From an uncultured Pelagibacteraceae bacterium (GTDB lineage: Bacteria > Pseudomonadota > Alphaproteobacteria > Pelagibacterales > Pelagibacteraceae), in the NCBI GenBank assembly GCA_902630065.1, contig CACOTF010000005.1, forward strand, positions 1 through 54,813: a DNA stretch of 54,813 nucleotides. Reading direction: 5' to 3'. The notes beneath the pieces are model-generated. The model was not told where the DNA came from and made no database searches. It saw nothing but the letters and a program-made list of their open reading frames with translations. Below, piece after piece: positions 1-54,813 of the stretch. The position numbers were made by a program, and so were the translations under genes. How positions within the stretch are numbered: the first letter of the stretch is position 1; each line of letters starts with the position of its first letter.

Positions 1-750
1 AATAATTAAATTTTTCTCATCCAAACTTACTGGATTACTAAAATCTTTTAAGACAGCCTTGTATATTTTCTCGCTAACTTTAGGTGGTGCATTTTCATTT
101 AAATTAATGTTATTAAATCTGTTATTAGTAAATTTTTTTATATTCCATTCACTTGCCAAATAATGTTTACCTTGTGTTTGTATCCCAGCAACCCATCTCC
201 ATCCCAATGTATTAGATGCTGCATCTCCATCATAGAGATGCTTCATAAAAAATTCAGCTCCTAATTGCCAAGGTAAATTTAAAGTAAAAATCCAGATACT
301 GGCAAACCACATTCTTGTATGATTATGAAGGTAATTAAATTCTTTTAATTCTTTAACCCATTCATTAAAACATTCTATATTTGTATTTCCATCAATGGCA
401 TTTAAATAATCTTTATTATCTTTGTATTTTTCTCTTATAACTTTTAGTTCTATTATGTAATCTGTCCATACATTAGGTCTTAATTCTAACCATCCTTTCC
501 AATAAGTACGCCACAAAACCTCCTGAATAAATTTTTCATTTTTAGAAAATGAAAATTTCTTTAAGGCTTTATCTATAACTTCTAACTCATTTAATATTCC
601 ATGAGATATATATGGAGAAATACAAGATATATTTGATCTTTTAGCTGGACCAAAATCAAAATTTCTCAATCTTGAATATTCAGAAAGATTATTTTCAACA
701 AAATTATCTAGTTTATTAGTGGCTTGCGCCCGACTTGGTTCAAAATTCAT
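1..750 (-). CDS. Photolyase/cryptochrome-like FAD-binding domain protein, 3' end cut by window
   Basis: The visible 250 residues match the C-terminal FAD-binding domain of the photolyase/cryptochrome superfamily. Seen: the conserved HNHTRMWFA block around residues 145-155 and DGDAASNTLGWRW around 180-192, which in the family contact FAD and the DNA lesion. The ATG at 750 sits 6 bases after the argG stop, and an in-frame stop lies directly upstream, so the protein starts at the FAD domain and has no N-terminal Rossmann antenna domain. It is probably co-transcribed with argG. Light-driven DNA repair or a photoreceptor role is an inference from the family. The true C-terminus lies outside the window. 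Confidence 0.8.
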   Translation of the reverse strand, partial: MNFEPSRAQATNKLDNFVENNLSEYSRLRNFDFGPAKRSNISCISPYISHGILNELEVIDKALKKFSFSKNEKFIQEVLWRTYWKGWLELRPNVWTDYIIELKVIREKYKDNKDYLNAIDGNTNIECFNEWVKELKEFNYLHNHTRMWFASIWIFTLNLPWQLGAEFFMKHLYDGDAASNTLGWRWVAGIQTQGKHYLASEWNIKKFTNNRFNNINLNENAPPKVSEKIYKAVLKDFSNPVSLDEKNLII

Positions 751-756
751 GATATT

Positions 757-1941
757 TTATTTTAATTTTTTCTTGTGAAAATTAATAAATTTTTCAACAT
801 TTGATTTATTAAAAGTTTTATTTTCCTCAAATGAAACTTTTTTCATAGAATAAGCTGAACTTTTAGTTATTCTTGAATAAATAATAACATTCCCTTTATA
901 TAACCTCAATTTAACTGATCCATTAACTTTACTTCTCTTAAGATCTAAAATTTTTTGTAATTTAAATCTCTCTTTAGAAAACCAATATCCATTATAAATC
1001 AGTTCCGCATATCTAGGCATAATTTTTTCTTTCTTATGCATTGTATCTTTATCAAGTGTAACAGACTCTATAGCCCTATGAGCGTGCATTAATAAAGTTC
1101 CGCCTGGTGTTTCGTATACACCTCTTGATTTTATACCGATAAATCTATTTTCTACTAGATCAACTCTTCCAACAGCATTTTTTCCAGCTATGTCGTTTAA
1201 TTTTCCAAGCAATTTAGATGGAGATAATTTTTTTCCATTCACTGCGATCGGATCTCCACTTTTAAAGTCTATTTTTACAATTGTAGATTTATTAGGTGCT
1301 TTTTCTGGAGATACCGTTCTTTGAAAGATAAAGTCAGGTGCAGAATTTTTTGGATTTTCTAACAACTTTCCTTCTGTTGATGTATGAAAAATATTATCGT
1401 CTACTGAAAAAGGTGGCGCTCCTTTCTTGTCTTTAGGTATTTCAATTTTATTTTTTTTTGCATAATTAATTAGATCTGATCTAGATTTGAGCTTCCAAAT
1501 TCTCCAAGGCGCAATAACTTTTATTTTAGGACCAAAATAATGATAACCTAACTCAAATCTTACTTGATCATTTCCTTTTCCTGTTGATCCATGAGACACA
1601 GCATAGGCATTAAATTTTTTAGCAATTCTAATTTGATCTTTAGCTATTAAAGGTCTAGCAATTGAGGTTCCAAGCAAATAAACACCTTCATATATTGCAT
1701 GGCCCCTAATCATTGGATAAACATAATCTTTTACAAAAATATCTTTTAGATCCTGAATAATAATATTTTTTACGCCAAGTTTTTTTGCGTTTCTGAAAAT
1801 TTTATTTCTATCTATTTCTTGCCCAATGTCTGCAGTATAACAAATTACTTCTGCATCATAATTTTCCTGTAACCATTTTAATATGATTGATGTGTCCAAA
1901 CCTCCAGAATAGGCAAGAACTATCTTTTTCTTTGATTTCAT
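757..1941 (-). CDS. argG: Argininosuccinate synthase
   Basis: Condenses citrulline and aspartate with ATP to give argininosuccinate, the penultimate step of arginine synthesis in the cytoplasm. The N-type ATP pyrophosphatase loop SGGLDTS is at residues 12-18, followed by the family blocks SHGSTGKGNDQVRFE (near 116-130) and GRVDLVENRFIGIKSRG (near 258-274). At 394 residues it has the normal family length and looks intact. The ATG at 1941 lies 3 bases beyond the 3' end of... the upstream IalB-like gene, whose stop is at 1945, and the photolyase-like gene follows 6 bases downstream, suggesting a minus-strand operon. No argH is present in the window. Confidence 0.97.
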   Translation of the reverse strand: MKSKKKIVLAYSGGLDTSIILKWLQENYDAEVICYTADIGQEIDRNKIFRNAKKLGVKNIIIQDLKDIFVKDYVYPMIRGHAIYEGVYLLGTSIARPLIAKDQIRIAKKFNAYAVSHGSTGKGNDQVRFELGYHYFGPKIKVIAPWRIWKLKSRSDLINYAKKNKIEIPKDKKGAPPFSVDDNIFHTSTEGKLLENPKNSAPDFIFQRTVSPEKAPNKSTIVKIDFKSGDPIAVNGKKLSPSKLLGKLNDIAGKNAVGRVDLVENRFIGIKSRGVYETPGGTLLMHAHRAIESVTLDKDTMHKKEKIMPRYAELIYNGYWFSKERFKLQKILDLKRSKVNGSVKLRLYKGNVIIYSRITKSSAYSMKKVSFEENKTFNKSNVEKFINFHKKKLK

Positions 1942-1944
1942 TAT

Positions 1945-2445
1945 TTAACTGCAGCTTTTTTTAGCCGCGTTATATGCTTTAGTGAAGCCCATCAAAGAAT
2001 AATGATCAATTGTTTGAGATCCAGATTTATTATATCCAGTAACCATTAATCTTGAGGCCTTTTTCATTCTGCTAACAACTTTTTTTTCAATTTTATTACT
2101 TGAAATCCATGCAAAATTATCTTGAGCTATATCAAATTTATATTTTGATTTACCAGAGCTAGCTGTGATTGAATTTTGACTGTTGTATTCATAGCCTGAG
2201 GTTGTGCTTACTTCGTCTTTAATTTTTTCAGATGGTCTAAAAGTTACAAATAATCTTGCATCTCTATCATTTTTTTTAGGAGATTGAAGAACAGGTTTAG
2301 ATTGAGCAAAACATACTTTACTATCCCCATTAGTAACAACAATTGCATCCCAGTCTTTAAATGTCCCTATTTTATTTAATTCTTCTGAATAGGAAGTTGA
2401 TCCTAATAAGATAATAAAAAAAATTATTTTAAAAATTATGGACAT
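1945..2445 (-). CDS. IalB-like (invasion-associated locus B) periplasmic protein
   Basis: A 166-residue secreted protein with a hydrophobic signal peptide (about residues 1-20, ending near SYSEE). The mature part has the pattern of alphaproteobacterial invasion associated locus B family proteins: a WDAIVV start with a conserved Cys (VCFAQS) and the C-terminal GFTKAYNAAKKSC block, so the two cysteines may form a disulfide. The family is widespread in free-living alphaproteobacteria and the name does not imply pathogenicity; the molecular function is not established. Its start overlaps the end of the upstream aldo/keto reductase gene by 10 bases, indicating co-transcription. Confidence 0.75.
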   Translation of the reverse strand: MSIIFKIIFFIILLGSTSYSEELNKIGTFKDWDAIVVTNGDSKVCFAQSKPVLQSPKKNDRDARLFVTFRPSEKIKDEVSTTSGYEYNSQNSITASSGKSKYKFDIAQDNFAWISSNKIEKKVVSRMKKASRLMVTGYNKSGSQTIDHYSLMGFTKAYNAAKKSCS

Positions 2446-3470
2446 GGATTTGGATATTTTTTTTGAATTTCATTAATTTCATTAATTATTTCTTTATCAA
2501 GATTCACTTTTACACTTTCTATATTTGTTTTCAACTGCTCCATTGTTGTTGCACCAATAATAACGCTAGACATGAAATCCTGTATCTCACAAAATTTTAT
2601 ACACATTTGACTCATATCAATGTTGTATTTTTCACTAATATTAAAATACTCATTAACAGCTTCGTTAGTATTTGGTTTTCGATATCTTGTCCAAAAATCC
2701 CAATCTCTTTCCATCCGAGATCCTTTTGGAAATTGCTTATTTCTATATTTACCACTTAAAAAACCACTGGCTAAAGGAGAATAAGATAAACAGCCAATAT
2801 TTTCTCTTATAGACACCTCAGCTAATCCAACTTCATATGATCTATTTAATAAACTATAGGGATTTTGTATGGACATCATTCTTGGCAAACTCCTTTCCTT
2901 TGAGAGTTTGAGATAATTCATAACACCCCAAGGAGTTTCATTAGATAAACCTACATGTCTAATTTTACCTTGTTCAATATACTTTTGTAATTCAACCAAC
3001 ACGTCTTCGAATTTATTCCATTCATTTTCTTTATGCTCATAACCAAGTCTTCCAAAATTGTTTACATTTCTTTCTGGCCAATGGAGCTGATATAAATCTA
3101 TATAATCAGTTTTAAGTCTTTTAAGACTGTTATGAAGTGCAGTTTCAAGATTCTTCCCTACAAAACTATTTTCACCATTTCTAATATAATCTCTTGCAGG
3201 ACCACAAACTTTAGTTGCAAGTATTACATCTTTTCTTTTTTTTGTTTTTTCAAACCAATTTCCAATGATCGTCTCTGTATGACCAAAAGTTTCAGCTTTA
3301 GGAGGCACCGCATAAAGTTCTGCGGTATCCCAAAAATTAACCCCATTTTCTAGTGAGAAGTCCATTTGTTCGAAGGCCTCTTCTTGGCTATTTTGTTCAC
3401 CCCAAGTCATGGTGCCGAGACAAATTGTGCTAATATCTATATTAGTTGTTCCTAATTTTTTATAATTCAT
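2436..3470 (-). CDS. Aldo/keto reductase, Tas-like
   Basis: NAD(P)H-dependent aldo/keto reductase of 344 residues with a TIM-barrel pattern. The catalytic tetrad is visible: Asp48 (FWDTA), Tyr53 (ELY), Lys87 (LATK) and His130 (YQLHWPER). The N-terminal LGTMTWGEQNSQEEAF and the AVPPKAETFGHTE loop resemble the E. coli Tas subgroup. The physiological substrate cannot be read from the sequence. First gene of the minus-strand run, divergent from the Bax-inhibitor-like gene; its 3' end overlaps the start of the IalB-like gene. Confidence 0.88.
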   Translation of the reverse strand: MNYKKLGTTNIDISTICLGTMTWGEQNSQEEAFEQMDFSLENGVNFWDTAELYAVPPKAETFGHTETIIGNWFEKTKKRKDVILATKVCGPARDYIRNGENSFVGKNLETALHNSLKRLKTDYIDLYQLHWPERNVNNFGRLGYEHKENEWNKFEDVLVELQKYIEQGKIRHVGLSNETPWGVMNYLKLSKERSLPRMMSIQNPYSLLNRSYEVGLAEVSIRENIGCLSYSPLASGFLSGKYRNKQFPKGSRMERDWDFWTRYRKPNTNEAVNEYFNISEKYNIDMSQMCIKFCEIQDFMSSVIIGATTMEQLKTNIESVKVNLDKEIINEINEIQKKYPNPCP

Positions 3471-3542
3471 TAAATATTAAGTATTTGTTACCTATATTTT
3501 GACGGCTTGAAAAATTTTAAATTTATTACTATATACTTAATT

Positions 3543-4301
3543 ATGGAATTCAATAGAGACAATATTTTAAATAGATCAACGACAGCAAAAAAAGCTGTTG
3601 TGATGGATGAAGGCCTTAGAGCCTACATGCTTAAAGTTTACAACTACATGGCAACTGGGGTTTTGCTAACGGGAATCATTGCACTGCTATCTTTTAAAAT
3701 GTCAGTAGTTACAGATGCAAGTGGATCAATAGTTGCTTTAACTGAGTTCGGAAATGCAATTTATCTATCAGGATTGAAATGGGTGGTTATGTTAGCTCCT
3801 CTCGGAATTGTTTTTTATATGAGTTTTGGGATAAATAAAATGAGTTCTTCAAAGGCTCAAACTACTTTTTGGATTTTTGCAGCCTTGATGGGTTTATCAC
3901 TATCATCAATTTTATTAGTTTACACAGGACTTAGTGTGACGAGAGTATTTTTCATATCTTCAGCTACATTTGGAGCTATGAGTATATATGGTTACACAAC
4001 TAAAAGAGACCTCACAAAATTTGGATCATTCTTAATGATGGGTTTGATCGGTATTATAATCGCATCTCTAGTAAACATTTTCTTAAAATCTTCAATGATG
4101 TACTTTGCTATTTCAATCATTGGAGTTCTTATCTTTGTTGGATTAACTGCATACGATACACAAAAAATTAAAAATATGTACGCAGCATCAGATTCAGGTG
4201 AAGTAATTGGCAAGAAAGCTGTTATGGGAGCTTTAACATTATACTTAGATTTTATAAATTTATTTATAATGCTTTTAAGATTGTTTGGTCAAAGAAGATA
4301 A
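3543..4301 (+). CDS. Bax inhibitor-1/YccA family membrane protein
   Basis: Integral membrane protein of the Bax inhibitor-1 (TMBIM/YccA) family, about 252 residues with seven predicted hydrophobic helices. Seen: the conserved second half, with SIYGYTTKRDL, the GLTAYDTQKIK motif and the C-terminal LYLDFINLFIMLLRLFG helix. Bacterial members are linked to membrane protein quality control (YccA-FtsH) and proton-dependent calcium leak (BsYetJ); which applies here is unknown. An in-frame ATG at 3507 would add 12 residues, but MEFNRDN at 3543 fits the family's N-terminus better. It is divergent from the aldo/keto reductase and convergent with the DUF2794 gene. Confidence 0.9.
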   Translation: MEFNRDNILNRSTTAKKAVVMDEGLRAYMLKVYNYMATGVLLTGIIALLSFKMSVVTDASGSIVALTEFGNAIYLSGLKWVVMLAPLGIVFYMSFGINKMSSSKAQTTFWIFAALMGLSLSSILLVYTGLSVTRVFFISSATFGAMSIYGYTTKRDLTKFGSFLMMGLIGIIIASLVNIFLKSSMMYFAISIIGVLIFVGLTAYDTQKIKNMYAASDSGEVIGKKAVMGALTLYLDFINLFIMLLRLFGQRR

Positions 4302-4303
4302 TC

Positions 4304-4319
4304 AAAAACTATAGTTTTT
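4304..4319. terminator. Possible weak bidirectional A/T hairpin
   Basis: The sequence reads AAAAAC TATA GTTTTT, a perfect inverted repeat between two convergent genes, with A- and T-runs on both sides. It overlaps the end of the DUF2794 gene. The stem is almost all A:T, so it could act as a weak terminator in both directions or be chance in AT-rich DNA. Confidence 0.3.
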
Positions 4320-4644
4320 TCCAATTTGTTTTTTTTAGAAGTATTTCTAAATCATAAGCATTATTTAAAATTTTACCATTTCTGTCAGTTATTAAATATT
4401 TCAAATTCTTATTAGAAGGTTTAAAATTTTTACTAATGTTGTAGATAGCTTTTTCTGCTGCATTTTTAAAAATACTAAAACTTACTTTTTTACTTGATAT
4501 TGAGAGGCCATAGTCTTTCCAAGATCCTTCAGATACCATTTTAGCATATAGGTCTAATATAATTTTTAGTTCTTTTTTTTCAAAAAAATACTTTTGGTTT
4601 TGTTCTTTATTTGAATTATTTATTACTAATTTTAAATTACTCAT
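4309..4644 (-). CDS. DUF2794 family protein
   Basis: A 111-residue soluble protein matching the alphaproteobacterial DUF2794 pattern: FEKKELKIILDLYAKMV followed by SEGSWKDYGLSI, then FSIFKNAAEKAIYNISK. No catalytic motif, signal peptide or membrane segment is visible and no function is known. Its start overlaps the end of yciB by 8 bases, so the two are translated from one minus-strand transcript. Confidence 0.75.
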   Translation of the reverse strand: MSNLKLVINNSNKEQNQKYFFEKKELKIILDLYAKMVSEGSWKDYGLSISSKKVSFSIFKNAAEKAIYNISKNFKPSNKNLKYLITDRNGKILNNAYDLEILLKKTNWKKL

Positions 4645-5188
4645 TTAATTTGTGCTTATTAATCAACCCAACTTGTGATGCTGTAAAGATGAATGTAATT
4701 GGTAGCATTCCCCAAACTTTAAAGTTAACCCAAAATTCTTCTGTTTGAGTTCTCCAAACAATTTCATTTAATATAGCCAAAAAAATAAAAAAATAAGTCC
4801 ATCTGTTATTCAAAATTTTCCAACCTTCATCAGACATTGGCAGTGTTTTTCCAAGTATTAATTTTAAAACTGGTTCATTGGTGAAGTATTTTCCAAAGAA
4901 TAAAGCTAAAGCAAATAAAATATTTATTATAGTGGGTTTCATATAAATAAAAATTGGATTATCAAAATAAATTGTTAAACCTCCAAATAGAGTAATTAAA
5001 ATTCCTCCTAACAAAGGAACCATCGGAACTTTTTTTTCCAGTATCCAAACCAAGAGAACAGAAATTATTGTTGCGACAATTAGAGGTGGTATTGCAACTT
5101 TTAAATTTTTATCACTGTTATAATAAAAGAAGAAAAAAATAGCTAAAGGCCCAACGTCTGTAATGAATTTTAGAAGTGATTTATTCAC
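4637..5188 (-). CDS. yciB: Inner membrane-spanning protein YciB / septation protein A
   Basis: A 183-residue polytopic inner-membrane protein of the YciB/IspZ family with five or so hydrophobic helices. Family marks visible are the N-terminal FITDVGPLAIFFFFY, the central LFGGLTIYFDN segment, and NRWTYFFIFLAILNEIVWR followed by WVNFKVWGMLPITFIF. In E. coli it interacts with cell elongation and division proteins. In many alphaproteobacteria this gene neighbours ftsY and the ccm genes; here ccm is close by on the other strand but ftsY is about 32 kb away. It is divergent from hspQ. Confidence 0.92.
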   Translation of the reverse strand: MNKSLLKFITDVGPLAIFFFFYYNSDKNLKVAIPPLIVATIISVLLVWILEKKVPMVPLLGGILITLFGGLTIYFDNPIFIYMKPTIINILFALALFFGKYFTNEPVLKLILGKTLPMSDEGWKILNNRWTYFFIFLAILNEIVWRTQTEEFWVNFKVWGMLPITFIFTASQVGLINKHKLNE

Positions 5189-5266
5189 TGCTACATATTA
5201 ACAGATTAATAAAACATTTATATTTTTTTTATTGATTTTTTTCATCAAATATCCATATTTAATATC

Positions 5267-5587
5267 GTGAGTACTCAAAAAGCTAAATTTTCAATTGGAG
5301 ACGTTGTAAAACATAGACACTTCGATTTTAGAGGTGTGATTTACGATGTTGACTTTGAATTTAATAACTCAGAGGAGTGGTATCAATCGATTCCAAAAAA
5401 CGTGAGACCTAGAAAGGATCAGCCATTTTATCATTTACTAGCAGAGAATGACGAAATTACTTACGAGGCTTATGTGTCTGAGCAAAATCTATTATTTGAT
5501 GACTCTGAAGAGCCTATAAAACACCCTCTAATTAATGAAATTTTTTCAGGTAAGCGTGGATCAAGCTACTTCAAGCCTTCAAATTAA
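5267..5587 (+). CDS. hspQ: Heat shock protein HspQ
   Basis: A 106-residue protein of the HspQ/YccV family, which in E. coli binds hemimethylated oriC DNA and acts as an adaptor and specificity enhancer for the Lon protease. Diagnostic residues are FSIGDVVKHRHFDFRGVIYDVD, here seen at residues 8-29, and the block QPFYHLLAENDE with YVSEQNL. The start is GTG at 5267; no ATG gives a better N-terminus. It is monocistronic, divergent from yciB, with a 167-base gap before ccmC containing a long hairpin. Confidence 0.93.
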   Translation: MSTQKAKFSIGDVVKHRHFDFRGVIYDVDFEFNNSEEWYQSIPKNVRPRKDQPFYHLLAENDEITYEAYVSEQNLLFDDSEEPIKHPLINEIFSGKRGSSYFKPSN

Positions 5588-5655
5588 CTAATAGCCAACA
5601 TTTAAACACAATTGTCCCAAATCTCTGTCATATCTGTTTGTTATGAAATATTTAA

Positions 5656-5709
5656 TTCTGATCAAGAGTACTGTTTTTCCTCTATCTCCCTCTGTATTCT
5701 TGGTCAGAA
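5656..5709 (+). ncRNA. Long hairpin of unknown function between hspQ and ccmC
   Basis: Left arm 5656-5671 (TTCTGATCAAGAGTAC) pairs with right arm 5694-5709 (GTATTCTTGGTCAGAA) over 16 uninterrupted base pairs, two of them T-G wobbles, around a 22-nucleotide pyrimidine-rich loop. The wobbles pair only in the plus-strand RNA; the complement would have A-C mismatches. It lies 68 bases after the hspQ stop and 45 bases before ccmC. No clean U-tract follows, so a simple terminator is not obvious. It may be a processing site, a 3' UTR stabiliser, a ccm leader element or a small RNA. Confidence 0.4.
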
Positions 5710-5754
5710 AATTTTGAACAATTTTAATCTAAAATTTATGTGTTATAAAAAATA

Positions 5755-6462
5755 ATGATTAATTATTTCAATCCAAATAATACTTTAAAGATAATTAATA
5801 AAATACAAAAGTTTGTATTTGCGCTATTTATGATTGTATTGTTACTTGGATTAGTTGAAGCTTTAGTTCTTTCTCCCGAGGATTATAAGCAGAGTGACTC
5901 AGTTAGGATTATGTATGTACATGTTCCGTCAGCTTGGATATCACTTGGAATATTTTCATTTATTTCCATTCTTTCTTTTGGAGTTTTTGTTTTCAAAAAT
6001 AAAAATTTCTCTTTAATAACAAAAAGTTTAGCACCTTCTGGTTTTGTTTTTAGCATAATAGCTTTAGTTACAGGATCAATTTGGGGAAAACCAACCTGGG
6101 GAACTTGGTGGGCTTGGGATGCAAGAGTAACTTCAATGCTCTTACTTTCAATTTTTTATTTATTGTTCATTACTTCTTGGAAGATTACGACAGATACTAG
6201 TAAAGCAGAAAAAATTAGCTCAATAATAGCAATCATTGGTCTTATAAATATCCCAGTTATAAAATTCTCAGTAGAATGGTGGAATACTTTACACCAACCT
6301 GCTTCAGTAAAAATTTTGGAAGAAACAACTATTCATTCATCAATGTTGACACCATTAGCTATAATGACTGCGGCATTTGCACTATTTTCACTTTTGATAT
6401 TTTTAATGAAATATAATACAGAACTGTTAAAGATTAAAAATAAAGGCCTTAATAGATTATGA
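5755..6462 (+). CDS. ccmC: Heme exporter/handling protein CcmC
   Basis: System I cytochrome c maturation protein that loads heme onto the chaperone CcmE at the outer face of the inner membrane. The 235 residues contain six hydrophobic helices and the tryptophan-rich heme-binding motif WGTWWAWDARVT at about 115-126. Candidate axial heme histidines flank it at His56 (YVHVPS) and in TLHQPASVK. It starts the ccm operon; the ccmD start overlaps its stop by 4 bases. The ABC components CcmA and CcmB, which often precede ccmC, are not here. Confidence 0.96.
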   Translation: MINYFNPNNTLKIINKIQKFVFALFMIVLLLGLVEALVLSPEDYKQSDSVRIMYVHVPSAWISLGIFSFISILSFGVFVFKNKNFSLITKSLAPSGFVFSIIALVTGSIWGKPTWGTWWAWDARVTSMLLLSIFYLLFITSWKITTDTSKAEKISSIIAIIGLINIPVIKFSVEWWNTLHQPASVKILEETTIHSSMLTPLAIMTAAFALFSLLIFLMKYNTELLKIKNKGLNRL

Positions 6463-6692
6463 TTAGTGAACTACTAAATATGAATGGATACGGTGTATAT
6501 GTTTGGTCATCATTTATATTCACTCTACTTTCTTTTAGCTTCTTGTATGTGTTAGTAAAATTAAATTTAATTAAAGAGAAAAAGAAGTTTGAGGAAAATT
6601 ATAAATCACTAGATGAAAAGAAACTTGCATCAGTAGCTAAGCAAAAAACGTACAGAGAAATATTAGCAAACACTTCTACATCTAAAGTTTAA
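6459..6692 (+). CDS. ccmD: Heme exporter protein CcmD
   Basis: Small single-pass membrane protein of 77 residues that in System I stabilises the CcmC-CcmE interaction and helps release holo-CcmE. Seen: [19 protein letters not shown], the typical CcmD tyrosine-containing lead into one membrane helix (about 8-32), then a lysine-rich cytoplasmic tail. Its length is at the upper end for CcmD. It overlaps the ccmC stop by 4 bases (ATGA), supporting translational coupling. Confidence 0.88.
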
Positions 6693-6703
6693 CTAAAATT
6701 CAC

Positions 6704-7126
6704 ATGTACGGAAAAAAAGTTAAATTTAGAGCCCTTTTTATTTTTTTAATTTTAATTTCATTAGTTCTTACAATTTTTTTGGTGGTTAAATCTCTTGAGG
6801 AAAACGTAGTATATTTTAAGTCTCCAACAGACATTAAAAACCTTAATGAAATTAAAAATGCTCAAAAAATTAGAGTTGGTGGAATGGTGAAAAAAAATTC
6901 TATTAAAATAAACGATAAAGAAATTTTTTTCGTAATTACGGATTTCAAAAATGAATTATTAGTCAACTTTAATGGATCGGTACCTAATTTGTTTGAAGAG
7001 GGAAAGGGTGTAGTTGCTGAAGGTTTCTTAAAGGATAAAAGTTTTCTAAATGCTGACAAGATTTTAGCAAAACATGATGAAAATTATATGCCTCCTGAAG
7101 TCAGCGAAGCTATGAAAAACAATTAA
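6704..7126 (+). CDS. ccmE: Cytochrome c-type biogenesis heme chaperone CcmE
   Basis: Periplasmic heme chaperone anchored by one N-terminal helix (about residues 8-28). It receives heme from CcmC covalently through a histidine and passes it to CcmF. The heme-binding histidine and its partner are seen as His124 and Tyr128 in [12 protein letters not shown]. The OB-fold core runs from about 40 to 120 ([29 protein letters not shown]). At 140 residues it has normal length. It is 11 bases after ccmD and 5 bases before ccmF. Confidence 0.96.
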
Positions 7127-7131
7127 TTCGT

Positions 7132-9012
7132 ATGTCTAATTATTTAGGAAATTATTCTTTATATATTGCTTTAATTGCATCTGTTTATTTAATTTTTAAG
7201 TCATATTTGGATGCAAATTCAGAAAATAAATATTTAGATAAAAACTTTATTTTAATTACTTCAATACAAACTATAATGATTGCGGTAAGTTTTTTTAGTC
7301 TAGTTGCAGCTTTTGTAATTTCAGATTTTAGTAATGAAACTGTTTTCAACAATTCTCATACTTCAAAACCTTTATTTTATAAAATTTCAGGCACATGGGG
7401 AAATCACGAGGGAAGTTTATTATTGTGGTTATTAGTTCTTTCAATTTTTCTATTTATTTTTTTATTAAATTCAAGATCACAAGATACTAAATACAAACTT
7501 TTAACGATACTATTTCAACAAATTATTATTTCAGGTTTTCTAGTTTTTATTTTATTAACTTCCAACCCTTTCAAAACGCTTTACCCAATTCCTAGCGAGG
7601 GATTAGGTTTGAACCCTATTTTACAAGACCCTGCTTTAGCTATTCACCCTCCAATTTTATATTTAGGTTATGTTGGAACATCTATTATCTTTTCAGCATC
7701 ACTTGCCTCAATGATTAGTGGAAATATTGGAGATAAGTGGGCAAGACATATTAAAAAATGGGTTTTGGTATCTTGGGTATTTTTAACGATTGGTATTTTG
7801 CTAGGATCTATATGGGCATATTATGAGCTGGGCTGGGGAGGTTTTTGGTTTTGGGATCCTGTAGAAAATGTTTCATTAATGCCATGGTTTTGCTTAACAG
7901 CACTTCTGCATACAGTAATTGTATTACAGAAAAGAAATTCGTTTAAAGAGTGGACTATTATTTTGTCAATTACAACTTTTTCATTGAGTATGAGTGGTAC
8001 TTTTCTTGTTAGATCTGGAATTTTAAATTCAATTCACACTTTTGCAAACGATCCATCGAGAGGGTTATATATATTAAGTTTTCTTTTTATCTTAATATTG
8101 ATGTCTATATTAATTTTCTTTTTTAATCAGAGCAAAATATCAAACACAGCCAAAGGGAATTTTATTTTAAGTAAAGAGACTGCAATATTAGTGAATAACT
8201 GGTTTATGATGTTTTTTTTATCTGTTGTTCTTGTTGGTACTATTTATCCAATTTTTCTTGAAGTTTTAAATGGTTCAAAAATTTCTGTTGGTCCACCTTT
8301 TTATCATAATCTTTTAATACCTTTCTTAATTCCTTTTTTAATTTTCATGAGCTTTGGCCCAAGTTTGAAATGGATTAAAGATAAATTAAAAAAGTTTAAC
8401 TATAATATTTTAATTATTTTTTTAGTTTCATTGCTTATTTCATATGTCATTTTAACAAAAACAGAAAATTCATTTTTGTTATCTATTCCTCTAATAGTTT
8501 TGAGCATCTATCTATTACTGGTTACAATTAAGGATTTTTTTGTTAGTAGATCCTCGATTAGCCAAAAAATTTCACATTTTGGTTTTAGTTTATTAATTAC
8601 AAGCATCTTATTGAATGGCCTTTTTTCTAATGAATTCAATTCAAACATGAAAGTAGGAGATGAAAGAATATTCAATGAAAAAGTCGTAAAATTAAAAGAG
8701 GTTAATGTATCAGACGTGGACAATTATAAATCACTTAAAGCTAGTTTTGAAGTTACAAATAAAAATTCCTCTTTTGCTTTGTACCCAGAAGTTAGGATTT
8801 ACCAACAGCCTTTAACTATGACGAGTGAAGCAGATATTAAGACAACATTATTTTCAGATAATTTTTTAGTATTTAATATTCTAAAAGACGATGGTTATTA
8901 TAACGTAAGATATCAATATAAACCCTTAATGATTTGGATATGGATCTCAACTATATTTATTAGTCTTGGTGGTTTATTAAGTGTTATTAGAAAAAATGAG
9001 CAAAAATATTAA
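7132..9012 (+). CDS. ccmF: Cytochrome c heme lyase subunit CcmF
   Basis: Large polytopic membrane protein (626 residues, about 15 helices) that forms the heme lyase with CcmH and ligates heme to apocytochrome c. The WWD signature is visible as WGGFWFWDPVENVSLMPW around residues 235-252, with conserved histidines in GTWGNHEGS (near 87-95), AIHPPILYLGYVG and LHTVIVLQ. The C-terminal region includes a periplasmic domain before the last helix. The ccmG start lies inside its last codons. Confidence 0.97.
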   Translation: MSNYLGNYSLYIALIASVYLIFKSYLDANSENKYLDKNFILITSIQTIMIAVSFFSLVAAFVISDFSNETVFNNSHTSKPLFYKISGTWGNHEGSLLLWLLVLSIFLFIFLLNSRSQDTKYKLLTILFQQIIISGFLVFILLTSNPFKTLYPIPSEGLGLNPILQDPALAIHPPILYLGYVGTSIIFSASLASMISGNIGDKWARHIKKWVLVSWVFLTIGILLGSIWAYYELGWGGFWFWDPVENVSLMPWFCLTALLHTVIVLQKRNSFKEWTIILSITTFSLSMSGTFLVRSGILNSIHTFANDPSRGLYILSFLFILILMSILIFFFNQSKISNTAKGNFILSKETAILVNNWFMMFFLSVVLVGTIYPIFLEVLNGSKISVGPPFYHNLLIPFLIPFLIFMSFGPSLKWIKDKLKKFNYNILIIFLVSLLISYVILTKTENSFLLSIPLIVLSIYLLLVTIKDFFVSRSSISQKISHFGFSLLITSILLNGLFSNEFNSNMKVGDERIFNEKVVKLKEVNVSDVDNYKSLKASFEVTNKNSSFALYPEVRIYQQPLTMTSEADIKTTLFSDNFLVFNILKDDGYYNVRYQYKPLMIWIWISTIFISLGGLLSVIRKNEQKY

Positions 9013-9526
9013 ATTTTTAGGATTACTACTAACTTTAATAATAATTTTTATAATCTTGCTCAAAGGATTGAACGTATCTAAAGATTACTCTAACGAGAAT
9101 TTAAAAAGTAAAATAGATTTTTCACTTAATGCAAAAAAATTATTTTCTGATGAAATAATAATTATTTCAGACTTATTTGATAAAAATAGTCCTTCATTGA
9201 TAAATATTTGGGCATCTTGGTGTGCACCATGTAGAGAAGAGCATCAGTTTTTAATGAAATTAAAAGATATGAATATAAATATAATTGGAATTAATTATAA
9301 AGACAGTCCAAAGAATGCAAAAAATTTTTTAAGCTTACTTGGAAATCCTTATTCAGAAGTTATTACCGATAATGATGGAACAAAATCAATAGAATTTGGA
9401 GCCATTGGTGTTCCTGAAACTTTTATTATAAGTGGTAAAACAAATGAGATAATAAAAAAGTATATTGGTCCATTGACTAGCGAAAATATAATAGAAATAA
9501 AAAATTTATTAAAAAAAAATGTCTAA
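8996..9526 (+). CDS. ccmG: Thiol:disulfide interchange protein CcmG/DsbE
   Basis: Membrane-anchored periplasmic thioredoxin-like protein that keeps the CXXCH cysteines of apocytochrome c reduced. The active site WCAPC is near residues 75-79, followed by the thioredoxin pattern IIGINYKD and the cis-proline loop GVPETFII. One N-terminal helix anchors it (LGLLLTLIIIFIILL). A GTG at 8981 in the same frame would add five residues; the ATG at 8996, overlapping the end of ccmF, is preferred. The normal length for the family is about 175-185 residues. Confidence 0.95.
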   Translation: MSKNIKFLGLLLTLIIIFIILLKGLNVSKDYSNENLKSKIDFSLNAKKLFSDEIIIISDLFDKNSPSLINIWASWCAPCREEHQFLMKLKDMNINIIGINYKDSPKNAKNFLSLLGNPYSEVITDNDGTKSIEFGAIGVPETFIISGKTNEIIKKYIGPLTSENIIEIKNLLKKNV

Positions 9527-9878
9527 AATTATAAAACTAATATTGCTGCTATATTTTAGTTTTAGTTTTTCTTATGCTAATGAAATAAGTACTAAAGTAG
9601 ATCAAATAACAAAAAACTTAAGGTGTTTGATATGCCAAGGTCAATCTGTTTACGATTCTCAATCCGATTTTGCAATAAGTATGAAGCTTGTTGTAAAAAA
9701 TAAGATTGATGAAGGTAAAGAGGATGAAGAAATATATGATTATTTAAAAAATAAATACGGAGAATGGATTGTCTATGAACCAGAATTAAACCGAAATACA
9801 TTTTTACTCTGGTCAATACCTTTGATTTTGTTCGCTTTTGGCGGCCTTTTAATTATTAGAAAAGTATCTATAAAGTAG
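9519..9878 (+). CDS. ccmH: Cytochrome c-type biogenesis protein CcmH (CycL)
   Basis: Short CcmH of 119 residues: signal peptide (about 1-20), the redox motif LRCLICQGQS with Cys36 and Cys39, a helical bundle, then one C-terminal membrane helix (about 93-112). It acts with CcmF and CcmG to reduce and present apocytochrome c. It overlaps ccmG by 8 bases. It lacks the TPR-containing CcmI-like half found in fused CcmH proteins, and no separate ccmI follows. Confidence 0.94.
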   Translation: MSKIIKLILLLYFSFSFSYANEISTKVDQITKNLRCLICQGQSVYDSQSDFAISMKLVVKNKIDEGKEDEEIYDYLKNKYGEWIVYEPELNRNTFLLWSIPLILFAFGGLLIIRKVSIK

Positions 9879-9892
9879 CAAGGATTTTTAAT

Positions 9893-10378
9893 ATGAAGAT
9901 TTTAATTAAAACTTTAATAATTTCATTTCTTGCTATCTCATTTTCTAATGCAGAAAATAAATGGAGTTTTTACACTGGCATGTTCGATTTCAGCGATGAT
10001 GGTAAGAGAGCAAATCTATTTGGTGCCGAATATATAAATTTTAATGCTAGCAAAGATATTTTCTTAGGAAATGTTCAGCCTGTGACAGGTGCAATGATAA
10101 CAGCTGATGATGCATTATATATTTATACAGGTTATCAATTAAATCAAAAATCTAATTCAACTACTTTCTCTCCTAGTTTTGCAATTGGATATTACGACGA
10201 AGGAGATGGCAAGGATTTAGGTCACGAAATTGAATTTAAGACACAAATACAGATATTATTTGACATTTCATCTAATTCTGAATTAGGTATTTCTTATAAT
10301 CATATTTCTAATGCGAGTCTTGGAAATAAAAATCCTGGGGCAAATAGTTATATGTTTAATTTTACAAAAAAATTTTAA
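9893..10378 (+). CDS. PagL-like acyloxyacyl hydrolase family outer-membrane protein
   Basis: A 161-residue protein with a signal peptide (cleavage after SNAEN, near 20) and alternating beta-strand patterns ending in FNFTKKF, typical of small outer-membrane barrels. The segment ISYNHISNASLGNKNPG resembles the active-site strand of PagL lipid A 3-O-deacylases, including the His-x-Ser pair. The acidic third member of the PagL triad is not obvious; an Asn stands roughly where it would be expected, so activity is uncertain. It follows ccmH by 14 bases with an AAGGA ribosome-binding site and may share its transcript. Confidence 0.65.
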   Translation: MKILIKTLIISFLAISFSNAENKWSFYTGMFDFSDDGKRANLFGAEYINFNASKDIFLGNVQPVTGAMITADDALYIYTGYQLNQKSNSTTFSPSFAIGYYDEGDGKDLGHEIEFKTQIQILFDISSNSELGISYNHISNASLGNKNPGANSYMFNFTKKF

Positions 10379-10386
10379 CTTAAGAT

Positions 10387-11541
10387 ATGAGATTAAAAGA
10401 TTGTCATAACTTTTATGACTTTAGAAAATTGGCAAAACAAAAGCTTCCTTCACCAATATTTCATTATATTGATGGGGCTGCGGATGATGAAATAACTTAT
10501 GCAAGAAATAGTAGTGCATTTAATGACGTTGACTTAGTACCAAATGTCTTAAGAGGTGTTGAAAATGTTGATTTGTCGACAACTATTTTTGGAAAAAAAT
10601 TAGATTTGCCTTTTTATTGTTCTCCAACAGCTCTGCAAAGGTTATTCCATTATGAAGGAGAAAGAGCGGTTGGAAAAGCTGCAAAGAAGTTTAACACGAT
10701 GTTTGGTGTTTCGGCATTGGCTACAGTTAGTGTTGAGGAAATTTCATCTTTAATAGACACACCAAAAATGTTTCAGTTTTATTTCCATAAAGACAGAGGA
10801 TTAAATGACTCTTGTTTAGAACGAGCGAAAGCAGCAAAATTTGATGTGATGGCTTTAACTGTTGATACGATAACAGGAGGTAATCGTGAAAGAGATTTAA
10901 GAACTGGATTTACATCACCTCCAAAATTAACACTTTCGAGTTTGTTTAGTTTTGCCACAAAACCAATGTGGGGAATAAATTATTTAACCAAAGGAAAATT
11001 TGAACTACCACATCTTCAAGATTTCGTTAAAGAAGGCACAGACACAAATACTTCAATTGGTAATTATTTTTCTACTATGTTGGATCAATCTATGAACTGG
11101 GACGACGCTGAAAAATTGTGCTCTCAGTGGGGTGGCCATTTCGCCCTTAAGGGAGTTATGAGTGTTGAAGATGCTAAAAGAGCAGTTGATATTGGATGCA
11201 CTGGTATAATGGTATCAAATCATGGAGGAAGACAACTTGATGGATCTAGATCACCTTTCGATCAATTAGCTGAAATTGTTGATGCAGTTGGTGATAAGTT
11301 AGATGTTATTTGTGAAGGTGGATTTCAAAGAGGAACTCATATGTTAAAAGCTTTATCTATGGGTGCAAAAGCTTGTGCTGGTGGAAGATTATATCTTTAT
11401 GCTTTAGCTGCAGCAGGTCAAGAAGGTGTTGAGAGAGCGCTTAACTTATATAAAACTGAATTAGTAAGAGACATGAAATTAATGGGCTGCACAAAGATCA
11501 GTGATCTTAATCGAAATAATTTAAGATTCCGAAATGCATGA
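10387..11541 (+). CDS. FMN-dependent 2-hydroxyacid dehydrogenase/oxidase, copy 1 (LldD family)
   Basis: Member of the FMN alpha-hydroxyacid oxidase family (L-lactate dehydrogenase, glycolate oxidase, mandelate dehydrogenase), 384 residues. The catalytic set is visible: Tyr27 (HYIDG), Tyr132 (FQFYFHKD), Asp160 (LTVDT), Arg167, Lys255 (ALKGV), His279 and Arg282 (SNHGGRQLDG). It oxidises an L-2-hydroxyacid to the 2-oxoacid. At residue 314 a Gln (GGFQRGT) replaces the Arg that usually contacts the FMN phosphate, while Arg334 is kept. The next gene is a paralogue overlapping it by 4 bases. The exact substrate is not readable. Confidence 0.9.
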   Translation: MRLKDCHNFYDFRKLAKQKLPSPIFHYIDGAADDEITYARNSSAFNDVDLVPNVLRGVENVDLSTTIFGKKLDLPFYCSPTALQRLFHYEGERAVGKAAKKFNTMFGVSALATVSVEEISSLIDTPKMFQFYFHKDRGLNDSCLERAKAAKFDVMALTVDTITGGNRERDLRTGFTSPPKLTLSSLFSFATKPMWGINYLTKGKFELPHLQDFVKEGTDTNTSIGNYFSTMLDQSMNWDDAEKLCSQWGGHFALKGVMSVEDAKRAVDIGCTGIMVSNHGGRQLDGSRSPFDQLAEIVDAVGDKLDVICEGGFQRGTHMLKALSMGAKACAGGRLYLYALAAAGQEGVERALNLYKTELVRDMKLMGCTKISDLNRNNLRFRNA

Positions 11542-12689
11542 GCTTAAAGAATTGTTATAATTTTGAAGATTTTAGAAAGCTAGCCAAAAAAAAACTTCCA
11601 GCTCCAATTTTTCATTACATTGATGGTGGTGCAGATGATGAAACCACTTTAAAAAGAAATACAAATTCATTTGATGATTGTGACTTAATCCCTAATATTC
11701 TTAGAAGCGTAGGAGAACCAGATTTATCAACCACAGTTTTTGGTAGAAAAATAGATATGCCAATTTTTTTATCACCTACTGCTATGCAAAGTTTATATCA
11801 TCCTGATGGAGATAAAGCTTCAGCTAGAGCTGCAGAAAAATTTGGTACAATGTATAGCATGTCAACAATGGCTTCATTTTCGATTGAGGAAATTGCTAAC
11901 ATATCAAGTGGACCAAAATTATTTCAACTTTATATCCATAAAGATAAATCATTTACTGATGATTTGATTGATAGGTGTAAAAGAGCAAACTTTGACGGTT
12001 TATGCTTAACCGTTGATACTTTGGTTGCGGGAAATAGAGAAAGAGATCATAGAACTGGTTTTACAACTCCTCCTAAATTCACATTAGAAAGTATAATGAA
12101 TTTCGCGATGAGACCAGGATGGTTATTCAGATATTTTATGAATAAGAAATTTGAACTTGCAAATATTAAACACAAAACTGACAAGGGAACTAACATTACA
12201 AAATCCGTAATAGACTATGTTAATGAACAGTATGATCCACAAATGAATTGGGAAGATGCAGAATACTGTATAAAAAAGTGGGACGGACCTTTTGCCTTGA
12301 AGGGTGTAATGTCTGTAGAGGATGCAAAGAGAGCAGTTGATATTGGTTGTACAGCAATAATAATATCAAATCATGGAGGAAGACAACTTGATGGATCTAG
12401 AACTCCTTTTGATCAACTAAAGGCTATTTCAGATGCTGTGGGTGATAAACTTGAGATAATTTTAGATGGAGGTGTTAGACGGGGAACTCATGTTCTCAAG
12501 GCTTTAGCTGCAGGTGCTACTGCTTGTAGTTTTGGTAAAGCTTTTTTGTTCAGTTTAGGAGCAGGTGGTCAGCAAGGAGTAGAGAGGCTGCTTCAAAATA
12601 TGCACGATGAAATTAGAAGAAATATGATCCTTATGGGCTGCAAAAGTGTAAAAGAGTTAGATAGATCAAAGATAATTTACCGAAATTAA
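11538..12689 (+). CDS. FMN-dependent 2-hydroxyacid dehydrogenase/oxidase, copy 2 (LldD family)
   Basis: Tandem paralogue of the preceding gene, 383 residues, collinear over its full length. Catalytic residues are intact: Tyr27, Tyr132 (FQLYIHKD), Asp160, Arg167, Lys255, His279 and Arg282 (SNHGGRQLDG). Unlike copy 1 it keeps Arg314 (DGGVRRGT) but has Lys334 where the second FMN-phosphate Arg is expected. It shares ATGA overlap with copy 1, so the two are coupled. They may form a mixed oligomer or act on different L-2-hydroxyacids; this is inference. An 89-base AT-rich gap follows. Confidence 0.9.
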   Translation: MSLKNCYNFEDFRKLAKKKLPAPIFHYIDGGADDETTLKRNTNSFDDCDLIPNILRSVGEPDLSTTVFGRKIDMPIFLSPTAMQSLYHPDGDKASARAAEKFGTMYSMSTMASFSIEEIANISSGPKLFQLYIHKDKSFTDDLIDRCKRANFDGLCLTVDTLVAGNRERDHRTGFTTPPKFTLESIMNFAMRPGWLFRYFMNKKFELANIKHKTDKGTNITKSVIDYVNEQYDPQMNWEDAEYCIKKWDGPFALKGVMSVEDAKRAVDIGCTAIIISNHGGRQLDGSRTPFDQLKAISDAVGDKLEIILDGGVRRGTHVLKALAAGATACSFGKAFLFSLGAGGQQGVERLLQNMHDEIRRNMILMGCKSVKELDRSKIIYRN

Positions 12690-12778
12690 ATATTTTTTAT
12701 AAATAATTTTTATTATTATTTTCAATTTAAATAAATAGACATGAAGTTGCTTTTCAGTTAGTTTGTCGACGAAAAATT

Positions 12779-13948
12779 ATGATTGAATTAGCAAAAGCAT
12801 TAGATCGTTTAGGAACTGAAAGTGCATTTTCTGTTCTAGCAGAAGCAAAAAAATTAGAAGCACAAGGCAAACCTATGATTCATTTAGGTCTAGGACAACC
12901 TGACTTTAAAACTCCAAAACATGTTGTTGAAGCTGCAAAAAAAGCTCTAGATGATGGTCATCATGGTTATGTTTTATCAAATGGAATTCCAGAATGTCGA
13001 GAAGCTGTGGCAAGATGGGTCAAGAGACTTTACAATGCTGATATTGATCCAAATAGAGTTTTAATAATGCCAGGTGGTAAACCTACAATGTATTATGCAA
13101 TTACTTGTTATGGTGAACCAGGTGTTGAAATAATTCATCCAACTCCAGCTTTTCCAATTTATGAGTCAATGATTAATTATTCTGGTGCAAAAGCTGTTCC
13201 ATATGATTTAACTGAGGATAAAGATTTAAAATTTGATCCAGACAAAATTCTGTCTTTAATAACTGACAAAACTAGACTTTTAATTCTAATAAATCCAAAC
13301 AACCCAACTGGAAGCTTTGTTGAAAAACCTGCAATTGACTACTTAGCAAAAGAATTAGAAAAACATCCGCAGGTCACGATTTTAAGTGATGAAATTTATA
13401 GTAGACAAATTTTTGATTATAAAGAAATGCCGACTTTCTTTAATTATCCTAACCTAAGAGATAGATTAATTGTTCTTGAGGGTTGGAGTAAAGCATATTC
13501 TATGACTGGATGGAGACTTGGTTGGAGTTACTGGCCAGAGCATTTGGTTGAACATGTAAACAAACTTTTGATTAATAGTGTATCATGTGTAAATGCAGCA
13601 GCCCAATATGCTGGTATAGCTGCATTAGATGGTCCAGAAGATTCTATTAAAGATATGTTAGACAAATTTACATTAAGAAGAAATTTAATTCACAAAGGAT
13701 TAAATGATTTACCAGGAGTTGAGTGTAGTTTGCCGGGAGGAGCTTTCTATGCTTTTCCGAATATAAAAGGGACTGGCATGAATGGATCTGAGTTTTGCAA
13801 AAAAGCTATGCATGAAGCTGGGGTTGCGATTGTTCCTGGCACTGCGTTTGGTAAAACTTGTAATGATTACGTTAGATTTAGTTTTGCCGCATCTAGAGAT
13901 AATATAATGCAAGCCTTAGAAAATATAGGCAAGATGCTTTCTAAATAA
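12779..13948 (+). CDS. Class I/II PLP-dependent aminotransferase
   Basis: Fold-type I aminotransferase of 389 residues, AspC/DapL-like subgroup. The PLP Schiff-base lysine is Lys238 in EGWSKAYSMTGWRLGW, with Asn175 (NPNNPTG), Asp204 and Tyr207 (LSDEIYS) for cofactor binding and Arg near the C-terminus (YVRFSFA) for the substrate carboxylate. It probably interconverts 2-oxoacids and amino acids. Surrounding hydroxyacid dehydrogenases suggest it uses their 2-oxoacid products, possibly glyoxylate or pyruvate; specificity cannot be told from the sequence. Confidence 0.88.
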   Translation: MIELAKALDRLGTESAFSVLAEAKKLEAQGKPMIHLGLGQPDFKTPKHVVEAAKKALDDGHHGYVLSNGIPECREAVARWVKRLYNADIDPNRVLIMPGGKPTMYYAITCYGEPGVEIIHPTPAFPIYESMINYSGAKAVPYDLTEDKDLKFDPDKILSLITDKTRLLILINPNNPTGSFVEKPAIDYLAKELEKHPQVTILSDEIYSRQIFDYKEMPTFFNYPNLRDRLIVLEGWSKAYSMTGWRLGWSYWPEHLVEHVNKLLINSVSCVNAAAQYAGIAALDGPEDSIKDMLDKFTLRRNLIHKGLNDLPGVECSLPGGAFYAFPNIKGTGMNGSEFCKKAMHEAGVAIVPGTAFGKTCNDYVRFSFAASRDNIMQALENIGKMLSK

Positions 13949-13985
13949 ACTGTATTTTTAATCAATATTTTTGTATTATTAAAGA

Positions 13986-15359
13986 ATGAACGAAACCGTC
14001 CAAGCAGAATTAAAAAAGATATTTAACGGAAGATTTTCTACTTCCGAGTCTACTCGTGCAAATTATGCACGAGGGGAAGATACCTATAATCCAATATTAT
14101 CGAAGGCAGTTGTATTTCCAGAAACTAATGAAGAAGTTTCAAAAATTCTAAAAATTTGTAACGAGCATAAAATTCCAGTGGTTCCATTTGGAACCGGCAC
14201 ATCTCTTGAAGGCCATGTTGTTGGAAATCAAAATGGTATTACGATTTCTTTAGAAAAAATGAATAAAGTTTTAAGTGTAAATGCTGAGGATTTTGACTGC
14301 AGAGTGCAAGCAAATGTAACAAGAAAGCAATTAAATGAATTTTTAAGAGAAGATGGAGTATTTTTTCCAATAGATCCTGGTGCGGATGCTGCACTCGGTG
14401 GAATGGCATCTACTTCAGCTTCAGGAACAATGGCAGTGAAATATGGAACAATGAGAACAGTTATTTCTGGCTTAACAGTTGTTTTACCAAATGGAGACAT
14501 AATTAAAACTGGTGCAAGAACTAAAAAAACTTCTGCGGGATATAACTTAACTAATTTGTTTATTGGATCTGAGGGAACTTTAGGAATTATTACAGAAGTT
14601 CAATTAAGATTATCACCAATACCTGAGAGCATAATGAGTGCAGTTTGCTATTTTCCAGATTTAGACTCAGCAGTAAAGACTGCGCAAGAAGTTATTCAGT
14701 ATGGTGTTCCAATTGCAAGAATTGAAATGTTAAACAAAGATCAAATGGAAATTAGCATTAAATATTCAAAGTTAGAAAACATCAAAGCATCACCAACTTT
14801 ATTCTTTGAATTCCATGGCAGTGAGCTATCGAATAACGAGTCTATTAAAGTTGTTGAAGAATTATCAAAAAATAATGGTGGAAGTGATTTTCAATGGGCA
14901 TCTTCTCCCGAAGAACAAAAAATACTGTGGAAAGCAAGACATGATGTATACTATTCAGTAAAAGCTTTAGGTCATGATATGAAAGTGTATTCCACAGATG
15001 TTTGCGTACCAATTTCAAAGTTAGTTGAGTGTATTTCATGGGCAGAAAAAGAAGTTAAAAAGTTAGGTCTAACTGCACCAATGGTTGGTCATGTTGGAGA
15101 TGGAAATTTTCATTCTATAATATTGTATGATCCTGATGATGAAGAAAAACAAAAAAAAATTAGGCAGTACAGCGATGATTTAATTAACAAAGCTTTAGAG
15201 TTAGAGGGAACAATTACAGGAGAACATGGAATTGGTCTTCAAAAAAAACATTACCTTTTAAGAGAGCATCCAGATAATTTGCCAGTGATGAAAGCTATTA
15301 AACGAAGTATTGATGTAAACAATATCATGAATCCTGGTAAGGTTTTTGATCTAAATTAA
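13986..15359 (+). CDS. FAD-linked oxidase, GlcD / D-lactate dehydrogenase (Dld) type
   Basis: A 457-residue flavoprotein of the FAD-PCMH / FAD-oxidase C-terminal family (GlcD, cytochrome-type D-lactate dehydrogenase, D-2-hydroxyglutarate dehydrogenase). The FAD-binding pattern VVPFGTGTSLEGHVVG is at about 65-80, with PGADAALGGMASTSASG near 130. The C-terminal domain has GHVGDGNFHS and GEHGIGLQKKHYL, whose histidines are metal or substrate ligands in the family. It likely oxidises a D-2-hydroxyacid. GlcE and GlcF partners are absent nearby, which favours a single-subunit D-lactate-type enzyme. The gyaR-like gene follows 11 bases on. Confidence 0.9.
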   Translation: MNETVQAELKKIFNGRFSTSESTRANYARGEDTYNPILSKAVVFPETNEEVSKILKICNEHKIPVVPFGTGTSLEGHVVGNQNGITISLEKMNKVLSVNAEDFDCRVQANVTRKQLNEFLREDGVFFPIDPGADAALGGMASTSASGTMAVKYGTMRTVISGLTVVLPNGDIIKTGARTKKTSAGYNLTNLFIGSEGTLGIITEVQLRLSPIPESIMSAVCYFPDLDSAVKTAQEVIQYGVPIARIEMLNKDQMEISIKYSKLENIKASPTLFFEFHGSELSNNESIKVVEELSKNNGGSDFQWASSPEEQKILWKARHDVYYSVKALGHDMKVYSTDVCVPISKLVECISWAEKEVKKLGLTAPMVGHVGDGNFHSIILYDPDDEEKQKKIRQYSDDLINKALELEGTITGEHGIGLQKKHYLLREHPDNLPVMKAIKRSIDVNNIMNPGKVFDLN

Positions 15360-15370
15360 TCTAAAACAAA

Positions 15371-16324
15371 ATGAAAAAAATCTTAATCACGAGAAGGCTT
15401 TTAAGATCTTGTGAGGATAAAGCTAAAGAATTATTTGATGCTAACTTTAATTTAAATGATGAACTCTACTCTCAAAAGAAGCTAATAGAAATGAGTGCAG
15501 GCTGTGATGGTATTTTATCAGCTTTAACTGATAAGCTTGATGCAGAAACAATTAATCAATTACCTGATAGTATTAAAATTATATCAAATTTTGCTGTAGG
15601 TTTTGGAAATATAGATTTAGAAGCCGCAAAGAAAAGAGGGATCGCAGTTACAAACACGCCAGATGTTTTAACTGATGCCACTGCTGAAATTGGGGTTTTG
15701 CTGATATTAGGTGCATGCAGAAGAGCATCTGAAGGAATTGAAAAAGCAAGAGAAGGTGGCTGGGTTTGGTCAGCAGATATGTTGATTGGTAAACAATTAA
15801 CAGGCACTAGACTTGGAATACTTGGCATGGGTAGAATTGGTCAAAAAATAGCTAAAATAGCTAAATCTTTAGGTATGATAATTCATTATCACAATCGTTC
15901 AAAATTAAGCAAAGAAAAAGAACAAGGCGCAACTTACCACGACAACTTAAATGATTTGATGAAAGTTTCTGATGTTCTTTCGGTATGTTGTCCCGCATCT
16001 AAAGAGACAATAAATTTAATCAATAAAGATACACTAGAACTATTACCAAAAGGTGCAGTAGTGACCAATGTTGCAAGAGGAGATATTATTGAAGATGAAG
16101 CTTTAATAGATGCTTTAGAAAGAAGAAAAGTTTATGCAGTTGGGCTGGACGTATATAAAAATGAACCAAATTTAAATCCTGGATATCTGAAACACAAAAG
16201 TGCTTTTATTCTCCCTCACCTAGGCAGCGCAACCAAAGAAACTAGAACTGCAATGGCTAATCTGGCCATAGATAATATGGACGAGTTTTTTAAAACTGGT
16301 GGCTGCAAAAATAAAGTTAATTAA
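15371..16324 (+). CDS. D-2-hydroxyacid dehydrogenase (glyoxylate/hydroxypyruvate reductase type)
   Basis: NAD(P)-dependent D-isomer 2-hydroxyacid dehydrogenase, 317 residues, close in pattern to glyoxylate/hydroxypyruvate reductase (GyaR/GRHPR). Nucleotide-binding motif GMGRIG is at 152-157. The catalytic triad is Arg236 (NVARGD), Glu265 (KNEP) and His283 (PHLGSAT). It reduces glyoxylate or hydroxypyruvate to glycolate or glycerate, or the reverse. It is next to a GlcD-type oxidase, so the pair could cycle between glyoxylate and glycolate or supply D-glycerate; inference from context. Confidence 0.9.
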   Translation: MKKILITRRLLRSCEDKAKELFDANFNLNDELYSQKKLIEMSAGCDGILSALTDKLDAETINQLPDSIKIISNFAVGFGNIDLEAAKKRGIAVTNTPDVLTDATAEIGVLLILGACRRASEGIEKAREGGWVWSADMLIGKQLTGTRLGILGMGRIGQKIAKIAKSLGMIIHYHNRSKLSKEKEQGATYHDNLNDLMKVSDVLSVCCPASKETINLINKDTLELLPKGAVVTNVARGDIIEDEALIDALERRKVYAVGLDVYKNEPNLNPGYLKHKSAFILPHLGSATKETRTAMANLAIDNMDEFFKTGGCKNKVN

Positions 16325-16418
16325 CAATCTCAAGTTGTAATTGGTATTTAAAATTATTCTAACTTTCTAGACATATTTTTTTTTTCATTTTAAGATTTAA
16401 CTTTAAAAAATTAATTTT

Positions 16419-16425
16419 AGAGAGG
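16419..16425 (+). promoter_or_regulatory. Strong ribosome-binding site of the alcohol dehydrogenase gene
   Basis: A purine-rich GAGAGGG lies about 6 bases before the ATG at 16432. Most genes in this window have no recognisable Shine-Dalgarno sequence, so this marks the alcohol dehydrogenase as efficiently translated. The preceding 107-base gap is AT-rich and must hold any promoter for this transcript, but no convincing -35/-10 pair is clear. Confidence 0.5.
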
Positions 16426-16431
16426 GAAATA

Positions 16432-17493
16432 ATGAAAGCACAGGTTTTACATAAGTACGACCCAGAAATGAAAGAGGGAACTTGGGTCACAAATCAAGAA
16501 ATGCCTGATCCAAAAATAGAAAAGGCTTCTGATGTAATAGTTAAAATTGGTGCAGCTGGTGTTTGCAGAACTGATTTACACATAATTGAAGGAGTTTGGA
16601 AACATATTCAAGATCCAGACGGAAAACTACTTCCTTGCGTTATGGGTCACGAAAATGCTGGTTGGATAGAAGATGTTGGAAAAGATGTTACAGAATTTAA
16701 AAAAGGAGATCCAGTAATTTTGCACCCACTTATATCTGGAACAGATGGGACGTGTCTTGACTGTAGAAGAGGTAACGACATGCATGCCGCCGCTGGAGCT
16801 TTCCCAGGGTTAAGTATTAAAGAAGGTGGATATTCAGAACTTTTAAAAACAAGTGTGAGAAATTTAATTAAATTGCCAACAGTATTGGCACCTAAAGATG
16901 TTGCTCCATTTTCTGATGCTGGTTTAACAGCTTATAGAGTTGTGAAAAAAGCTACTAGACATTTACTTCCTGGTCAAAGTTGTACAATCATAGGTGCAGG
17001 AGGTTTAGGGCATATTGCTATTCAATGTTTAAAAGCAATGTGTGCAGCAGATATAATTATTGTAGAGAAATCAGAAAAAGCTCTTAAACATGCAATGGAG
17101 TTGGGCGGAGATCACGGAGTTTTGATTGACGGAAACGAAATAGAAAAAGTTCAAGAGTTAACCAAGGGAAAAGGTTCTGAGGCTGTAATTGATTTCGTTG
17201 GTGAGAAAGGATCGACTGCAATGGGAATTCAAATGACTTCAAATGGAGGTTTTTATTATATTGTAGGTTATGGAGAGGAGATCAAATCTTTAGCCGTAGA
17301 TTTAATAATATCTGAAAAAACAATAGTCGGAAATTTAGTAGGAACGTGGTCTGAATTATACGAGCTCATGGAATTAGCTGACAGAGGTAAAGTCAAGCTA
17401 TCTATGCAGGAATATAAATTAGATGATGCTAACAAGGCGCTACATGATCTTAATGACGGAAAAGTCAAAGGTCGTGCAGTGTTAGTTCCATAA
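16432..17493 (+). CDS. Zinc-type NAD(P)-dependent alcohol dehydrogenase, structural zinc site reduced
   Basis: Medium-chain alcohol dehydrogenase of 353 residues. Catalytic zinc ligands are visible at Cys45 (GVCRTDLH) and His73-Glu74 (GHENAGW). The Rossmann motif GAGGLGHIAIQ is near 190-200, followed by an acidic residue in IIIVEKSE that favours NAD over NADP. The lobe that normally has four cysteines for structural zinc reads GTDGTCLDCRRGNDMHA, with only Cys108 and Cys111, so that zinc is probably lost. Placed between hydroxyacid dehydrogenases and a carbohydrate/polyol-type ABC importer, it may oxidise the imported alcohol; inference. Confidence 0.88.
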   Translation: MKAQVLHKYDPEMKEGTWVTNQEMPDPKIEKASDVIVKIGAAGVCRTDLHIIEGVWKHIQDPDGKLLPCVMGHENAGWIEDVGKDVTEFKKGDPVILHPLISGTDGTCLDCRRGNDMHAAAGAFPGLSIKEGGYSELLKTSVRNLIKLPTVLAPKDVAPFSDAGLTAYRVVKKATRHLLPGQSCTIIGAGGLGHIAIQCLKAMCAADIIIVEKSEKALKHAMELGGDHGVLIDGNEIEKVQELTKGKGSEAVIDFVGEKGSTAMGIQMTSNGGFYYIVGYGEEIKSLAVDLIISEKTIVGNLVGTWSELYELMELADRGKVKLSMQEYKLDDANKALHDLNDGKVKGRAVLVP

Positions 17494-17503
17494 TTAACAA
17501 CAA

Positions 17504-17510
17504 AGAGAGG
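17504..17510 (+). promoter_or_regulatory. Strong ribosome-binding site of the ABC solute-binding protein gene
   Basis: AGAGAGG ends 7 bases before the ATG at 17518, in the 24-base gap after the alcohol dehydrogenase. Together with the hairpin after the gene, it points to high-level production of the binding protein. Confidence 0.5.
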
Positions 17511-17517
17511 AAAAAAG

Positions 17518-19053
17518 ATGAAGACAATAAAAACTTGCGTAACCGCTCTAATATCAGCTTTGTTGGTATTTAGTCCTGTTGCGTATGCTGATAAGTGGAG
17601 TGATCAGTTTCCACATATCAAAGCAACTGGGGATATTCCTGGTGATTGTTCTTACGAGTCTATGTCTAAGAAAAACTATAAAGGCAAGACGCTTAAGATT
17701 AATACACATGCTGTACCAGTCATGGGAGAACCAACAGCTCTACATGCTGAGCAGTTCGCTAAACTTACTGGAGCAAAAGTTGATGTTACTCATACACCAG
17801 CAGGTGACTTATATGCGAAAGCAATGGTACCATTTCAAGCTGGACAAGCTCCATACGACATCGTTTTTGGATTTTCAAACTTCATTAACGATTGGAGAAG
17901 ATACTTAGAGCCAGTTCCAAAGAAATACGTTGAGATGAAACAAATGAAAGACGTTACTCCGTCTCATATCGGTGTAGCATCTTGGGATGGTGTTATGTAT
18001 CAGTTTCCGGTTGATGGAGACAGACATTATCTAAAATATAGAAAAGATGTAATTGATAATCCTGAGTACCAAAAACAATATAAAGAAGCTACTGGTAAAG
18101 AACTAAGAGTTCCTCAAACTTGGAAAGAGTATGGAGAAATGGCAGCTTACTTTAATAATTGGGACTGGGATGGAGATGGCGAGAAAGAATACGGATCTGC
18201 TGAAGTAATGAAAAAAGACGATCTAATGTATGCTGCTTTCTATTCAAGATCTGCTGCTTACTCAAAAAATCCTAAAACACCTGGTGGTTTTTTCTTTGAT
18301 TTAGAAACTATGAAACCACTAATTAACAATCCAGGTTTTGTTGAAGCTTTAACTGACTGGGTAGAGGCAACTAAATATGTTCCTCCAGGAGGAATAAATT
18401 TTGGTTTAGGTGATGAAATTGGATCATTTGGTGGAGGACAAACTTTGTTTAGTTTTTCATGGGATGATGCATTTGTTGCTGCTATGCAACCAGATAGTCC
18501 AATAAACAATAAAGTTGGTGCTGCACAGTTACCAGGAGCAATGAAAGTTTGGAATAGAAAAACTAACTCTTGGGATGAAGGCTTTAACCAAGCTCCTTTC
18601 TTCGTATGGGGATGGGCAGTTGGAGTAGCTAAGAAAAGTAAAGAGAAAGAAATGGCTTTCGATTACCTATGTTTCTTTGCTAACGAAGCTAACCACCAAG
18701 CAGATATTGGAATTGGTAGATTTGGTGTAAACCCATTTAGAAATGATGACTTTAAAGTTGATGTATGGACACAAATTGGTTGGGATAAAGATATTGCTCA
18801 ATCATATGTTGATACTCTTGCACAAATGGAACAAAGTAAAAATAGAGTATTTCCATTAAGAGTTCCTGGAACTTTTGAGTTTAATGCTGCATTGGCTACT
18901 GCTGCTGCAAAAGCATTAGCTGGTCAATTATCTCCACAAGCTGCTTTAGACGAAGCTGCTAAACAGTGGGAAGATATACTTAACAGAGTAGGAAAAGATA
19001 ACGTAAGAAAAGCCTATGCTGTTGGTGTAGCAATGGAAGATAATAAGCAATAA
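17518..19053 (+). CDS. ABC transporter extracellular solute-binding protein (carbohydrate/polyol type)
   Basis: A 511-residue periplasmic binding protein with a Sec signal peptide (about 1-24, ending AYA-DKW). It belongs to the long extracellular solute-binding protein family 1 group used with MalFG-like permeases: PYDIVFGFSNF, the DGVMYQFPVDGDRH segment near the start of the second lobe, and a Trp/Phe-rich pocket region (FSWDDAF, FVWGWAVG). It captures the substrate for the four genes downstream. Partner ATPases resemble the glycerol-transport pair GlpS/GlpT, so a glycerol, polyol or small sugar substrate is possible; the binding protein itself does not settle this. Confidence 0.87.
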   Translation: MKTIKTCVTALISALLVFSPVAYADKWSDQFPHIKATGDIPGDCSYESMSKKNYKGKTLKINTHAVPVMGEPTALHAEQFAKLTGAKVDVTHTPAGDLYAKAMVPFQAGQAPYDIVFGFSNFINDWRRYLEPVPKKYVEMKQMKDVTPSHIGVASWDGVMYQFPVDGDRHYLKYRKDVIDNPEYQKQYKEATGKELRVPQTWKEYGEMAAYFNNWDWDGDGEKEYGSAEVMKKDDLMYAAFYSRSAAYSKNPKTPGGFFFDLETMKPLINNPGFVEALTDWVEATKYVPPGGINFGLGDEIGSFGGGQTLFSFSWDDAFVAAMQPDSPINNKVGAAQLPGAMKVWNRKTNSWDEGFNQAPFFVWGWAVGVAKKSKEKEMAFDYLCFFANEANHQADIGIGRFGVNPFRNDDFKVDVWTQIGWDKDIAQSYVDTLAQMEQSKNRVFPLRVPGTFEFNAALATAAAKALAGQLSPQAALDEAAKQWEDILNRVGKDNVRKAYAVGVAMEDNKQ

Positions 19054-19065
19054 TTTTGTAAAACT

Positions 19066-19093
19066 TGTGGCCGTTTTTTAACGGCCACATTTT
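19066..19093 (+). terminator. Strong hairpin after the ABC binding-protein gene (attenuator/terminator)
   Basis: Perfect 10-bp stem TGTGGCCGTT (19066-19075) and AACGGCCACA (19080-19089) around a TTTT loop, followed by TTTT. It is among the few GC-rich stretches in the window. It sits between the binding protein and the first permease, so it likely terminates or processes most transcripts, giving more binding protein than membrane subunits. Confidence 0.8.
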
Positions 19094-19115
19094 AAAATAA
19101 TCCAAAAAAAAAATT

Positions 19116-19982
19116 ATGAATTTTAAACACAAGTTTGTTTTTTTATTCCCAGGATTGTTTGTGCTTATTGGAATTTTAATCTTTCCAATTATTTTTACTA
19201 TTAGATTAAGTCTTTCTGGATGGAATAGTTATACACCAGAAATGAACTTCATAGGTATTACGAATTATATAAGGTTATTTACTGATGACCCGAGGTTTTG
19301 GGAGTCTTTTTTTAGGTTAAGTTTTTTATCTGTTACCACAGTTATTCTTCAATATGTTATCGGATTTGCTCTAGCGATGATGGTTTGGAGAGAAATAAAA
19401 TTTAAAAGATTTTTTAGAGTAATTTTTCTAGTACCCATGATGACAACTCCAGTAATAATGACAGTAATTTGGAGAACATTTTTTCATGAATCACTAGGTC
19501 CTGTAAATGATTTGTTAGGTGGATTAGGAGTAAAACCTATTTTATGGTTGAGTGATCCAGTTATAGCGAAGTTTACTGTTATAATTGTTGAGGTTTGGCA
19601 ATGGACACCGTTTATGTTTTTACTGTTACTAGCTGGACTTTTGTCACTTCCAAAAGAACCCTTTTTGGCAGCCGCTATAGATGGAGCAAGTCCATTTAGA
19701 AAATTTGTTTATGTAACTTTTCCTTTGATGGCTCCAATATCAATTGGAGCAATAATAATAAGACTTATAGAGGCTTCAAAAATAATGGATACAGTATTTG
19801 TTTTGACTTCAGGAGGACCAGGTACTGCAACTGAGACGTCAAGTTTTTATATTTATATTAAAGGATTAAGAGAATTTCAGATGGGTTATGCAGCAACCTT
19901 ATCTTTCACTTATCTTGTCATAATGATTATCAGTTTAACGATAATAGCTAAAGTTTTAACCAAATTAATGATCAAAGAATAA
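19116..19982 (+). CDS. ABC transporter permease 1 (MalF-like)
   Basis: Inner-membrane permease of 288 residues with six hydrophobic helices. The first helix starts directly at the N-terminus (FVFLFPGLFVLIGILIFP). The EAA loop that docks on the ATPase reads EPFLAAAIDGASPFRKFVYVTFPLM, here about residues 186-210, with the conserved G-x-x-x-x-x-x-x-x-x-P spacing. It pairs with the next permease to form the channel. It begins 23 bases after the attenuator-like hairpin and ends 2 bases before the second permease gene. Confidence 0.93.
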   Translation: MNFKHKFVFLFPGLFVLIGILIFPIIFTIRLSLSGWNSYTPEMNFIGITNYIRLFTDDPRFWESFFRLSFLSVTTVILQYVIGFALAMMVWREIKFKRFFRVIFLVPMMTTPVIMTVIWRTFFHESLGPVNDLLGGLGVKPILWLSDPVIAKFTVIIVEVWQWTPFMFLLLLAGLLSLPKEPFLAAAIDGASPFRKFVYVTFPLMAPISIGAIIIRLIEASKIMDTVFVLTSGGPGTATETSSFYIYIKGLREFQMGYAATLSFTYLVIMIISLTIIAKVLTKLMIKE

Positions 19983-19984
19983 CT

Positions 19985-20833
19985 ATGAGCAAACTTTACA
20001 CTTTTCTTAAATATTTCTTTATTACATTTTGGACTGTATTTGTTGTTGCGCCATTTCTGTGGGCTGTATCAACATCTTTTAAAGACTTCCAATCTGTAAA
20101 TAGTAAAGTAACTTATATTCCTTGGTTAGATTTCGAACCAACATTGGAGGGTTGGAGAGTTTTAATTAAGTCTCCTGCGAAAGGTGGAGTAGATATTGTT
20201 GAGCCTTATTTTAATAGTATTTTTGTAACTTGTACTGCTAGTTTAATAAGTATTGTTCTTGGTACTCTTGCTGCTTATGCACTATCAAGATTTACCTTTA
20301 AAGCCGGATTTGTAAGAAATAACGATATTACCTTTTTCTTTATTTCACAAAGAATCATGCCTCCAATTGTATTATCAATTCCTTTCTTTATTTTTCTAAG
20401 CACGATAGGGTTGCTCGATAGCTTACTAGGTTTAGTGGTCGTATACATCGTTTTATTAATGCCAATTGCTGTTTGGATTATGGTAGATTTTTTTAATAGA
20501 GTTCCAAAAGAATTAGATGAGACTGCATTAATTGATGGGTGCAATCCTTATCAAGCTTTCTATAAAGTTGTTTTACCAAATTCAATACCTGGCTTAATTG
20601 TTGCAGGAATGTTTTGTATTATTTTTGGATGGATAGATTTCTTTTTTGCATTTATTTTGACATTTACTGAAGTACAATTGTTACCCGTGAAGGTTGTTGC
20701 ACTTAATTCATCAATAACACCATGGTGGAGCCTTTCGGCATCAGCTTTAGTCTCTGTTGCACCATTAATAATAGTTGCATTTATAGTTGAGAGATATCTA
20801 TCAAAAGGAAATTTATCAGGAGCATTAAAATAA
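19985..20833 (+). CDS. ABC transporter permease 2 (MalG-like)
   Basis: Second permease of the carbohydrate/polyol-type importer, 282 residues, six helices. The MalG family marks are WAVSTSFKDFQSV in the N-terminal periplasmic region, AYALSRFTFKAG, and the EAA loop ELDETALIDGCNPYQAFYKVVLP at about 177-199. It is one base-overlapping with the first ATPase gene (20833), showing tight translational coupling. Confidence 0.93.
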   Translation: MSKLYTFLKYFFITFWTVFVVAPFLWAVSTSFKDFQSVNSKVTYIPWLDFEPTLEGWRVLIKSPAKGGVDIVEPYFNSIFVTCTASLISIVLGTLAAYALSRFTFKAGFVRNNDITFFFISQRIMPPIVLSIPFFIFLSTIGLLDSLLGLVVVYIVLLMPIAVWIMVDFFNRVPKELDETALIDGCNPYQAFYKVVLPNSIPGLIVAGMFCIIFGWIDFFFAFILTFTEVQLLPVKVVALNSSITPWWSLSASALVSVAPLIIVAFIVERYLSKGNLSGALK

Positions 20834-21912
20834 TGAATTTAATTGGAGAGAAAATTTCATATAAACCTGATGAACAATTTCATTTAAACGATGTCTCGTT
20901 TAATTTTAAAAAAGGTAATTTGTATACCATTTTAGGCAGAACTTTATCTGGCAAAACGACTCTTTTAAAAACAATTGCAGGATTATTAAATCCAGATCAA
21001 GGCTCAATTTCTTTTGAGGAAAAAGACTTTATTAAAATACCAGTTTGGGAAAGAAATGTTGCTATGGTCTATCAACAATTTATTAATTACCCTCATTTAA
21101 ATGTCTATGAAAACATAACTTTTCCATTAGAACAAAGAAAATTAAGTCCTGAGCAAATAAAAAAAGATGTAGATGAAGCTCTAAAAACTGTTGGATTAGT
21201 TGGATTTGAAAATAGAAAAATTCAGGAATTATCTGGCGGACAGCAACAAAGGGTTGCACTTGCAAGATCACTTGCAAAAAAAGCAAAAATTTTGTTGCTA
21301 GACGAACCCCTAGTTAATTTAGATTATAAACTTAGAGAGCAGTTAAGAGAAGAATTTAAAAGAATTTTCTCAGAAGGACTGTCCCAAGATACAATTTTAA
21401 TTTATTCAACAACTGATCCCCAAGAAGTAATGGAACTAAATGGAGAAGTAATTGTTTTAGATGAAGGGAAGGTATTACAAAAAGGTCCTGCCAAAGAGAT
21501 TTTTGAAAATCCATCTAATTTAAAAGTTGCAGAAATATCAAATGATCCACCAATGAATGTTTTAAAGGGTTCAAAAAATTCAAAAAATCTGAACTTTGAG
21601 AATATTTCTTTAGAAATTCCAAATCATTTTAAGAATTTAGAAGATAAAGATTATAATTTTGGAATTAGAGCTTCAGAAATAAAACTTGATGAAAATGGTG
21701 AAGAATTCGAAATAGAATTAGCAGAGATTAGTGGTTCAGAAACATTGCTTCATCTAAAAAGGGGAAATTCAAAAATAATTGCTTTAATCGAGGAAGTAAT
21801 GAATTTTAAAATTCATGAGAAAGTAAAAATAAATTTTAATGCAAATAAATTTTACGCTTTTGGTGAAGATGAAAAATTAGTTTCGTCACCATATGGAGGA
21901 ACAAATGGCTAA
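20833..21912 (+). CDS. ABC transporter ATPase 1, degenerate H-loop (GlpS-like)
   Basis: MalK-type ATPase of 359 residues. Walker A is GRTLSGKTT (35-43), the signature LSGGQ is intact (133-137) and Walker B is LLLDE (154-158). The switch histidine is missing: the segment reads YSTTDPQE, with Thr194 where His is normally found. A C-terminal regulatory domain follows (about 230-359). The motif set resembles GlpS of the rhizobial glycerol importer as I remember it. The following ATPase has the opposite defect, so the two should form an asymmetric heterodimer with one catalytic site. Confidence 0.9.
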   Translation: MNLIGEKISYKPDEQFHLNDVSFNFKKGNLYTILGRTLSGKTTLLKTIAGLLNPDQGSISFEEKDFIKIPVWERNVAMVYQQFINYPHLNVYENITFPLEQRKLSPEQIKKDVDEALKTVGLVGFENRKIQELSGGQQQRVALARSLAKKAKILLLDEPLVNLDYKLREQLREEFKRIFSEGLSQDTILIYSTTDPQEVMELNGEVIVLDEGKVLQKGPAKEIFENPSNLKVAEISNDPPMNVLKGSKNSKNLNFENISLEIPNHFKNLEDKDYNFGIRASEIKLDENGEEFEIELAEISGSETLLHLKRGNSKIIALIEEVMNFKIHEKVKINFNANKFYAFGEDEKLVSSPYGGTNG

Positions 21913-22978
21913 AATTGATTTATCTAATATTTCTCATACTTATAATCCTCTAGATCCAAAACCAACATATGCCCTTAATCCGTTTTCAATGACATGGGAA
22001 AATGGCAAGCGGTATGCAATTTTGGGACCTTCTGGTTGCGGAAAAACCACAATGTTAAACATTGTTTCTGGACTAGTGAGACCATCCAAAGGTGAAATAT
22101 TATTCGATGAAACACCTGTAACCGATTTAAAAACAGAAGATCGAAATATTGCCCAAGTTTTCCAATTCCCAGTAATTTACAATACAATGACTGTTTATGA
22201 TAATTTAGCTTTTCCACTAAGATGCAGGGAATTTACAAAAGAAAAAATTGAAGAAAGAGTAAAAGCAGTTTCAGATACTTTAAATTTATCTTCATTTTTA
22301 AACTCACCAGCAAGAAAATTAACGGCTGATCAAAAACAACTTATCTCTCTAGGCAGAGGTTTAGTTCGAGAAGACGTTGCTGCTGTTTTAATGGACGAAC
22401 CTCTTACAGTTATAGATCCAGATTTAAAATTTAGACTTCGAAGAAACTTAAAAGAAATCAATGAACAATATAAAACAACATTGGTTTATGTAACTCATGA
22501 TCAAAACGAAGCTATGACTTTTGCCGAAAATATAATTGTTATGGATCAAGGTGAAATCGTGCAAGTTGGATTGCCAAAAGATTTATTTGAAAAACCTAAA
22601 ACAACTTTTGTTGGTTATTTTATTGGCTCTCCTGCGATGAATATTTTTCATTCAACTGTATCCTCTGATCATGAAGTAAAAATTAATGATACCACTATTA
22701 AGACAAATTCAAATTTAGGAAATTTAAAAGATAAAAATGTTAAACTGGGTATTAGATCCGAGTTCATAGAATTGGCTGAAAAAGAAAAAAGTAATACAGT
22801 TAAAATTAAACTCACAAGAGTTGAGGACTTTGGTAATTTTAAGCTCCTTACAGGAAAAATGGGTGATTTAGTGATTAAGTCAAAAGTAGAAAGAGAAAAA
22901 CCCATTCCAGACGGAGAATTAAATTTATATTTTCCACCAGAGAAATGTTGCGTTTATTCTGATGAAAAATTAGTTTAA
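21905..22978 (+). CDS. ABC transporter ATPase 2, degenerate signature motif (GlpT-like)
   Basis: Second MalK-type ATPase, 357 residues. Walker A GPSGCGKTT (41-49), Walker B VLMDE (161-165) and the switch histidine His198 (VTHDQ) are all canonical, but the signature is LTADQ (139-143) instead of LSGGQ. The C-terminal regulatory domain carries the FVGYFIGSPAMN lead-in. The ATG at 21905 is preferred over the in-frame ATG at 21893, because GGAGGA lies just upstream of it; the gene then overlaps ATPase 1 by 8 bases. It pairs with ATPase 1 to drive the importer. Confidence 0.9.
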   Translation: MAKIDLSNISHTYNPLDPKPTYALNPFSMTWENGKRYAILGPSGCGKTTMLNIVSGLVRPSKGEILFDETPVTDLKTEDRNIAQVFQFPVIYNTMTVYDNLAFPLRCREFTKEKIEERVKAVSDTLNLSSFLNSPARKLTADQKQLISLGRGLVREDVAAVLMDEPLTVIDPDLKFRLRRNLKEINEQYKTTLVYVTHDQNEAMTFAENIIVMDQGEIVQVGLPKDLFEKPKTTFVGYFIGSPAMNIFHSTVSSDHEVKINDTTIKTNSNLGNLKDKNVKLGIRSEFIELAEKEKSNTVKIKLTRVEDFGNFKLLTGKMGDLVIKSKVEREKPIPDGELNLYFPPEKCCVYSDEKLV

Positions 22979-22985
22979 GAGATAA

Positions 22986-24284
22986 ATGAAACTCCTAAAT
23001 TTATCAGCACAACAACTTTTAAAAAAACTTAAAAATAAACAATTAACTTCCGTTGAACTTTGTAAAGCATATATCAATCAAAAAAAAAAATATGATAAGA
23101 ATATTCAAGCTTGGGAATATTTTAATGAAAAAAAACTCCTAAGTGATGCAAAAAAATCTGATAATCAGAGAATAAAATTAAAATCTTTAGGGGTTTTGCA
23201 TGGTCTACCAGTAGCACTTAAAGATATTATCTCAACATCTGAAATGCCAACAAAATATGGTGCAAGAATAAAATTAAAAAAAAAGAATAATTCAGATGCT
23301 AAAATTGTTGAGCTTTTAAAAAAGGCTGGAGCAATAATTATGGGTAAAACTGTAACTTGTGAATTAGCTTTCTTATCGCCATCAAAAACTAAAAACCCAC
23401 ATGATTATTCAAGAACACCAGGAGGTTCATCTAGTGGCTCTGCAGCTGTTATTGCATCTGATATGGCACCATTATCAATCGGAACTCAAACGGGTGGATC
23501 TGTAATCAGGCCAGCCTCTTATTGTGGAGTTGTTGGTTATAAACCTACCTATGGATTAATTTCTAGAAATGGTGTTTTGCAAACATCATATAATTTAGAT
23601 CAAGTCGGAGTATTTGGAAAAACAATTAGTGATGTAGCACTATTATCGAAAGTTTTGTTTGCTAGAGACGATGCAGATGAAACAACAACAAATATTAATT
23701 TTCTTAATAAAAAAATTAAAATAAAAAAATCAAAATTTGTTTTTTATAAAACCAAACGCTGGAGAAATGTTGACAGTATTTCAAAAAAATCATTTAACAA
23801 ATTTATTTTAAATAATAAAAAAATAGTAAAGGTTGAGACTGCTCCTAAATATTTTGAAGATATGATTGATTGTCATACAATTATATATGAGACAGAGATG
23901 GCTCAAAATTTCCATCATTATTACAAAACTTCAAAAGGAAAACTTTCTATAGAAATTAAGAGAGCAATTATTAACGGACTAAAACATTCGGCAAAAGATT
24001 ATGCTTTAGCTTTAGATGCGATGAGAACATACTCAAAAAACTTAGATAGTATATTTGAAAGGTTTGATGCAATTATAACGCCAAGTAGTTGTGGAATTGC
24101 TGACAAAGGATTTAAGACAACTGGGAGTCCAGAATTTAATAAGATTTGGTCTCTAGCACATGTACCATGCATTTCACTGCCAATTTTAAAAGGCGAAAAA
24201 AATTTGCCTTTAGGAGTGCAAATTATAGGCAAACAATTTGAAGATCTAAGCATGTTAAACCATGCCAAAATATTCAATAATTAA
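22986..24284 (+). CDS. Amidase signature family protein
   Basis: A 432-residue amidase-signature hydrolase. The Ser-cisSer-Lys triad is visible: Lys79 (VALKDI), Ser148 (TPGGSSSGS) and Ser172 (GTQTGGSVIRP). It should hydrolyse an amide to acid and ammonia in the cytoplasm; no signal peptide. It is not GatA-like enough to assign to tRNA amidotransferase, since no gatB or gatC is adjacent. It follows ATPase 2 by 7 bases and so likely shares the ABC transcript, perhaps processing an imported compound. A terminator-like hairpin follows. Confidence 0.87.
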   Translation: MKLLNLSAQQLLKKLKNKQLTSVELCKAYINQKKKYDKNIQAWEYFNEKKLLSDAKKSDNQRIKLKSLGVLHGLPVALKDIISTSEMPTKYGARIKLKKKNNSDAKIVELLKKAGAIIMGKTVTCELAFLSPSKTKNPHDYSRTPGGSSSGSAAVIASDMAPLSIGTQTGGSVIRPASYCGVVGYKPTYGLISRNGVLQTSYNLDQVGVFGKTISDVALLSKVLFARDDADETTTNINFLNKKIKIKKSKFVFYKTKRWRNVDSISKKSFNKFILNNKKIVKVETAPKYFEDMIDCHTIIYETEMAQNFHHYYKTSKGKLSIEIKRAIINGLKHSAKDYALALDAMRTYSKNLDSIFERFDAIITPSSCGIADKGFKTTGSPEFNKIWSLAHVPCISLPILKGEKNLPLGVQIIGKQFEDLSMLNHAKIFNN

Positions 24285-24301
24285 AGATAATTCATAAACA
24301 T

Positions 24302-24320
24302 TTACAATCATAGATTGTAA
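24302..24320 (+). repeat. 8-bp stem-loop after the amidase gene
   Basis: TTACAATC (24302-24309), loop ATA, GATTGTAA (24313-24320). It is AT-rich and sits just before the terminator-like hairpin. It could assist termination or be an operator; no function is demonstrated. Confidence 0.35.
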
Positions 24321-24322
24321 TT

Positions 24323-24346
24323 AAGTGAAAAATCCTCACTTTTTTA
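24323..24346 (+). terminator. Rho-independent terminator-like hairpin after the amidase gene
   Basis: AAGTGA (24323-24328), a 7-base loop, TCACTT (24336-24341) and then a short T-run. It closes the ABC importer-amidase unit and separates it from the TRAP transporter genes. Confidence 0.5.
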
Positions 24347-24396
24347 AAATGACTCTAAGAAACATATATGCTTTAAATGCATCAGTTAATTAACTT

Positions 24397-24404
24397 AAAG
24401 AGGA
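24397..24404 (+). promoter_or_regulatory. Strong ribosome-binding site of the TRAP binding-protein gene
   Basis: AAAGAGGAG lies 6 bases before the ATG at 24411. It is one of the best Shine-Dalgarno sequences in the window and fits high expression of a periplasmic binding protein. Confidence 0.55.
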
Positions 24405-24410
24405 GAAATA

Positions 24411-25541
24411 ATGATTAAAGAAAAAAAACTATTGAAGGGTAAAACTCCTTCAAGACGTAAATTCTTTAAGGCTGCTGCTGCGACTGGTGTTGCTGCTGTA
24501 GCTGCATCATCTTTAGCTGCTCCAGCCGTTGCCAAAGAAAGAATTGAAGCTTCTATGGTAGCTACATGGGGAAGAGATTTCCCAGGTTTAGGAACTGGTG
24601 CGCAAAGATTTGCTCAAAGAATTACAGACATGAGTGATGGAAGAATTCAAGTCACTTACTATGCAGCAAACGAAAGGGTTAAAGCGTTTGACTCATTTGA
24701 TGAAGTTGCTTCAGGTAACTCGCAAATGTATCACGCTGCTGACTACTACTGGGTTAAAAAAGATCCAGCTTGGGGTTACTTTACAGCTGTACCTTTCGGT
24801 TTCACTTACACTGAAATGAACGCATGGATTAGATTTGCTGGTGGTCAACAATTATGGGATGAACTATCAGACAAATTCGGTCTAAAAAACTTTATGTGTG
24901 GAAGCACAGGAGTTCAAATGGGTGGATGGTTTAACAAGAAAATTAGAAGCCCTAATGACTTCAAAGGTCTTAAAATGCGTATGCCTGGATTAGGTGGACA
25001 AGTTATCGGTAAACTTGGAGGATCTCCAGTTTCACTTCCTGGTGGACAAATTTACGAAAACCTTGTTTCTGGTGCAATTGATGCAACAGAGTGGGTAGGT
25101 CCATGGAATGATGAAGCTATGAAATTCCAAGAAGCTGCTAAATACTACTACTATCCTGGAATGCACGAGCCAGGATCTATGTTAGCATGTGGTACTAACA
25201 AATCTTGGTTTACAAGCTTATCAAAATCAGATCAGCTATTAATTGAAGCTGCAGCTGCGATGGAAAATGACGTTATGATGTCAGAGTACAACGCTAAAAA
25301 TGGTGCTGCGCTTGCAAGATTAATAAACGATCATGGTGTTAAACTAGAGAAGTTTAGCGACAAAGTTTATGATGGTTTTGCTAAAGCTGCTAATGAAGTA
25401 TTTGAGGAAACAAGAGCAAGCAGTGGTCTCGCTGAGAGAATCCACTCTAGTTTCTTACAGGCTAGAAAAGACATTGGTTCTTGGACCAACTTGTCTGACT
25501 CACCTTACATTTCTCAAAGAAACAGAGCATTAGGAATGTAA
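24411..25541 (+). CDS. TRAP transporter solute-binding protein, TakP-like (DctP family)
   Basis: A 376-residue periplasmic TRAP binding protein. The N-terminus has a twin-arginine signal: SRRKFFKAA followed by an Ala-rich hydrophobic stretch ending APAVA, about residues 15-41. The mature domain has the DctP pattern of the mannitol/chloroaromatic-2-oxoacid branch: KMRMPGLGGQVIGKLGG, LPGGQIYENL and DATEWVGPWND, as in the TakP 2-oxoacid binder, including the Arg in MRMPG that usually salt-bridges the substrate carboxylate. An organic-acid substrate, perhaps a 2-oxoacid, is inferred and fits the hydroxyacid enzymes upstream. Confidence 0.9.
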   Translation: MIKEKKLLKGKTPSRRKFFKAAAATGVAAVAASSLAAPAVAKERIEASMVATWGRDFPGLGTGAQRFAQRITDMSDGRIQVTYYAANERVKAFDSFDEVASGNSQMYHAADYYWVKKDPAWGYFTAVPFGFTYTEMNAWIRFAGGQQLWDELSDKFGLKNFMCGSTGVQMGGWFNKKIRSPNDFKGLKMRMPGLGGQVIGKLGGSPVSLPGGQIYENLVSGAIDATEWVGPWNDEAMKFQEAAKYYYYPGMHEPGSMLACGTNKSWFTSLSKSDQLLIEAAAAMENDVMMSEYNAKNGAALARLINDHGVKLEKFSDKVYDGFAKAANEVFEETRASSGLAERIHSSFLQARKDIGSWTNLSDSPYISQRNRALGM

Positions 25542-25561
25542 TCTAACTAAATTTAGTTATT

Positions 25562-25591
25562 AAAGGGCCCTTAATTGGGCCCTTTTTTTTT
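25562..25591 (+). terminator. Strong Rho-independent hairpin after the TRAP binding-protein gene
   Basis: AAAGGGCCC (25562-25570), loop TTAATT, GGGCCCTTT (25577-25585), then an unbroken T-run to 25591. It has all the marks of an intrinsic terminator. The two TRAP membrane genes lie just downstream on the same strand, so partial read-through would set a high ratio of binding protein to permease. Confidence 0.88.
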
Positions 25592-25629
25592 AAACAAAAT
25601 CGAGTATTACTTAGGTATTTTAAAATACT

Positions 25630-26619
25630 ATGGTGACAAAAAATTCAAATCTTTCTTTATATCTTAGAATAATCAGTTATTCAGTTTTAGCTTTTACTTT
25701 AGCATTTCTTATTAATAATGTTTTAACAGTTTGGAGTGATTGGCCAGGAATAAAAAAAATTTTTTCACATCATGAGATGTTTGGGTATAAGAAAAAAGCA
25801 TTAGAGGGATCTGATTTAAATTATGGTTATATACAAATTGGATTATATTTGATTTGTATTGCTGCGGTCGTTTTTTATGTTTTTAAAACATATAGCCAAA
25901 CTTTGGAGCAAGATTCAAAAATTTTATCAAGATTTTCAGCATATCTTGTCAGATCATCATTTTGGGCAGTATTTTTAGTTGGCGTAGCTGACTTTGTTAT
26001 ATCTTTTATGGTTGTTGAAAGATTATGGGAAGCAATCTTCAGTCCTGAAGTAAAAGCATTGATGGTTAAAGCCCCTGTAAGAATTACTTATATTCACTTT
26101 CCAATAATATTAATTTCTTTCGTGATTGGATATTTTACGAAATCAGTTGGTTTTATTTGGCTAGCAGTATTGGTTGTAGTAAGTGAATTCGTAATTGTAT
26201 TATCAAGATTTATATTTTCATACGAACAAGCATTTCAAGGGGATCTAGTTAGATTTTGGTATGCTGCACTTTATTTATTTGCTAGTGCATACGCATTAAT
26301 TCATGAAGGGCACGTAAGAGTTGACGTACTCTATTCTTCTTTTAGTGAAAAAAAGAAGGCATGGACAAATATGGTTGGATCGGCAGTTCTAGGAGTACCA
26401 CTTACATTAATAGTTATATTTTTAGGTCTAAACGGAAAAGCCAGCATAATAAATGGTCCTGTTGTAGCTTTTGAAGTTACGCAACAAGGATCTAATGGTC
26501 TCTATCTTTTATATTTGATGGCTGTTTATCTAGCTGTTTTTGCTGTTACGATGTTAATTCAATTTACTAGCTATTTTATGGAAAGTAGTCACAAAATTTT
26601 AAAAGGTGTCAAAAATTAA
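25630..26619 (+). CDS. TRAP transporter small permease (DctQ-like) with N-terminal membrane extension
   Basis: The C-terminal half is a DctQ-type small permease: a helix near 173-195, then FWYAALYLFASAYALIHEGHVRVDVLY, whose HVRVD pattern is diagnostic, and two more helices. Usual DctQ proteins have about 160-220 residues; this one has 329. The first 170 residues add about four hydrophobic helices (near 12-30, 68-86, 105-128 and 150-168). It works with the large permease 3 bases downstream to import the substrate held by the TakP-like protein. The role of the extension is unknown. Confidence 0.82.
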   Translation: MVTKNSNLSLYLRIISYSVLAFTLAFLINNVLTVWSDWPGIKKIFSHHEMFGYKKKALEGSDLNYGYIQIGLYLICIAAVVFYVFKTYSQTLEQDSKILSRFSAYLVRSSFWAVFLVGVADFVISFMVVERLWEAIFSPEVKALMVKAPVRITYIHFPIILISFVIGYFTKSVGFIWLAVLVVVSEFVIVLSRFIFSYEQAFQGDLVRFWYAALYLFASAYALIHEGHVRVDVLYSSFSEKKKAWTNMVGSAVLGVPLTLIVIFLGLNGKASIINGPVVAFEVTQQGSNGLYLLYLMAVYLAVFAVTMLIQFTSYFMESSHKILKGVKN

Positions 26620-26622
26620 ATT

Positions 26623-29286
26623 ATGGAAACATTCTTTTTAGCTGTTCTAGTTGTGATAATGATTGTTGCTCTTGCATCGGGTTACCCTGTTGCTTTTGCA
26701 CTACCTGGTTCAGCTATAATTGCAATTGGTTTAGCTGCATTTTTTGGCTACATATTCGAGGGAGACTCCAGTGCCTTTTTTGCTGTAGATGGACCTATAG
26801 AATGGCTCGTTGCTGGTATTACAAATTTTAGGAGTAATTACTGGGATGTAGAAACAGATACTTTGATCGCAATTCCTTTATTTATTTTCATGGGAATTAT
26901 GCTTCAAAAATCAAAAATTGCTGAAGACTTATTAATAACAATGGGCCAATTATTTGGACCAATTCCTGGTGGTTTAGGAATTTCAGTTATATTTGTTGGA
27001 GCTCTATTAGCAGCAACGACTGGTATCGTTGGAGCAACTGTAATTGCGATGGGACTAATTTCGTTACCAACAATGTTAAATAATAAGTATGACAGACAAC
27101 TTGCTAGTGGAATAGTTTGTTCATCAGGAACATTAGGTCAAATTATTCCTCCATCAATTGTTTTAATTATTATTGCTGACCAGTTGGCAAGTGCATCTGA
27201 TGTTGCAAACAACTTAAGACAAAATGATTATAAAGCCTTAACTGGTGAATTTAATATGCCAGGTGAATTTAGAGTAGGTTCATCAAGTGCAGGTGATATG
27301 TTCTTAGGAGCACTTTTACCAGGCCTTGTCTTAGTTGCTCTTTATATGATCTATGTGTTTATTTTTGCTAGAATAAAGAAAGGTGTTGCACCGCCAGTTC
27401 CATTTAAAGGAAATTTTGATTTAAAATTTTGGTTAAGAGTAGTTGTAATTATCATACCACCACTTGCATTAATATTCGCCGTATTAGGTTCAATTTTAAT
27501 GGGTATTGCTACTGTAAACCAAGCAGGTTCAATTGGAGCAATTGGTGCCACTTTGATGGCTGGTTATAGATTATATGAAGGAAAGAAAAGTGCGTTCTAT
27601 CCTTTAATTTTAATTATTGGATCTCTAATTCCAATCACATTCTTTGCATCAAATTATGAATTAAATGTAAAAAATTTGGAGGAAAGAGATTTAAGTGCAA
27701 TCTTTATAACCGCTTTCTTTGTGGTCATACTTGTATACGGAATAGGTTGGAGTTTTTGGAGAACTTTTAAAACAGAAAATGTTTTAAAAGAAGTTGTAAC
27801 AGAAACTTGTGTGACTACTTCAATGGTATTTATTATCCTTTTAGGAGCAGCAATGCTTACTTCAGGATTTAGAGCTTTTGGGGGAGAAGAATTAGTAAGA
27901 GACTTTTTACAAGATTTACCGGGTGGTTTTTGGACACAATTTGTTGTTGTGATGATTGTAATTTTCTTGTTAGGATTTTTCTTAGACTTTATTGAAATTG
28001 CAGTTGTTGTTGTTCCAATAATTGCACCAATATTATTAGCTGAAACAGGGGCTAACGTGACAGCTGTTTGGTTGGGAGTTATGATTGGTGTTAACTTGCA
28101 GACTTCCTTCTTAACACCGCCATTTGGATTTGCACTCTTTTATTTGAAAGGTGTAGCTCCTAAAATTGTTAAAACACTTGATATTTGGAAAGGTGTTGTG
28201 CCCTTTATAATTCTTCAGCTTATAGGATTGGGAATAGTCGGTGCATACCCTAGCTTAGTAAATTATCTACCAAATAGAGTATATTTAACTTCGAATGTTG
28301 CTCCTCCACCAATGAATCCTAAATTACAGTACTGTTTGCAAGAGTATAAATTTGCAAGATTTGATTCAAACGGTGAGACAATTAAAAATGCAATATTAAA
28401 ATTCCAATCTGAGGCTCCAACTAATCTGCCAGATGATAAAATGGAAATTTTAGAAGATCATTTTGATAGTGCACTAGGAACTTTTGCTCTAGTCGATAAA
28501 TTAAAAAAAGTTGAGGTCGAATACAATGCATATGCTGTTGATTATAGGGATCTGCATTTCACTGTTAGAAAGAAGCAAAAGAAAATACTTAAATTAAATA
28601 AAAAAATAGAAAAATATAAAGCAGAGATTAGAAATTTAGATGATGACGAATTAGATGAGAAAAACAAAATAGAATTAAGAATTGAGGATGTAAAACTTGA
28701 AATTGAGGAAATTCAAAACACAATTCCAGAAACTTGGCAAGCCAAGAATTCAGAATTCGACAAAATAAATAAAGCTAAAAATACAACAACAAAAAGATAT
28801 AGAAAGAATGTAGATGAAGCCTACGATCTACTTGATCAGTTCGCAATGTTCATAAACGATGGAGTAAAACTTCAAGAAGTATCAAAAGATATTAAACAGT
28901 TAGATTATTTTATAGCTATGGAAAGCAATACAAAAGTATATGAAAGATCAGTTACAATTATGGATGGATTGTTTGACAAGTTGAGTGAGATCTCCGGAAT
29001 GGATGAATTTTTAAATAGTGTAGATGATTTATTATCAATGGTAGATTCAGATGAACTTGATCCAATGGCGATTAGAACAAAATCAAAAGAAGTTGTTGAG
29101 TTATTCAATAAAGAAGTTAGTTGGAGAGCAAATGCTAAAGAAAACTTAATGCCAAAACTCGAGGAATATAATAATGCAATTAAAGAAACAATTGGATTAA
29201 GATTACAATCCAAATTAACTAAAGAGCAGGCTATATATGTATCGAAATGTAATTCAATACATAGAGATATTTCTTTAAACTTCTAA
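26623..29286 (+). CDS. TRAP transporter large permease (DctM-like) with long C-terminal coiled-coil extension
   Basis: The first 550 or so residues are a DctM-type sodium-coupled permease: the N-terminal PVAFALPGSAIIAIG, FIFMGIMLQKS, GATVIAMGLISLP, SSGTLGQIIPPSIVLIIIA and, near the end, LQTSFLTPPFGFALFYLKGVAP. Ordinary DctM proteins have about 425-450 residues, this branch somewhat more; this protein has 887. After the last helix (near 530-547) comes a roughly 330-residue hydrophilic tail, very rich in Lys, Glu and Asp, with heptad-like coiled-coil character near 645-715 and no further membrane segment. Its stop codon overlaps the stop of the gene on the opposite strand. Confidence 0.85.
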   Translation: METFFLAVLVVIMIVALASGYPVAFALPGSAIIAIGLAAFFGYIFEGDSSAFFAVDGPIEWLVAGITNFRSNYWDVETDTLIAIPLFIFMGIMLQKSKIAEDLLITMGQLFGPIPGGLGISVIFVGALLAATTGIVGATVIAMGLISLPTMLNNKYDRQLASGIVCSSGTLGQIIPPSIVLIIIADQLASASDVANNLRQNDYKALTGEFNMPGEFRVGSSSAGDMFLGALLPGLVLVALYMIYVFIFARIKKGVAPPVPFKGNFDLKFWLRVVVIIIPPLALIFAVLGSILMGIATVNQAGSIGAIGATLMAGYRLYEGKKSAFYPLILIIGSLIPITFFASNYELNVKNLEERDLSAIFITAFFVVILVYGIGWSFWRTFKTENVLKEVVTETCVTTSMVFIILLGAAMLTSGFRAFGGEELVRDFLQDLPGGFWTQFVVVMIVIFLLGFFLDFIEIAVVVVPIIAPILLAETGANVTAVWLGVMIGVNLQTSFLTPPFGFALFYLKGVAPKIVKTLDIWKGVVPFIILQLIGLGIVGAYPSLVNYLPNRVYLTSNVAPPPMNPKLQYCLQEYKFARFDSNGETIKNAILKFQSEAPTNLPDDKMEILEDHFDSALGTFALVDKLKKVEVEYNAYAVDYRDLHFTVRKKQKKILKLNKKIEKYKAEIRNLDDDELDEKNKIELRIEDVKLEIEEIQNTIPETWQAKNSEFDKINKAKNTTTKRYRKNVDEAYDLLDQFAMFINDGVKLQEVSKDIKQLDYFIAMESNTKVYERSVTIMDGLFDKLSEISGMDEFLNSVDDLLSMVDSDELDPMAIRTKSKEVVELFNKEVSWRANAKENLMPKLEEYNNAIKETIGLRLQSKLTKEQAIYVSKCNSIHRDISLNF

Positions 29287-30302
29287 ATTGTTATTTGATC
29301 AATTATTTCAGATCTAGAATATAAACCCAACTCCTCTGCTTTTATTTTTATTTTGGAATTCATTTCTTTAAGTGTAGGAGTATCAATTTTAAGTTTGTTT
29401 CCTAATTCTATTATTGATCCTATAATTGGATCTATTTCCAATGGTCTTTTTGCATGAAGATCTTGAGTTGTCGAAGGTTTATGACCAATAATAGATATAG
29501 CGGCTTTTATTCTGTGATCTATCGAAACATTAAATTTTACTCCAACTTTTTCTCCAACACTCTTACATTCTTCCATCATTTTTCTAACAGTGCCTAAAAG
29601 ATTTTCGTCATTTCCAATCTCATCTAAACTTTTATCGTGCAATGCGCTTATTATATTAAATGAGCAATTACCCCACAATTTTATCCAAATTTCATCTCTT
29701 AAATTATTTTTTTGTGGGACTTTCATTCCTCCTTTTATTAATAAATCTGCAATCTTTTTTAATCTTTCAGATTTGACACTCGATGGCTCCCCCATTGATA
29801 ATCTTTCACCTTGATTGTGTTTGACTACTCCTGGTTCAACAATTTCACATGCAGGATAAACAACACATCCTATTGCTCTTTCTGGGTTAATTTCCTGCCA
29901 AATTTTTCCATTTGGATCTACACTTTCAATGTATTTATTATCTAACAAGGTACCTGTGTTTGCTTTGTAAAAATACCACCAAGGCAATCCATTAACCGCA
30001 GAAATTATTGATGTATTTTTATCCATAATTTTACTTATGGATGAGGTTATTTTTGTAATACCGTGAGCTTTTACAGAGATGAAAATATAATCTTGAATAT
30101 CAAGTGTACTTGCATCATCTGTAACTTTAAAATTAAAATTTTCAGTTTTCCCATCTTTAATAAATGTAAGACCTTTTTTTTCTATAGCCTCTTTGTGGGG
30201 GCCTCTTGCAACCAATGAAACATCCGCTCCAGCTTTTTTAAGGCATGTTGCAATATAACCACCAATTGAACCAGCTCCAAATATACAAATTTTTGTCATC
30301 AA
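29283..30302 (-). CDS. 2-dehydropantoate 2-reductase family protein (ApbA/PanE-like)
   Basis: NADPH-dependent reductase of the ketopantoate reductase family, 339 residues. The N-terminal nucleotide-binding motif GAGSIGG is at 9-15, the likely catalytic Lys lies in IWIKLWGNCSFN near 207-218, and the C-terminal helical domain has KPSTTQDLHAKRPLEIDPIIG. It may make pantoate for coenzyme A, but many paralogues reduce other 2-oxoacids, and panB/panC are absent here. It overlaps the acyl-CoA ligase by 4 bases, so a role tied to that enzyme is equally possible. Confidence 0.82.
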   Translation of the reverse strand: MMTKICIFGAGSIGGYIATCLKKAGADVSLVARGPHKEAIEKKGLTFIKDGKTENFNFKVTDDASTLDIQDYIFISVKAHGITKITSSISKIMDKNTSIISAVNGLPWWYFYKANTGTLLDNKYIESVDPNGKIWQEINPERAIGCVVYPACEIVEPGVVKHNQGERLSMGEPSSVKSERLKKIADLLIKGGMKVPQKNNLRDEIWIKLWGNCSFNIISALHDKSLDEIGNDENLLGTVRKMMEECKSVGEKVGVKFNVSIDHRIKAAISIIGHKPSTTQDLHAKRPLEIDPIIGSIIELGNKLKIDTPTLKEMNSKIKIKAEELGLYSRSEIIDQITI

Positions 30303-31807
30303 CCTGTTAATCCAAAATTCTTTGCTAGTGTGTTTCTTTGTAATTTACCAGTGGCTCCTTTTGGAATTTCTTTAACAAAATATATTTTTTTAGGAATTTT
30401 AAATTTAGCTAGCTTTTCTTTTGCAAAATTTTTGACGTCATCTTCATTGCAAGTTTTGCCTTCTTTTATTATTATTGCTGTTGCTATATCTTCGCCCAAC
30501 ATTTTATCTGCATAACCAAAACAAACAGCAGCTTCGATTGCCGGATGATCCATAAGCACATTGTCAACTTCTAGTGGTGAAATTTTTTCTCCACCTTTAT
30601 TTATAATTTCTTTAAGTCTTCCAGATATTTTTAAATAACCTTCATCGTCAAAATAGCCTTGGTCTCCTGTTCTAAACCAACCGTTACTAAAGCTATTTTT
30701 ATTAGCTTCTGGGTTATTTTCATATCCAACTGTTACATTTGAACCTTTAATACAAACTTCGCCTTCTTCTCCATTTTTCATAATATTATAATCATTGTCC
30801 ATTATACAAACATCTGGTCCAGCAGGTATTCCTACAAAACCAGGTTTTTGCTTTTGAGGTGGTAGAGGATTGGAAGTCATTTGATGTGTTGCCTCAGTCA
30901 TCCCATAAGCTTCAATTACAGGACAATTAAAAACTAAGTTTAATTTTTCAAATACTGCTGGTGGCAAAGATGCAGATGATGATCTTAAAAATCTTAAATT
31001 CAAATTTTTTGCCAAATCTAAATTTTTGTCTGCTCTCATAAGTATTGCTTGATGCATAGTAGGAACTCCAGAGTACCATGTAATTTTCTCTGACTTAGCT
31101 TGATCTAAAAATTTTAAAGCATTAAAACCACTTGTAGCGCAAACAGATGCGCCTACTTTCATAGATGAGGCTAGTACTGCTATTAGTCCATGAATATGAA
31201 ATAAAGGCATTATGTTTAGGCAATGATCTTTATCGGTTAATTTTAAGCTCTTTGAAATATTATTTGATGAAGAATAAATATTACTATTTGATAAAGGAAC
31301 AATCTTAGGTCTTGATGTTGTGCCAGATGTGTGAAGAACCAAAGCTTCTTGATCTTCATTAGGTAAATTATATTCAGCGGATTTGTCAAAAAGATTGAAG
31401 TCACCCGCTAGATTACTTTCTGAATTTTTTAGTTCACAAACAGGTATTCCCAGTTTTTTTGCGACCTCAGTTACTACGTTTTCTGAATTTTTTTCAACTA
31501 AAACTATTTTCGGTTTTAAATCTTTTAAATAAAATTCAAATTCCTCAGATTTATAATTCGGATTTAAAGGTGCAGCTGACATATAACTTGATATAGCTAA
31601 AAAACTTGTTGCCATATACGGTCCATTTGGCAATACAATTGCTGCTCGATCTGAATTGGATATTCCGTATCCGGCTAGTTGCTTGGATATTCTATGAATT
31701 AGTCCTTTCAATTCTGCATATGTTAGAGGATTACTACCATCACTAGTTATCGCTATATTGTCGTTATTTTGATCTTCAATGATATTTCTAACAATTTTTT
31801 CTGTCAT
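30299..31807 (-). CDS. Acyl-CoA ligase (AMP-binding), oxalate-CoA ligase-like
   Basis: ANL-superfamily adenylating enzyme of 502 residues. The P-loop motif is LHTSGTTSRPKIVPLS (about 157-172), followed by MPLFHIHGLIAVL, the adenylate motif EAYGMTEATHQMTSNP, the hinge GYLKISGRLKEII and the catalytic Lys near the C-terminus in PKGATGKLQRN. The SGTTSRPK and FHIHGL variants are reminiscent of the oxalyl-CoA synthetase branch (plant AAE3, yeast Pcs60), so a small carboxylate substrate is suspected. It lies between the gamma-glutamyltransferase-like gene and the ketopantoate-reductase-like gene in one operon. Confidence 0.85.
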   Translation of the reverse strand: MTEKIVRNIIEDQNNDNIAITSDGSNPLTYAELKGLIHRISKQLAGYGISNSDRAAIVLPNGPYMATSFLAISSYMSAAPLNPNYKSEEFEFYLKDLKPKIVLVEKNSENVVTEVAKKLGIPVCELKNSESNLAGDFNLFDKSAEYNLPNEDQEALVLHTSGTTSRPKIVPLSNSNIYSSSNNISKSLKLTDKDHCLNIMPLFHIHGLIAVLASSMKVGASVCATSGFNALKFLDQAKSEKITWYSGVPTMHQAILMRADKNLDLAKNLNLRFLRSSSASLPPAVFEKLNLVFNCPVIEAYGMTEATHQMTSNPLPPQKQKPGFVGIPAGPDVCIMDNDYNIMKNGEEGEVCIKGSNVTVGYENNPEANKNSFSNGWFRTGDQGYFDDEGYLKISGRLKEIINKGGEKISPLEVDNVLMDHPAIEAAVCFGYADKMLGEDIATAIIIKEGKTCNEDDVKNFAKEKLAKFKIPKKIYFVKEIPKGATGKLQRNTLAKNFGLTG

Positions 31808-31811
31808 TTAG

Positions 31812-33395
31812 TTAATAGCCTTGAGCATATCCATCTTTTCTAGGATCTGACCCACCAATTAAATTGCCTTTTGCTCTATCAATCTTAATTGCTTGGCCGC
31901 CTCCATGTGTTCCATCTATATATTCAACATTATGTCCTAAATCTTTTAAACCCTGATAGATTGATTTATCTACAGTTTTTTCAAGTTTATAAATATTACT
32001 AAAATGAAATGCTCGTGGAAAAGTAATGGCTTGCTGAGGCGACAAACCATAATCTAAAATACTATTTAAAACATGTACTTGACCAACCGGCTGGTACTGT
32101 CCCCCCATTACACCATAACTTAAATTACAATCACCATCTTTATTAATAACCATTCCTGGTATTATTGTGTGCAATGGTCTTTTTAAACCTTGTATGCAGT
32201 TCGGATGTCCCTCTTCAACTCTAAAATTCGTTCCTCGATTATGTAAAACTACTCCAGTTTTCTGACTCGTTATACCTGATCCAAACGCATAACAAACAGA
32301 ATTAATCATAGAAGCAACATTTAGATCTTTGTCAACAACAGTTAAATAAACAGTCTCAGGGTGATTTGGAATATTTAAATCGCCAACATCAGCACAACTA
32401 TTTACAGAAATATTTTTATAAATATTATCTATATTATCTTCACTTAATATTTTTTTTAAATCTAAATTTACAAAATTAGGATCACCTATCGTCTCTTCTT
32501 TTAATTTATAAGCTTGCTTTGTTACCTCAGCTTCTAAATGAAATCTTTCAACACTATTTACATTATATTTTTCTATAGATAATTTTTCTAATAGTTTCAT
32601 CATTACTAGCACTGTAATACCAGGACCACTTGGAGGACACTGATGAACACTTATATTTCTATAATCTGCAGATATAGTTTCTGATCTTATGGTATTTTGT
32701 TTTTGAAAATCTTCGATTGTATGAAGTCCACCTAAATCATTTAGACTTTTGATAATATCGTCTGCAATTGAACCATTATAAAATTCTTTAACTCCTTTTT
32801 TTGAAATTAATTCTAATGTTTCGCCTAATGCTTGACTTTTTCTCAGATCATTTAATTGATAGCTTTTTCCATCTTTTAACATATGGATTTTTGAATTTTT
32901 ATTTTCTGAAAGTTTATTTAAACTATTATTCCAAGCATTTGATACAACATTTGTTACTTTGTAACCATTTTTTGCAACATCTATTCCCTTGTGAAATAAT
33001 TCCTCAAATTCTAACGAACCAAACTCATCATGTATCTTATTCCAGGCATCTAGAGCACCAGGAATAGTAACAGAATGAGGGCTTGTTAAACCAATTTTAT
33101 CAATATTATTTTTTTGAAAAAAATCATAATTTGCTTTTTCTGGTGCCATTCCAGATCCATTAAATGATACCGGATCTTTTCCATTCATTTTAATTATTGC
33201 AAAGCAGTCTCCTCCTATACTTGTAGCATTTGGTTCAGTAACTGATAAAACTATTGATGCAGCAATTGCTGCATCTACGGCATTTCCACCTTTTTTTAAT
33301 ACTCTCAATGCTTCTTCTGTAGCTATAGGATGAGAAGTAGCTGCCATCCCGTTGGCAGATATAGCATCTTTATCTTTTGTTGATTGATTATTCAT
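31812..33395 (-). CDS. Gamma-glutamyltransferase family protein
   Basis: N-terminal nucleophile hydrolase family protein of 527 residues. Seen: the N-terminal GMAATSHPIATEEALRVLKKGGNAVDAAIA, here spanning about 15-45 and typical of the family, and the self-processing Thr348 (PETVYLTVVDKD), which becomes the nucleophile of the small subunit. The GGQYQPVGQVHVL block follows. No signal peptide is visible, so it is probably cytoplasmic and closer to the YwrD-like branch than to secreted Ggt. It may cleave gamma-glutamyl or related amides. First gene of a three-gene minus operon; its start is 30 bases from the divergent MFS gene. Confidence 0.87.
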   Translation of the reverse strand: MNNQSTKDKDAISANGMAATSHPIATEEALRVLKKGGNAVDAAIAASIVLSVTEPNATSIGGDCFAIIKMNGKDPVSFNGSGMAPEKANYDFFQKNNIDKIGLTSPHSVTIPGALDAWNKIHDEFGSLEFEELFHKGIDVAKNGYKVTNVVSNAWNNSLNKLSENKNSKIHMLKDGKSYQLNDLRKSQALGETLELISKKGVKEFYNGSIADDIIKSLNDLGGLHTIEDFQKQNTIRSETISADYRNISVHQCPPSGPGITVLVMMKLLEKLSIEKYNVNSVERFHLEAEVTKQAYKLKEETIGDPNFVNLDLKKILSEDNIDNIYKNISVNSCADVGDLNIPNHPETVYLTVVDKDLNVASMINSVCYAFGSGITSQKTGVVLHNRGTNFRVEEGHPNCIQGLKRPLHTIIPGMVINKDGDCNLSYGVMGGQYQPVGQVHVLNSILDYGLSPQQAITFPRAFHFSNIYKLEKTVDKSIYQGLKDLGHNVEYIDGTHGGGQAIKIDRAKGNLIGGSDPRKDGYAQGY

Positions 33396-33425
33396 TATAG
33401 AACTTTACTTTCATAAAAAATACAA

Positions 33426-34634
33426 ATGATCAATAAAATAAATAAAAGTGTTATAATTTTTTGTGCTTTTGCATTTGGTTTTTTTATATCTAATTTAGTA
33501 AGATCGATCACTGCTACATTAACTCCTGTTTTAACTTTAGAATTTGACTTGTCAGCAGCAAATTTAGGTTTGTTAGCTGGTGGTTATTTTATTGGCTTTG
33601 CATTTATGCAACTTCCACTTGGTTTTTTACTAGATCGTTTTGGACCCAAAAAAATAATATCTTCTTTTTTAGTCATAGCAGTAGTGGGTACAATCTCCTT
33701 TGCTTTAGCTAAATCTTTTAATGGTTTACTCTTATCAAGAATATTCATCGGAATTGGAGTAAGTGCATGTATGATGGGCCCGCTTACAGGATATAGAGTT
33801 TGGTTTGCAGAAAAATATCAACAAAGAGCAAATTCATGGATGCTTATGGTTGCAAATTTTGGATTTGTTTCTTCAACTCTACCTGTACAATTACTTCTGC
33901 CTATAATTGGTTGGAGATGGATTTTTGGTTTGATAGCCATCTTAATAATTTTTAGCATAATATTTATTTTAATTGCCATCCCAAAATGGGATCAAAAAAA
34001 CGAAATTAACGAAGAAAATAAAAATCATACCTTTTCAACAATTTGGAAAAACAAGTTTTTTATTAGCGTAATACCTTTGGGGTTTTTTAATTATGGGGGC
34101 ATTATGGCTATTCAGACTTTGTGGGCTGGGCCATGGATGCTTAATGTAACTGGATATAATGCTTTACAGAGCGCAACAGGATTATTTTGGATAAATATAG
34201 TTATGCTCGTTGGTTTTTTTGTTTGGGGTTACATTTTACCAAAATTATCTGAATTTGGCTTAAGCAGCATGAAACTTCTAAAACTTGGTTTACCCTTAGG
34301 CTATATTGTGTTGTTAATAATCGCGTACCTTGGTCAAAAAGCAGGAGCAACTTTATTTACATTGTATATTTTAACATCAATAGTTATCTCATTAATTCAG
34401 CCTGCTGTAGCTTTAAATTTTCATAAAAGTCTTGCAGGAAAATCATTAACTTCTTTTAATGTTCTATTATTTTCTGGAACTTTTTTTATGCAATGGGGAA
34501 TAGGATTATGTATTGATTATTTTCAATCCACTGGATATTCATTAATAAATAGTTATAAGATTTCTTTCTTAATCTTTTTTATAGTTTGTTTATTCAGTTA
34601 TATTTTCTTCTTATCTCTTAATAAAAATGAGTAA
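33426..34634 (+). CDS. Major facilitator superfamily transporter
   Basis: A 402-residue membrane protein with 12 hydrophobic helices. The MFS loop 2-3 motif is visible as GFLLDRFGPKK near 70-80, and a motif C-like RIFIGIGVSACMMGPLTG lies in the fifth helix. The substrate is unknown. It overlaps the EamA-family gene by 8 bases. The start is only 30 bases from the divergent gamma-glutamyltransferase gene, so the two promoters must overlap. Confidence 0.9.
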   Translation: MINKINKSVIIFCAFAFGFFISNLVRSITATLTPVLTLEFDLSAANLGLLAGGYFIGFAFMQLPLGFLLDRFGPKKIISSFLVIAVVGTISFALAKSFNGLLLSRIFIGIGVSACMMGPLTGYRVWFAEKYQQRANSWMLMVANFGFVSSTLPVQLLLPIIGWRWIFGLIAILIIFSIIFILIAIPKWDQKNEINEENKNHTFSTIWKNKFFISVIPLGFFNYGGIMAIQTLWAGPWMLNVTGYNALQSATGLFWINIVMLVGFFVWGYILPKLSEFGLSSMKLLKLGLPLGYIVLLIIAYLGQKAGATLFTLYILTSIVISLIQPAVALNFHKSLAGKSLTSFNVLLFSGTFFMQWGIGLCIDYFQSTGYSLINSYKISFLIFFIVCLFSYIFFLSLNKNE

Positions 34635-35529
34635 AAATTACCTTGGATATTTTCTTCTTCTTTTTCAGCCTTTATTTATGGCTAGCAATCTCATAGTTGC
34701 TAGAGGTGGGGTTGATGATGTTCCACCAATTACCTTATCTTTTTGGAGATGGTTTTTATTTTTTTTTATTTTATTTATCTTTAATTTTAAATATTTAATT
34801 AAAAATTATCGAATTATTAAGCAAGAGAGTAAAAAAAGTTTTTTCCTTGGTTTAATGGGCTGTGGTGTATGTGGAATTTTTCCATATATGGCTGGTTCGT
34901 CCACAACTATTGTAAACATGGGCATTCTTTATACGTCTTCACCAATTTTTATAATTTTAATTTCATATTTTTTTTACAAAGATAAAATTAACATTTTACA
35001 ATTCGCTGGTTTACTATTCTGCTTATTAGGTGTTTTTTCTGTAATTTTAAAAGGTGATATTAATTTACTTTTAGAGTTAAAATTCGCCTCTGGAGATTTT
35101 TGGATGTTAGGCGCAGCATTAGGATGGGCGATATATACTGTAATGTTATTTCAATGGAAATCTGAGCTTTCTTTTTTTCCTAGACTTACATTAATCTCTT
35201 TTTTTGGTTTTGTAAGTATTTTGCCATTCTATTTTATTGAACATACTTATTTTGAGAAAGCATTAATTAACAAGGAGTTTTATTATTGGATTTCATTTGC
35301 TGCTCTTTCTCCAGGAATTATTGCATTTTCATTGTACACTCTAACTATAAAATATTTGGGACCTTCTACTACTGGATTTACTCTTTACTTATACACAATT
35401 TATGGTGCTTTTTATGGGATATTATTTTTTTCAGAAATTTTAGAAAATTATCATCTAATTGGCACTATATTAGTATTTTTTGGAATTTATTTAGTAAGAA
35501 GAAAAAATAAAAATGAAATTAAAGCCTAA
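34627..35529 (+). CDS. EamA/DMT-family transporter
   Basis: A 300-residue membrane protein with ten hydrophobic helices arranged as two EamA repeats (about 8-140 and 155-292). The conserved ends are seen: YTSSPIFIILISYFFYKDK closing repeat 1 and YLGPSTTGFTLYLYTIYGAFYGILFFSE in repeat 2. Members export amino acids or other metabolites; the substrate here is not known. It overlaps the MFS gene upstream and the hydrolase gene downstream by 17 bases. Confidence 0.88.
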   Translation: MSKNYLGYFLLLFQPLFMASNLIVARGGVDDVPPITLSFWRWFLFFFILFIFNFKYLIKNYRIIKQESKKSFFLGLMGCGVCGIFPYMAGSSTTIVNMGILYTSSPIFIILISYFFYKDKINILQFAGLLFCLLGVFSVILKGDINLLLELKFASGDFWMLGAALGWAIYTVMLFQWKSELSFFPRLTLISFFGFVSILPFYFIEHTYFEKALINKEFYYWISFAALSPGIIAFSLYTLTIKYLGPSTTGFTLYLYTIYGAFYGILFFSEILENYHLIGTILVFFGIYLVRRKNKNEIKA

Positions 35530-36325
35530 AATGTTATTTGCAAAAATTCTGTTTTATATTTTAATTATTTACTTTTGCGTTTCTCTAATAGTTTATTTTT
35601 ATCAAAGAAAATTATTATACCATCCTGGAGAAAATAATTATTTAGATGAGGGACCTCTATCTCACAAAATCGAAAAAGTAAGCATTCAATCTGATAATGA
35701 TCTAGTTGGATGGTATTACAAAAAAAATAATAACTCTAAAACCTTGCTTTTTTTTCACGGAAATGCTGGAAAATTAGATAATAGAATTTATAAACTAAAT
35801 GAGTTTGCAGATTTAGATTTAAACTATTTAATTTTTGCATATAGAGGTTTTAGTGGAAACAAAGGCAAACCAACAGAAATTGGACTTTATAAAGATGCAA
35901 TTAAAGCCAAAGAATGGCTTAATCAAAACAATATAGAAGATAAAGATATTGTTCTCTATGGAGAATCTCTTGGCACTGCTGTAGCAATAGAGACCGCAAG
36001 TAACAATTTATTTGCAGGAATAATATTAGAGTCCCCATTTACATCCATGGAGATTTTGGCACAAAAATATTACCCATATCTTCCTGCAAAAATTATTTTA
36101 AAAGATAAGTACAAATCCATTGAAAAAATTAACAAAATAAAGTTTCCTATGCACGTGATGCATGGGAAAAAGGATAATATTGTGCCATTTTATATGGGCG
36201 AAGAAATATTTAATAAATATGGTGGTGTTAAGTCAAATTATTTTAATGACAACGACGACCATATGATGGAATTTAATAAAGATTTAATTCAATCAATCGA
36301 CAATTTTATAAAAAGTTTAAATTAA
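35513..36325 (+). CDS. Alpha/beta hydrolase, BEM46/ABHD17-like
   Basis: A 270-residue membrane-anchored serine hydrolase. One N-terminal hydrophobic helix (about 8-28) is followed by YQRKLLYHPG, the oxyanion region FFHGNAGK, the nucleophile elbow GESLG with Ser near 155, and the C-terminal Asp-His region (HGKKDNIVPF, DDHMMEF). The pattern matches the BEM46/ABHD13-17 group, whose bacterial substrates are mostly unknown. The start overlaps the EamA gene by 17 bases; an ATG six codons in (35531) is an alternative. Confidence 0.87.
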   Translation: MKLKPKMLFAKILFYILIIYFCVSLIVYFYQRKLLYHPGENNYLDEGPLSHKIEKVSIQSDNDLVGWYYKKNNNSKTLLFFHGNAGKLDNRIYKLNEFADLDLNYLIFAYRGFSGNKGKPTEIGLYKDAIKAKEWLNQNNIEDKDIVLYGESLGTAVAIETASNNLFAGIILESPFTSMEILAQKYYPYLPAKIILKDKYKSIEKINKIKFPMHVMHGKKDNIVPFYMGEEIFNKYGGVKSNYFNDNDDHMMEFNKDLIQSIDNFIKSLN

Positions 36326-36373
36326 GACATAATTTAAACAAATCCACATCACTTTTAAATTCTAATTTTAGAT

Positions 36374-36937
36374 ATGTATAAATTCCTTTTATTACTTTTT
36401 TTATTAATATTGCCAACAAAACTTAGTTCAGAAATAAATAATGAGTACTATGATAATAATTATTTCCATATTGGAAAAATGAACTCTTACAATAGTGAGT
36501 TCACTCTATATTTTAAAACACGGAAGAAAGCTATTTTAGCAAAGGGAGAATTTTCTAATTATATCAATGATTTTCCACAGGACTTGTACTTATATGATAA
36601 AAATTTAAATAAAGATTACCCTTTGATTTCATATGACTGGTTTCCAAAAAAAGTAAAAAAAATTTCAAAAAAATATAATTACCCACTTTTCCCAGAGGAT
36701 TTTGCTTACTATTTATTAAATGACAACAACACTTTAATTTTGATAAGTGCAAAAAAAAATTTTTATGAAAATTTAAAATATGACATAAAAAATAATAAGC
36801 TAGAAATTGCTAAAACTTCTGGCAAATTAAATTTTATAATCTCTTCTTATGCTGAAAACTGTGGTTACAAATCTTTAAAAAATAATTTTGAGTGCAATAT
36901 CTATAAACCTTTAATTTCTAAAAATTTGCTTAATTAA
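36374..36937 (+). CDS. Secreted protein of unknown function
   Basis: A 187-residue protein I do not recognise. It has a clear signal peptide (hydrophobic core LLLLFLLILP, cleavage near residue 19) and a mature part rich in Asn, Lys and Tyr, with beta-strand-like alternation and two cysteines near the C-terminus (ENCGYKS and FECNIYK), which could form a disulfide. No membrane segment or catalytic motif stands out. It follows the hydrolase gene by 48 bases and its 3' end overlaps the convergent ftsY by 8 bases. Confidence 0.7.
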   Translation: MYKFLLLLFLLILPTKLSSEINNEYYDNNYFHIGKMNSYNSEFTLYFKTRKKAILAKGEFSNYINDFPQDLYLYDKNLNKDYPLISYDWFPKKVKKISKKYNYPLFPEDFAYYLLNDNNTLILISAKKNFYENLKYDIKNNKLEIAKTSGKLNFIISSYAENCGYKSLKNNFECNIYKPLISKNLLN

Positions 36938-37847
36938 TTTGGGTAAAAGCATTTGCAAACTTCTCAGCTTCAAATATTTGTAAGTCATCCTCTTTTTCTC
37001 CCAGCCCAAGACCAACTATAGGTACTTTATATTTCTTTGAAATCGCAATCAATACCCCACCTTTTGCAGTTCCATCAAGTTTTGTCATTATGATGCCTGT
37101 GATTGGAAGTAATTTATTAAACTCTTCGAGTTGATTAATTATATTTTGCCCCGATGTTGCATCTAAAACTAAAATAACCTCGTGAGGTGCTGTTTCATCA
37201 CTTTTTTTAATTACATTTCCTATTTTTTTTAATTCATCCATTAAATTCTTTTTATTTTGCAATCTTCCTGCCGTGTCTACTATTACTTGATCTATATTTT
37301 GACTATGAGCTACTTCCATTGCTTTATAAGCAACTGAAGCCGGATCTGAACCGGGATCTGATTTTACAATTTTAGCATCAACCCTGTTAGCCCATTCTTC
37401 TAATTGATCAATAGCAGCTGCTCTAAATGTATCGCATGCTGAAAAAAGAACTTTATTATTATTTTGTATAAATATTTTTCCTAATTTTCCAATAGTCGTT
37501 GTCTTACCAACTCCATTAACACCTGAAACTAATATTATATTTGTCTTTTCTTTTTTTAAAAAAAAATCTTTCTTTTCTAGGGGTGTCATTAGTTCTAAAA
37601 TATAATTATTAAGTATTTCGAAAACTTCCTTGATTGGATCATTTTTAGGATCAATCTTTTTTTGAGCAATTATAGATTTTATCTCTGATGCTGCATCTAT
37701 ACCCACATCTGAGCCGATCAAGAATTCTTCTATTTTATCAAGAGTTGCATCGTCAATTTCTTTCTTAACTATTATTTCTTTAAGGCCTGATGCTATATTG
37801 CTTGCACTTCTTTTAAATCCGATTTTAAATTTTTCAAAAATACCCAT
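36930..37847 (-). CDS. ftsY: Signal recognition particle receptor FtsY
   Basis: SRP receptor GTPase that docks ribosome-nascent chain-SRP complexes at the membrane. The 305 residues are essentially the NG domain: G1 GVNGVGKTT (near 109-117), DTFRAAAIDQL, DTAGR, and TKLDGTAKGG near the end, plus the closing GLGE. The acidic N-terminal A domain of E. coli FtsY is missing and replaced by a short basic amphipathic start (MGIFEKFKIGFKR) that could bind lipid. It shares one base with dapF upstream. Its partner ffh lies nearby on the other strand. Confidence 0.96.
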   Translation of the reverse strand: MGIFEKFKIGFKRSASNIASGLKEIIVKKEIDDATLDKIEEFLIGSDVGIDAASEIKSIIAQKKIDPKNDPIKEVFEILNNYILELMTPLEKKDFFLKKEKTNIILVSGVNGVGKTTTIGKLGKIFIQNNNKVLFSACDTFRAAAIDQLEEWANRVDAKIVKSDPGSDPASVAYKAMEVAHSQNIDQVIVDTAGRLQNKKNLMDELKKIGNVIKKSDETAPHEVILVLDATSGQNIINQLEEFNKLLPITGIIMTKLDGTAKGGVLIAISKKYKVPIVGLGLGEKEDDLQIFEAEKFANAFTQIN

Positions 37848-38671
37848 TATATCTTGATATTAATTTTTTCAATTTCAGATACAGGACCTCTCATTTTTAT
37901 ATTTAATTCATTATCAATTTGAATATTTAAAATTCCTGTTGAAAATTCTATTTTTGAATTACTGTTTTGTAGTTGATTTAAATTAGCTGCGACTGCTGTT
38001 GCACATGCTGCAGTCCCACAAGCTTTAGTTAAACCTGCACCCCTCTCCCAAACTTTAATTTTGTAATGTTGTTCACTAATTTTCTGAGCTATTGTGACAT
38101 TGCATTTCTCAGGGAAAACTTCATGATTTTCTATTAATGGTCCATATTTTTTTAAATTTATTTTTTCTATATCCTCGCAAAAATATACGACATGAGGATT
38201 TCCAACATTCACTGCAATACCACCATTCATTTTATTTCCGTCAACATCAATCATGCCAAGTGACAGATTTTTAGTATCAAGATTTTTACTTAAAGGAATT
38301 TTGTTCCACTCTAAATTTGGAGTTCCAATTATTGTTTCAACATCTTTATTATTAAGAACTTTAGATTTTAATATTTTTGAGGATACCGAAATTTCAATTT
38401 CTTTTTTATTTTTTTCAATACTTAGTAAATAAGCAACACACCTAGTTCCATTTCCACATGCATCTGAGTGGCTTCCATCCGAGTTAAAAAAAGCAACATC
38501 AGCATCAGCTTTTTGACTTTTGTTTATGTAGATCAACTGATCGCACCCTATGAAATCTCTGTCACAAATTTTTAAGATTTGGTCATTTGATAAGTTTAAA
38601 CTATTTATTCTCTGATCAATAATAACAAAATCGTTACCTAATCCATCCATTTTAAATGCTTCAAATTCCAT
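37847..38671 (-). CDS. dapF: Diaminopimelate epimerase
   Basis: Epimerises LL- to meso-diaminopimelate for lysine and peptidoglycan synthesis. The 274 residues show the two catalytic cysteines in DACGNGTR (about 69-76) and KACGTAACATA (about 213-223), plus MDGLGNDFVIID at the start. The second motif has Ala in place of a Gly that is common in the family, which should be tolerated. The pairing dapF-ftsY is typical for alphaproteobacteria. It is divergent from ffh, and the 159 bases between them hold a structured RNA leader. Confidence 0.95.
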   Translation of the reverse strand: MEFEAFKMDGLGNDFVIIDQRINSLNLSNDQILKICDRDFIGCDQLIYINKSQKADADVAFFNSDGSHSDACGNGTRCVAYLLSIEKNKKEIEISVSSKILKSKVLNNKDVETIIGTPNLEWNKIPLSKNLDTKNLSLGMIDVDGNKMNGGIAVNVGNPHVVYFCEDIEKINLKKYGPLIENHEVFPEKCNVTIAQKISEQHYKIKVWERGAGLTKACGTAACATAVAANLNQLQNSNSKIEFSTGILNIQIDNELNIKMRGPVSEIEKINIKI

Positions 38672-38691
38672 ATAAATAATACTTAACTTAT

Positions 38692-38720
38692 TTATTGACT
38701 TTTTGAACCTCTAATATAAT
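38692..38720 (+). promoter_or_regulatory. Putative promoter of the ffh leader
   Basis: A perfect -10 box TATAAT is at 38715-38720. TTATTG at 38692-38697 gives a 17-base spacer; the better-looking TTGACT at 38695-38700 gives only 14. Transcription would start near 38726, just at the first base-paired segment of the structured leader, which supports the assignment. Confidence 0.5.
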
Positions 38721-38723
38721 TTA

Positions 38724-38830
38724 CGCGCACTTCCGCAAAATACAGCAATTTGCGGTGTCTTTGGAAACAAAGAGATCGACACCAGTCAGCGAGGGTTCGC
38801 CCACTGGTGCGATACTTGCTGTGCGAAATT
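38724..38830 (+). ncRNA. Structured 5' leader RNA of ffh with possible pseudoknot
   Basis: Three hairpins abut without linkers. P2 is CCGCAAA/TTTGCGG (38733-38739/38749-38755). P3 is TGTCTTTG/CAAA...GACA (38756-38763/38768-38771 and 38778-38781) with a GAAA loop and a 6-base bulge. P4 is CCAGT...GGG/CCCACTGG (38782-38786, 38093-style inner GGG at 38793-38795, with 38800-38807) with a TTCG loop and a 6-base bulge. The P2 loop ACAGCAA (38742-38748) is complementary to TTGCTGT (38816-38822). The 5' end CGCAC (38726-38730) can pair with GTGCG at 38807-38811 or 38821-38825. The structure ends 5 bases before the ffh start, so translational control is plausible. It lacks the conserved 4.5S RNA core. 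Confidence 0.7.
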
Positions 38831-40189
38831 ATGTTTGAAAATTTAACTAATAAATTTGAAGAAATTTTTTCTTCATTAAAAAAAGCTCCTTCTCTTGATG
38901 AAAAGCAAGTTGACGAGAGTTTAAAAGGTATAAGGTTGGCTTTATTAGAAGCCGATGTTTCTTTAGACGTAGTTAAGGAGTTTATTAGTAGAGTTAAGCC
39001 CAAAGCTCTAGGTCAGGAAATTATAAGATCAACTTCGCCCGGGGATATGGTTGTAAAAATCGTTTATGACGAAATAGTATCTTTTTTAGGTGATAAGAAT
39101 TCTGAAATCTCCCTTAATGCTGTCCCTCCAGTTCCAATCATGCTAGTTGGGTTGCAAGGTTCAGGAAAAACTACAACAACATCAAAATTAGCAAAATTTT
39201 TAGAAAAAAATAATAAGAAAAAAGTTATGATGGCTAGTTTGGACGTTTACAGACCTGCCGCACAAGAGCAATTGAGACTTTTGGGTGAACAAAATAATAT
39301 TGAAACTTTGCCAATTATAGAAGGCCAGCTTCCTGCTGACATTTGTAGAAGAGCTTTAAGTGCTGCAAATTTAAATGGTTGTGAAGTAGTTTTATTTGAT
39401 ACCGCTGGAAGAACACAAATAGATTTTCAAATGATGAATGAAATCAAACAAATTGAAACTATTATTAATCCTGCAGAAACTATACTAGTAGCAGATTCTC
39501 TAACAGGTCAAGTTGCTGCTAATGTAGCAAAGGAATTTAAAAATACAGTAAATTTGAGCGGCATTATACTTACAAGAGCAGATGGAGATGGAAGAGGTGG
39601 AGCTGCATTGAGTATGAAATATGTTGCTGAGGTCCCTATAAAGTTTCTTGGTGTTGGAGAAAAAATTGAGAATTTTGAAGCTTTCCATCCTGATCGAATT
39701 GCAAATAGAATTTTGGGAATGGGAGATATCGTTTCCTTAGTTGAAAAAGCTTCAGAAGATTTAGATCAAGAAAATTTAAAGAAAACAGAAGAGAAACTTA
39801 AAAAGGGTCAATTCTCGATGGAAGATTATCTTTCTCAATTACGTCAAATGAAAAAGATGGGTGGAATAGAAGGTATAATGTCATTTCTCCCTGGAGTTTC
39901 AAAAATTAAATCACAAATGGACCAATCAGGAATAGATGAAAAAATTATAACTCAAAATGAAGCAGTTATTTTATCAATGACAAAGCAAGAAAGAGAAAAT
40001 CCTAAAATTATAAATGGATCAAGAAAAAAAAGAATTGCTAATGGCTCAGGAACAGACATTGCCACTATCAATAAGTTGTTAAAACAATTTAAGATGATGT
40101 CAGAAATGATGAAAAAAATGTCTAAAGGAAACATGAAAGGAATGGCGGATAAAGGGATTCCGCCTGAACTATTTAATCAATTAAAATAA
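38831..40189 (+). CDS. ffh: Signal recognition particle protein Ffh
   Basis: SRP54 GTPase that binds signal sequences and 4.5S RNA and docks on FtsY. From the ATG at 38831 it has 452 residues: N domain, G1 GLQGSGKTTT (near 107-116), DVYRPAAQEQL, DTAGRTQID, RADGDGRGGA, then the Met-rich M domain (MEDYLSQLRQMKKMGG through MMSEMMKKMSKGNMKGM). An in-frame ATG at 38750 would add 27 residues (MRCLWKQ...), but that stretch is the structured RNA leader and does not resemble Ffh. It is followed 14 bases later by rpsP. Confidence 0.96.
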   Translation: MFENLTNKFEEIFSSLKKAPSLDEKQVDESLKGIRLALLEADVSLDVVKEFISRVKPKALGQEIIRSTSPGDMVVKIVYDEIVSFLGDKNSEISLNAVPPVPIMLVGLQGSGKTTTTSKLAKFLEKNNKKKVMMASLDVYRPAAQEQLRLLGEQNNIETLPIIEGQLPADICRRALSAANLNGCEVVLFDTAGRTQIDFQMMNEIKQIETIINPAETILVADSLTGQVAANVAKEFKNTVNLSGIILTRADGDGRGGAALSMKYVAEVPIKFLGVGEKIENFEAFHPDRIANRILGMGDIVSLVEKASEDLDQENLKKTEEKLKKGQFSMEDYLSQLRQMKKMGGIEGIMSFLPGVSKIKSQMDQSGIDEKIITQNEAVILSMTKQERENPKIINGSRKKRIANGSGTDIATINKLLKQFKMMSEMMKKMSKGNMKGMADKGIPPELFNQLK

Positions 40190-40203
40190 AGGAGATATAA
40201 GTA

Positions 40204-40629
40204 ATGTTAAAAATGAGACTATCAATGGGAGGGACTAAAAAAAGGCCAGTATATAAAATTGTTGTGGCCGATAGTAGATTTCCAAGAGACGGAAGGTTTA
40301 TAGAAAAATTAGGTTTTTATAATCCATTATTACCGAAAGATAAAAAGGAGAGAATTGGCTTAGACTCTGAGCGAATAAAATATTGGTTAGGTCAAGGAGC
40401 TCAGCCAACAACAAGAGTTGCAAGGTTATTGGGAGAAAACGATATAATGCCAATGCCCGAAAAAGGAAACAATCCTCAAAAAGCAATACCTAAAAAAGAC
40501 AGAAAAAAAGGTGAAGAAGGCGGCGAAGCTAAGGCAGCAGAAGCTCCAAAAGAAGAAGCTAAGGCAGCAGAAGCTCCAAAAGAAGAAGATAAGGCAGCAG
40601 AAGCTCCAAAAGAAGAAGAAAAGAAATAA
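40204..40629 (+). CDS. rpsP: 30S ribosomal protein S16 with repetitive C-terminal tail
   Basis: Small-subunit protein needed for 30S assembly. The first 80 or so residues are standard S16: [32 protein letters not shown] and [12 protein letters not shown]. The protein runs to 141 residues because of a charged tail that ends in three 10-residue repeats ([10 protein letters not shown] type). The ribosome-binding site GGAG lies just upstream. Its stop overlaps the trmD start by one base. The rimM gene usually found between rpsP and trmD is absent. Confidence 0.96.
40528..40617 (+). repeat. Three tandem 30-bp repeats in the rpsP tail
   Basis: Units at 40528-40557, 40558-40587 and 40588-40617 are nearly identical; the third differs at its first codon (GAT for GCT). 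They encode [11 protein letters not shown]. The near-identity at the DNA level suggests recent expansion by slippage or unequal recombination, so copy number may vary between strains. Confidence 0.93.
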
Positions 40630-41324
40630 TGTTAAGTGCTCGAGTATTTACGTTGTACCCAGATTTTTTTCCTGGATATCTTGGCCAAGGTATATTTGGT
40701 AAAGCTTTGTCTGATAAAAAATGGGAATTGGATACTGTAAATATTAGAGATTATGCATTTGATAAACATAAAACTGTTGATGATACTCCTTATGGAGGAG
40801 GCGAAGGCATGTTAATGAAAGCAGATGTATTAGCAGCATCGATAGATAAAAATGTTTCTGCAGACGAGAAAATTATTTATCTTAGTCCAAAAGGAAAGCT
40901 TTTTAATCATCAGTTAGCAAAAAAACTATCCAAGGAAAATACTATAAATATTATATGTGGTCACTTTGAAGGTGTGGATGACAGATTGCTCAATACAAGA
41001 AATATTGAAGAAATTAGTTTGGGAGATTTTGTTTTATCTGGGGGTGAAGGAGCATCTCTTGTAATTCTTGATGCGATATTAAGATTTATTCCAGGTATTC
41101 TAGGGAACAATAAATCAGCTCAAGAGGAAAGTTTTGAAAATGGACTTTTGGAGTACCCACAGTATACCAAACCTCAAGTTTGGGAGCAAAAAAGTGTGCC
41201 AGAAGTGCTATTATCGGGTGATCATGCCAAAATTAAAGACTGGCGTTTATCTCAATCTGAGGCTATAACACGCGACCGAAGACCAGATTTGTGGCAATTA
41301 TATAAAAAGACAAAAGATAACTAA
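40629..41324 (+). CDS. trmD: tRNA (guanine-N1)-methyltransferase
   Basis: SPOUT-class enzyme that methylates G37 of tRNAs from S-adenosylmethionine, preventing frameshifting. The 231 residues include the N-terminal [26 protein letters not shown] (about 55-68), and the trefoil-knot cofactor segment [21 protein letters not shown] near 130-150; DHAKIKDWR lies near the C-terminus. It starts on the last base of the rpsP stop and ends one base before rplS, so translation is tightly coupled. Confidence 0.96.
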
Positions 41325-41325
41325 T

Positions 41326-41919
41326 ATGAAGACAATAGAAGAAATTAATCAATCTAAAGTTAAGAAAATTATTTCTGAAAGACAACACCCTGAATTTTTT
41401 CCAGGCGATATAGTTAAGGTTGGTGTTAGAATTACAGAGGGCAAAAGAGATCGTATTCAATATTTTGAGGGAGTTTGTATTGCAAAAAAAAATAGAGATA
41501 TTAACTCTTCTTTTACAGTAAGAAAAATTTCCTTTGGTGAAGGGGTTGAGAGAACATTTGCTTTATATAGTCCAATTGTTGATACGATTAAAGTTGTCAG
41601 ATCAGGGAAAGTAAGAAGAGCAAAATTATATTATCTAAGAGATAGAACGGGTAAATCAGCTAGAATTGCAGAAAAAATAAAAAAGAAAATTGGGATTGAG
41701 GTAGAAACGAAAATCCAAGAAGTAACAGAAGAAAACGTAATGCCAGATACTGAGCAAAAGAGTTCGGAAGTAGCTAAAGAGGCATCTAAAGAAATTCCAA
41801 AAGATGAGACCAAAGCTGTATCTAAAAATGTAGATGAAAATAAAGATGTCAAAGAAAAAGCACCATCAGCTGAAAAAAAACCTGATGAAGCAGAAGGAAA
41901 TCCAGAAGTAAAAAAATAA
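41326..41919 (+). CDS. rplS: 50S ribosomal protein L19 with charged C-terminal tail
   Basis: Large-subunit protein at the 30S-50S interface. The first 125 or so residues are standard L19: [47 protein letters not shown], and [19 protein letters not shown]. Usual L19 has about 115-130 residues; this one has 197, with a Lys/Glu/Ala-rich low-complexity tail similar in composition to the S16 tail two genes upstream. A 9-base gap leads to leuC. Confidence 0.95.
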
Positions 41920-41928
41920 TTTTTTACA

Positions 41929-43332
41929 ATGTCTCAAACTATATATGATAAAATATGGAATGATCATCTTGTTCACCAGCAAGATGATGGTACATCACTT
42001 TTATTCGTTGATAGACATTTAATCCATGAAGTCACTAGTCCCCAGGCTTTTGAAGGTTTAAGAAACTCTAATAGAAAAGTTAGACAGCCTTTACTAACTT
42101 TAGCTGTAGCAGATCATAATGTTCCTACTACAGATAGAACAGCTGCTATTTCTGATGAAGATTCAAGAATACAAATAGAAACTTTAGAAAAAAATTGTGA
42201 AGAGTTTGGCATAAATCTCTTTGGAATGAATGATAAAAGACAAGGAATAGTTCATATCATAGGCCCCGAACAAGGTTTTACGCAACCAGGTACAATAATT
42301 GTATGTGGAGATAGTCATACAGCTACACATGGAGCATTTGGCTCACTTGCTTTTGGAATAGGTACTTCTGAGGTAGAGCATGTCTTAGCAACGCAAACAT
42401 TAGTTCAAAAAAAATCAAAAAATTTTAGAATTAATGTTAATGGCGCCTTGACATTAGGAGTAACATCCAAAGATGTAATACTTCAAATAATTGGAAAAAT
42501 AGGAACAGCAGGTGGAACAGGCTATGTGATTGAATACGCAGGAAATTTAATTTCGAATTTAAGCGTAGAACAGAGAATGACGATTTGTAATATGACCATT
42601 GAAGGTGGGGCAAGAGCAGGATTAATACAGCCAGATGAAAAAGTATTTAAATATTTAAAGGGCAAACCAATGTCACCAAAGAATGATAATTGGGACAAAG
42701 CAGTGGAGTATTGGAGTACGTTAAAATCTGACAACGATGCAAATTTTGATAAAGAAATAAGTCTTGAGGGAGCTGATATAAAACCAATGGTGACTTGGGG
42801 AACATCTCCTCAGGATGTAGTGGATATAGATGGTATTGTCCCTGATCCAGATAAAGAACAAAATGAAGATAGAAAAAACTCCATAAGCAGATCTTTGAAA
42901 TATATGGGTTTAAAGCCAAATACAAAGATAAAAGACATTAAAATTGACAAAGTTTTTATAGGTAGTTGTACAAATGGTCGTATAGAAGATTTGAGAGAAG
43001 CTGCAAAAATATTAAAAGACAAAAAAATAGCTTCTCATGTTGATGCTATGATTGTCCCTGGTTCTGGACTAGTTAAAGAGCAAGCTGAGCAAGAGGGTTT
43101 AGATAAAATATTTAAAAATTCTGGATTTGAATGGAGAGAACCTGGATGTTCAATGTGCCTCGCTATGAATGCAGATAAATTAAAACCTGAAGAAAGATGT
43201 GCATCTACTTCAAATAGGAATTTTGAGGGAAGACAGGGTCGTGGTGGAAGAACTCATCTAGTAAGCCCAGCTATGGCAGCAGCAGCTGCTATTTCTGGAA
43301 ACTTAGATGATGTAAGAAAATATAACAATTAA
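41929..43332 (+). CDS. leuC: 3-isopropylmalate dehydratase large subunit
   Basis: Iron-sulfur isomerase converting 2-isopropylmalate to 3-isopropylmalate in leucine synthesis. The 467 residues carry the 4Fe-4S cysteines in IGSCTNGR (near 345-352) and [11 protein letters not shown] (near 404-414), with [22 protein letters not shown] near 127-148. It is a complete protein of normal length. It is directly followed by leuD with no gap. Confidence 0.97.
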
Positions 43333-43938
43333 ATGAAAAAATTTACAACACTTAAAAGTATTCCAGCTTATTTACCCATAGTAAATATTGATACCGATAT
43401 GATTATCCCAAAACAATTTTTGAAAACAATAAAAAGAACTGGATTAGGTAGAAACTTATTTTATGAGATGAGATATGACGAAAATGGAAAAACTGTAAAT
43501 GATTTTGTTTTGAATAAATCTCCATTTGATAGTTCGAAAATACTAATCGCAGGTGATAACTTTGGATGTGGATCGTCAAGAGAGCACGCACCTTGGGCAT
43601 TATTAGATTTTGGTATTACGTGTGTTATCAGTACAAGTTATGCAGATATTTTTTATAACAACTGTTTTAAAAATGGAATTTTACCTATTAAGGTAAGCGA
43701 TGAACAAATAAAAGAGCTTTCCGAATATTCCAAAAGACAAGAGGAAATTTCAATTAACTTGCCAGAGCAAAAAATTATTTTTGGTAACAGTGAGATAAAA
43801 TTCGAATTAGATGAATTTAAGAAAAAATGTTTGATTGAAGGGTTAGATGATATTGCATTATCTCTTGAAAAATCTAGCAAAATAATTTCGTTTGAGGAAA
43901 AATTAAAGTCCGTAAAGCCTTGGATATTTAATGATTAA
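43333..43938 (+). CDS. leuD: 3-isopropylmalate dehydratase small subunit
   Basis: Swivelling substrate-binding subunit that pairs with LeuC. The 201 residues show [20 protein letters not shown] near 18-37 and the conserved [17 protein letters not shown] near 74-90. The start codon abuts the leuC stop, and leuB begins 8 bases before its end, forming leuC-leuD-leuB. Confidence 0.97.
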
Positions 43939-45040
43939 AGTAAAAAAAAGAAAATTTTTATTATTGCCTGGTGATGGAATTGGACCAGAAGTCATTGGTG
44001 AAGTTAAAAAAATTATAAATTGGTTTAACTCTAATAAGTCTCTAGATTTTGATATGGAAGAAGGTCTTGTTGGAGGAGCTTCTTATGACAAACATGGAAC
44101 TCCAATAACAGATGAGGTTTTTTACAAATCTCTAGAATGTGAAGCAGTAATTTTAGGTGCAGTAGGAGGTCCTAAATATGATAATTTAGACTTTTCAAAA
44201 AGACCAGAAAGAGCTCTTTTAAAATTAAGAAAAGAGTTAAAATTATTTGCAAATCTCAGACCTGCGATTTGTTTCAAGCAATTGGTAGATGCATCTACGC
44301 TCAAACCAGAGGTTGTTTCAGGTCTTGATATAATGATTGTAAGAGAGTTAACAGGTGGAATTTATTTTGGTGAGCCAAGAGGGATAAAGCCTATAGACAA
44401 TGGAGAACGCAAAGGAATTAATACGCATACATATACTTCATCAGAGATTATAAGAGTTGCAAGAGTTGCATTTGATTTAGCAAAGAAAAGAAATAACAAA
44501 GTTACTTCTTGCGAAAAATCTAATGTAATGGAAGCAGGTCAATTATGGAAAGAAGAAGTTCAAGCTTTACATGATCAAGATTATAAAGATGTTGAGTTAA
44601 ATCATATGCTTGCTGATAATTGCGCTATGCAGCTTTTAAGAAATCCAAAACAATTTGATGTAATTGTTACTGATAATTTATTTGGAGATATGTTATCAGA
44701 CGAAGCATCAATGTTAACTGGTTCTTTAGGATTATTACCATCAGCTTCATTAGGTGCGAAAAATAAGGACGGAGAAATGAGAGCAATGTATGAACCAGTT
44801 CATGGTTCAGCACCGGATATTGCTGGTAAAGGAATTGCTAATCCAATAGCAACTATTCTAAGCTTTGCAATGGCTTTGCGATATTCTCTAGATTTGGATA
44901 AAGAGGCCGATGATCTAGAAAAAGCTGTCCAAAGCGTGTTAGATGATGGATTAAGAACAAAAGATATAATGTCCGAAGGAACAAAAGAGATATCGACTTC
45001 TGGAATGGGAGATGCGATTATTGCATATTTGCAAAAATAA
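43931..45040 (+). CDS. leuB: 3-isopropylmalate dehydrogenase
   Basis: NAD-dependent oxidative decarboxylase giving 4-methyl-2-oxopentanoate in leucine synthesis. The 369 residues have [12 protein letters not shown] at the start, the substrate arginines in [13 protein letters not shown] and LRPA, the metal-binding [15 protein letters not shown] near 248-262, and the NAD-binding [18 protein letters not shown]. It overlaps leuD by 8 bases. leuA is not in the window. Confidence 0.97.
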
Positions 45041-45072
45041 AAAAATTAACTTAATTTGATACTATTAAATTT

Positions 45073-46833
45073 ATGACCGTTTATTCTGCACCTGTGAAAG
45101 ATATGATGTTCTTATTTGAACATTTAAAAGACAACAAAAATTATAACGAAATTGAAAAGTATAAAGAAGTTACTTCTGATCTAGTGAAAGATATCTTGGA
45201 GGAAGCTGCAAAAATTAATGAAGAAATGCTTCTTCCTTTAGCAAAAGCTGGCGACGAAAATCCTTGTGTGTATGAAAATGGAGTAGTTAGAACCCCTCCA
45301 GGTTATAAAGAAGCATATTCAAAATTTATCGAAGATGGATGGGTATCTTTAACTTGTGATCCAAAATACGGTGGTCAAGGAATGCCAAAAACTGTAAGTG
45401 CTTTTTTTGATGAAATGCTTTCATCATCAAGTTTATCTTTTAAATTATATAGTGAGTTAAGTATAGGTGCATACAATTGTATTTTGAGTCATGCAACTGA
45501 AGAAATTAAAAACACATATCTTCCTAAAATTGTAGAGGGTAAATGGAGTGGGACAATGTGTTTAACAGAACCTCAGTGTGGAACAGATTTAGGATTAATT
45601 AAAACAAAGGCAATTAAAAATGAAAATGGCACTTATAATATAAGTGGGCAGAAAATTTTTATTACATCTGGCGATCACGATTTAACTGAAAATATTATAC
45701 ACCTTGTTTTAGCAAGAACTCAGGACGCACCAAAAGGCACGAAAGGGATAAGTTTATTTTTAGTACCGAAGTACGAAATTAATGAAGATGGATCAATTGG
45801 TCCAAGAAATGGAGTCAATACTGTTTCAATTGAATCAAAAATGGGCATTAAAGGTTCGCCTGCATGTGTATTAAGTTTTGATGATGCCAAAGGATATATG
45901 ATCGGACCTGAGAATAAAGGCTTAAATTCTATGTTTACAATGATGAACTTGGAAAGAATTGTTGTTGGTATACAAGGTTTAGGTCTATCTGAAACAGCTT
46001 ATCAAACTGCTTTAAGTTATTCAAAAGAGAGAAGGCAAGGTAAATCAAATAATAATTCCAATGGAGAAACAGATTTAATCATTAAGCATGCAGATATTCG
46101 TAGAAGTTTGTTAAATATGAAGTCTATAATTGAGGGAGAGAGATCCTTATCTTTTTGGATGGCTCAACAGGTAGATGTAAGTTTAAGTCATAGTTCAGAG
46201 GAAGTAAAAAAAGATGCATCGGATATTGTAGGTCTTATGACCCCTGTAATTAAGTCATTTTTCACAGATATGGGTATGGAAATTACCAATGAAGCAATTC
46301 AGGTTTTTGGTGGCTATGGTTATACAAAAGACCAAGGTATAGAACAATTATTTAGAGATAATAGAATTACACCTATTTATGAAGGGACTAATTCTGTCCA
46401 GGCAATTGATTTTGTATTTAGAAAAATTAGTCAGAAAAAAGTTTTTGATAATTTTATGAAATATGTAGATACAGAGATTCAGAATTGTTCAAAAGTAGAT
46501 AAATTAAAAGAACATGTAAAAAAAATATCCGAATTAAAAAATATATTGTCAGATTTTACTGACTGGATATCTCCAAATGGTAATACACCAAAAGACGACA
46601 TAAGTGCTTCATGCAACGATTATTTAAGATTTTTTGGTTATTTTTGTCTTTCATTTATATGGTTAAAGACAATGAGAAAAAGCTACGAAAATTTTGAAAA
46701 AAATAAAGAGTTTTATGAAGATAAACTAAATACAGGAAATTATTATTTTGATAAAATTTTGCCTAGAGCTGAAAGCCATTATAAATCTGCTATCTCTGGT
46801 AGTAAATATACTATGAGTGCAAAATTTAACTGA
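45073..46833 (+). CDS. dmdC: 3-methylmercaptopropionyl-CoA dehydrogenase (DmdC)
   Basis: FAD-dependent acyl-CoA dehydrogenase of 586 residues, longer than classic ones because of extra N- and C-terminal segments typical of the DmdC type. Seen: CLTEPQCGTDLGLIKTKA (FAD/substrate region near 157-174), the catalytic Glu in PIYEGTNSVQAIDF near 436-449, and GGYGYTKDQGIEQLFRD. It oxidises methylmercaptopropionyl-CoA to methylthioacryloyl-CoA. The assignment over other long acyl-CoA dehydrogenases rests on the adjacent dmdB and dmdA genes. Its last base overlaps the dmdB start. Confidence 0.88.
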   Translation: MTVYSAPVKDMMFLFEHLKDNKNYNEIEKYKEVTSDLVKDILEEAAKINEEMLLPLAKAGDENPCVYENGVVRTPPGYKEAYSKFIEDGWVSLTCDPKYGGQGMPKTVSAFFDEMLSSSSLSFKLYSELSIGAYNCILSHATEEIKNTYLPKIVEGKWSGTMCLTEPQCGTDLGLIKTKAIKNENGTYNISGQKIFITSGDHDLTENIIHLVLARTQDAPKGTKGISLFLVPKYEINEDGSIGPRNGVNTVSIESKMGIKGSPACVLSFDDAKGYMIGPENKGLNSMFTMMNLERIVVGIQGLGLSETAYQTALSYSKERRQGKSNNNSNGETDLIIKHADIRRSLLNMKSIIEGERSLSFWMAQQVDVSLSHSSEEVKKDASDIVGLMTPVIKSFFTDMGMEITNEAIQVFGGYGYTKDQGIEQLFRDNRITPIYEGTNSVQAIDFVFRKISQKKVFDNFMKYVDTEIQNCSKVDKLKEHVKKISELKNILSDFTDWISPNGNTPKDDISASCNDYLRFFGYFCLSFIWLKTMRKSYENFEKNKEFYEDKLNTGNYYFDKILPRAESHYKSAISGSKYTMSAKFN

Positions 46834-48461
46834 TGAATAAATATAATCAGAACTTAGATAAAAATCCCTCAAATTATGTCCCATTAACACCGCTTAGCTT
46901 TCTAGAAAGAGCGAAAGACATTTATCCAAATTATGACGCTTTAGTATACGAAACAAAATCTTTCACATGGACGGAAGTATTTAACAGGTGTACCAAATTT
47001 GCAAGTGCACTGGAGAAAATTGGTATTGTTGAAGGAGATACAGTTTCAGTTATGACCTTTAACACTCCAGAGATTTTTGAGGCACATTATTCTGTTCCTA
47101 TGACAGGTGCTGTTTTAAATACAATTAATTCAAGACTTGATGCAAAAACTGTAGCTTATATTTTAGAACACAGTGAAGCAAAAGTGTTAATAATAGACAG
47201 ACAATTACATGCTGTTGCAGAAAAGGCTTTATCAACTTTAAAACAGAAACCAATTGTAATTGATGTTCAAGATGATTTTGCAGATCAATCCTTATTAAAA
47301 AAAATTGGAGATAGAGAATATGAGGAATTTTTAAGTACTGGTGATGAAAATTATATTTGGAAAAAACCAAAGGATGAGTGGCAAGCAATTTCATTAAGTT
47401 ATACATCTGGAACAACTGGAAATCCAAAGGGCGTTGTTTATCATCATAGAGGCTCTTATTTAATGTCAACAGGCAGCGCTGTTGCTTGGAATATGCCTAA
47501 TAGATTAAATTTTTTAACAGTTGTACCAATGTTCCACTGTAATGGATGGGGTTATCCATGGACAATACCAATGTTAAATGGAAAAACAGTTTGTTTAAGA
47601 GCAATTGATATAAAAAAAATATTTGAATTAATTGAAAAGCATGACATTACCCATTTTGGAGGTGCGCCTATTGTCCTTAATATGATAACTGGTGCATCAC
47701 AAAATGATATCAAAGAATTAAAAAAGAAAGTTTATGTTTTAACTGCTGGAGCACCACCTCCAAGTATTATTTTCAAAAAAATGAAAGCATTGGGTTTCGA
47801 GGTAATGCATGTTTATGGATTAACAGAAACATATGGGCATGTTTTACAATGTGCTTGGAATGATGAATGGAATAGTTTCGAAGAAGATAAAGTTAATGAA
47901 ATTAAAGCAAGGCAAGGTGTGAGATTCCCAAATACAGAGGGAGTTGTCGTTTTAGATCCAGAAAATATGAGTCCTGTGCCTATGGATGGAGAAACCATTG
48001 GTGAGATAATGATTAAAGGTAATGTTGTTATGAAAGGGTATTTTAAGGATAAAGAAGCTACCGAAAAAGCTATGAAAGATGGATGGTTTCACTCTGGCGA
48101 TTTGGCAGTTATTTATCCAGATGGATATATCAAGGTTAAAGACAGGTCAAAAGATATTATAATTTCAGGAGGAGAGAACATTTCTTCAATAGAAATTGAA
48201 AATACACTTTCGAAGCACCCAGCTGTTTCAATTGTTGCTGTAGTAGCAAAACCAGACGAGAAATGGGGAGAAGTTCCATGCGCATTTATAGAGAAAGTTG
48301 CAGATAAAGAGACAAATGAAAAAGAATTAATCGATTTTTGCAGAGAAACTTTAGCAGGGTTCAAAATTCCAAAAAAAATAGAATTCTGTGAACTTCCAAA
48401 AACATCAACAGGCAAAATCCAAAAATTTGAATTAAGAAAAAAAGCTAAGGAACTTAGTTAG
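46833..48461 (+). CDS. dmdB: 3-methylmercaptopropionate-CoA ligase (DmdB)
   Basis: AMP-forming acyl-CoA ligase of 542 residues. Motifs: P-loop SYTSGTTGNPKGVVYHHRG near 189-207, VPMFHCNGWGYPW, the adenylate motif VYGLTETYGH, the hinge IKVKDRSKDIIISGGENISS and the catalytic Lys in TSTGKIQKFEL. In the DMSP demethylation pathway it activates methylmercaptopropionate made by DmdA to its CoA ester for DmdC. The sequence type also covers medium-chain fatty acyl ligases, so the context with dmdC and dmdA decides. Confidence 0.87.
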   Translation: MNKYNQNLDKNPSNYVPLTPLSFLERAKDIYPNYDALVYETKSFTWTEVFNRCTKFASALEKIGIVEGDTVSVMTFNTPEIFEAHYSVPMTGAVLNTINSRLDAKTVAYILEHSEAKVLIIDRQLHAVAEKALSTLKQKPIVIDVQDDFADQSLLKKIGDREYEEFLSTGDENYIWKKPKDEWQAISLSYTSGTTGNPKGVVYHHRGSYLMSTGSAVAWNMPNRLNFLTVVPMFHCNGWGYPWTIPMLNGKTVCLRAIDIKKIFELIEKHDITHFGGAPIVLNMITGASQNDIKELKKKVYVLTAGAPPPSIIFKKMKALGFEVMHVYGLTETYGHVLQCAWNDEWNSFEEDKVNEIKARQGVRFPNTEGVVVLDPENMSPVPMDGETIGEIMIKGNVVMKGYFKDKEATEKAMKDGWFHSGDLAVIYPDGYIKVKDRSKDIIISGGENISSIEIENTLSKHPAVSIVAVVAKPDEKWGEVPCAFIEKVADKETNEKELIDFCRETLAGFKIPKKIEFCELPKTSTGKIQKFELRKKAKELS

Positions 48462-48525
48462 ATTTTTTAGAATAAACAACTTACTTTCTTTACAAATAGA
48501 TAAAAAGATGACACTAAGCTAAAAA

Positions 48526-49635
48526 ATGAAAAACTTTTCTATAGCAAAATCAAGAAGACTTAGAGGTACGCCTTATACATCAAGAATTGAAAAACAAGGA
48601 GTTACTGCTTACACAATATACAATCATATGTTGCTTCCCGCTGCATTCGGTTCTTTAGAAGACTCATATCATCATTTAAAAGAGCATGTTCAAGTCTGGG
48701 ATGTGGCAGCCGAAAGACAGGTAGAAATTACCGGAAAAGATGCTGCAAAATTAGTTCAACTTATGACCTGTAGAGATCTTTCAAAATCAAAAGATGGAAG
48801 ATGTTATTATTGTCCAATTATAGATGATAATGCTGGATTAATTAATGACCCAGTTGTTCTAAGATTTAATGAGAATAAATGGTGGGTTTCTATTGCAGAT
48901 ACAGATGTAATCTTATTTGCTAAAGGATTGGCTATTGGAAATAAATTTGATGTAAATATTATAGAGCCCGAAGTTGATATTATGGCTGTACAAGGGCCGA
49001 AATCTTTTAAATTAATGGAAAAAGTTTTTGGAGAAAAGATAACAAAATTAAAATTTTTTGGTTTTGATTATTTTGACTTTGCTGGAGCCAAACATTTAAT
49101 TGCTCAATCAGGATGGTCTAAACAAGGTGGATATGAAATTTATGTAGAGAATAATGAGGCGGGTTTAAAACTATACGATCATCTATTTGAAATCGGAGAT
49201 GAGTTTAATATTAGAGCAGGATGTCCTAATTTAATTGAACGTATCGAAAGTGGATTACTTTCTCAAGGAAACGATATGGACAATGGAGACAACCCATACG
49301 AATGTGGCTTCGATAAATATATTAATATTGATAGTGATGTTGAATTTTTAGGAAAAGAGAAATTAAAAAAAATAAAGTCTGAAGGAATTAAAAGAAAACT
49401 AATGGGTGTTAAAATTGATACTGATAAAATAAGCGTAACTGGTTCAATGGACTTAACAGATGAAAAAAATAATATAATTGGTGAATTAAGATCAGGTTGT
49501 TACAATCCAACTTTTAAACAAGTAATTGGTATAGCTATGATAAAAAAACCATATTTTGAGGCAAAGCAAACATTCAAAATTGATATAAATGGTAATAGTT
49601 TTAACGGAACAGTTTGCGATTTACCTTTCATTTAG
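48526..49635 (+). CDS. dmdA: Dimethylsulfoniopropionate demethylase DmdA
   Basis: Tetrahydrofolate-dependent demethylase of the GcvT/aminomethyltransferase fold. It moves a methyl from the algal osmolyte DMSP to THF, giving methylmercaptopropionate and 5-methyl-THF. The 369 residues equal the Pelagibacter enzyme's length as I know it, and Glu204 and Tyr206 (GGYEIYV) sit at the positions reported for folate/substrate contacts. Other marks are [21 protein letters not shown] and [18 protein letters not shown]. It lies 64 bases after dmdB, so it may have its own promoter, but none is clear. Confidence 0.96.
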
Positions 49636-49648
49636 TATAAATCTTTTA

Positions 49649-50659
49649 ATGACTAATATAGCTATCATCGGTGCAACCGGTAATGTTGGAAGAAAGACAC
49701 TAGAAGTTATAGAAAAAAAAGATATTAAATTTAATAACCTTTTTTTAGTAGCTTCTTCTAATAGTGCTGGAAAAAAAATAAGTTTTAAAGGCAAAGATTA
49801 TGAAGTCCATGATCTTGAAAAATATGATTTTTCAAAAGCAAACATAACTTTTTTTGCAGCTGGTGGTAAAATTGCAGAGCAATATGCAGAAATTGCAGCG
49901 AAATCATCAACTGTAATTGATAATTCTAGTTTTTTTAGAATGGATCCTGATGTTCCACTTATTGTACCTCAAGTTAATGCAGAACAAATTAACGAAATGA
50001 AAAAAAACATAGTTGCAAATCCTAATTGCTCAACAGCTCAGTTAGTATTAGTTCTTAAACCGTTACATGATTTGTATAAAATAAAAAGAGTAGTAGTTTC
50101 TACATATCAATCTGTTTCTGGAGGTGGAAAAGCACCTATGGATGAGTTAATTGAGCAAACAAAATCCTATCTTGATGGGAATTCTATTAAATCTAAAAAT
50201 TTTACTAAACAAATAGCATTCAATATAATTCCTCATATTGATGTGTTTTCAGATGATGGGTACACAAAAGAAGAATTGAAGATGACTAATGAAACAAAAA
50301 AAATACTGGATAATAATATAGAGTTAACAGCAACGTGTGTTAGAATTCCTGTTTTAGTTTCTCATTCAGAGTCTGTAAATATAGAGTTTGAAAAACCTTG
50401 CTCTCTTGAACAAATCAGAGAAGCACTAGATAAAGCTGATGGTTGTAGAGTTATAGATAAAAGAGAAAATGGAGGATATACCACACCAATAGAAGCAACA
50501 GGTAGCAATGAAACATTTATCTCAAGGATTAGAGATGATAAAACAAATAAGAACTCAATTAATTTGTGGATCGTTTCAGATAACCTATTAAGAGGAGCCG
50601 CATTAAATTCTGTTGAAATTGCAGAAACAATAATGAAAGCAAATCAAAATGGAAAATAA
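49649..50659 (+). CDS. asd: Aspartate-semialdehyde dehydrogenase
   Basis: NADPH-dependent reduction of aspartyl phosphate to aspartate semialdehyde, the branch point for lysine/diaminopimelate, threonine and methionine. From ATG 49649 it has 336 residues: nucleotide motif GATGNVGRKTLEV (near 8-20), catalytic Cys in NPNCSTAQLV near 127, and QSVSGGGKAPMDEL. The upstream in-frame ATG at 49589 lies inside dmdA and would add 20 hydrophobic residues before the Rossmann motif, so it is rejected. It ends 11 bases into sdhC. Confidence 0.95.
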   Translation: MTNIAIIGATGNVGRKTLEVIEKKDIKFNNLFLVASSNSAGKKISFKGKDYEVHDLEKYDFSKANITFFAAGGKIAEQYAEIAAKSSTVIDNSSFFRMDPDVPLIVPQVNAEQINEMKKNIVANPNCSTAQLVLVLKPLHDLYKIKRVVVSTYQSVSGGGKAPMDELIEQTKSYLDGNSIKSKNFTKQIAFNIIPHIDVFSDDGYTKEELKMTNETKKILDNNIELTATCVRIPVLVSHSESVNIEFEKPCSLEQIREALDKADGCRVIDKRENGGYTTPIEATGSNETFISRIRDDKTNKNSINLWIVSDNLLRGAALNSVEIAETIMKANQNGK

Positions 50660-51029
50660 TCCTTTATCACCTCATATCCAAATTTATAACTGGCATATTT
50701 CTTCATTAGTTTCCATATCACATCGGATTACTGGAATTATTAATGTTATGACTATTACTTTAATATGTGTATGGGTTGGTTTTTTATTACTAGGAGAGAC
50801 AAATTATGAAATTGTAAATTTTTTTTTAAACAGCTTTTTTGGAAAATTTATATTATTAGGTATCATATGGTCTTTTAGTTTCCAAATATTAAGTGAGATA
50901 AGACATTTTTTTTTAGATCTTGGATATGGTTTTGAGATAAAGACTACAAAGATTACTGGATTAATAGTAATTATTGGATCATTTCCGTTAACAGTAATAT
51001 TTTATGTGTTTGGTAGGTACATTTTATAA
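50649..51029 (+). CDS. sdhC: Succinate dehydrogenase cytochrome b556 subunit
   Basis: Membrane anchor of complex II, 126 residues with three hydrophobic helices. The family start is SPHIQIYNWHISSLVSISHRITG, here near 7-29, where Ser and Arg line the quinone site. The heme-ligand histidine is in the second helix (EIRHFFLDLG near 87-96). It overlaps asd by 11 bases and sdhD by one. Confidence 0.94.
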   Translation: MENNPLSPHIQIYNWHISSLVSISHRITGIINVMTITLICVWVGFLLLGETNYEIVNFFLNSFFGKFILLGIIWSFSFQILSEIRHFFLDLGYGFEIKTTKITGLIVIIGSFPLTVIFYVFGRYIL

Positions 51030-51352
51030 TGCGATCAGTTACAAAAAAATGGATAGCGTTAAAATTAAGCTCACTTTTGCTCACACCTCTTATGATTTGG
51101 TTTGCAATAAACTTAGCTGGAATTTACGATAAATCATTTTTTGAGGTATTAAACTTTTTTAGATCACAACCTGCAAAAATATTGTTTATTTTATTCATCA
51201 TTTTTGCTTATTTATTTTCTTCTTTAAGTATAAGTGAGGTATTTGAGGACTATATTAAAGACGAAAAAATCAAAAATGCCGCAAACAAAGCGTTGTTTTT
51301 ATTTGCTACAACATGCCCAATTTTAACAATAATTATACTGTTTAAGTTATAA
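51029..51352 (+). CDS. sdhD: Succinate dehydrogenase membrane anchor subunit
   Basis: Second small anchor of complex II, 107 residues with three hydrophobic helices (about 13-31, 50-69 and 86-105). It is strongly diverged: the second-helix motif usually H-x-x-x-G-x-x-x-I-x-x-D-Y is seen only as a trace, [13 protein letters not shown], with the aspartate-tyrosine kept. The assignment rests mainly on position between sdhC and sdhA and on topology. Just 2 bases separate it from sdhA. Confidence 0.88.
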
Positions 51353-51354
51353 AT

Positions 51355-53130
51355 ATGCATTCTTACGAAATAATAGATCATGAATACGATGTCGTAGTTT
51401 TAGGAGCTGGTGGATCTGGTTTAAGGGCTGCAGTAGGTTTAAGTGAAGCCGGTTTAAAAACTGCATGTATATCAAAAGTTTATCCAACTAGAAGCCATAC
51501 ATCTGCTGCTCAAGGAGGGATCTCAGCAGCTTTAGGAAATATGGGTGAAGATGATTGGCGTTGGCACATGTATGACACTGTTAAAGGAGCAGATTGGTTA
51601 GGCGACCAAGATAGTATTGAGTATCTATGTAAAGAAGCTCCAAAAGCAGTATTAGAATTAGAAAAATATGGTGTACCTTTTAGTAGAACTGAAGACGGTA
51701 AAATCTATCAAAGACCATTTGGAGGTATGACAAAAAATTATGGAAATGGAATAGTACAAAGAACTTGTGCAGCAGCAGACAGAACGGGTCATGCGATTTT
51801 ACATACTTTATATGGACAAGCATTAAAAAGTAATACAGAATTTTTTATAGAATATTTTGCATTAGACTTAATTATGAAAGATGGGCAGTGCAAAGGTTTA
51901 ATTGCTTGGAATTTAAATGATGGAACAATTCATCGATTTAGATCACACATAACTATTATTGCTACTGGTGGCTACGGGAAGGTTTATTACTCAGCTACAT
52001 CCGCGCACACTTGCACTGGTGATGGAAATGCAATGGTATTAAGAGCTGGATTACCTCTTCAAGATATGGAATTTGTTCAATTTCATCCAACAGGAATATA
52101 CGGACATGGAACACTTATTTCTGAAGGTGTAAGAGGTGAAGGTGGATATTTAGTGAACTCTAAAGGTGAGAGATTTATGGAGAGATATGCTCCCAATGCT
52201 AAAGATCTTGCATCAAGAGATGTAGTTAGTAGATCTATGTCAATCGAGATTAACGAGGGAAGAGGTGTTGGTAAAGATCAAGACCATGTTCATTTATATT
52301 TAAGTCATTTAGATAAAAAAGTTATCGAAGACAGATTGCCAGGAATTACTGAAGCAGCAAGATTATTTGCAAATGTAGATGTCACCAAGGAACCAATACC
52401 AGTTGTTCCGACTGTTCATTATAATATGGGTGGTATACCAACAAATTATAAAGCGGAAGTATTGACAGTTAATGGTTCGCAAAAAACAGTTCCTGGTCTA
52501 ATGGCAATTGGAGAAGCTGCGTGTGTATCCGTACATGGGGCAAACAGATTAGGATCAAATTCATTGATTGATCTTGTTGTTTTTGGAAGAGCCGCAGCTA
52601 AGAGAGCCGCGGAATTGGTAAAACCTGGCACACCTCACGAGGAAGTTAGTGAGAGCGAGACAGAAAAATGTTTACATAGATTTGATAAACTTAGAAATGC
52701 AGAAGGAGATAATGGAACTGCTGAGCTTAGACTAGCAATGCAGAAAACAATGCAATCAAAATGTGCTGTATTTAGAACCGAAAAAAATCTTAAAGAAGGC
52801 GTAGATGAAATTAGAAAGACTTATGATGGTATGGAGTCAATCTCTGTTAAAGATAAATCGTTGGTATTCAACACTGATTTAGTTGAAACCCTTGAATTTG
52901 ATAATTTAATCAGACAAGCAATTACTACAGTAGATTCAGCTTATCATAGAAAAGAAAGCAGAGGAGCCCATGCTCGTGAAGATTATCCAAAAAGAAATGA
53001 CGAAAAATTCATGAAACATACATTATCTTGGTGTGATGGAAAAAATACTAAAATTGAATACAGAGATGTACATACTTCAACTTTAACAAATGAAGTTCAA
53101 TATTTTCCTCCACAAGAAAGAGTGTATTAA
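51355..53130 (+). CDS. sdhA: Succinate dehydrogenase flavoprotein subunit
   Basis: FAD-carrying catalytic subunit oxidising succinate to fumarate in the TCA cycle, 591 residues. Seen: dinucleotide-binding [13 protein letters not shown] (17-29), the FAD-attachment His in [16 protein letters not shown] (near 46-61), [11 protein letters not shown], the catalytic [10 protein letters not shown], and [18 protein letters not shown]. Complete and of normal length; sdhB starts on its last base. Confidence 0.98.
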
Positions 53131-53903
53131 TGGTTCAAATAAATTTACCTCAAAACTCAAAAGTTAATAAAGGTAAATATTTTAAAGACAAAACTGGTTC
53201 AAATAATATCAGAAAAGTAAATGTTTATAGATGGGATCCATCTTCTGGGGAAAACCCAAGAATTGATACATATGAAGTTGATATGGATAATTGTCCATCT
53301 AAAGTTTTAGATATACTTAATAAAATCAAAAACGAAATTGATCCAACTCTTGCATATCGAAGATCTTGTGCACACGGAGTTTGTGGTTCTTGTGCAATGA
53401 ATATGGGTGGAAAGAATGGTCTTGCTTGTACAAAGCCTCATGCAGAAATTAAGGGAGATATAGACATATATCCTTTACCTCATTTAAAAGTAAAAAAAGA
53501 TTTAATAGGAGACTTAAGTGGATTATATAAACAATATCAATCTATTGAGCCTTGGTTAAAAAATAATTCAAAAAGCGAAACAACAGAAATACATCAAACG
53601 CCAGAAGACAGAGCTAAACTAGATGGAGCTTATGAGTGTATAATGTGTGCTTGTTGTTCTACTTCTTGTCCAAGTTATTGGTGGAATGGTGACAAGTATT
53701 TAGGTCCTGCTGTTTTATTACAGGCATATAGATGGATAATGGATAGTAGAGATGAAGATAGAAAGGAAAGACTCCAAAAAGTTGCTGATGAACTTAAGCT
53801 TTATAGATGTCATACTATTTTAAATTGTACAAGTGCATGTCCAAAAGGATTAAATCCAGCAAAAGCTATTGCTGAGATAAAGAAAATGCTTGCAACCACA
53901 TAA
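53130..53903 (+). CDS. sdhB: Succinate dehydrogenase iron-sulfur subunit
   Basis: Electron-transfer subunit of complex II, 257 residues. The 2Fe-2S ligands are in [15 protein letters not shown] (near 76-90) with the fourth Cys in GLACTK. The 4Fe-4S and 3Fe-4S ligands are in [16 protein letters not shown] (near 170-185) and [17 protein letters not shown] (near 229-245). In the first motif the usual R-E-G is A-H-G, a small change that keeps all cysteines. It completes sdhCDAB. Confidence 0.98.
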
Positions 53904-53923
53904 TTACTTATTTAAATACATCC

Positions 53924-54813
53924 ATGAATTTAATTGAACATTTTATCGAAGGTAAAATAGTTTCAGGTACATCTGATAGAAAAGGTAAAGTATTTAATCC
54001 TGCTATAGGTAAACAAGAGTCTGAGGTTAGACTTGGCACAAAACAAGATCTTGATTTGGCTGTTCAAAAAGCAAAAAAAGCATTTGAAACATGGTCACAT
54101 GTAACTCCAATACAAAGAGCTAGAATAATATTTAAATACAAAGAAATAATTGAAAAAAATTCTGACTTGCTAGCCAAGATGATTGTATCAGAGCATGGAA
54201 AAGTTTATGAGGATGCCAAAGGTTCTCTTACAAGAGGATTAGAGGTAGTTGAGTTTGCATGTGGAATTCCACAAATGCTTAAAGGTGACTTCACAGAAAA
54301 TGTAGGCACAAACATTGATAGCTGGTCAGTGAGACAACCATTAGGTGTTTGTGCAGGTATTACACCATTTAATTTTCCTGCAATGGTTCCAATGTGGATG
54401 TTTCCAATGGCAATAGCTTGTGGAAATACATTTGTATTAAAACCTTCTGAAAAAGATCCATCTTGTCCATTAAAACTTGCAGAATTATTTAGTGAAGCTG
54501 GTCTACCAGATGGAGTTTTAAATGTTGTTAATGGAGATAAAGAGGTTGTAGATGCAATTTTGGAACATAAAGATATATCTGCAGTAAGTTTTGTAGGATC
54601 AACACCTATCGCTAAATATATTTATGAAAACGCAGCCAAAAATGAAAAACGTGTTCAAGCTCTTGGAGGAGCCAAAAATCACTGTGTTGTCATGCCAGAT
54701 TGTGATTTAGATCAAGCTGTAAACGGTCTGATGGGTGCAGCATATGGGTCTGCAGGAGAAAGATGTATGGCTCAATCTGTTGCTGTTGCTGTTGGTAATG
54801 TAGGCGACAAACT
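53924..54813 (+). CDS. mmsA: CoA-acylating methylmalonate-semialdehyde dehydrogenase, 3' end cut by window
   Basis: The visible 296 residues belong to the MmsA/IolA branch of the aldehyde dehydrogenase superfamily, which converts methylmalonate semialdehyde or malonate semialdehyde to propionyl- or acetyl-CoA. Seen: FIEGKIVSG at the start, GVCAGITPFNFPAMVPMWM near 144-162, the NAD-binding SFVGSTPIA, ALGGAKNHCVVMPD (where the general-base Glu of ordinary aldehyde dehydrogenases is absent, as in this CoA-dependent branch) and the catalytic Cys in GERCMAQS. ATG at 53924, 20 bases after sdhB. The C-terminus lies beyond the window. Confidence 0.92.
   Translation, partial: MNLIEHFIEGKIVSGTSDRKGKVFNPAIGKQESEVRLGTKQDLDLAVQKAKKAFETWSHVTPIQRARIIFKYKEIIEKNSDLLAKMIVSEHGKVYEDAKGSLTRGLEVVEFACGIPQMLKGDFTENVGTNIDSWSVRQPLGVCAGITPFNFPAMVPMWMFPMAIACGNTFVLKPSEKDPSCPLKLAELFSEAGLPDGVLNVVNGDKEVVDAILEHKDISAVSFVGSTPIAKYIYENAAKNEKRVQALGGAKNHCVVMPDCDLDQAVNGLMGAAYGSAGERCMAQSVAVAVGNVGDK

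Follow-up and report, generated by a model that had tools for sequence, protein, structure and literature searches.

A three-hairpin leader RNA upstream of ffh in Pelagibacteraceae extends the catalogued RF01793 family

Here we report that the leader of the ffh gene in an uncultured Pelagibacteraceae bacterium is a member of the already catalogued RNA family RF01793, a membership that is not in doubt, and that the full element consists of three abutting hairpins and has about twice its recorded size. The window analysed is a stretch of 54,813 nucleotides (contig CACOTF010000005.1 of assembly GCA_902630065.1), and all positions refer to it. The helices, their covariation, the place of the element before ffh and, in SAR11, the support from swap tests for a stem closing the three hairpins were observed directly; while the architecture is supported, we infer the function. 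On balance, and with modest confidence, we favour the reading that this RF01793 member is the leader of an ffh-rpsP-trmD-rplS transcript and would take up two states, through which a protein of the operon feeds back on expression.

The ffh locus, its promoter and the catalogued hairpin

The ffh gene starts with the ATG at 38831 and is followed on the plus strand by rpsP, trmD, rplS and a leuC-like gene of the aconitase family, with gaps of at most 14 nt (Table 1); rpsP, trmD and rplS are likely carried on one transcript with ffh. The dapF and ftsY genes are on the minus strand, divergent from ffh, and the genes for the SRP protein and its receptor flank one stretch (36930-38830), in which the dapF-ffh gap measures 159 bp. 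In the bS16 protein encoded by rpsP, KAAEAPKEE-like repeats form a C-terminal tail, the S16 domain match ending at residue 69 of 141, and bL19, encoded by rplS, has a long tail of lysine and acidic residues beyond a domain match that ends at residue 117 of 197. The rpsP and trmD genes overlap by one base at 40629 without rimM between them; a rimM-like open frame, recognised by eye, separates the two in some other alphaproteobacterial loci.

Table 1. Positions of the leader elements and downstream genes in the window
Feature	Positions	Strand	Basis or description
Predicted promoter	38695..38722	+	TTGACT 38695-38700; 16-nt spacer; TAATTT 38717-38722
Rival -10 candidate TATAAT	38715-38720	+	14 nt after TTGACT
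Discriminator and predicted transcript start (~38729 or 38727)	38723..38729	+	Inference from conservation
P0, 5' strand	38727..38734	+	Window GCAC; majority of SAR11 lineages RYUUCC
HP1	38733..38755 (38733-38739 / 38749-38755)	+	Pair counts in 45 SAR11 leaders and 58 other loci
HP2	38753..38778 (38753-56/38775-78; 38758-63/38768-73; GAAA loop)	+	Covariation
P3 (core of RF01793)	38780..38809 (38780-86/38803-09; 38789-92/38797-800)	+	Rfam match, covariation
Tail (UGYUGG-like) and P0 3' strand (38821-38824)	38810..38825	+	Conservation; tail single-stranded
ffh (SRP54 protein)	38831..40189	+	PF00448 7.4e-69, PF02978 5.7e-31, PF02881 9.6e-19
rpsP	40204-40629	+	PF00886; 14 nt after ffh
trmD	40629-41324	+	PF01746
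rplS	41326-41919	+	PF01245

The segment 38765-38817 matches the Rfam family RF01793 (ffh) over its full length (1-52) with 58.2 bits against a cut-off of 35. This is the sole Rfam match in the whole window, and a search of 38680-38860 up to an E-value of 5 returned nothing beyond it. The ffh-associated marine motif that an earlier note on this DNA had suspected of being already catalogued is thereby identified. In the accessible part of Meyer et al. 2009 (PMC2704228), the ffh motif is a single bulged hairpin before ffh with more than 600 metagenomic examples, present in Rhodobacterales, Sphingomonadales and Rhizobiales and absent from Rhodospirillales, Caulobacterales and other Rickettsiales; the same part describes it as unlike the 4.5S site and possibly regulatory, without a mechanism, and as detected by small-RNA metatranscriptomes. 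The leader of the window has the same hairpin before the same gene in the same lineage: the bulged hairpin P3 lies directly 5' of ffh, and its cytosines C38787 and C38802 form a C.C mismatch that most likely corresponds to the two conserved bulge cytosines mentioned in that part of the 2009 paper. In the RF01793 record the element is a lone bulged hairpin that spans 52 positions and has a 2x2 internal loop, whereas the leader of the window has two more hairpins, one internal-loop position that covaries as a pair, a 5' end near the promoter and a closing stem supported in SAR11. One hairpin is thus not the entire motif, and with HP1 and HP2 supported both in SAR11 and in other loci, the published boundary of RF01793 is too narrow. 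Literature searches on the motif name, ffh leaders and trmD-operon regulation returned no description of HP1 or HP2, of the closing stem or of any regulator, and no later mechanism for RF01793 was found in a search that most subscription papers lie outside.

The candidate promoter was compared across 135 distinct SAR11 leaders. In 121 of them TTGACW is separated by 16-17 nt from a TANTTT-like hexamer, the pattern having been made after viewing the sequences, and the mean match to TATAAT is 3.17 of 6 bases at the 14-nt spacing versus 2.13 and 2.19 at 16 and 17 nt. A consensus promoter scanner listed neither -10 candidate. Positions 38723..38729 are the least conserved, with 0.10-0.28 bits per base, and 1.17 bits are reached at 38730. 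We prefer TAATTT over TATAAT as the predicted -10 element and place the predicted start near 38729, or else near 38727, so that part of CGCAC (38726-38730) may be untranscribed. The predicted discriminator at 38723-38728 is G+C-rich (ACGCGC), a mark of stable RNA gene promoters. Beyond SAR11, 37 of 58 loci have a TTGAC that precedes HP1 by 36-46 nt, compared with 2-10 loci in other 11-nt bands; judging by this kept spacing, the element seems to begin at the predicted transcript start across much of the class.

Three abutting hairpins and their distribution

Homologous leaders were collected in two sets. The SAR11 set reduces 164 loci to the 135 distinct leaders and leaves out L030, L165 and L183, which contain N, as well as L164, which falls outside the pattern; the comparison set comprises 58 alphaproteobacterial loci beyond SAR11, picked by their P3.

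The leader 38724-38833 folds with -41.9 kcal/mol (z -4.41), a stability equalled by none of 200 shuffles. Three abutting hairpins do stand between the promoter region and the ffh ATG, as the earlier note had noticed, but it had drawn two of the three incorrectly. The view that this is a structured leader of ffh had been tied beforehand to the presence of covarying helices in homologous leaders, and such helices were found. In a tree-aware covariation test, run with our own script against 200 simulated alignments that keep the tree and the substitutions, five SAR11 pairs reach E-values below 1, every one inside the helices: 38783-38806 in P3 (E 0), 38758-38773 and 38760-38771 in HP2 (E 0 and 0.005), and the weaker HP2 pairs 38763-38768 (E 0.41) and 38753-38778 (E 0.61). 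These pairs define P3 and a revised HP2, which holds one G.G mismatch (38757/38774) and has 97.4% of its cells paired in SAR11 and 92.3% in the 58 other loci. The earlier version of HP2 with a 6-base bulge (GUGUC/GACAC) does not hold, being 83.1% paired, with no double change and with one pair broken in 22 of 45 leaders. The UUCG loop closed by GGG/CCC, also proposed earlier for P3, fares no better, its three pairs forming in only 91 of 108, 111 of 135 and 93 of 135 leaders.

In P3, all four pairs of the GCGA/UCGC helix are intact in 135 of 135 SAR11 leaders, and the C.C mismatch is kept in 58 of 58 other loci and in 133 of 135 SAR11 leaders. The combination 38788x38801, one of two positions left open by Rfam, is AC in 132 and UC in 3 SAR11 leaders, and in the 58 other loci it is AC in 33, GU in 7, CG in 7, AA in 6, UA in 4 and GC in 1; by this variation it behaves as a pair.

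The seven pairs of HP1 are each present in 120-135 of the 135 SAR11 leaders. Among 45 SAR11 leaders 95.6% of its cells are paired, with double changes at three pairs, and in the 58 other loci 83.9% are paired, with double changes at seven of seven. In the tree-aware test on SAR11 no HP1 pair appeared at E 1, the best one, 38735-38753, ranking seventh among all pairs. Outside SAR11, double changes occur at every one of the 14 HP1 and HP2 pairs. With P3 added the structure has 25 pairs and is 93.9% paired versus 35-49% when slid, as counted in an alignment of the 58 loci that was fitted to the model. Without P3, the HP1+HP2 stretch gave a mean z of -1.92 against dinucleotide shuffles in the 55 of 58 other-locus rows that were long enough (40 below -1 and 5 above 0), and a mean z of -3.50 in 30 SAR11 leaders.

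Matches to RF01793 occur in 251 of 297 genomes of the organism's own family, in 103 of 117 genomes sampled from its order and in 106 of 385 genomes sampled from its class, 81 of the last above the cut-off. The Ffh protein served as query in thirteen order genomes that lack a match, and an assembled 5' end of ffh was found in 0 of 13: ffh is cut at a contig end in two, five gave FtsY-level matches only, and six gave none, so that none of these genomes is a shown absence of the motif. In these drafts ffh being cut (2) or not found (11) hints at assembly breaks nearby.

Two covariance models were built, whose E-values are rough by the tool's own statement: R1 from the SAR11 leaders, and the joint model R2 from 87 loci, 56 of them non-SAR11, the source alignment of R2 (A4) holding one antisense row (L048, plus strand). 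R1 aligned at full length to 58 of 59 non-SAR11 loci and over P3 only in the remaining one, which by itself proves little because these loci were preselected by P3. With R2, representing the whole element, 226 of the 385 class genomes are matched versus 106 for RF01793, in a sample that overlaps the genomes used to build R2, and at least 120 of the 226 are new relative to RF01793. Forty new genomes were taken from the best-scoring ones listed, and in all 40 the match precedes ffh by 3-52 nt and shares its strand, at a median distance of 21 nt with positions set by Ffh alignment. A wildly variable start-codon distance (18-292 nt), obtained with pattern-guessed starts, was dropped in view of these alignments. 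Of nine additional genomes that RF01793 does not match, six have a diverged copy ahead of ffh (R1 E-values 0.00015-0.047). The 67 matches of R2 in a 299-genome phylum sample, whose class make-up is not stated, are all of this class. No second copy of the element was found within 20 downstream loci up to an E-value of 1. A leader model also matched the minus strand at 38766-38855, in the same hairpins (28.8 bits with R2), and seven other leaders have similar antisense matches; the match is taken as an echo of the hairpins.

The same data bear on the possibility that the element acts in trans as a small RNA of its own, released by cleavage or termination from the 5' portion of the ffh mRNA. Rfam types RF01793 as an sRNA, and the metatranscriptomic detection given in the accessible part of PMC2704228 would suit such a molecule, as would an RNA-seq peak listed as ffh leader RNA in Bartonella bacilliformis (PMC7717549); PMC5596092 lists an RF01793 transcript in Mesorhizobium huakuii. 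However, no terminator-like site was found in 38600-38900, the SAR11 start codon lies only 7-28 nt beyond the equivalents of 38823, and all 40 checked new matches (drawn from the best-scoring listed) adjoin ffh, so we regard a trans-acting product as unlikely.

A probable closing stem and the strand shared by two hairpins

Between P3 and ffh lies a tail in which, among the 135 SAR11 leaders, U38813, U38817 and U38820 are kept in 131-134 and G38818 and G38821 in 124. In the best fold of the window the 5' end pairs with 38820-38825 or 38821-38825, depending on the assumed start, and closes the three hairpins. Since the letters of this closing stem (P0) vary among lineages, it was assessed by a swap test, in which the pairing of each leader's own 5' end with its own tail was compared with that obtained with tails from other leaders. 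When the 5' segment consisted of the final 8 nt up to and including the CC of HP1, none of 5000 swaps equalled the SAR11 leaders at n=72, 30 or 22; a longer 5' stretch with thinner sets gave p 0.002-0.02. For the discriminator taken by itself, p was 0.11-0.50 in the sets of 72 and 30 leaders and 0.02-0.08 in the set of 22. The rows are related, and these p values are therefore not exact probabilities. Whole-leader folds of 30 leaders are expected to contain 3.84 closing pairs versus 2.77 after swapping (0 of 5000) with one start and 4.89 versus 3.91 (p 0.0022) with the alternative start, and at least three closing pairs form in 20 or 22 of the 30 leaders versus 45 or 64% of own and swapped combinations. 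From these comparisons, P0 likely makes the element a four-way junction in SAR11. Some SAR11 leaders (L199, L220) carry an SD-like GGAG beyond the stem, which speaks against the favoured reading. Outside SAR11 the closing stem is weak or absent: the swap test gave p 0.008-0.12 with the short 5' end in the 58 loci, 0.34-0.90 in 23 loci with a well-formed HP1, and a null result with a 16-nt 5' stretch (p 0.16-0.37).

The earlier note had approached this part of the leader through particular strands. It gave CGCAC two partners, and both GTGCG copies are present; the copy at 38807 is not a free partner because its first three bases are paired in P3 in 135 of 135 leaders. The pairing with the copy at 38821 stands as a closing pairing beside the start codon, but all five of its pairs occur in just 5 of 135 rows; other lineages build the equivalent closing stem with different letters. 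The 7-base match of ACAGCAA in the HP1 loop with TTGCTGT in the tail is likewise in the sequence, but a general role for this pseudoknot lacks support. A switch in which this pseudoknot competes with CGCAC/GTGCG would draw on the seven pairs possible in 9 of the 135 distinct leaders, the window's included, on a loop-tail duplex of -10.1 kcal/mol in the window and on a longest-run test with p 0.016 at n=72. We think it very unlikely, given that the swap tests gave p 0.04-0.61 for duplex energy and, in thinner sets, 0.10-0.18 for the longest run (0.016-0.18 overall), that CGCAC/GTGCG is complete in 5 of 135 leaders and that part of CGCAC may precede the transcript. The loop-tail pseudoknot would at best be local to the window's clade. 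Of the competing strands proposed, the idea of a strand with two possible partners is supported in SAR11, but it involves strands other than those named.

That strand is CGG 38753-38755, which is common to HP1 and HP2 and in which C38753 is able to pair with G38735 or G38778. Structures with a long HP1 or a long HP2 differ in the ownership of this CGG and score alike: in 45 diverse leaders the long-HP1 structure is 97.9% paired (shuffles 91.2, slid versions 39-48), with double changes at 11 pairs versus a shuffle mean of 7.0, and the long-HP2 structure is 98.0% paired, with 11 double-change pairs. In two lineages C38753 changed jointly with G38735 and G38778 (GCG to AUA). A change of GCG to GUU in two further lineages preserves the HP1 pair as a wobble but abolishes the one in HP2, and 38753x38778 is C-A in 15 of the 58 non-SAR11 loci; these cases indicate that the strand exchange may be a SAR11 feature. 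By thermodynamic estimates, the energy gap between the two states is 0.7 kcal/mol in the window and -6.2 to +7.9 kcal/mol over 30 leaders. State I of the window's fold likewise closes the junction, and closing is therefore not necessarily what distinguishes the two states.

A simpler role would be that of a stable 5' cap, in which the transcript starts in or at a helix that slows 5'-end-dependent decay, with no ligand involved. The TTGAC-HP1 distance kept in 37 of 58 non-SAR11 loci, a predicted pairing of the 5' end in 20-22 of 30 SAR11 leaders and the very stable fold are all in keeping with it. A cap, however, has no need for a C.C mismatch as well kept as that of P3 (58 of 58 and 133 of 135), nor for a conserved tail or a shared strand that changes with both of its partners, and we judge this explanation rather unlikely.

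Possible control by a protein of the operon

The favoured two-state reading can be set out as follows. The three abutting hairpins would start at or near the transcript start of ffh-rpsP-trmD-rplS, and in SAR11 the closing stem would turn them into a four-way junction whose end is only a few bases from the start codon of ffh. The CGG at 38753-38755 would pair with either the 5' strand of HP1 or the 3' strand of HP2. Once it is in HP2, the 5' UUCC strand would be free for the tail, and the junction could close by the ribosome site and lower ffh expression; with the CGG kept in HP1, the tail would be free more often. Binding of an operon protein, Ffh or bS16, to one of the two forms could then shift the equilibrium and so provide feedback.

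Conserved unpaired bases are few, namely the C.C mismatch, A38779 and part of the tail, and we therefore read the element as a protein site rather than a small-ligand site. The leader position and the alternative pairings would also fit a small-molecule riboswitch for ffh; against it stand this scarcity of conserved unpaired bases and the fact that we know of no metabolite common to the operon genes, and a riboswitch seems very unlikely to us. The best reading has the leader answer to a protein, for which the operon supplies Ffh and bS16 as candidates, along with bL19.

The leader has the Ffh system in common with the bacterial small SRP RNA (RF00169), and its GUCAG 5' strand, which adjoins an internal loop, is reminiscent of domain IV in 4.5S RNA. 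It differs from RF00169 in that 38788x38801 is G-U, C-G, U-A or G-C in 19 of 58 relatives. A search of 38680-38860 against SRP RNA families, RF00169 included, gave no match up to an E-value of 5, and a regular SRP RNA is present elsewhere in the genome, which indicates that the leader is not the SRP RNA. The accessible part of PMC7143759 mentions Ffh with 4.5S RNA only.

Autoregulatory ribosomal-protein leaders offer a second comparison. Like them, the leader stands before genes for ribosomal proteins (bS16 and bL19), which lie downstream, and has several hairpins with few unpaired conserved bases; it differs in that the first gene here is ffh. Compared by sequence with the 4475-base locus holding the genome's own 16S, the leader gave only matches of 8-9 bases (E 1.2 or worse). 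Gene order does not separate target from ligand, since in 49 of 50 genomes rpsP lies 3' of the motif, sharing its contig and strand (distance 1.4-5.1 kb), and an attempt to identify the target gene from genomes in which ffh and rpsP are apart failed for this reason. In the four members of family f23, rpsP stands 3.4-5.1 kb from the motif, and other genes lie between the ffh motif and rpsP in the one locus examined (G624); this distance slightly favours Ffh as the regulator.

Section 4.3 of a 2024 review (PMC10931766) states that information on how the trmD operon is regulated does not exist and that bS16 binds cruciform DNA. Together with a leader that likely folds into a four-way junction, this makes bS16 worth testing. 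By analogy, bS16 might recognise the junction of the leader by its shape and push the strand shared by HP1 and HP2, an idea to which we give a small probability. If it were true, the supply of the SRP protein, bS16, TrmD and bL19 would be coupled, and the leader would represent the first control element known for this operon as well as a case of junction-shape recognition serving feedback.

Taking the true extent and the alternative pairings of the element into account about doubles the number of genomes in which it is seen (226 versus 106 of 385, in the sample overlapping the source of R2), and concrete mutants can now be defined for the control of ffh and the trmD operon. Binding of the leader by Ffh or bS16, if it occurs, would let one RNA link the supply of the export machinery to that of ribosomes.
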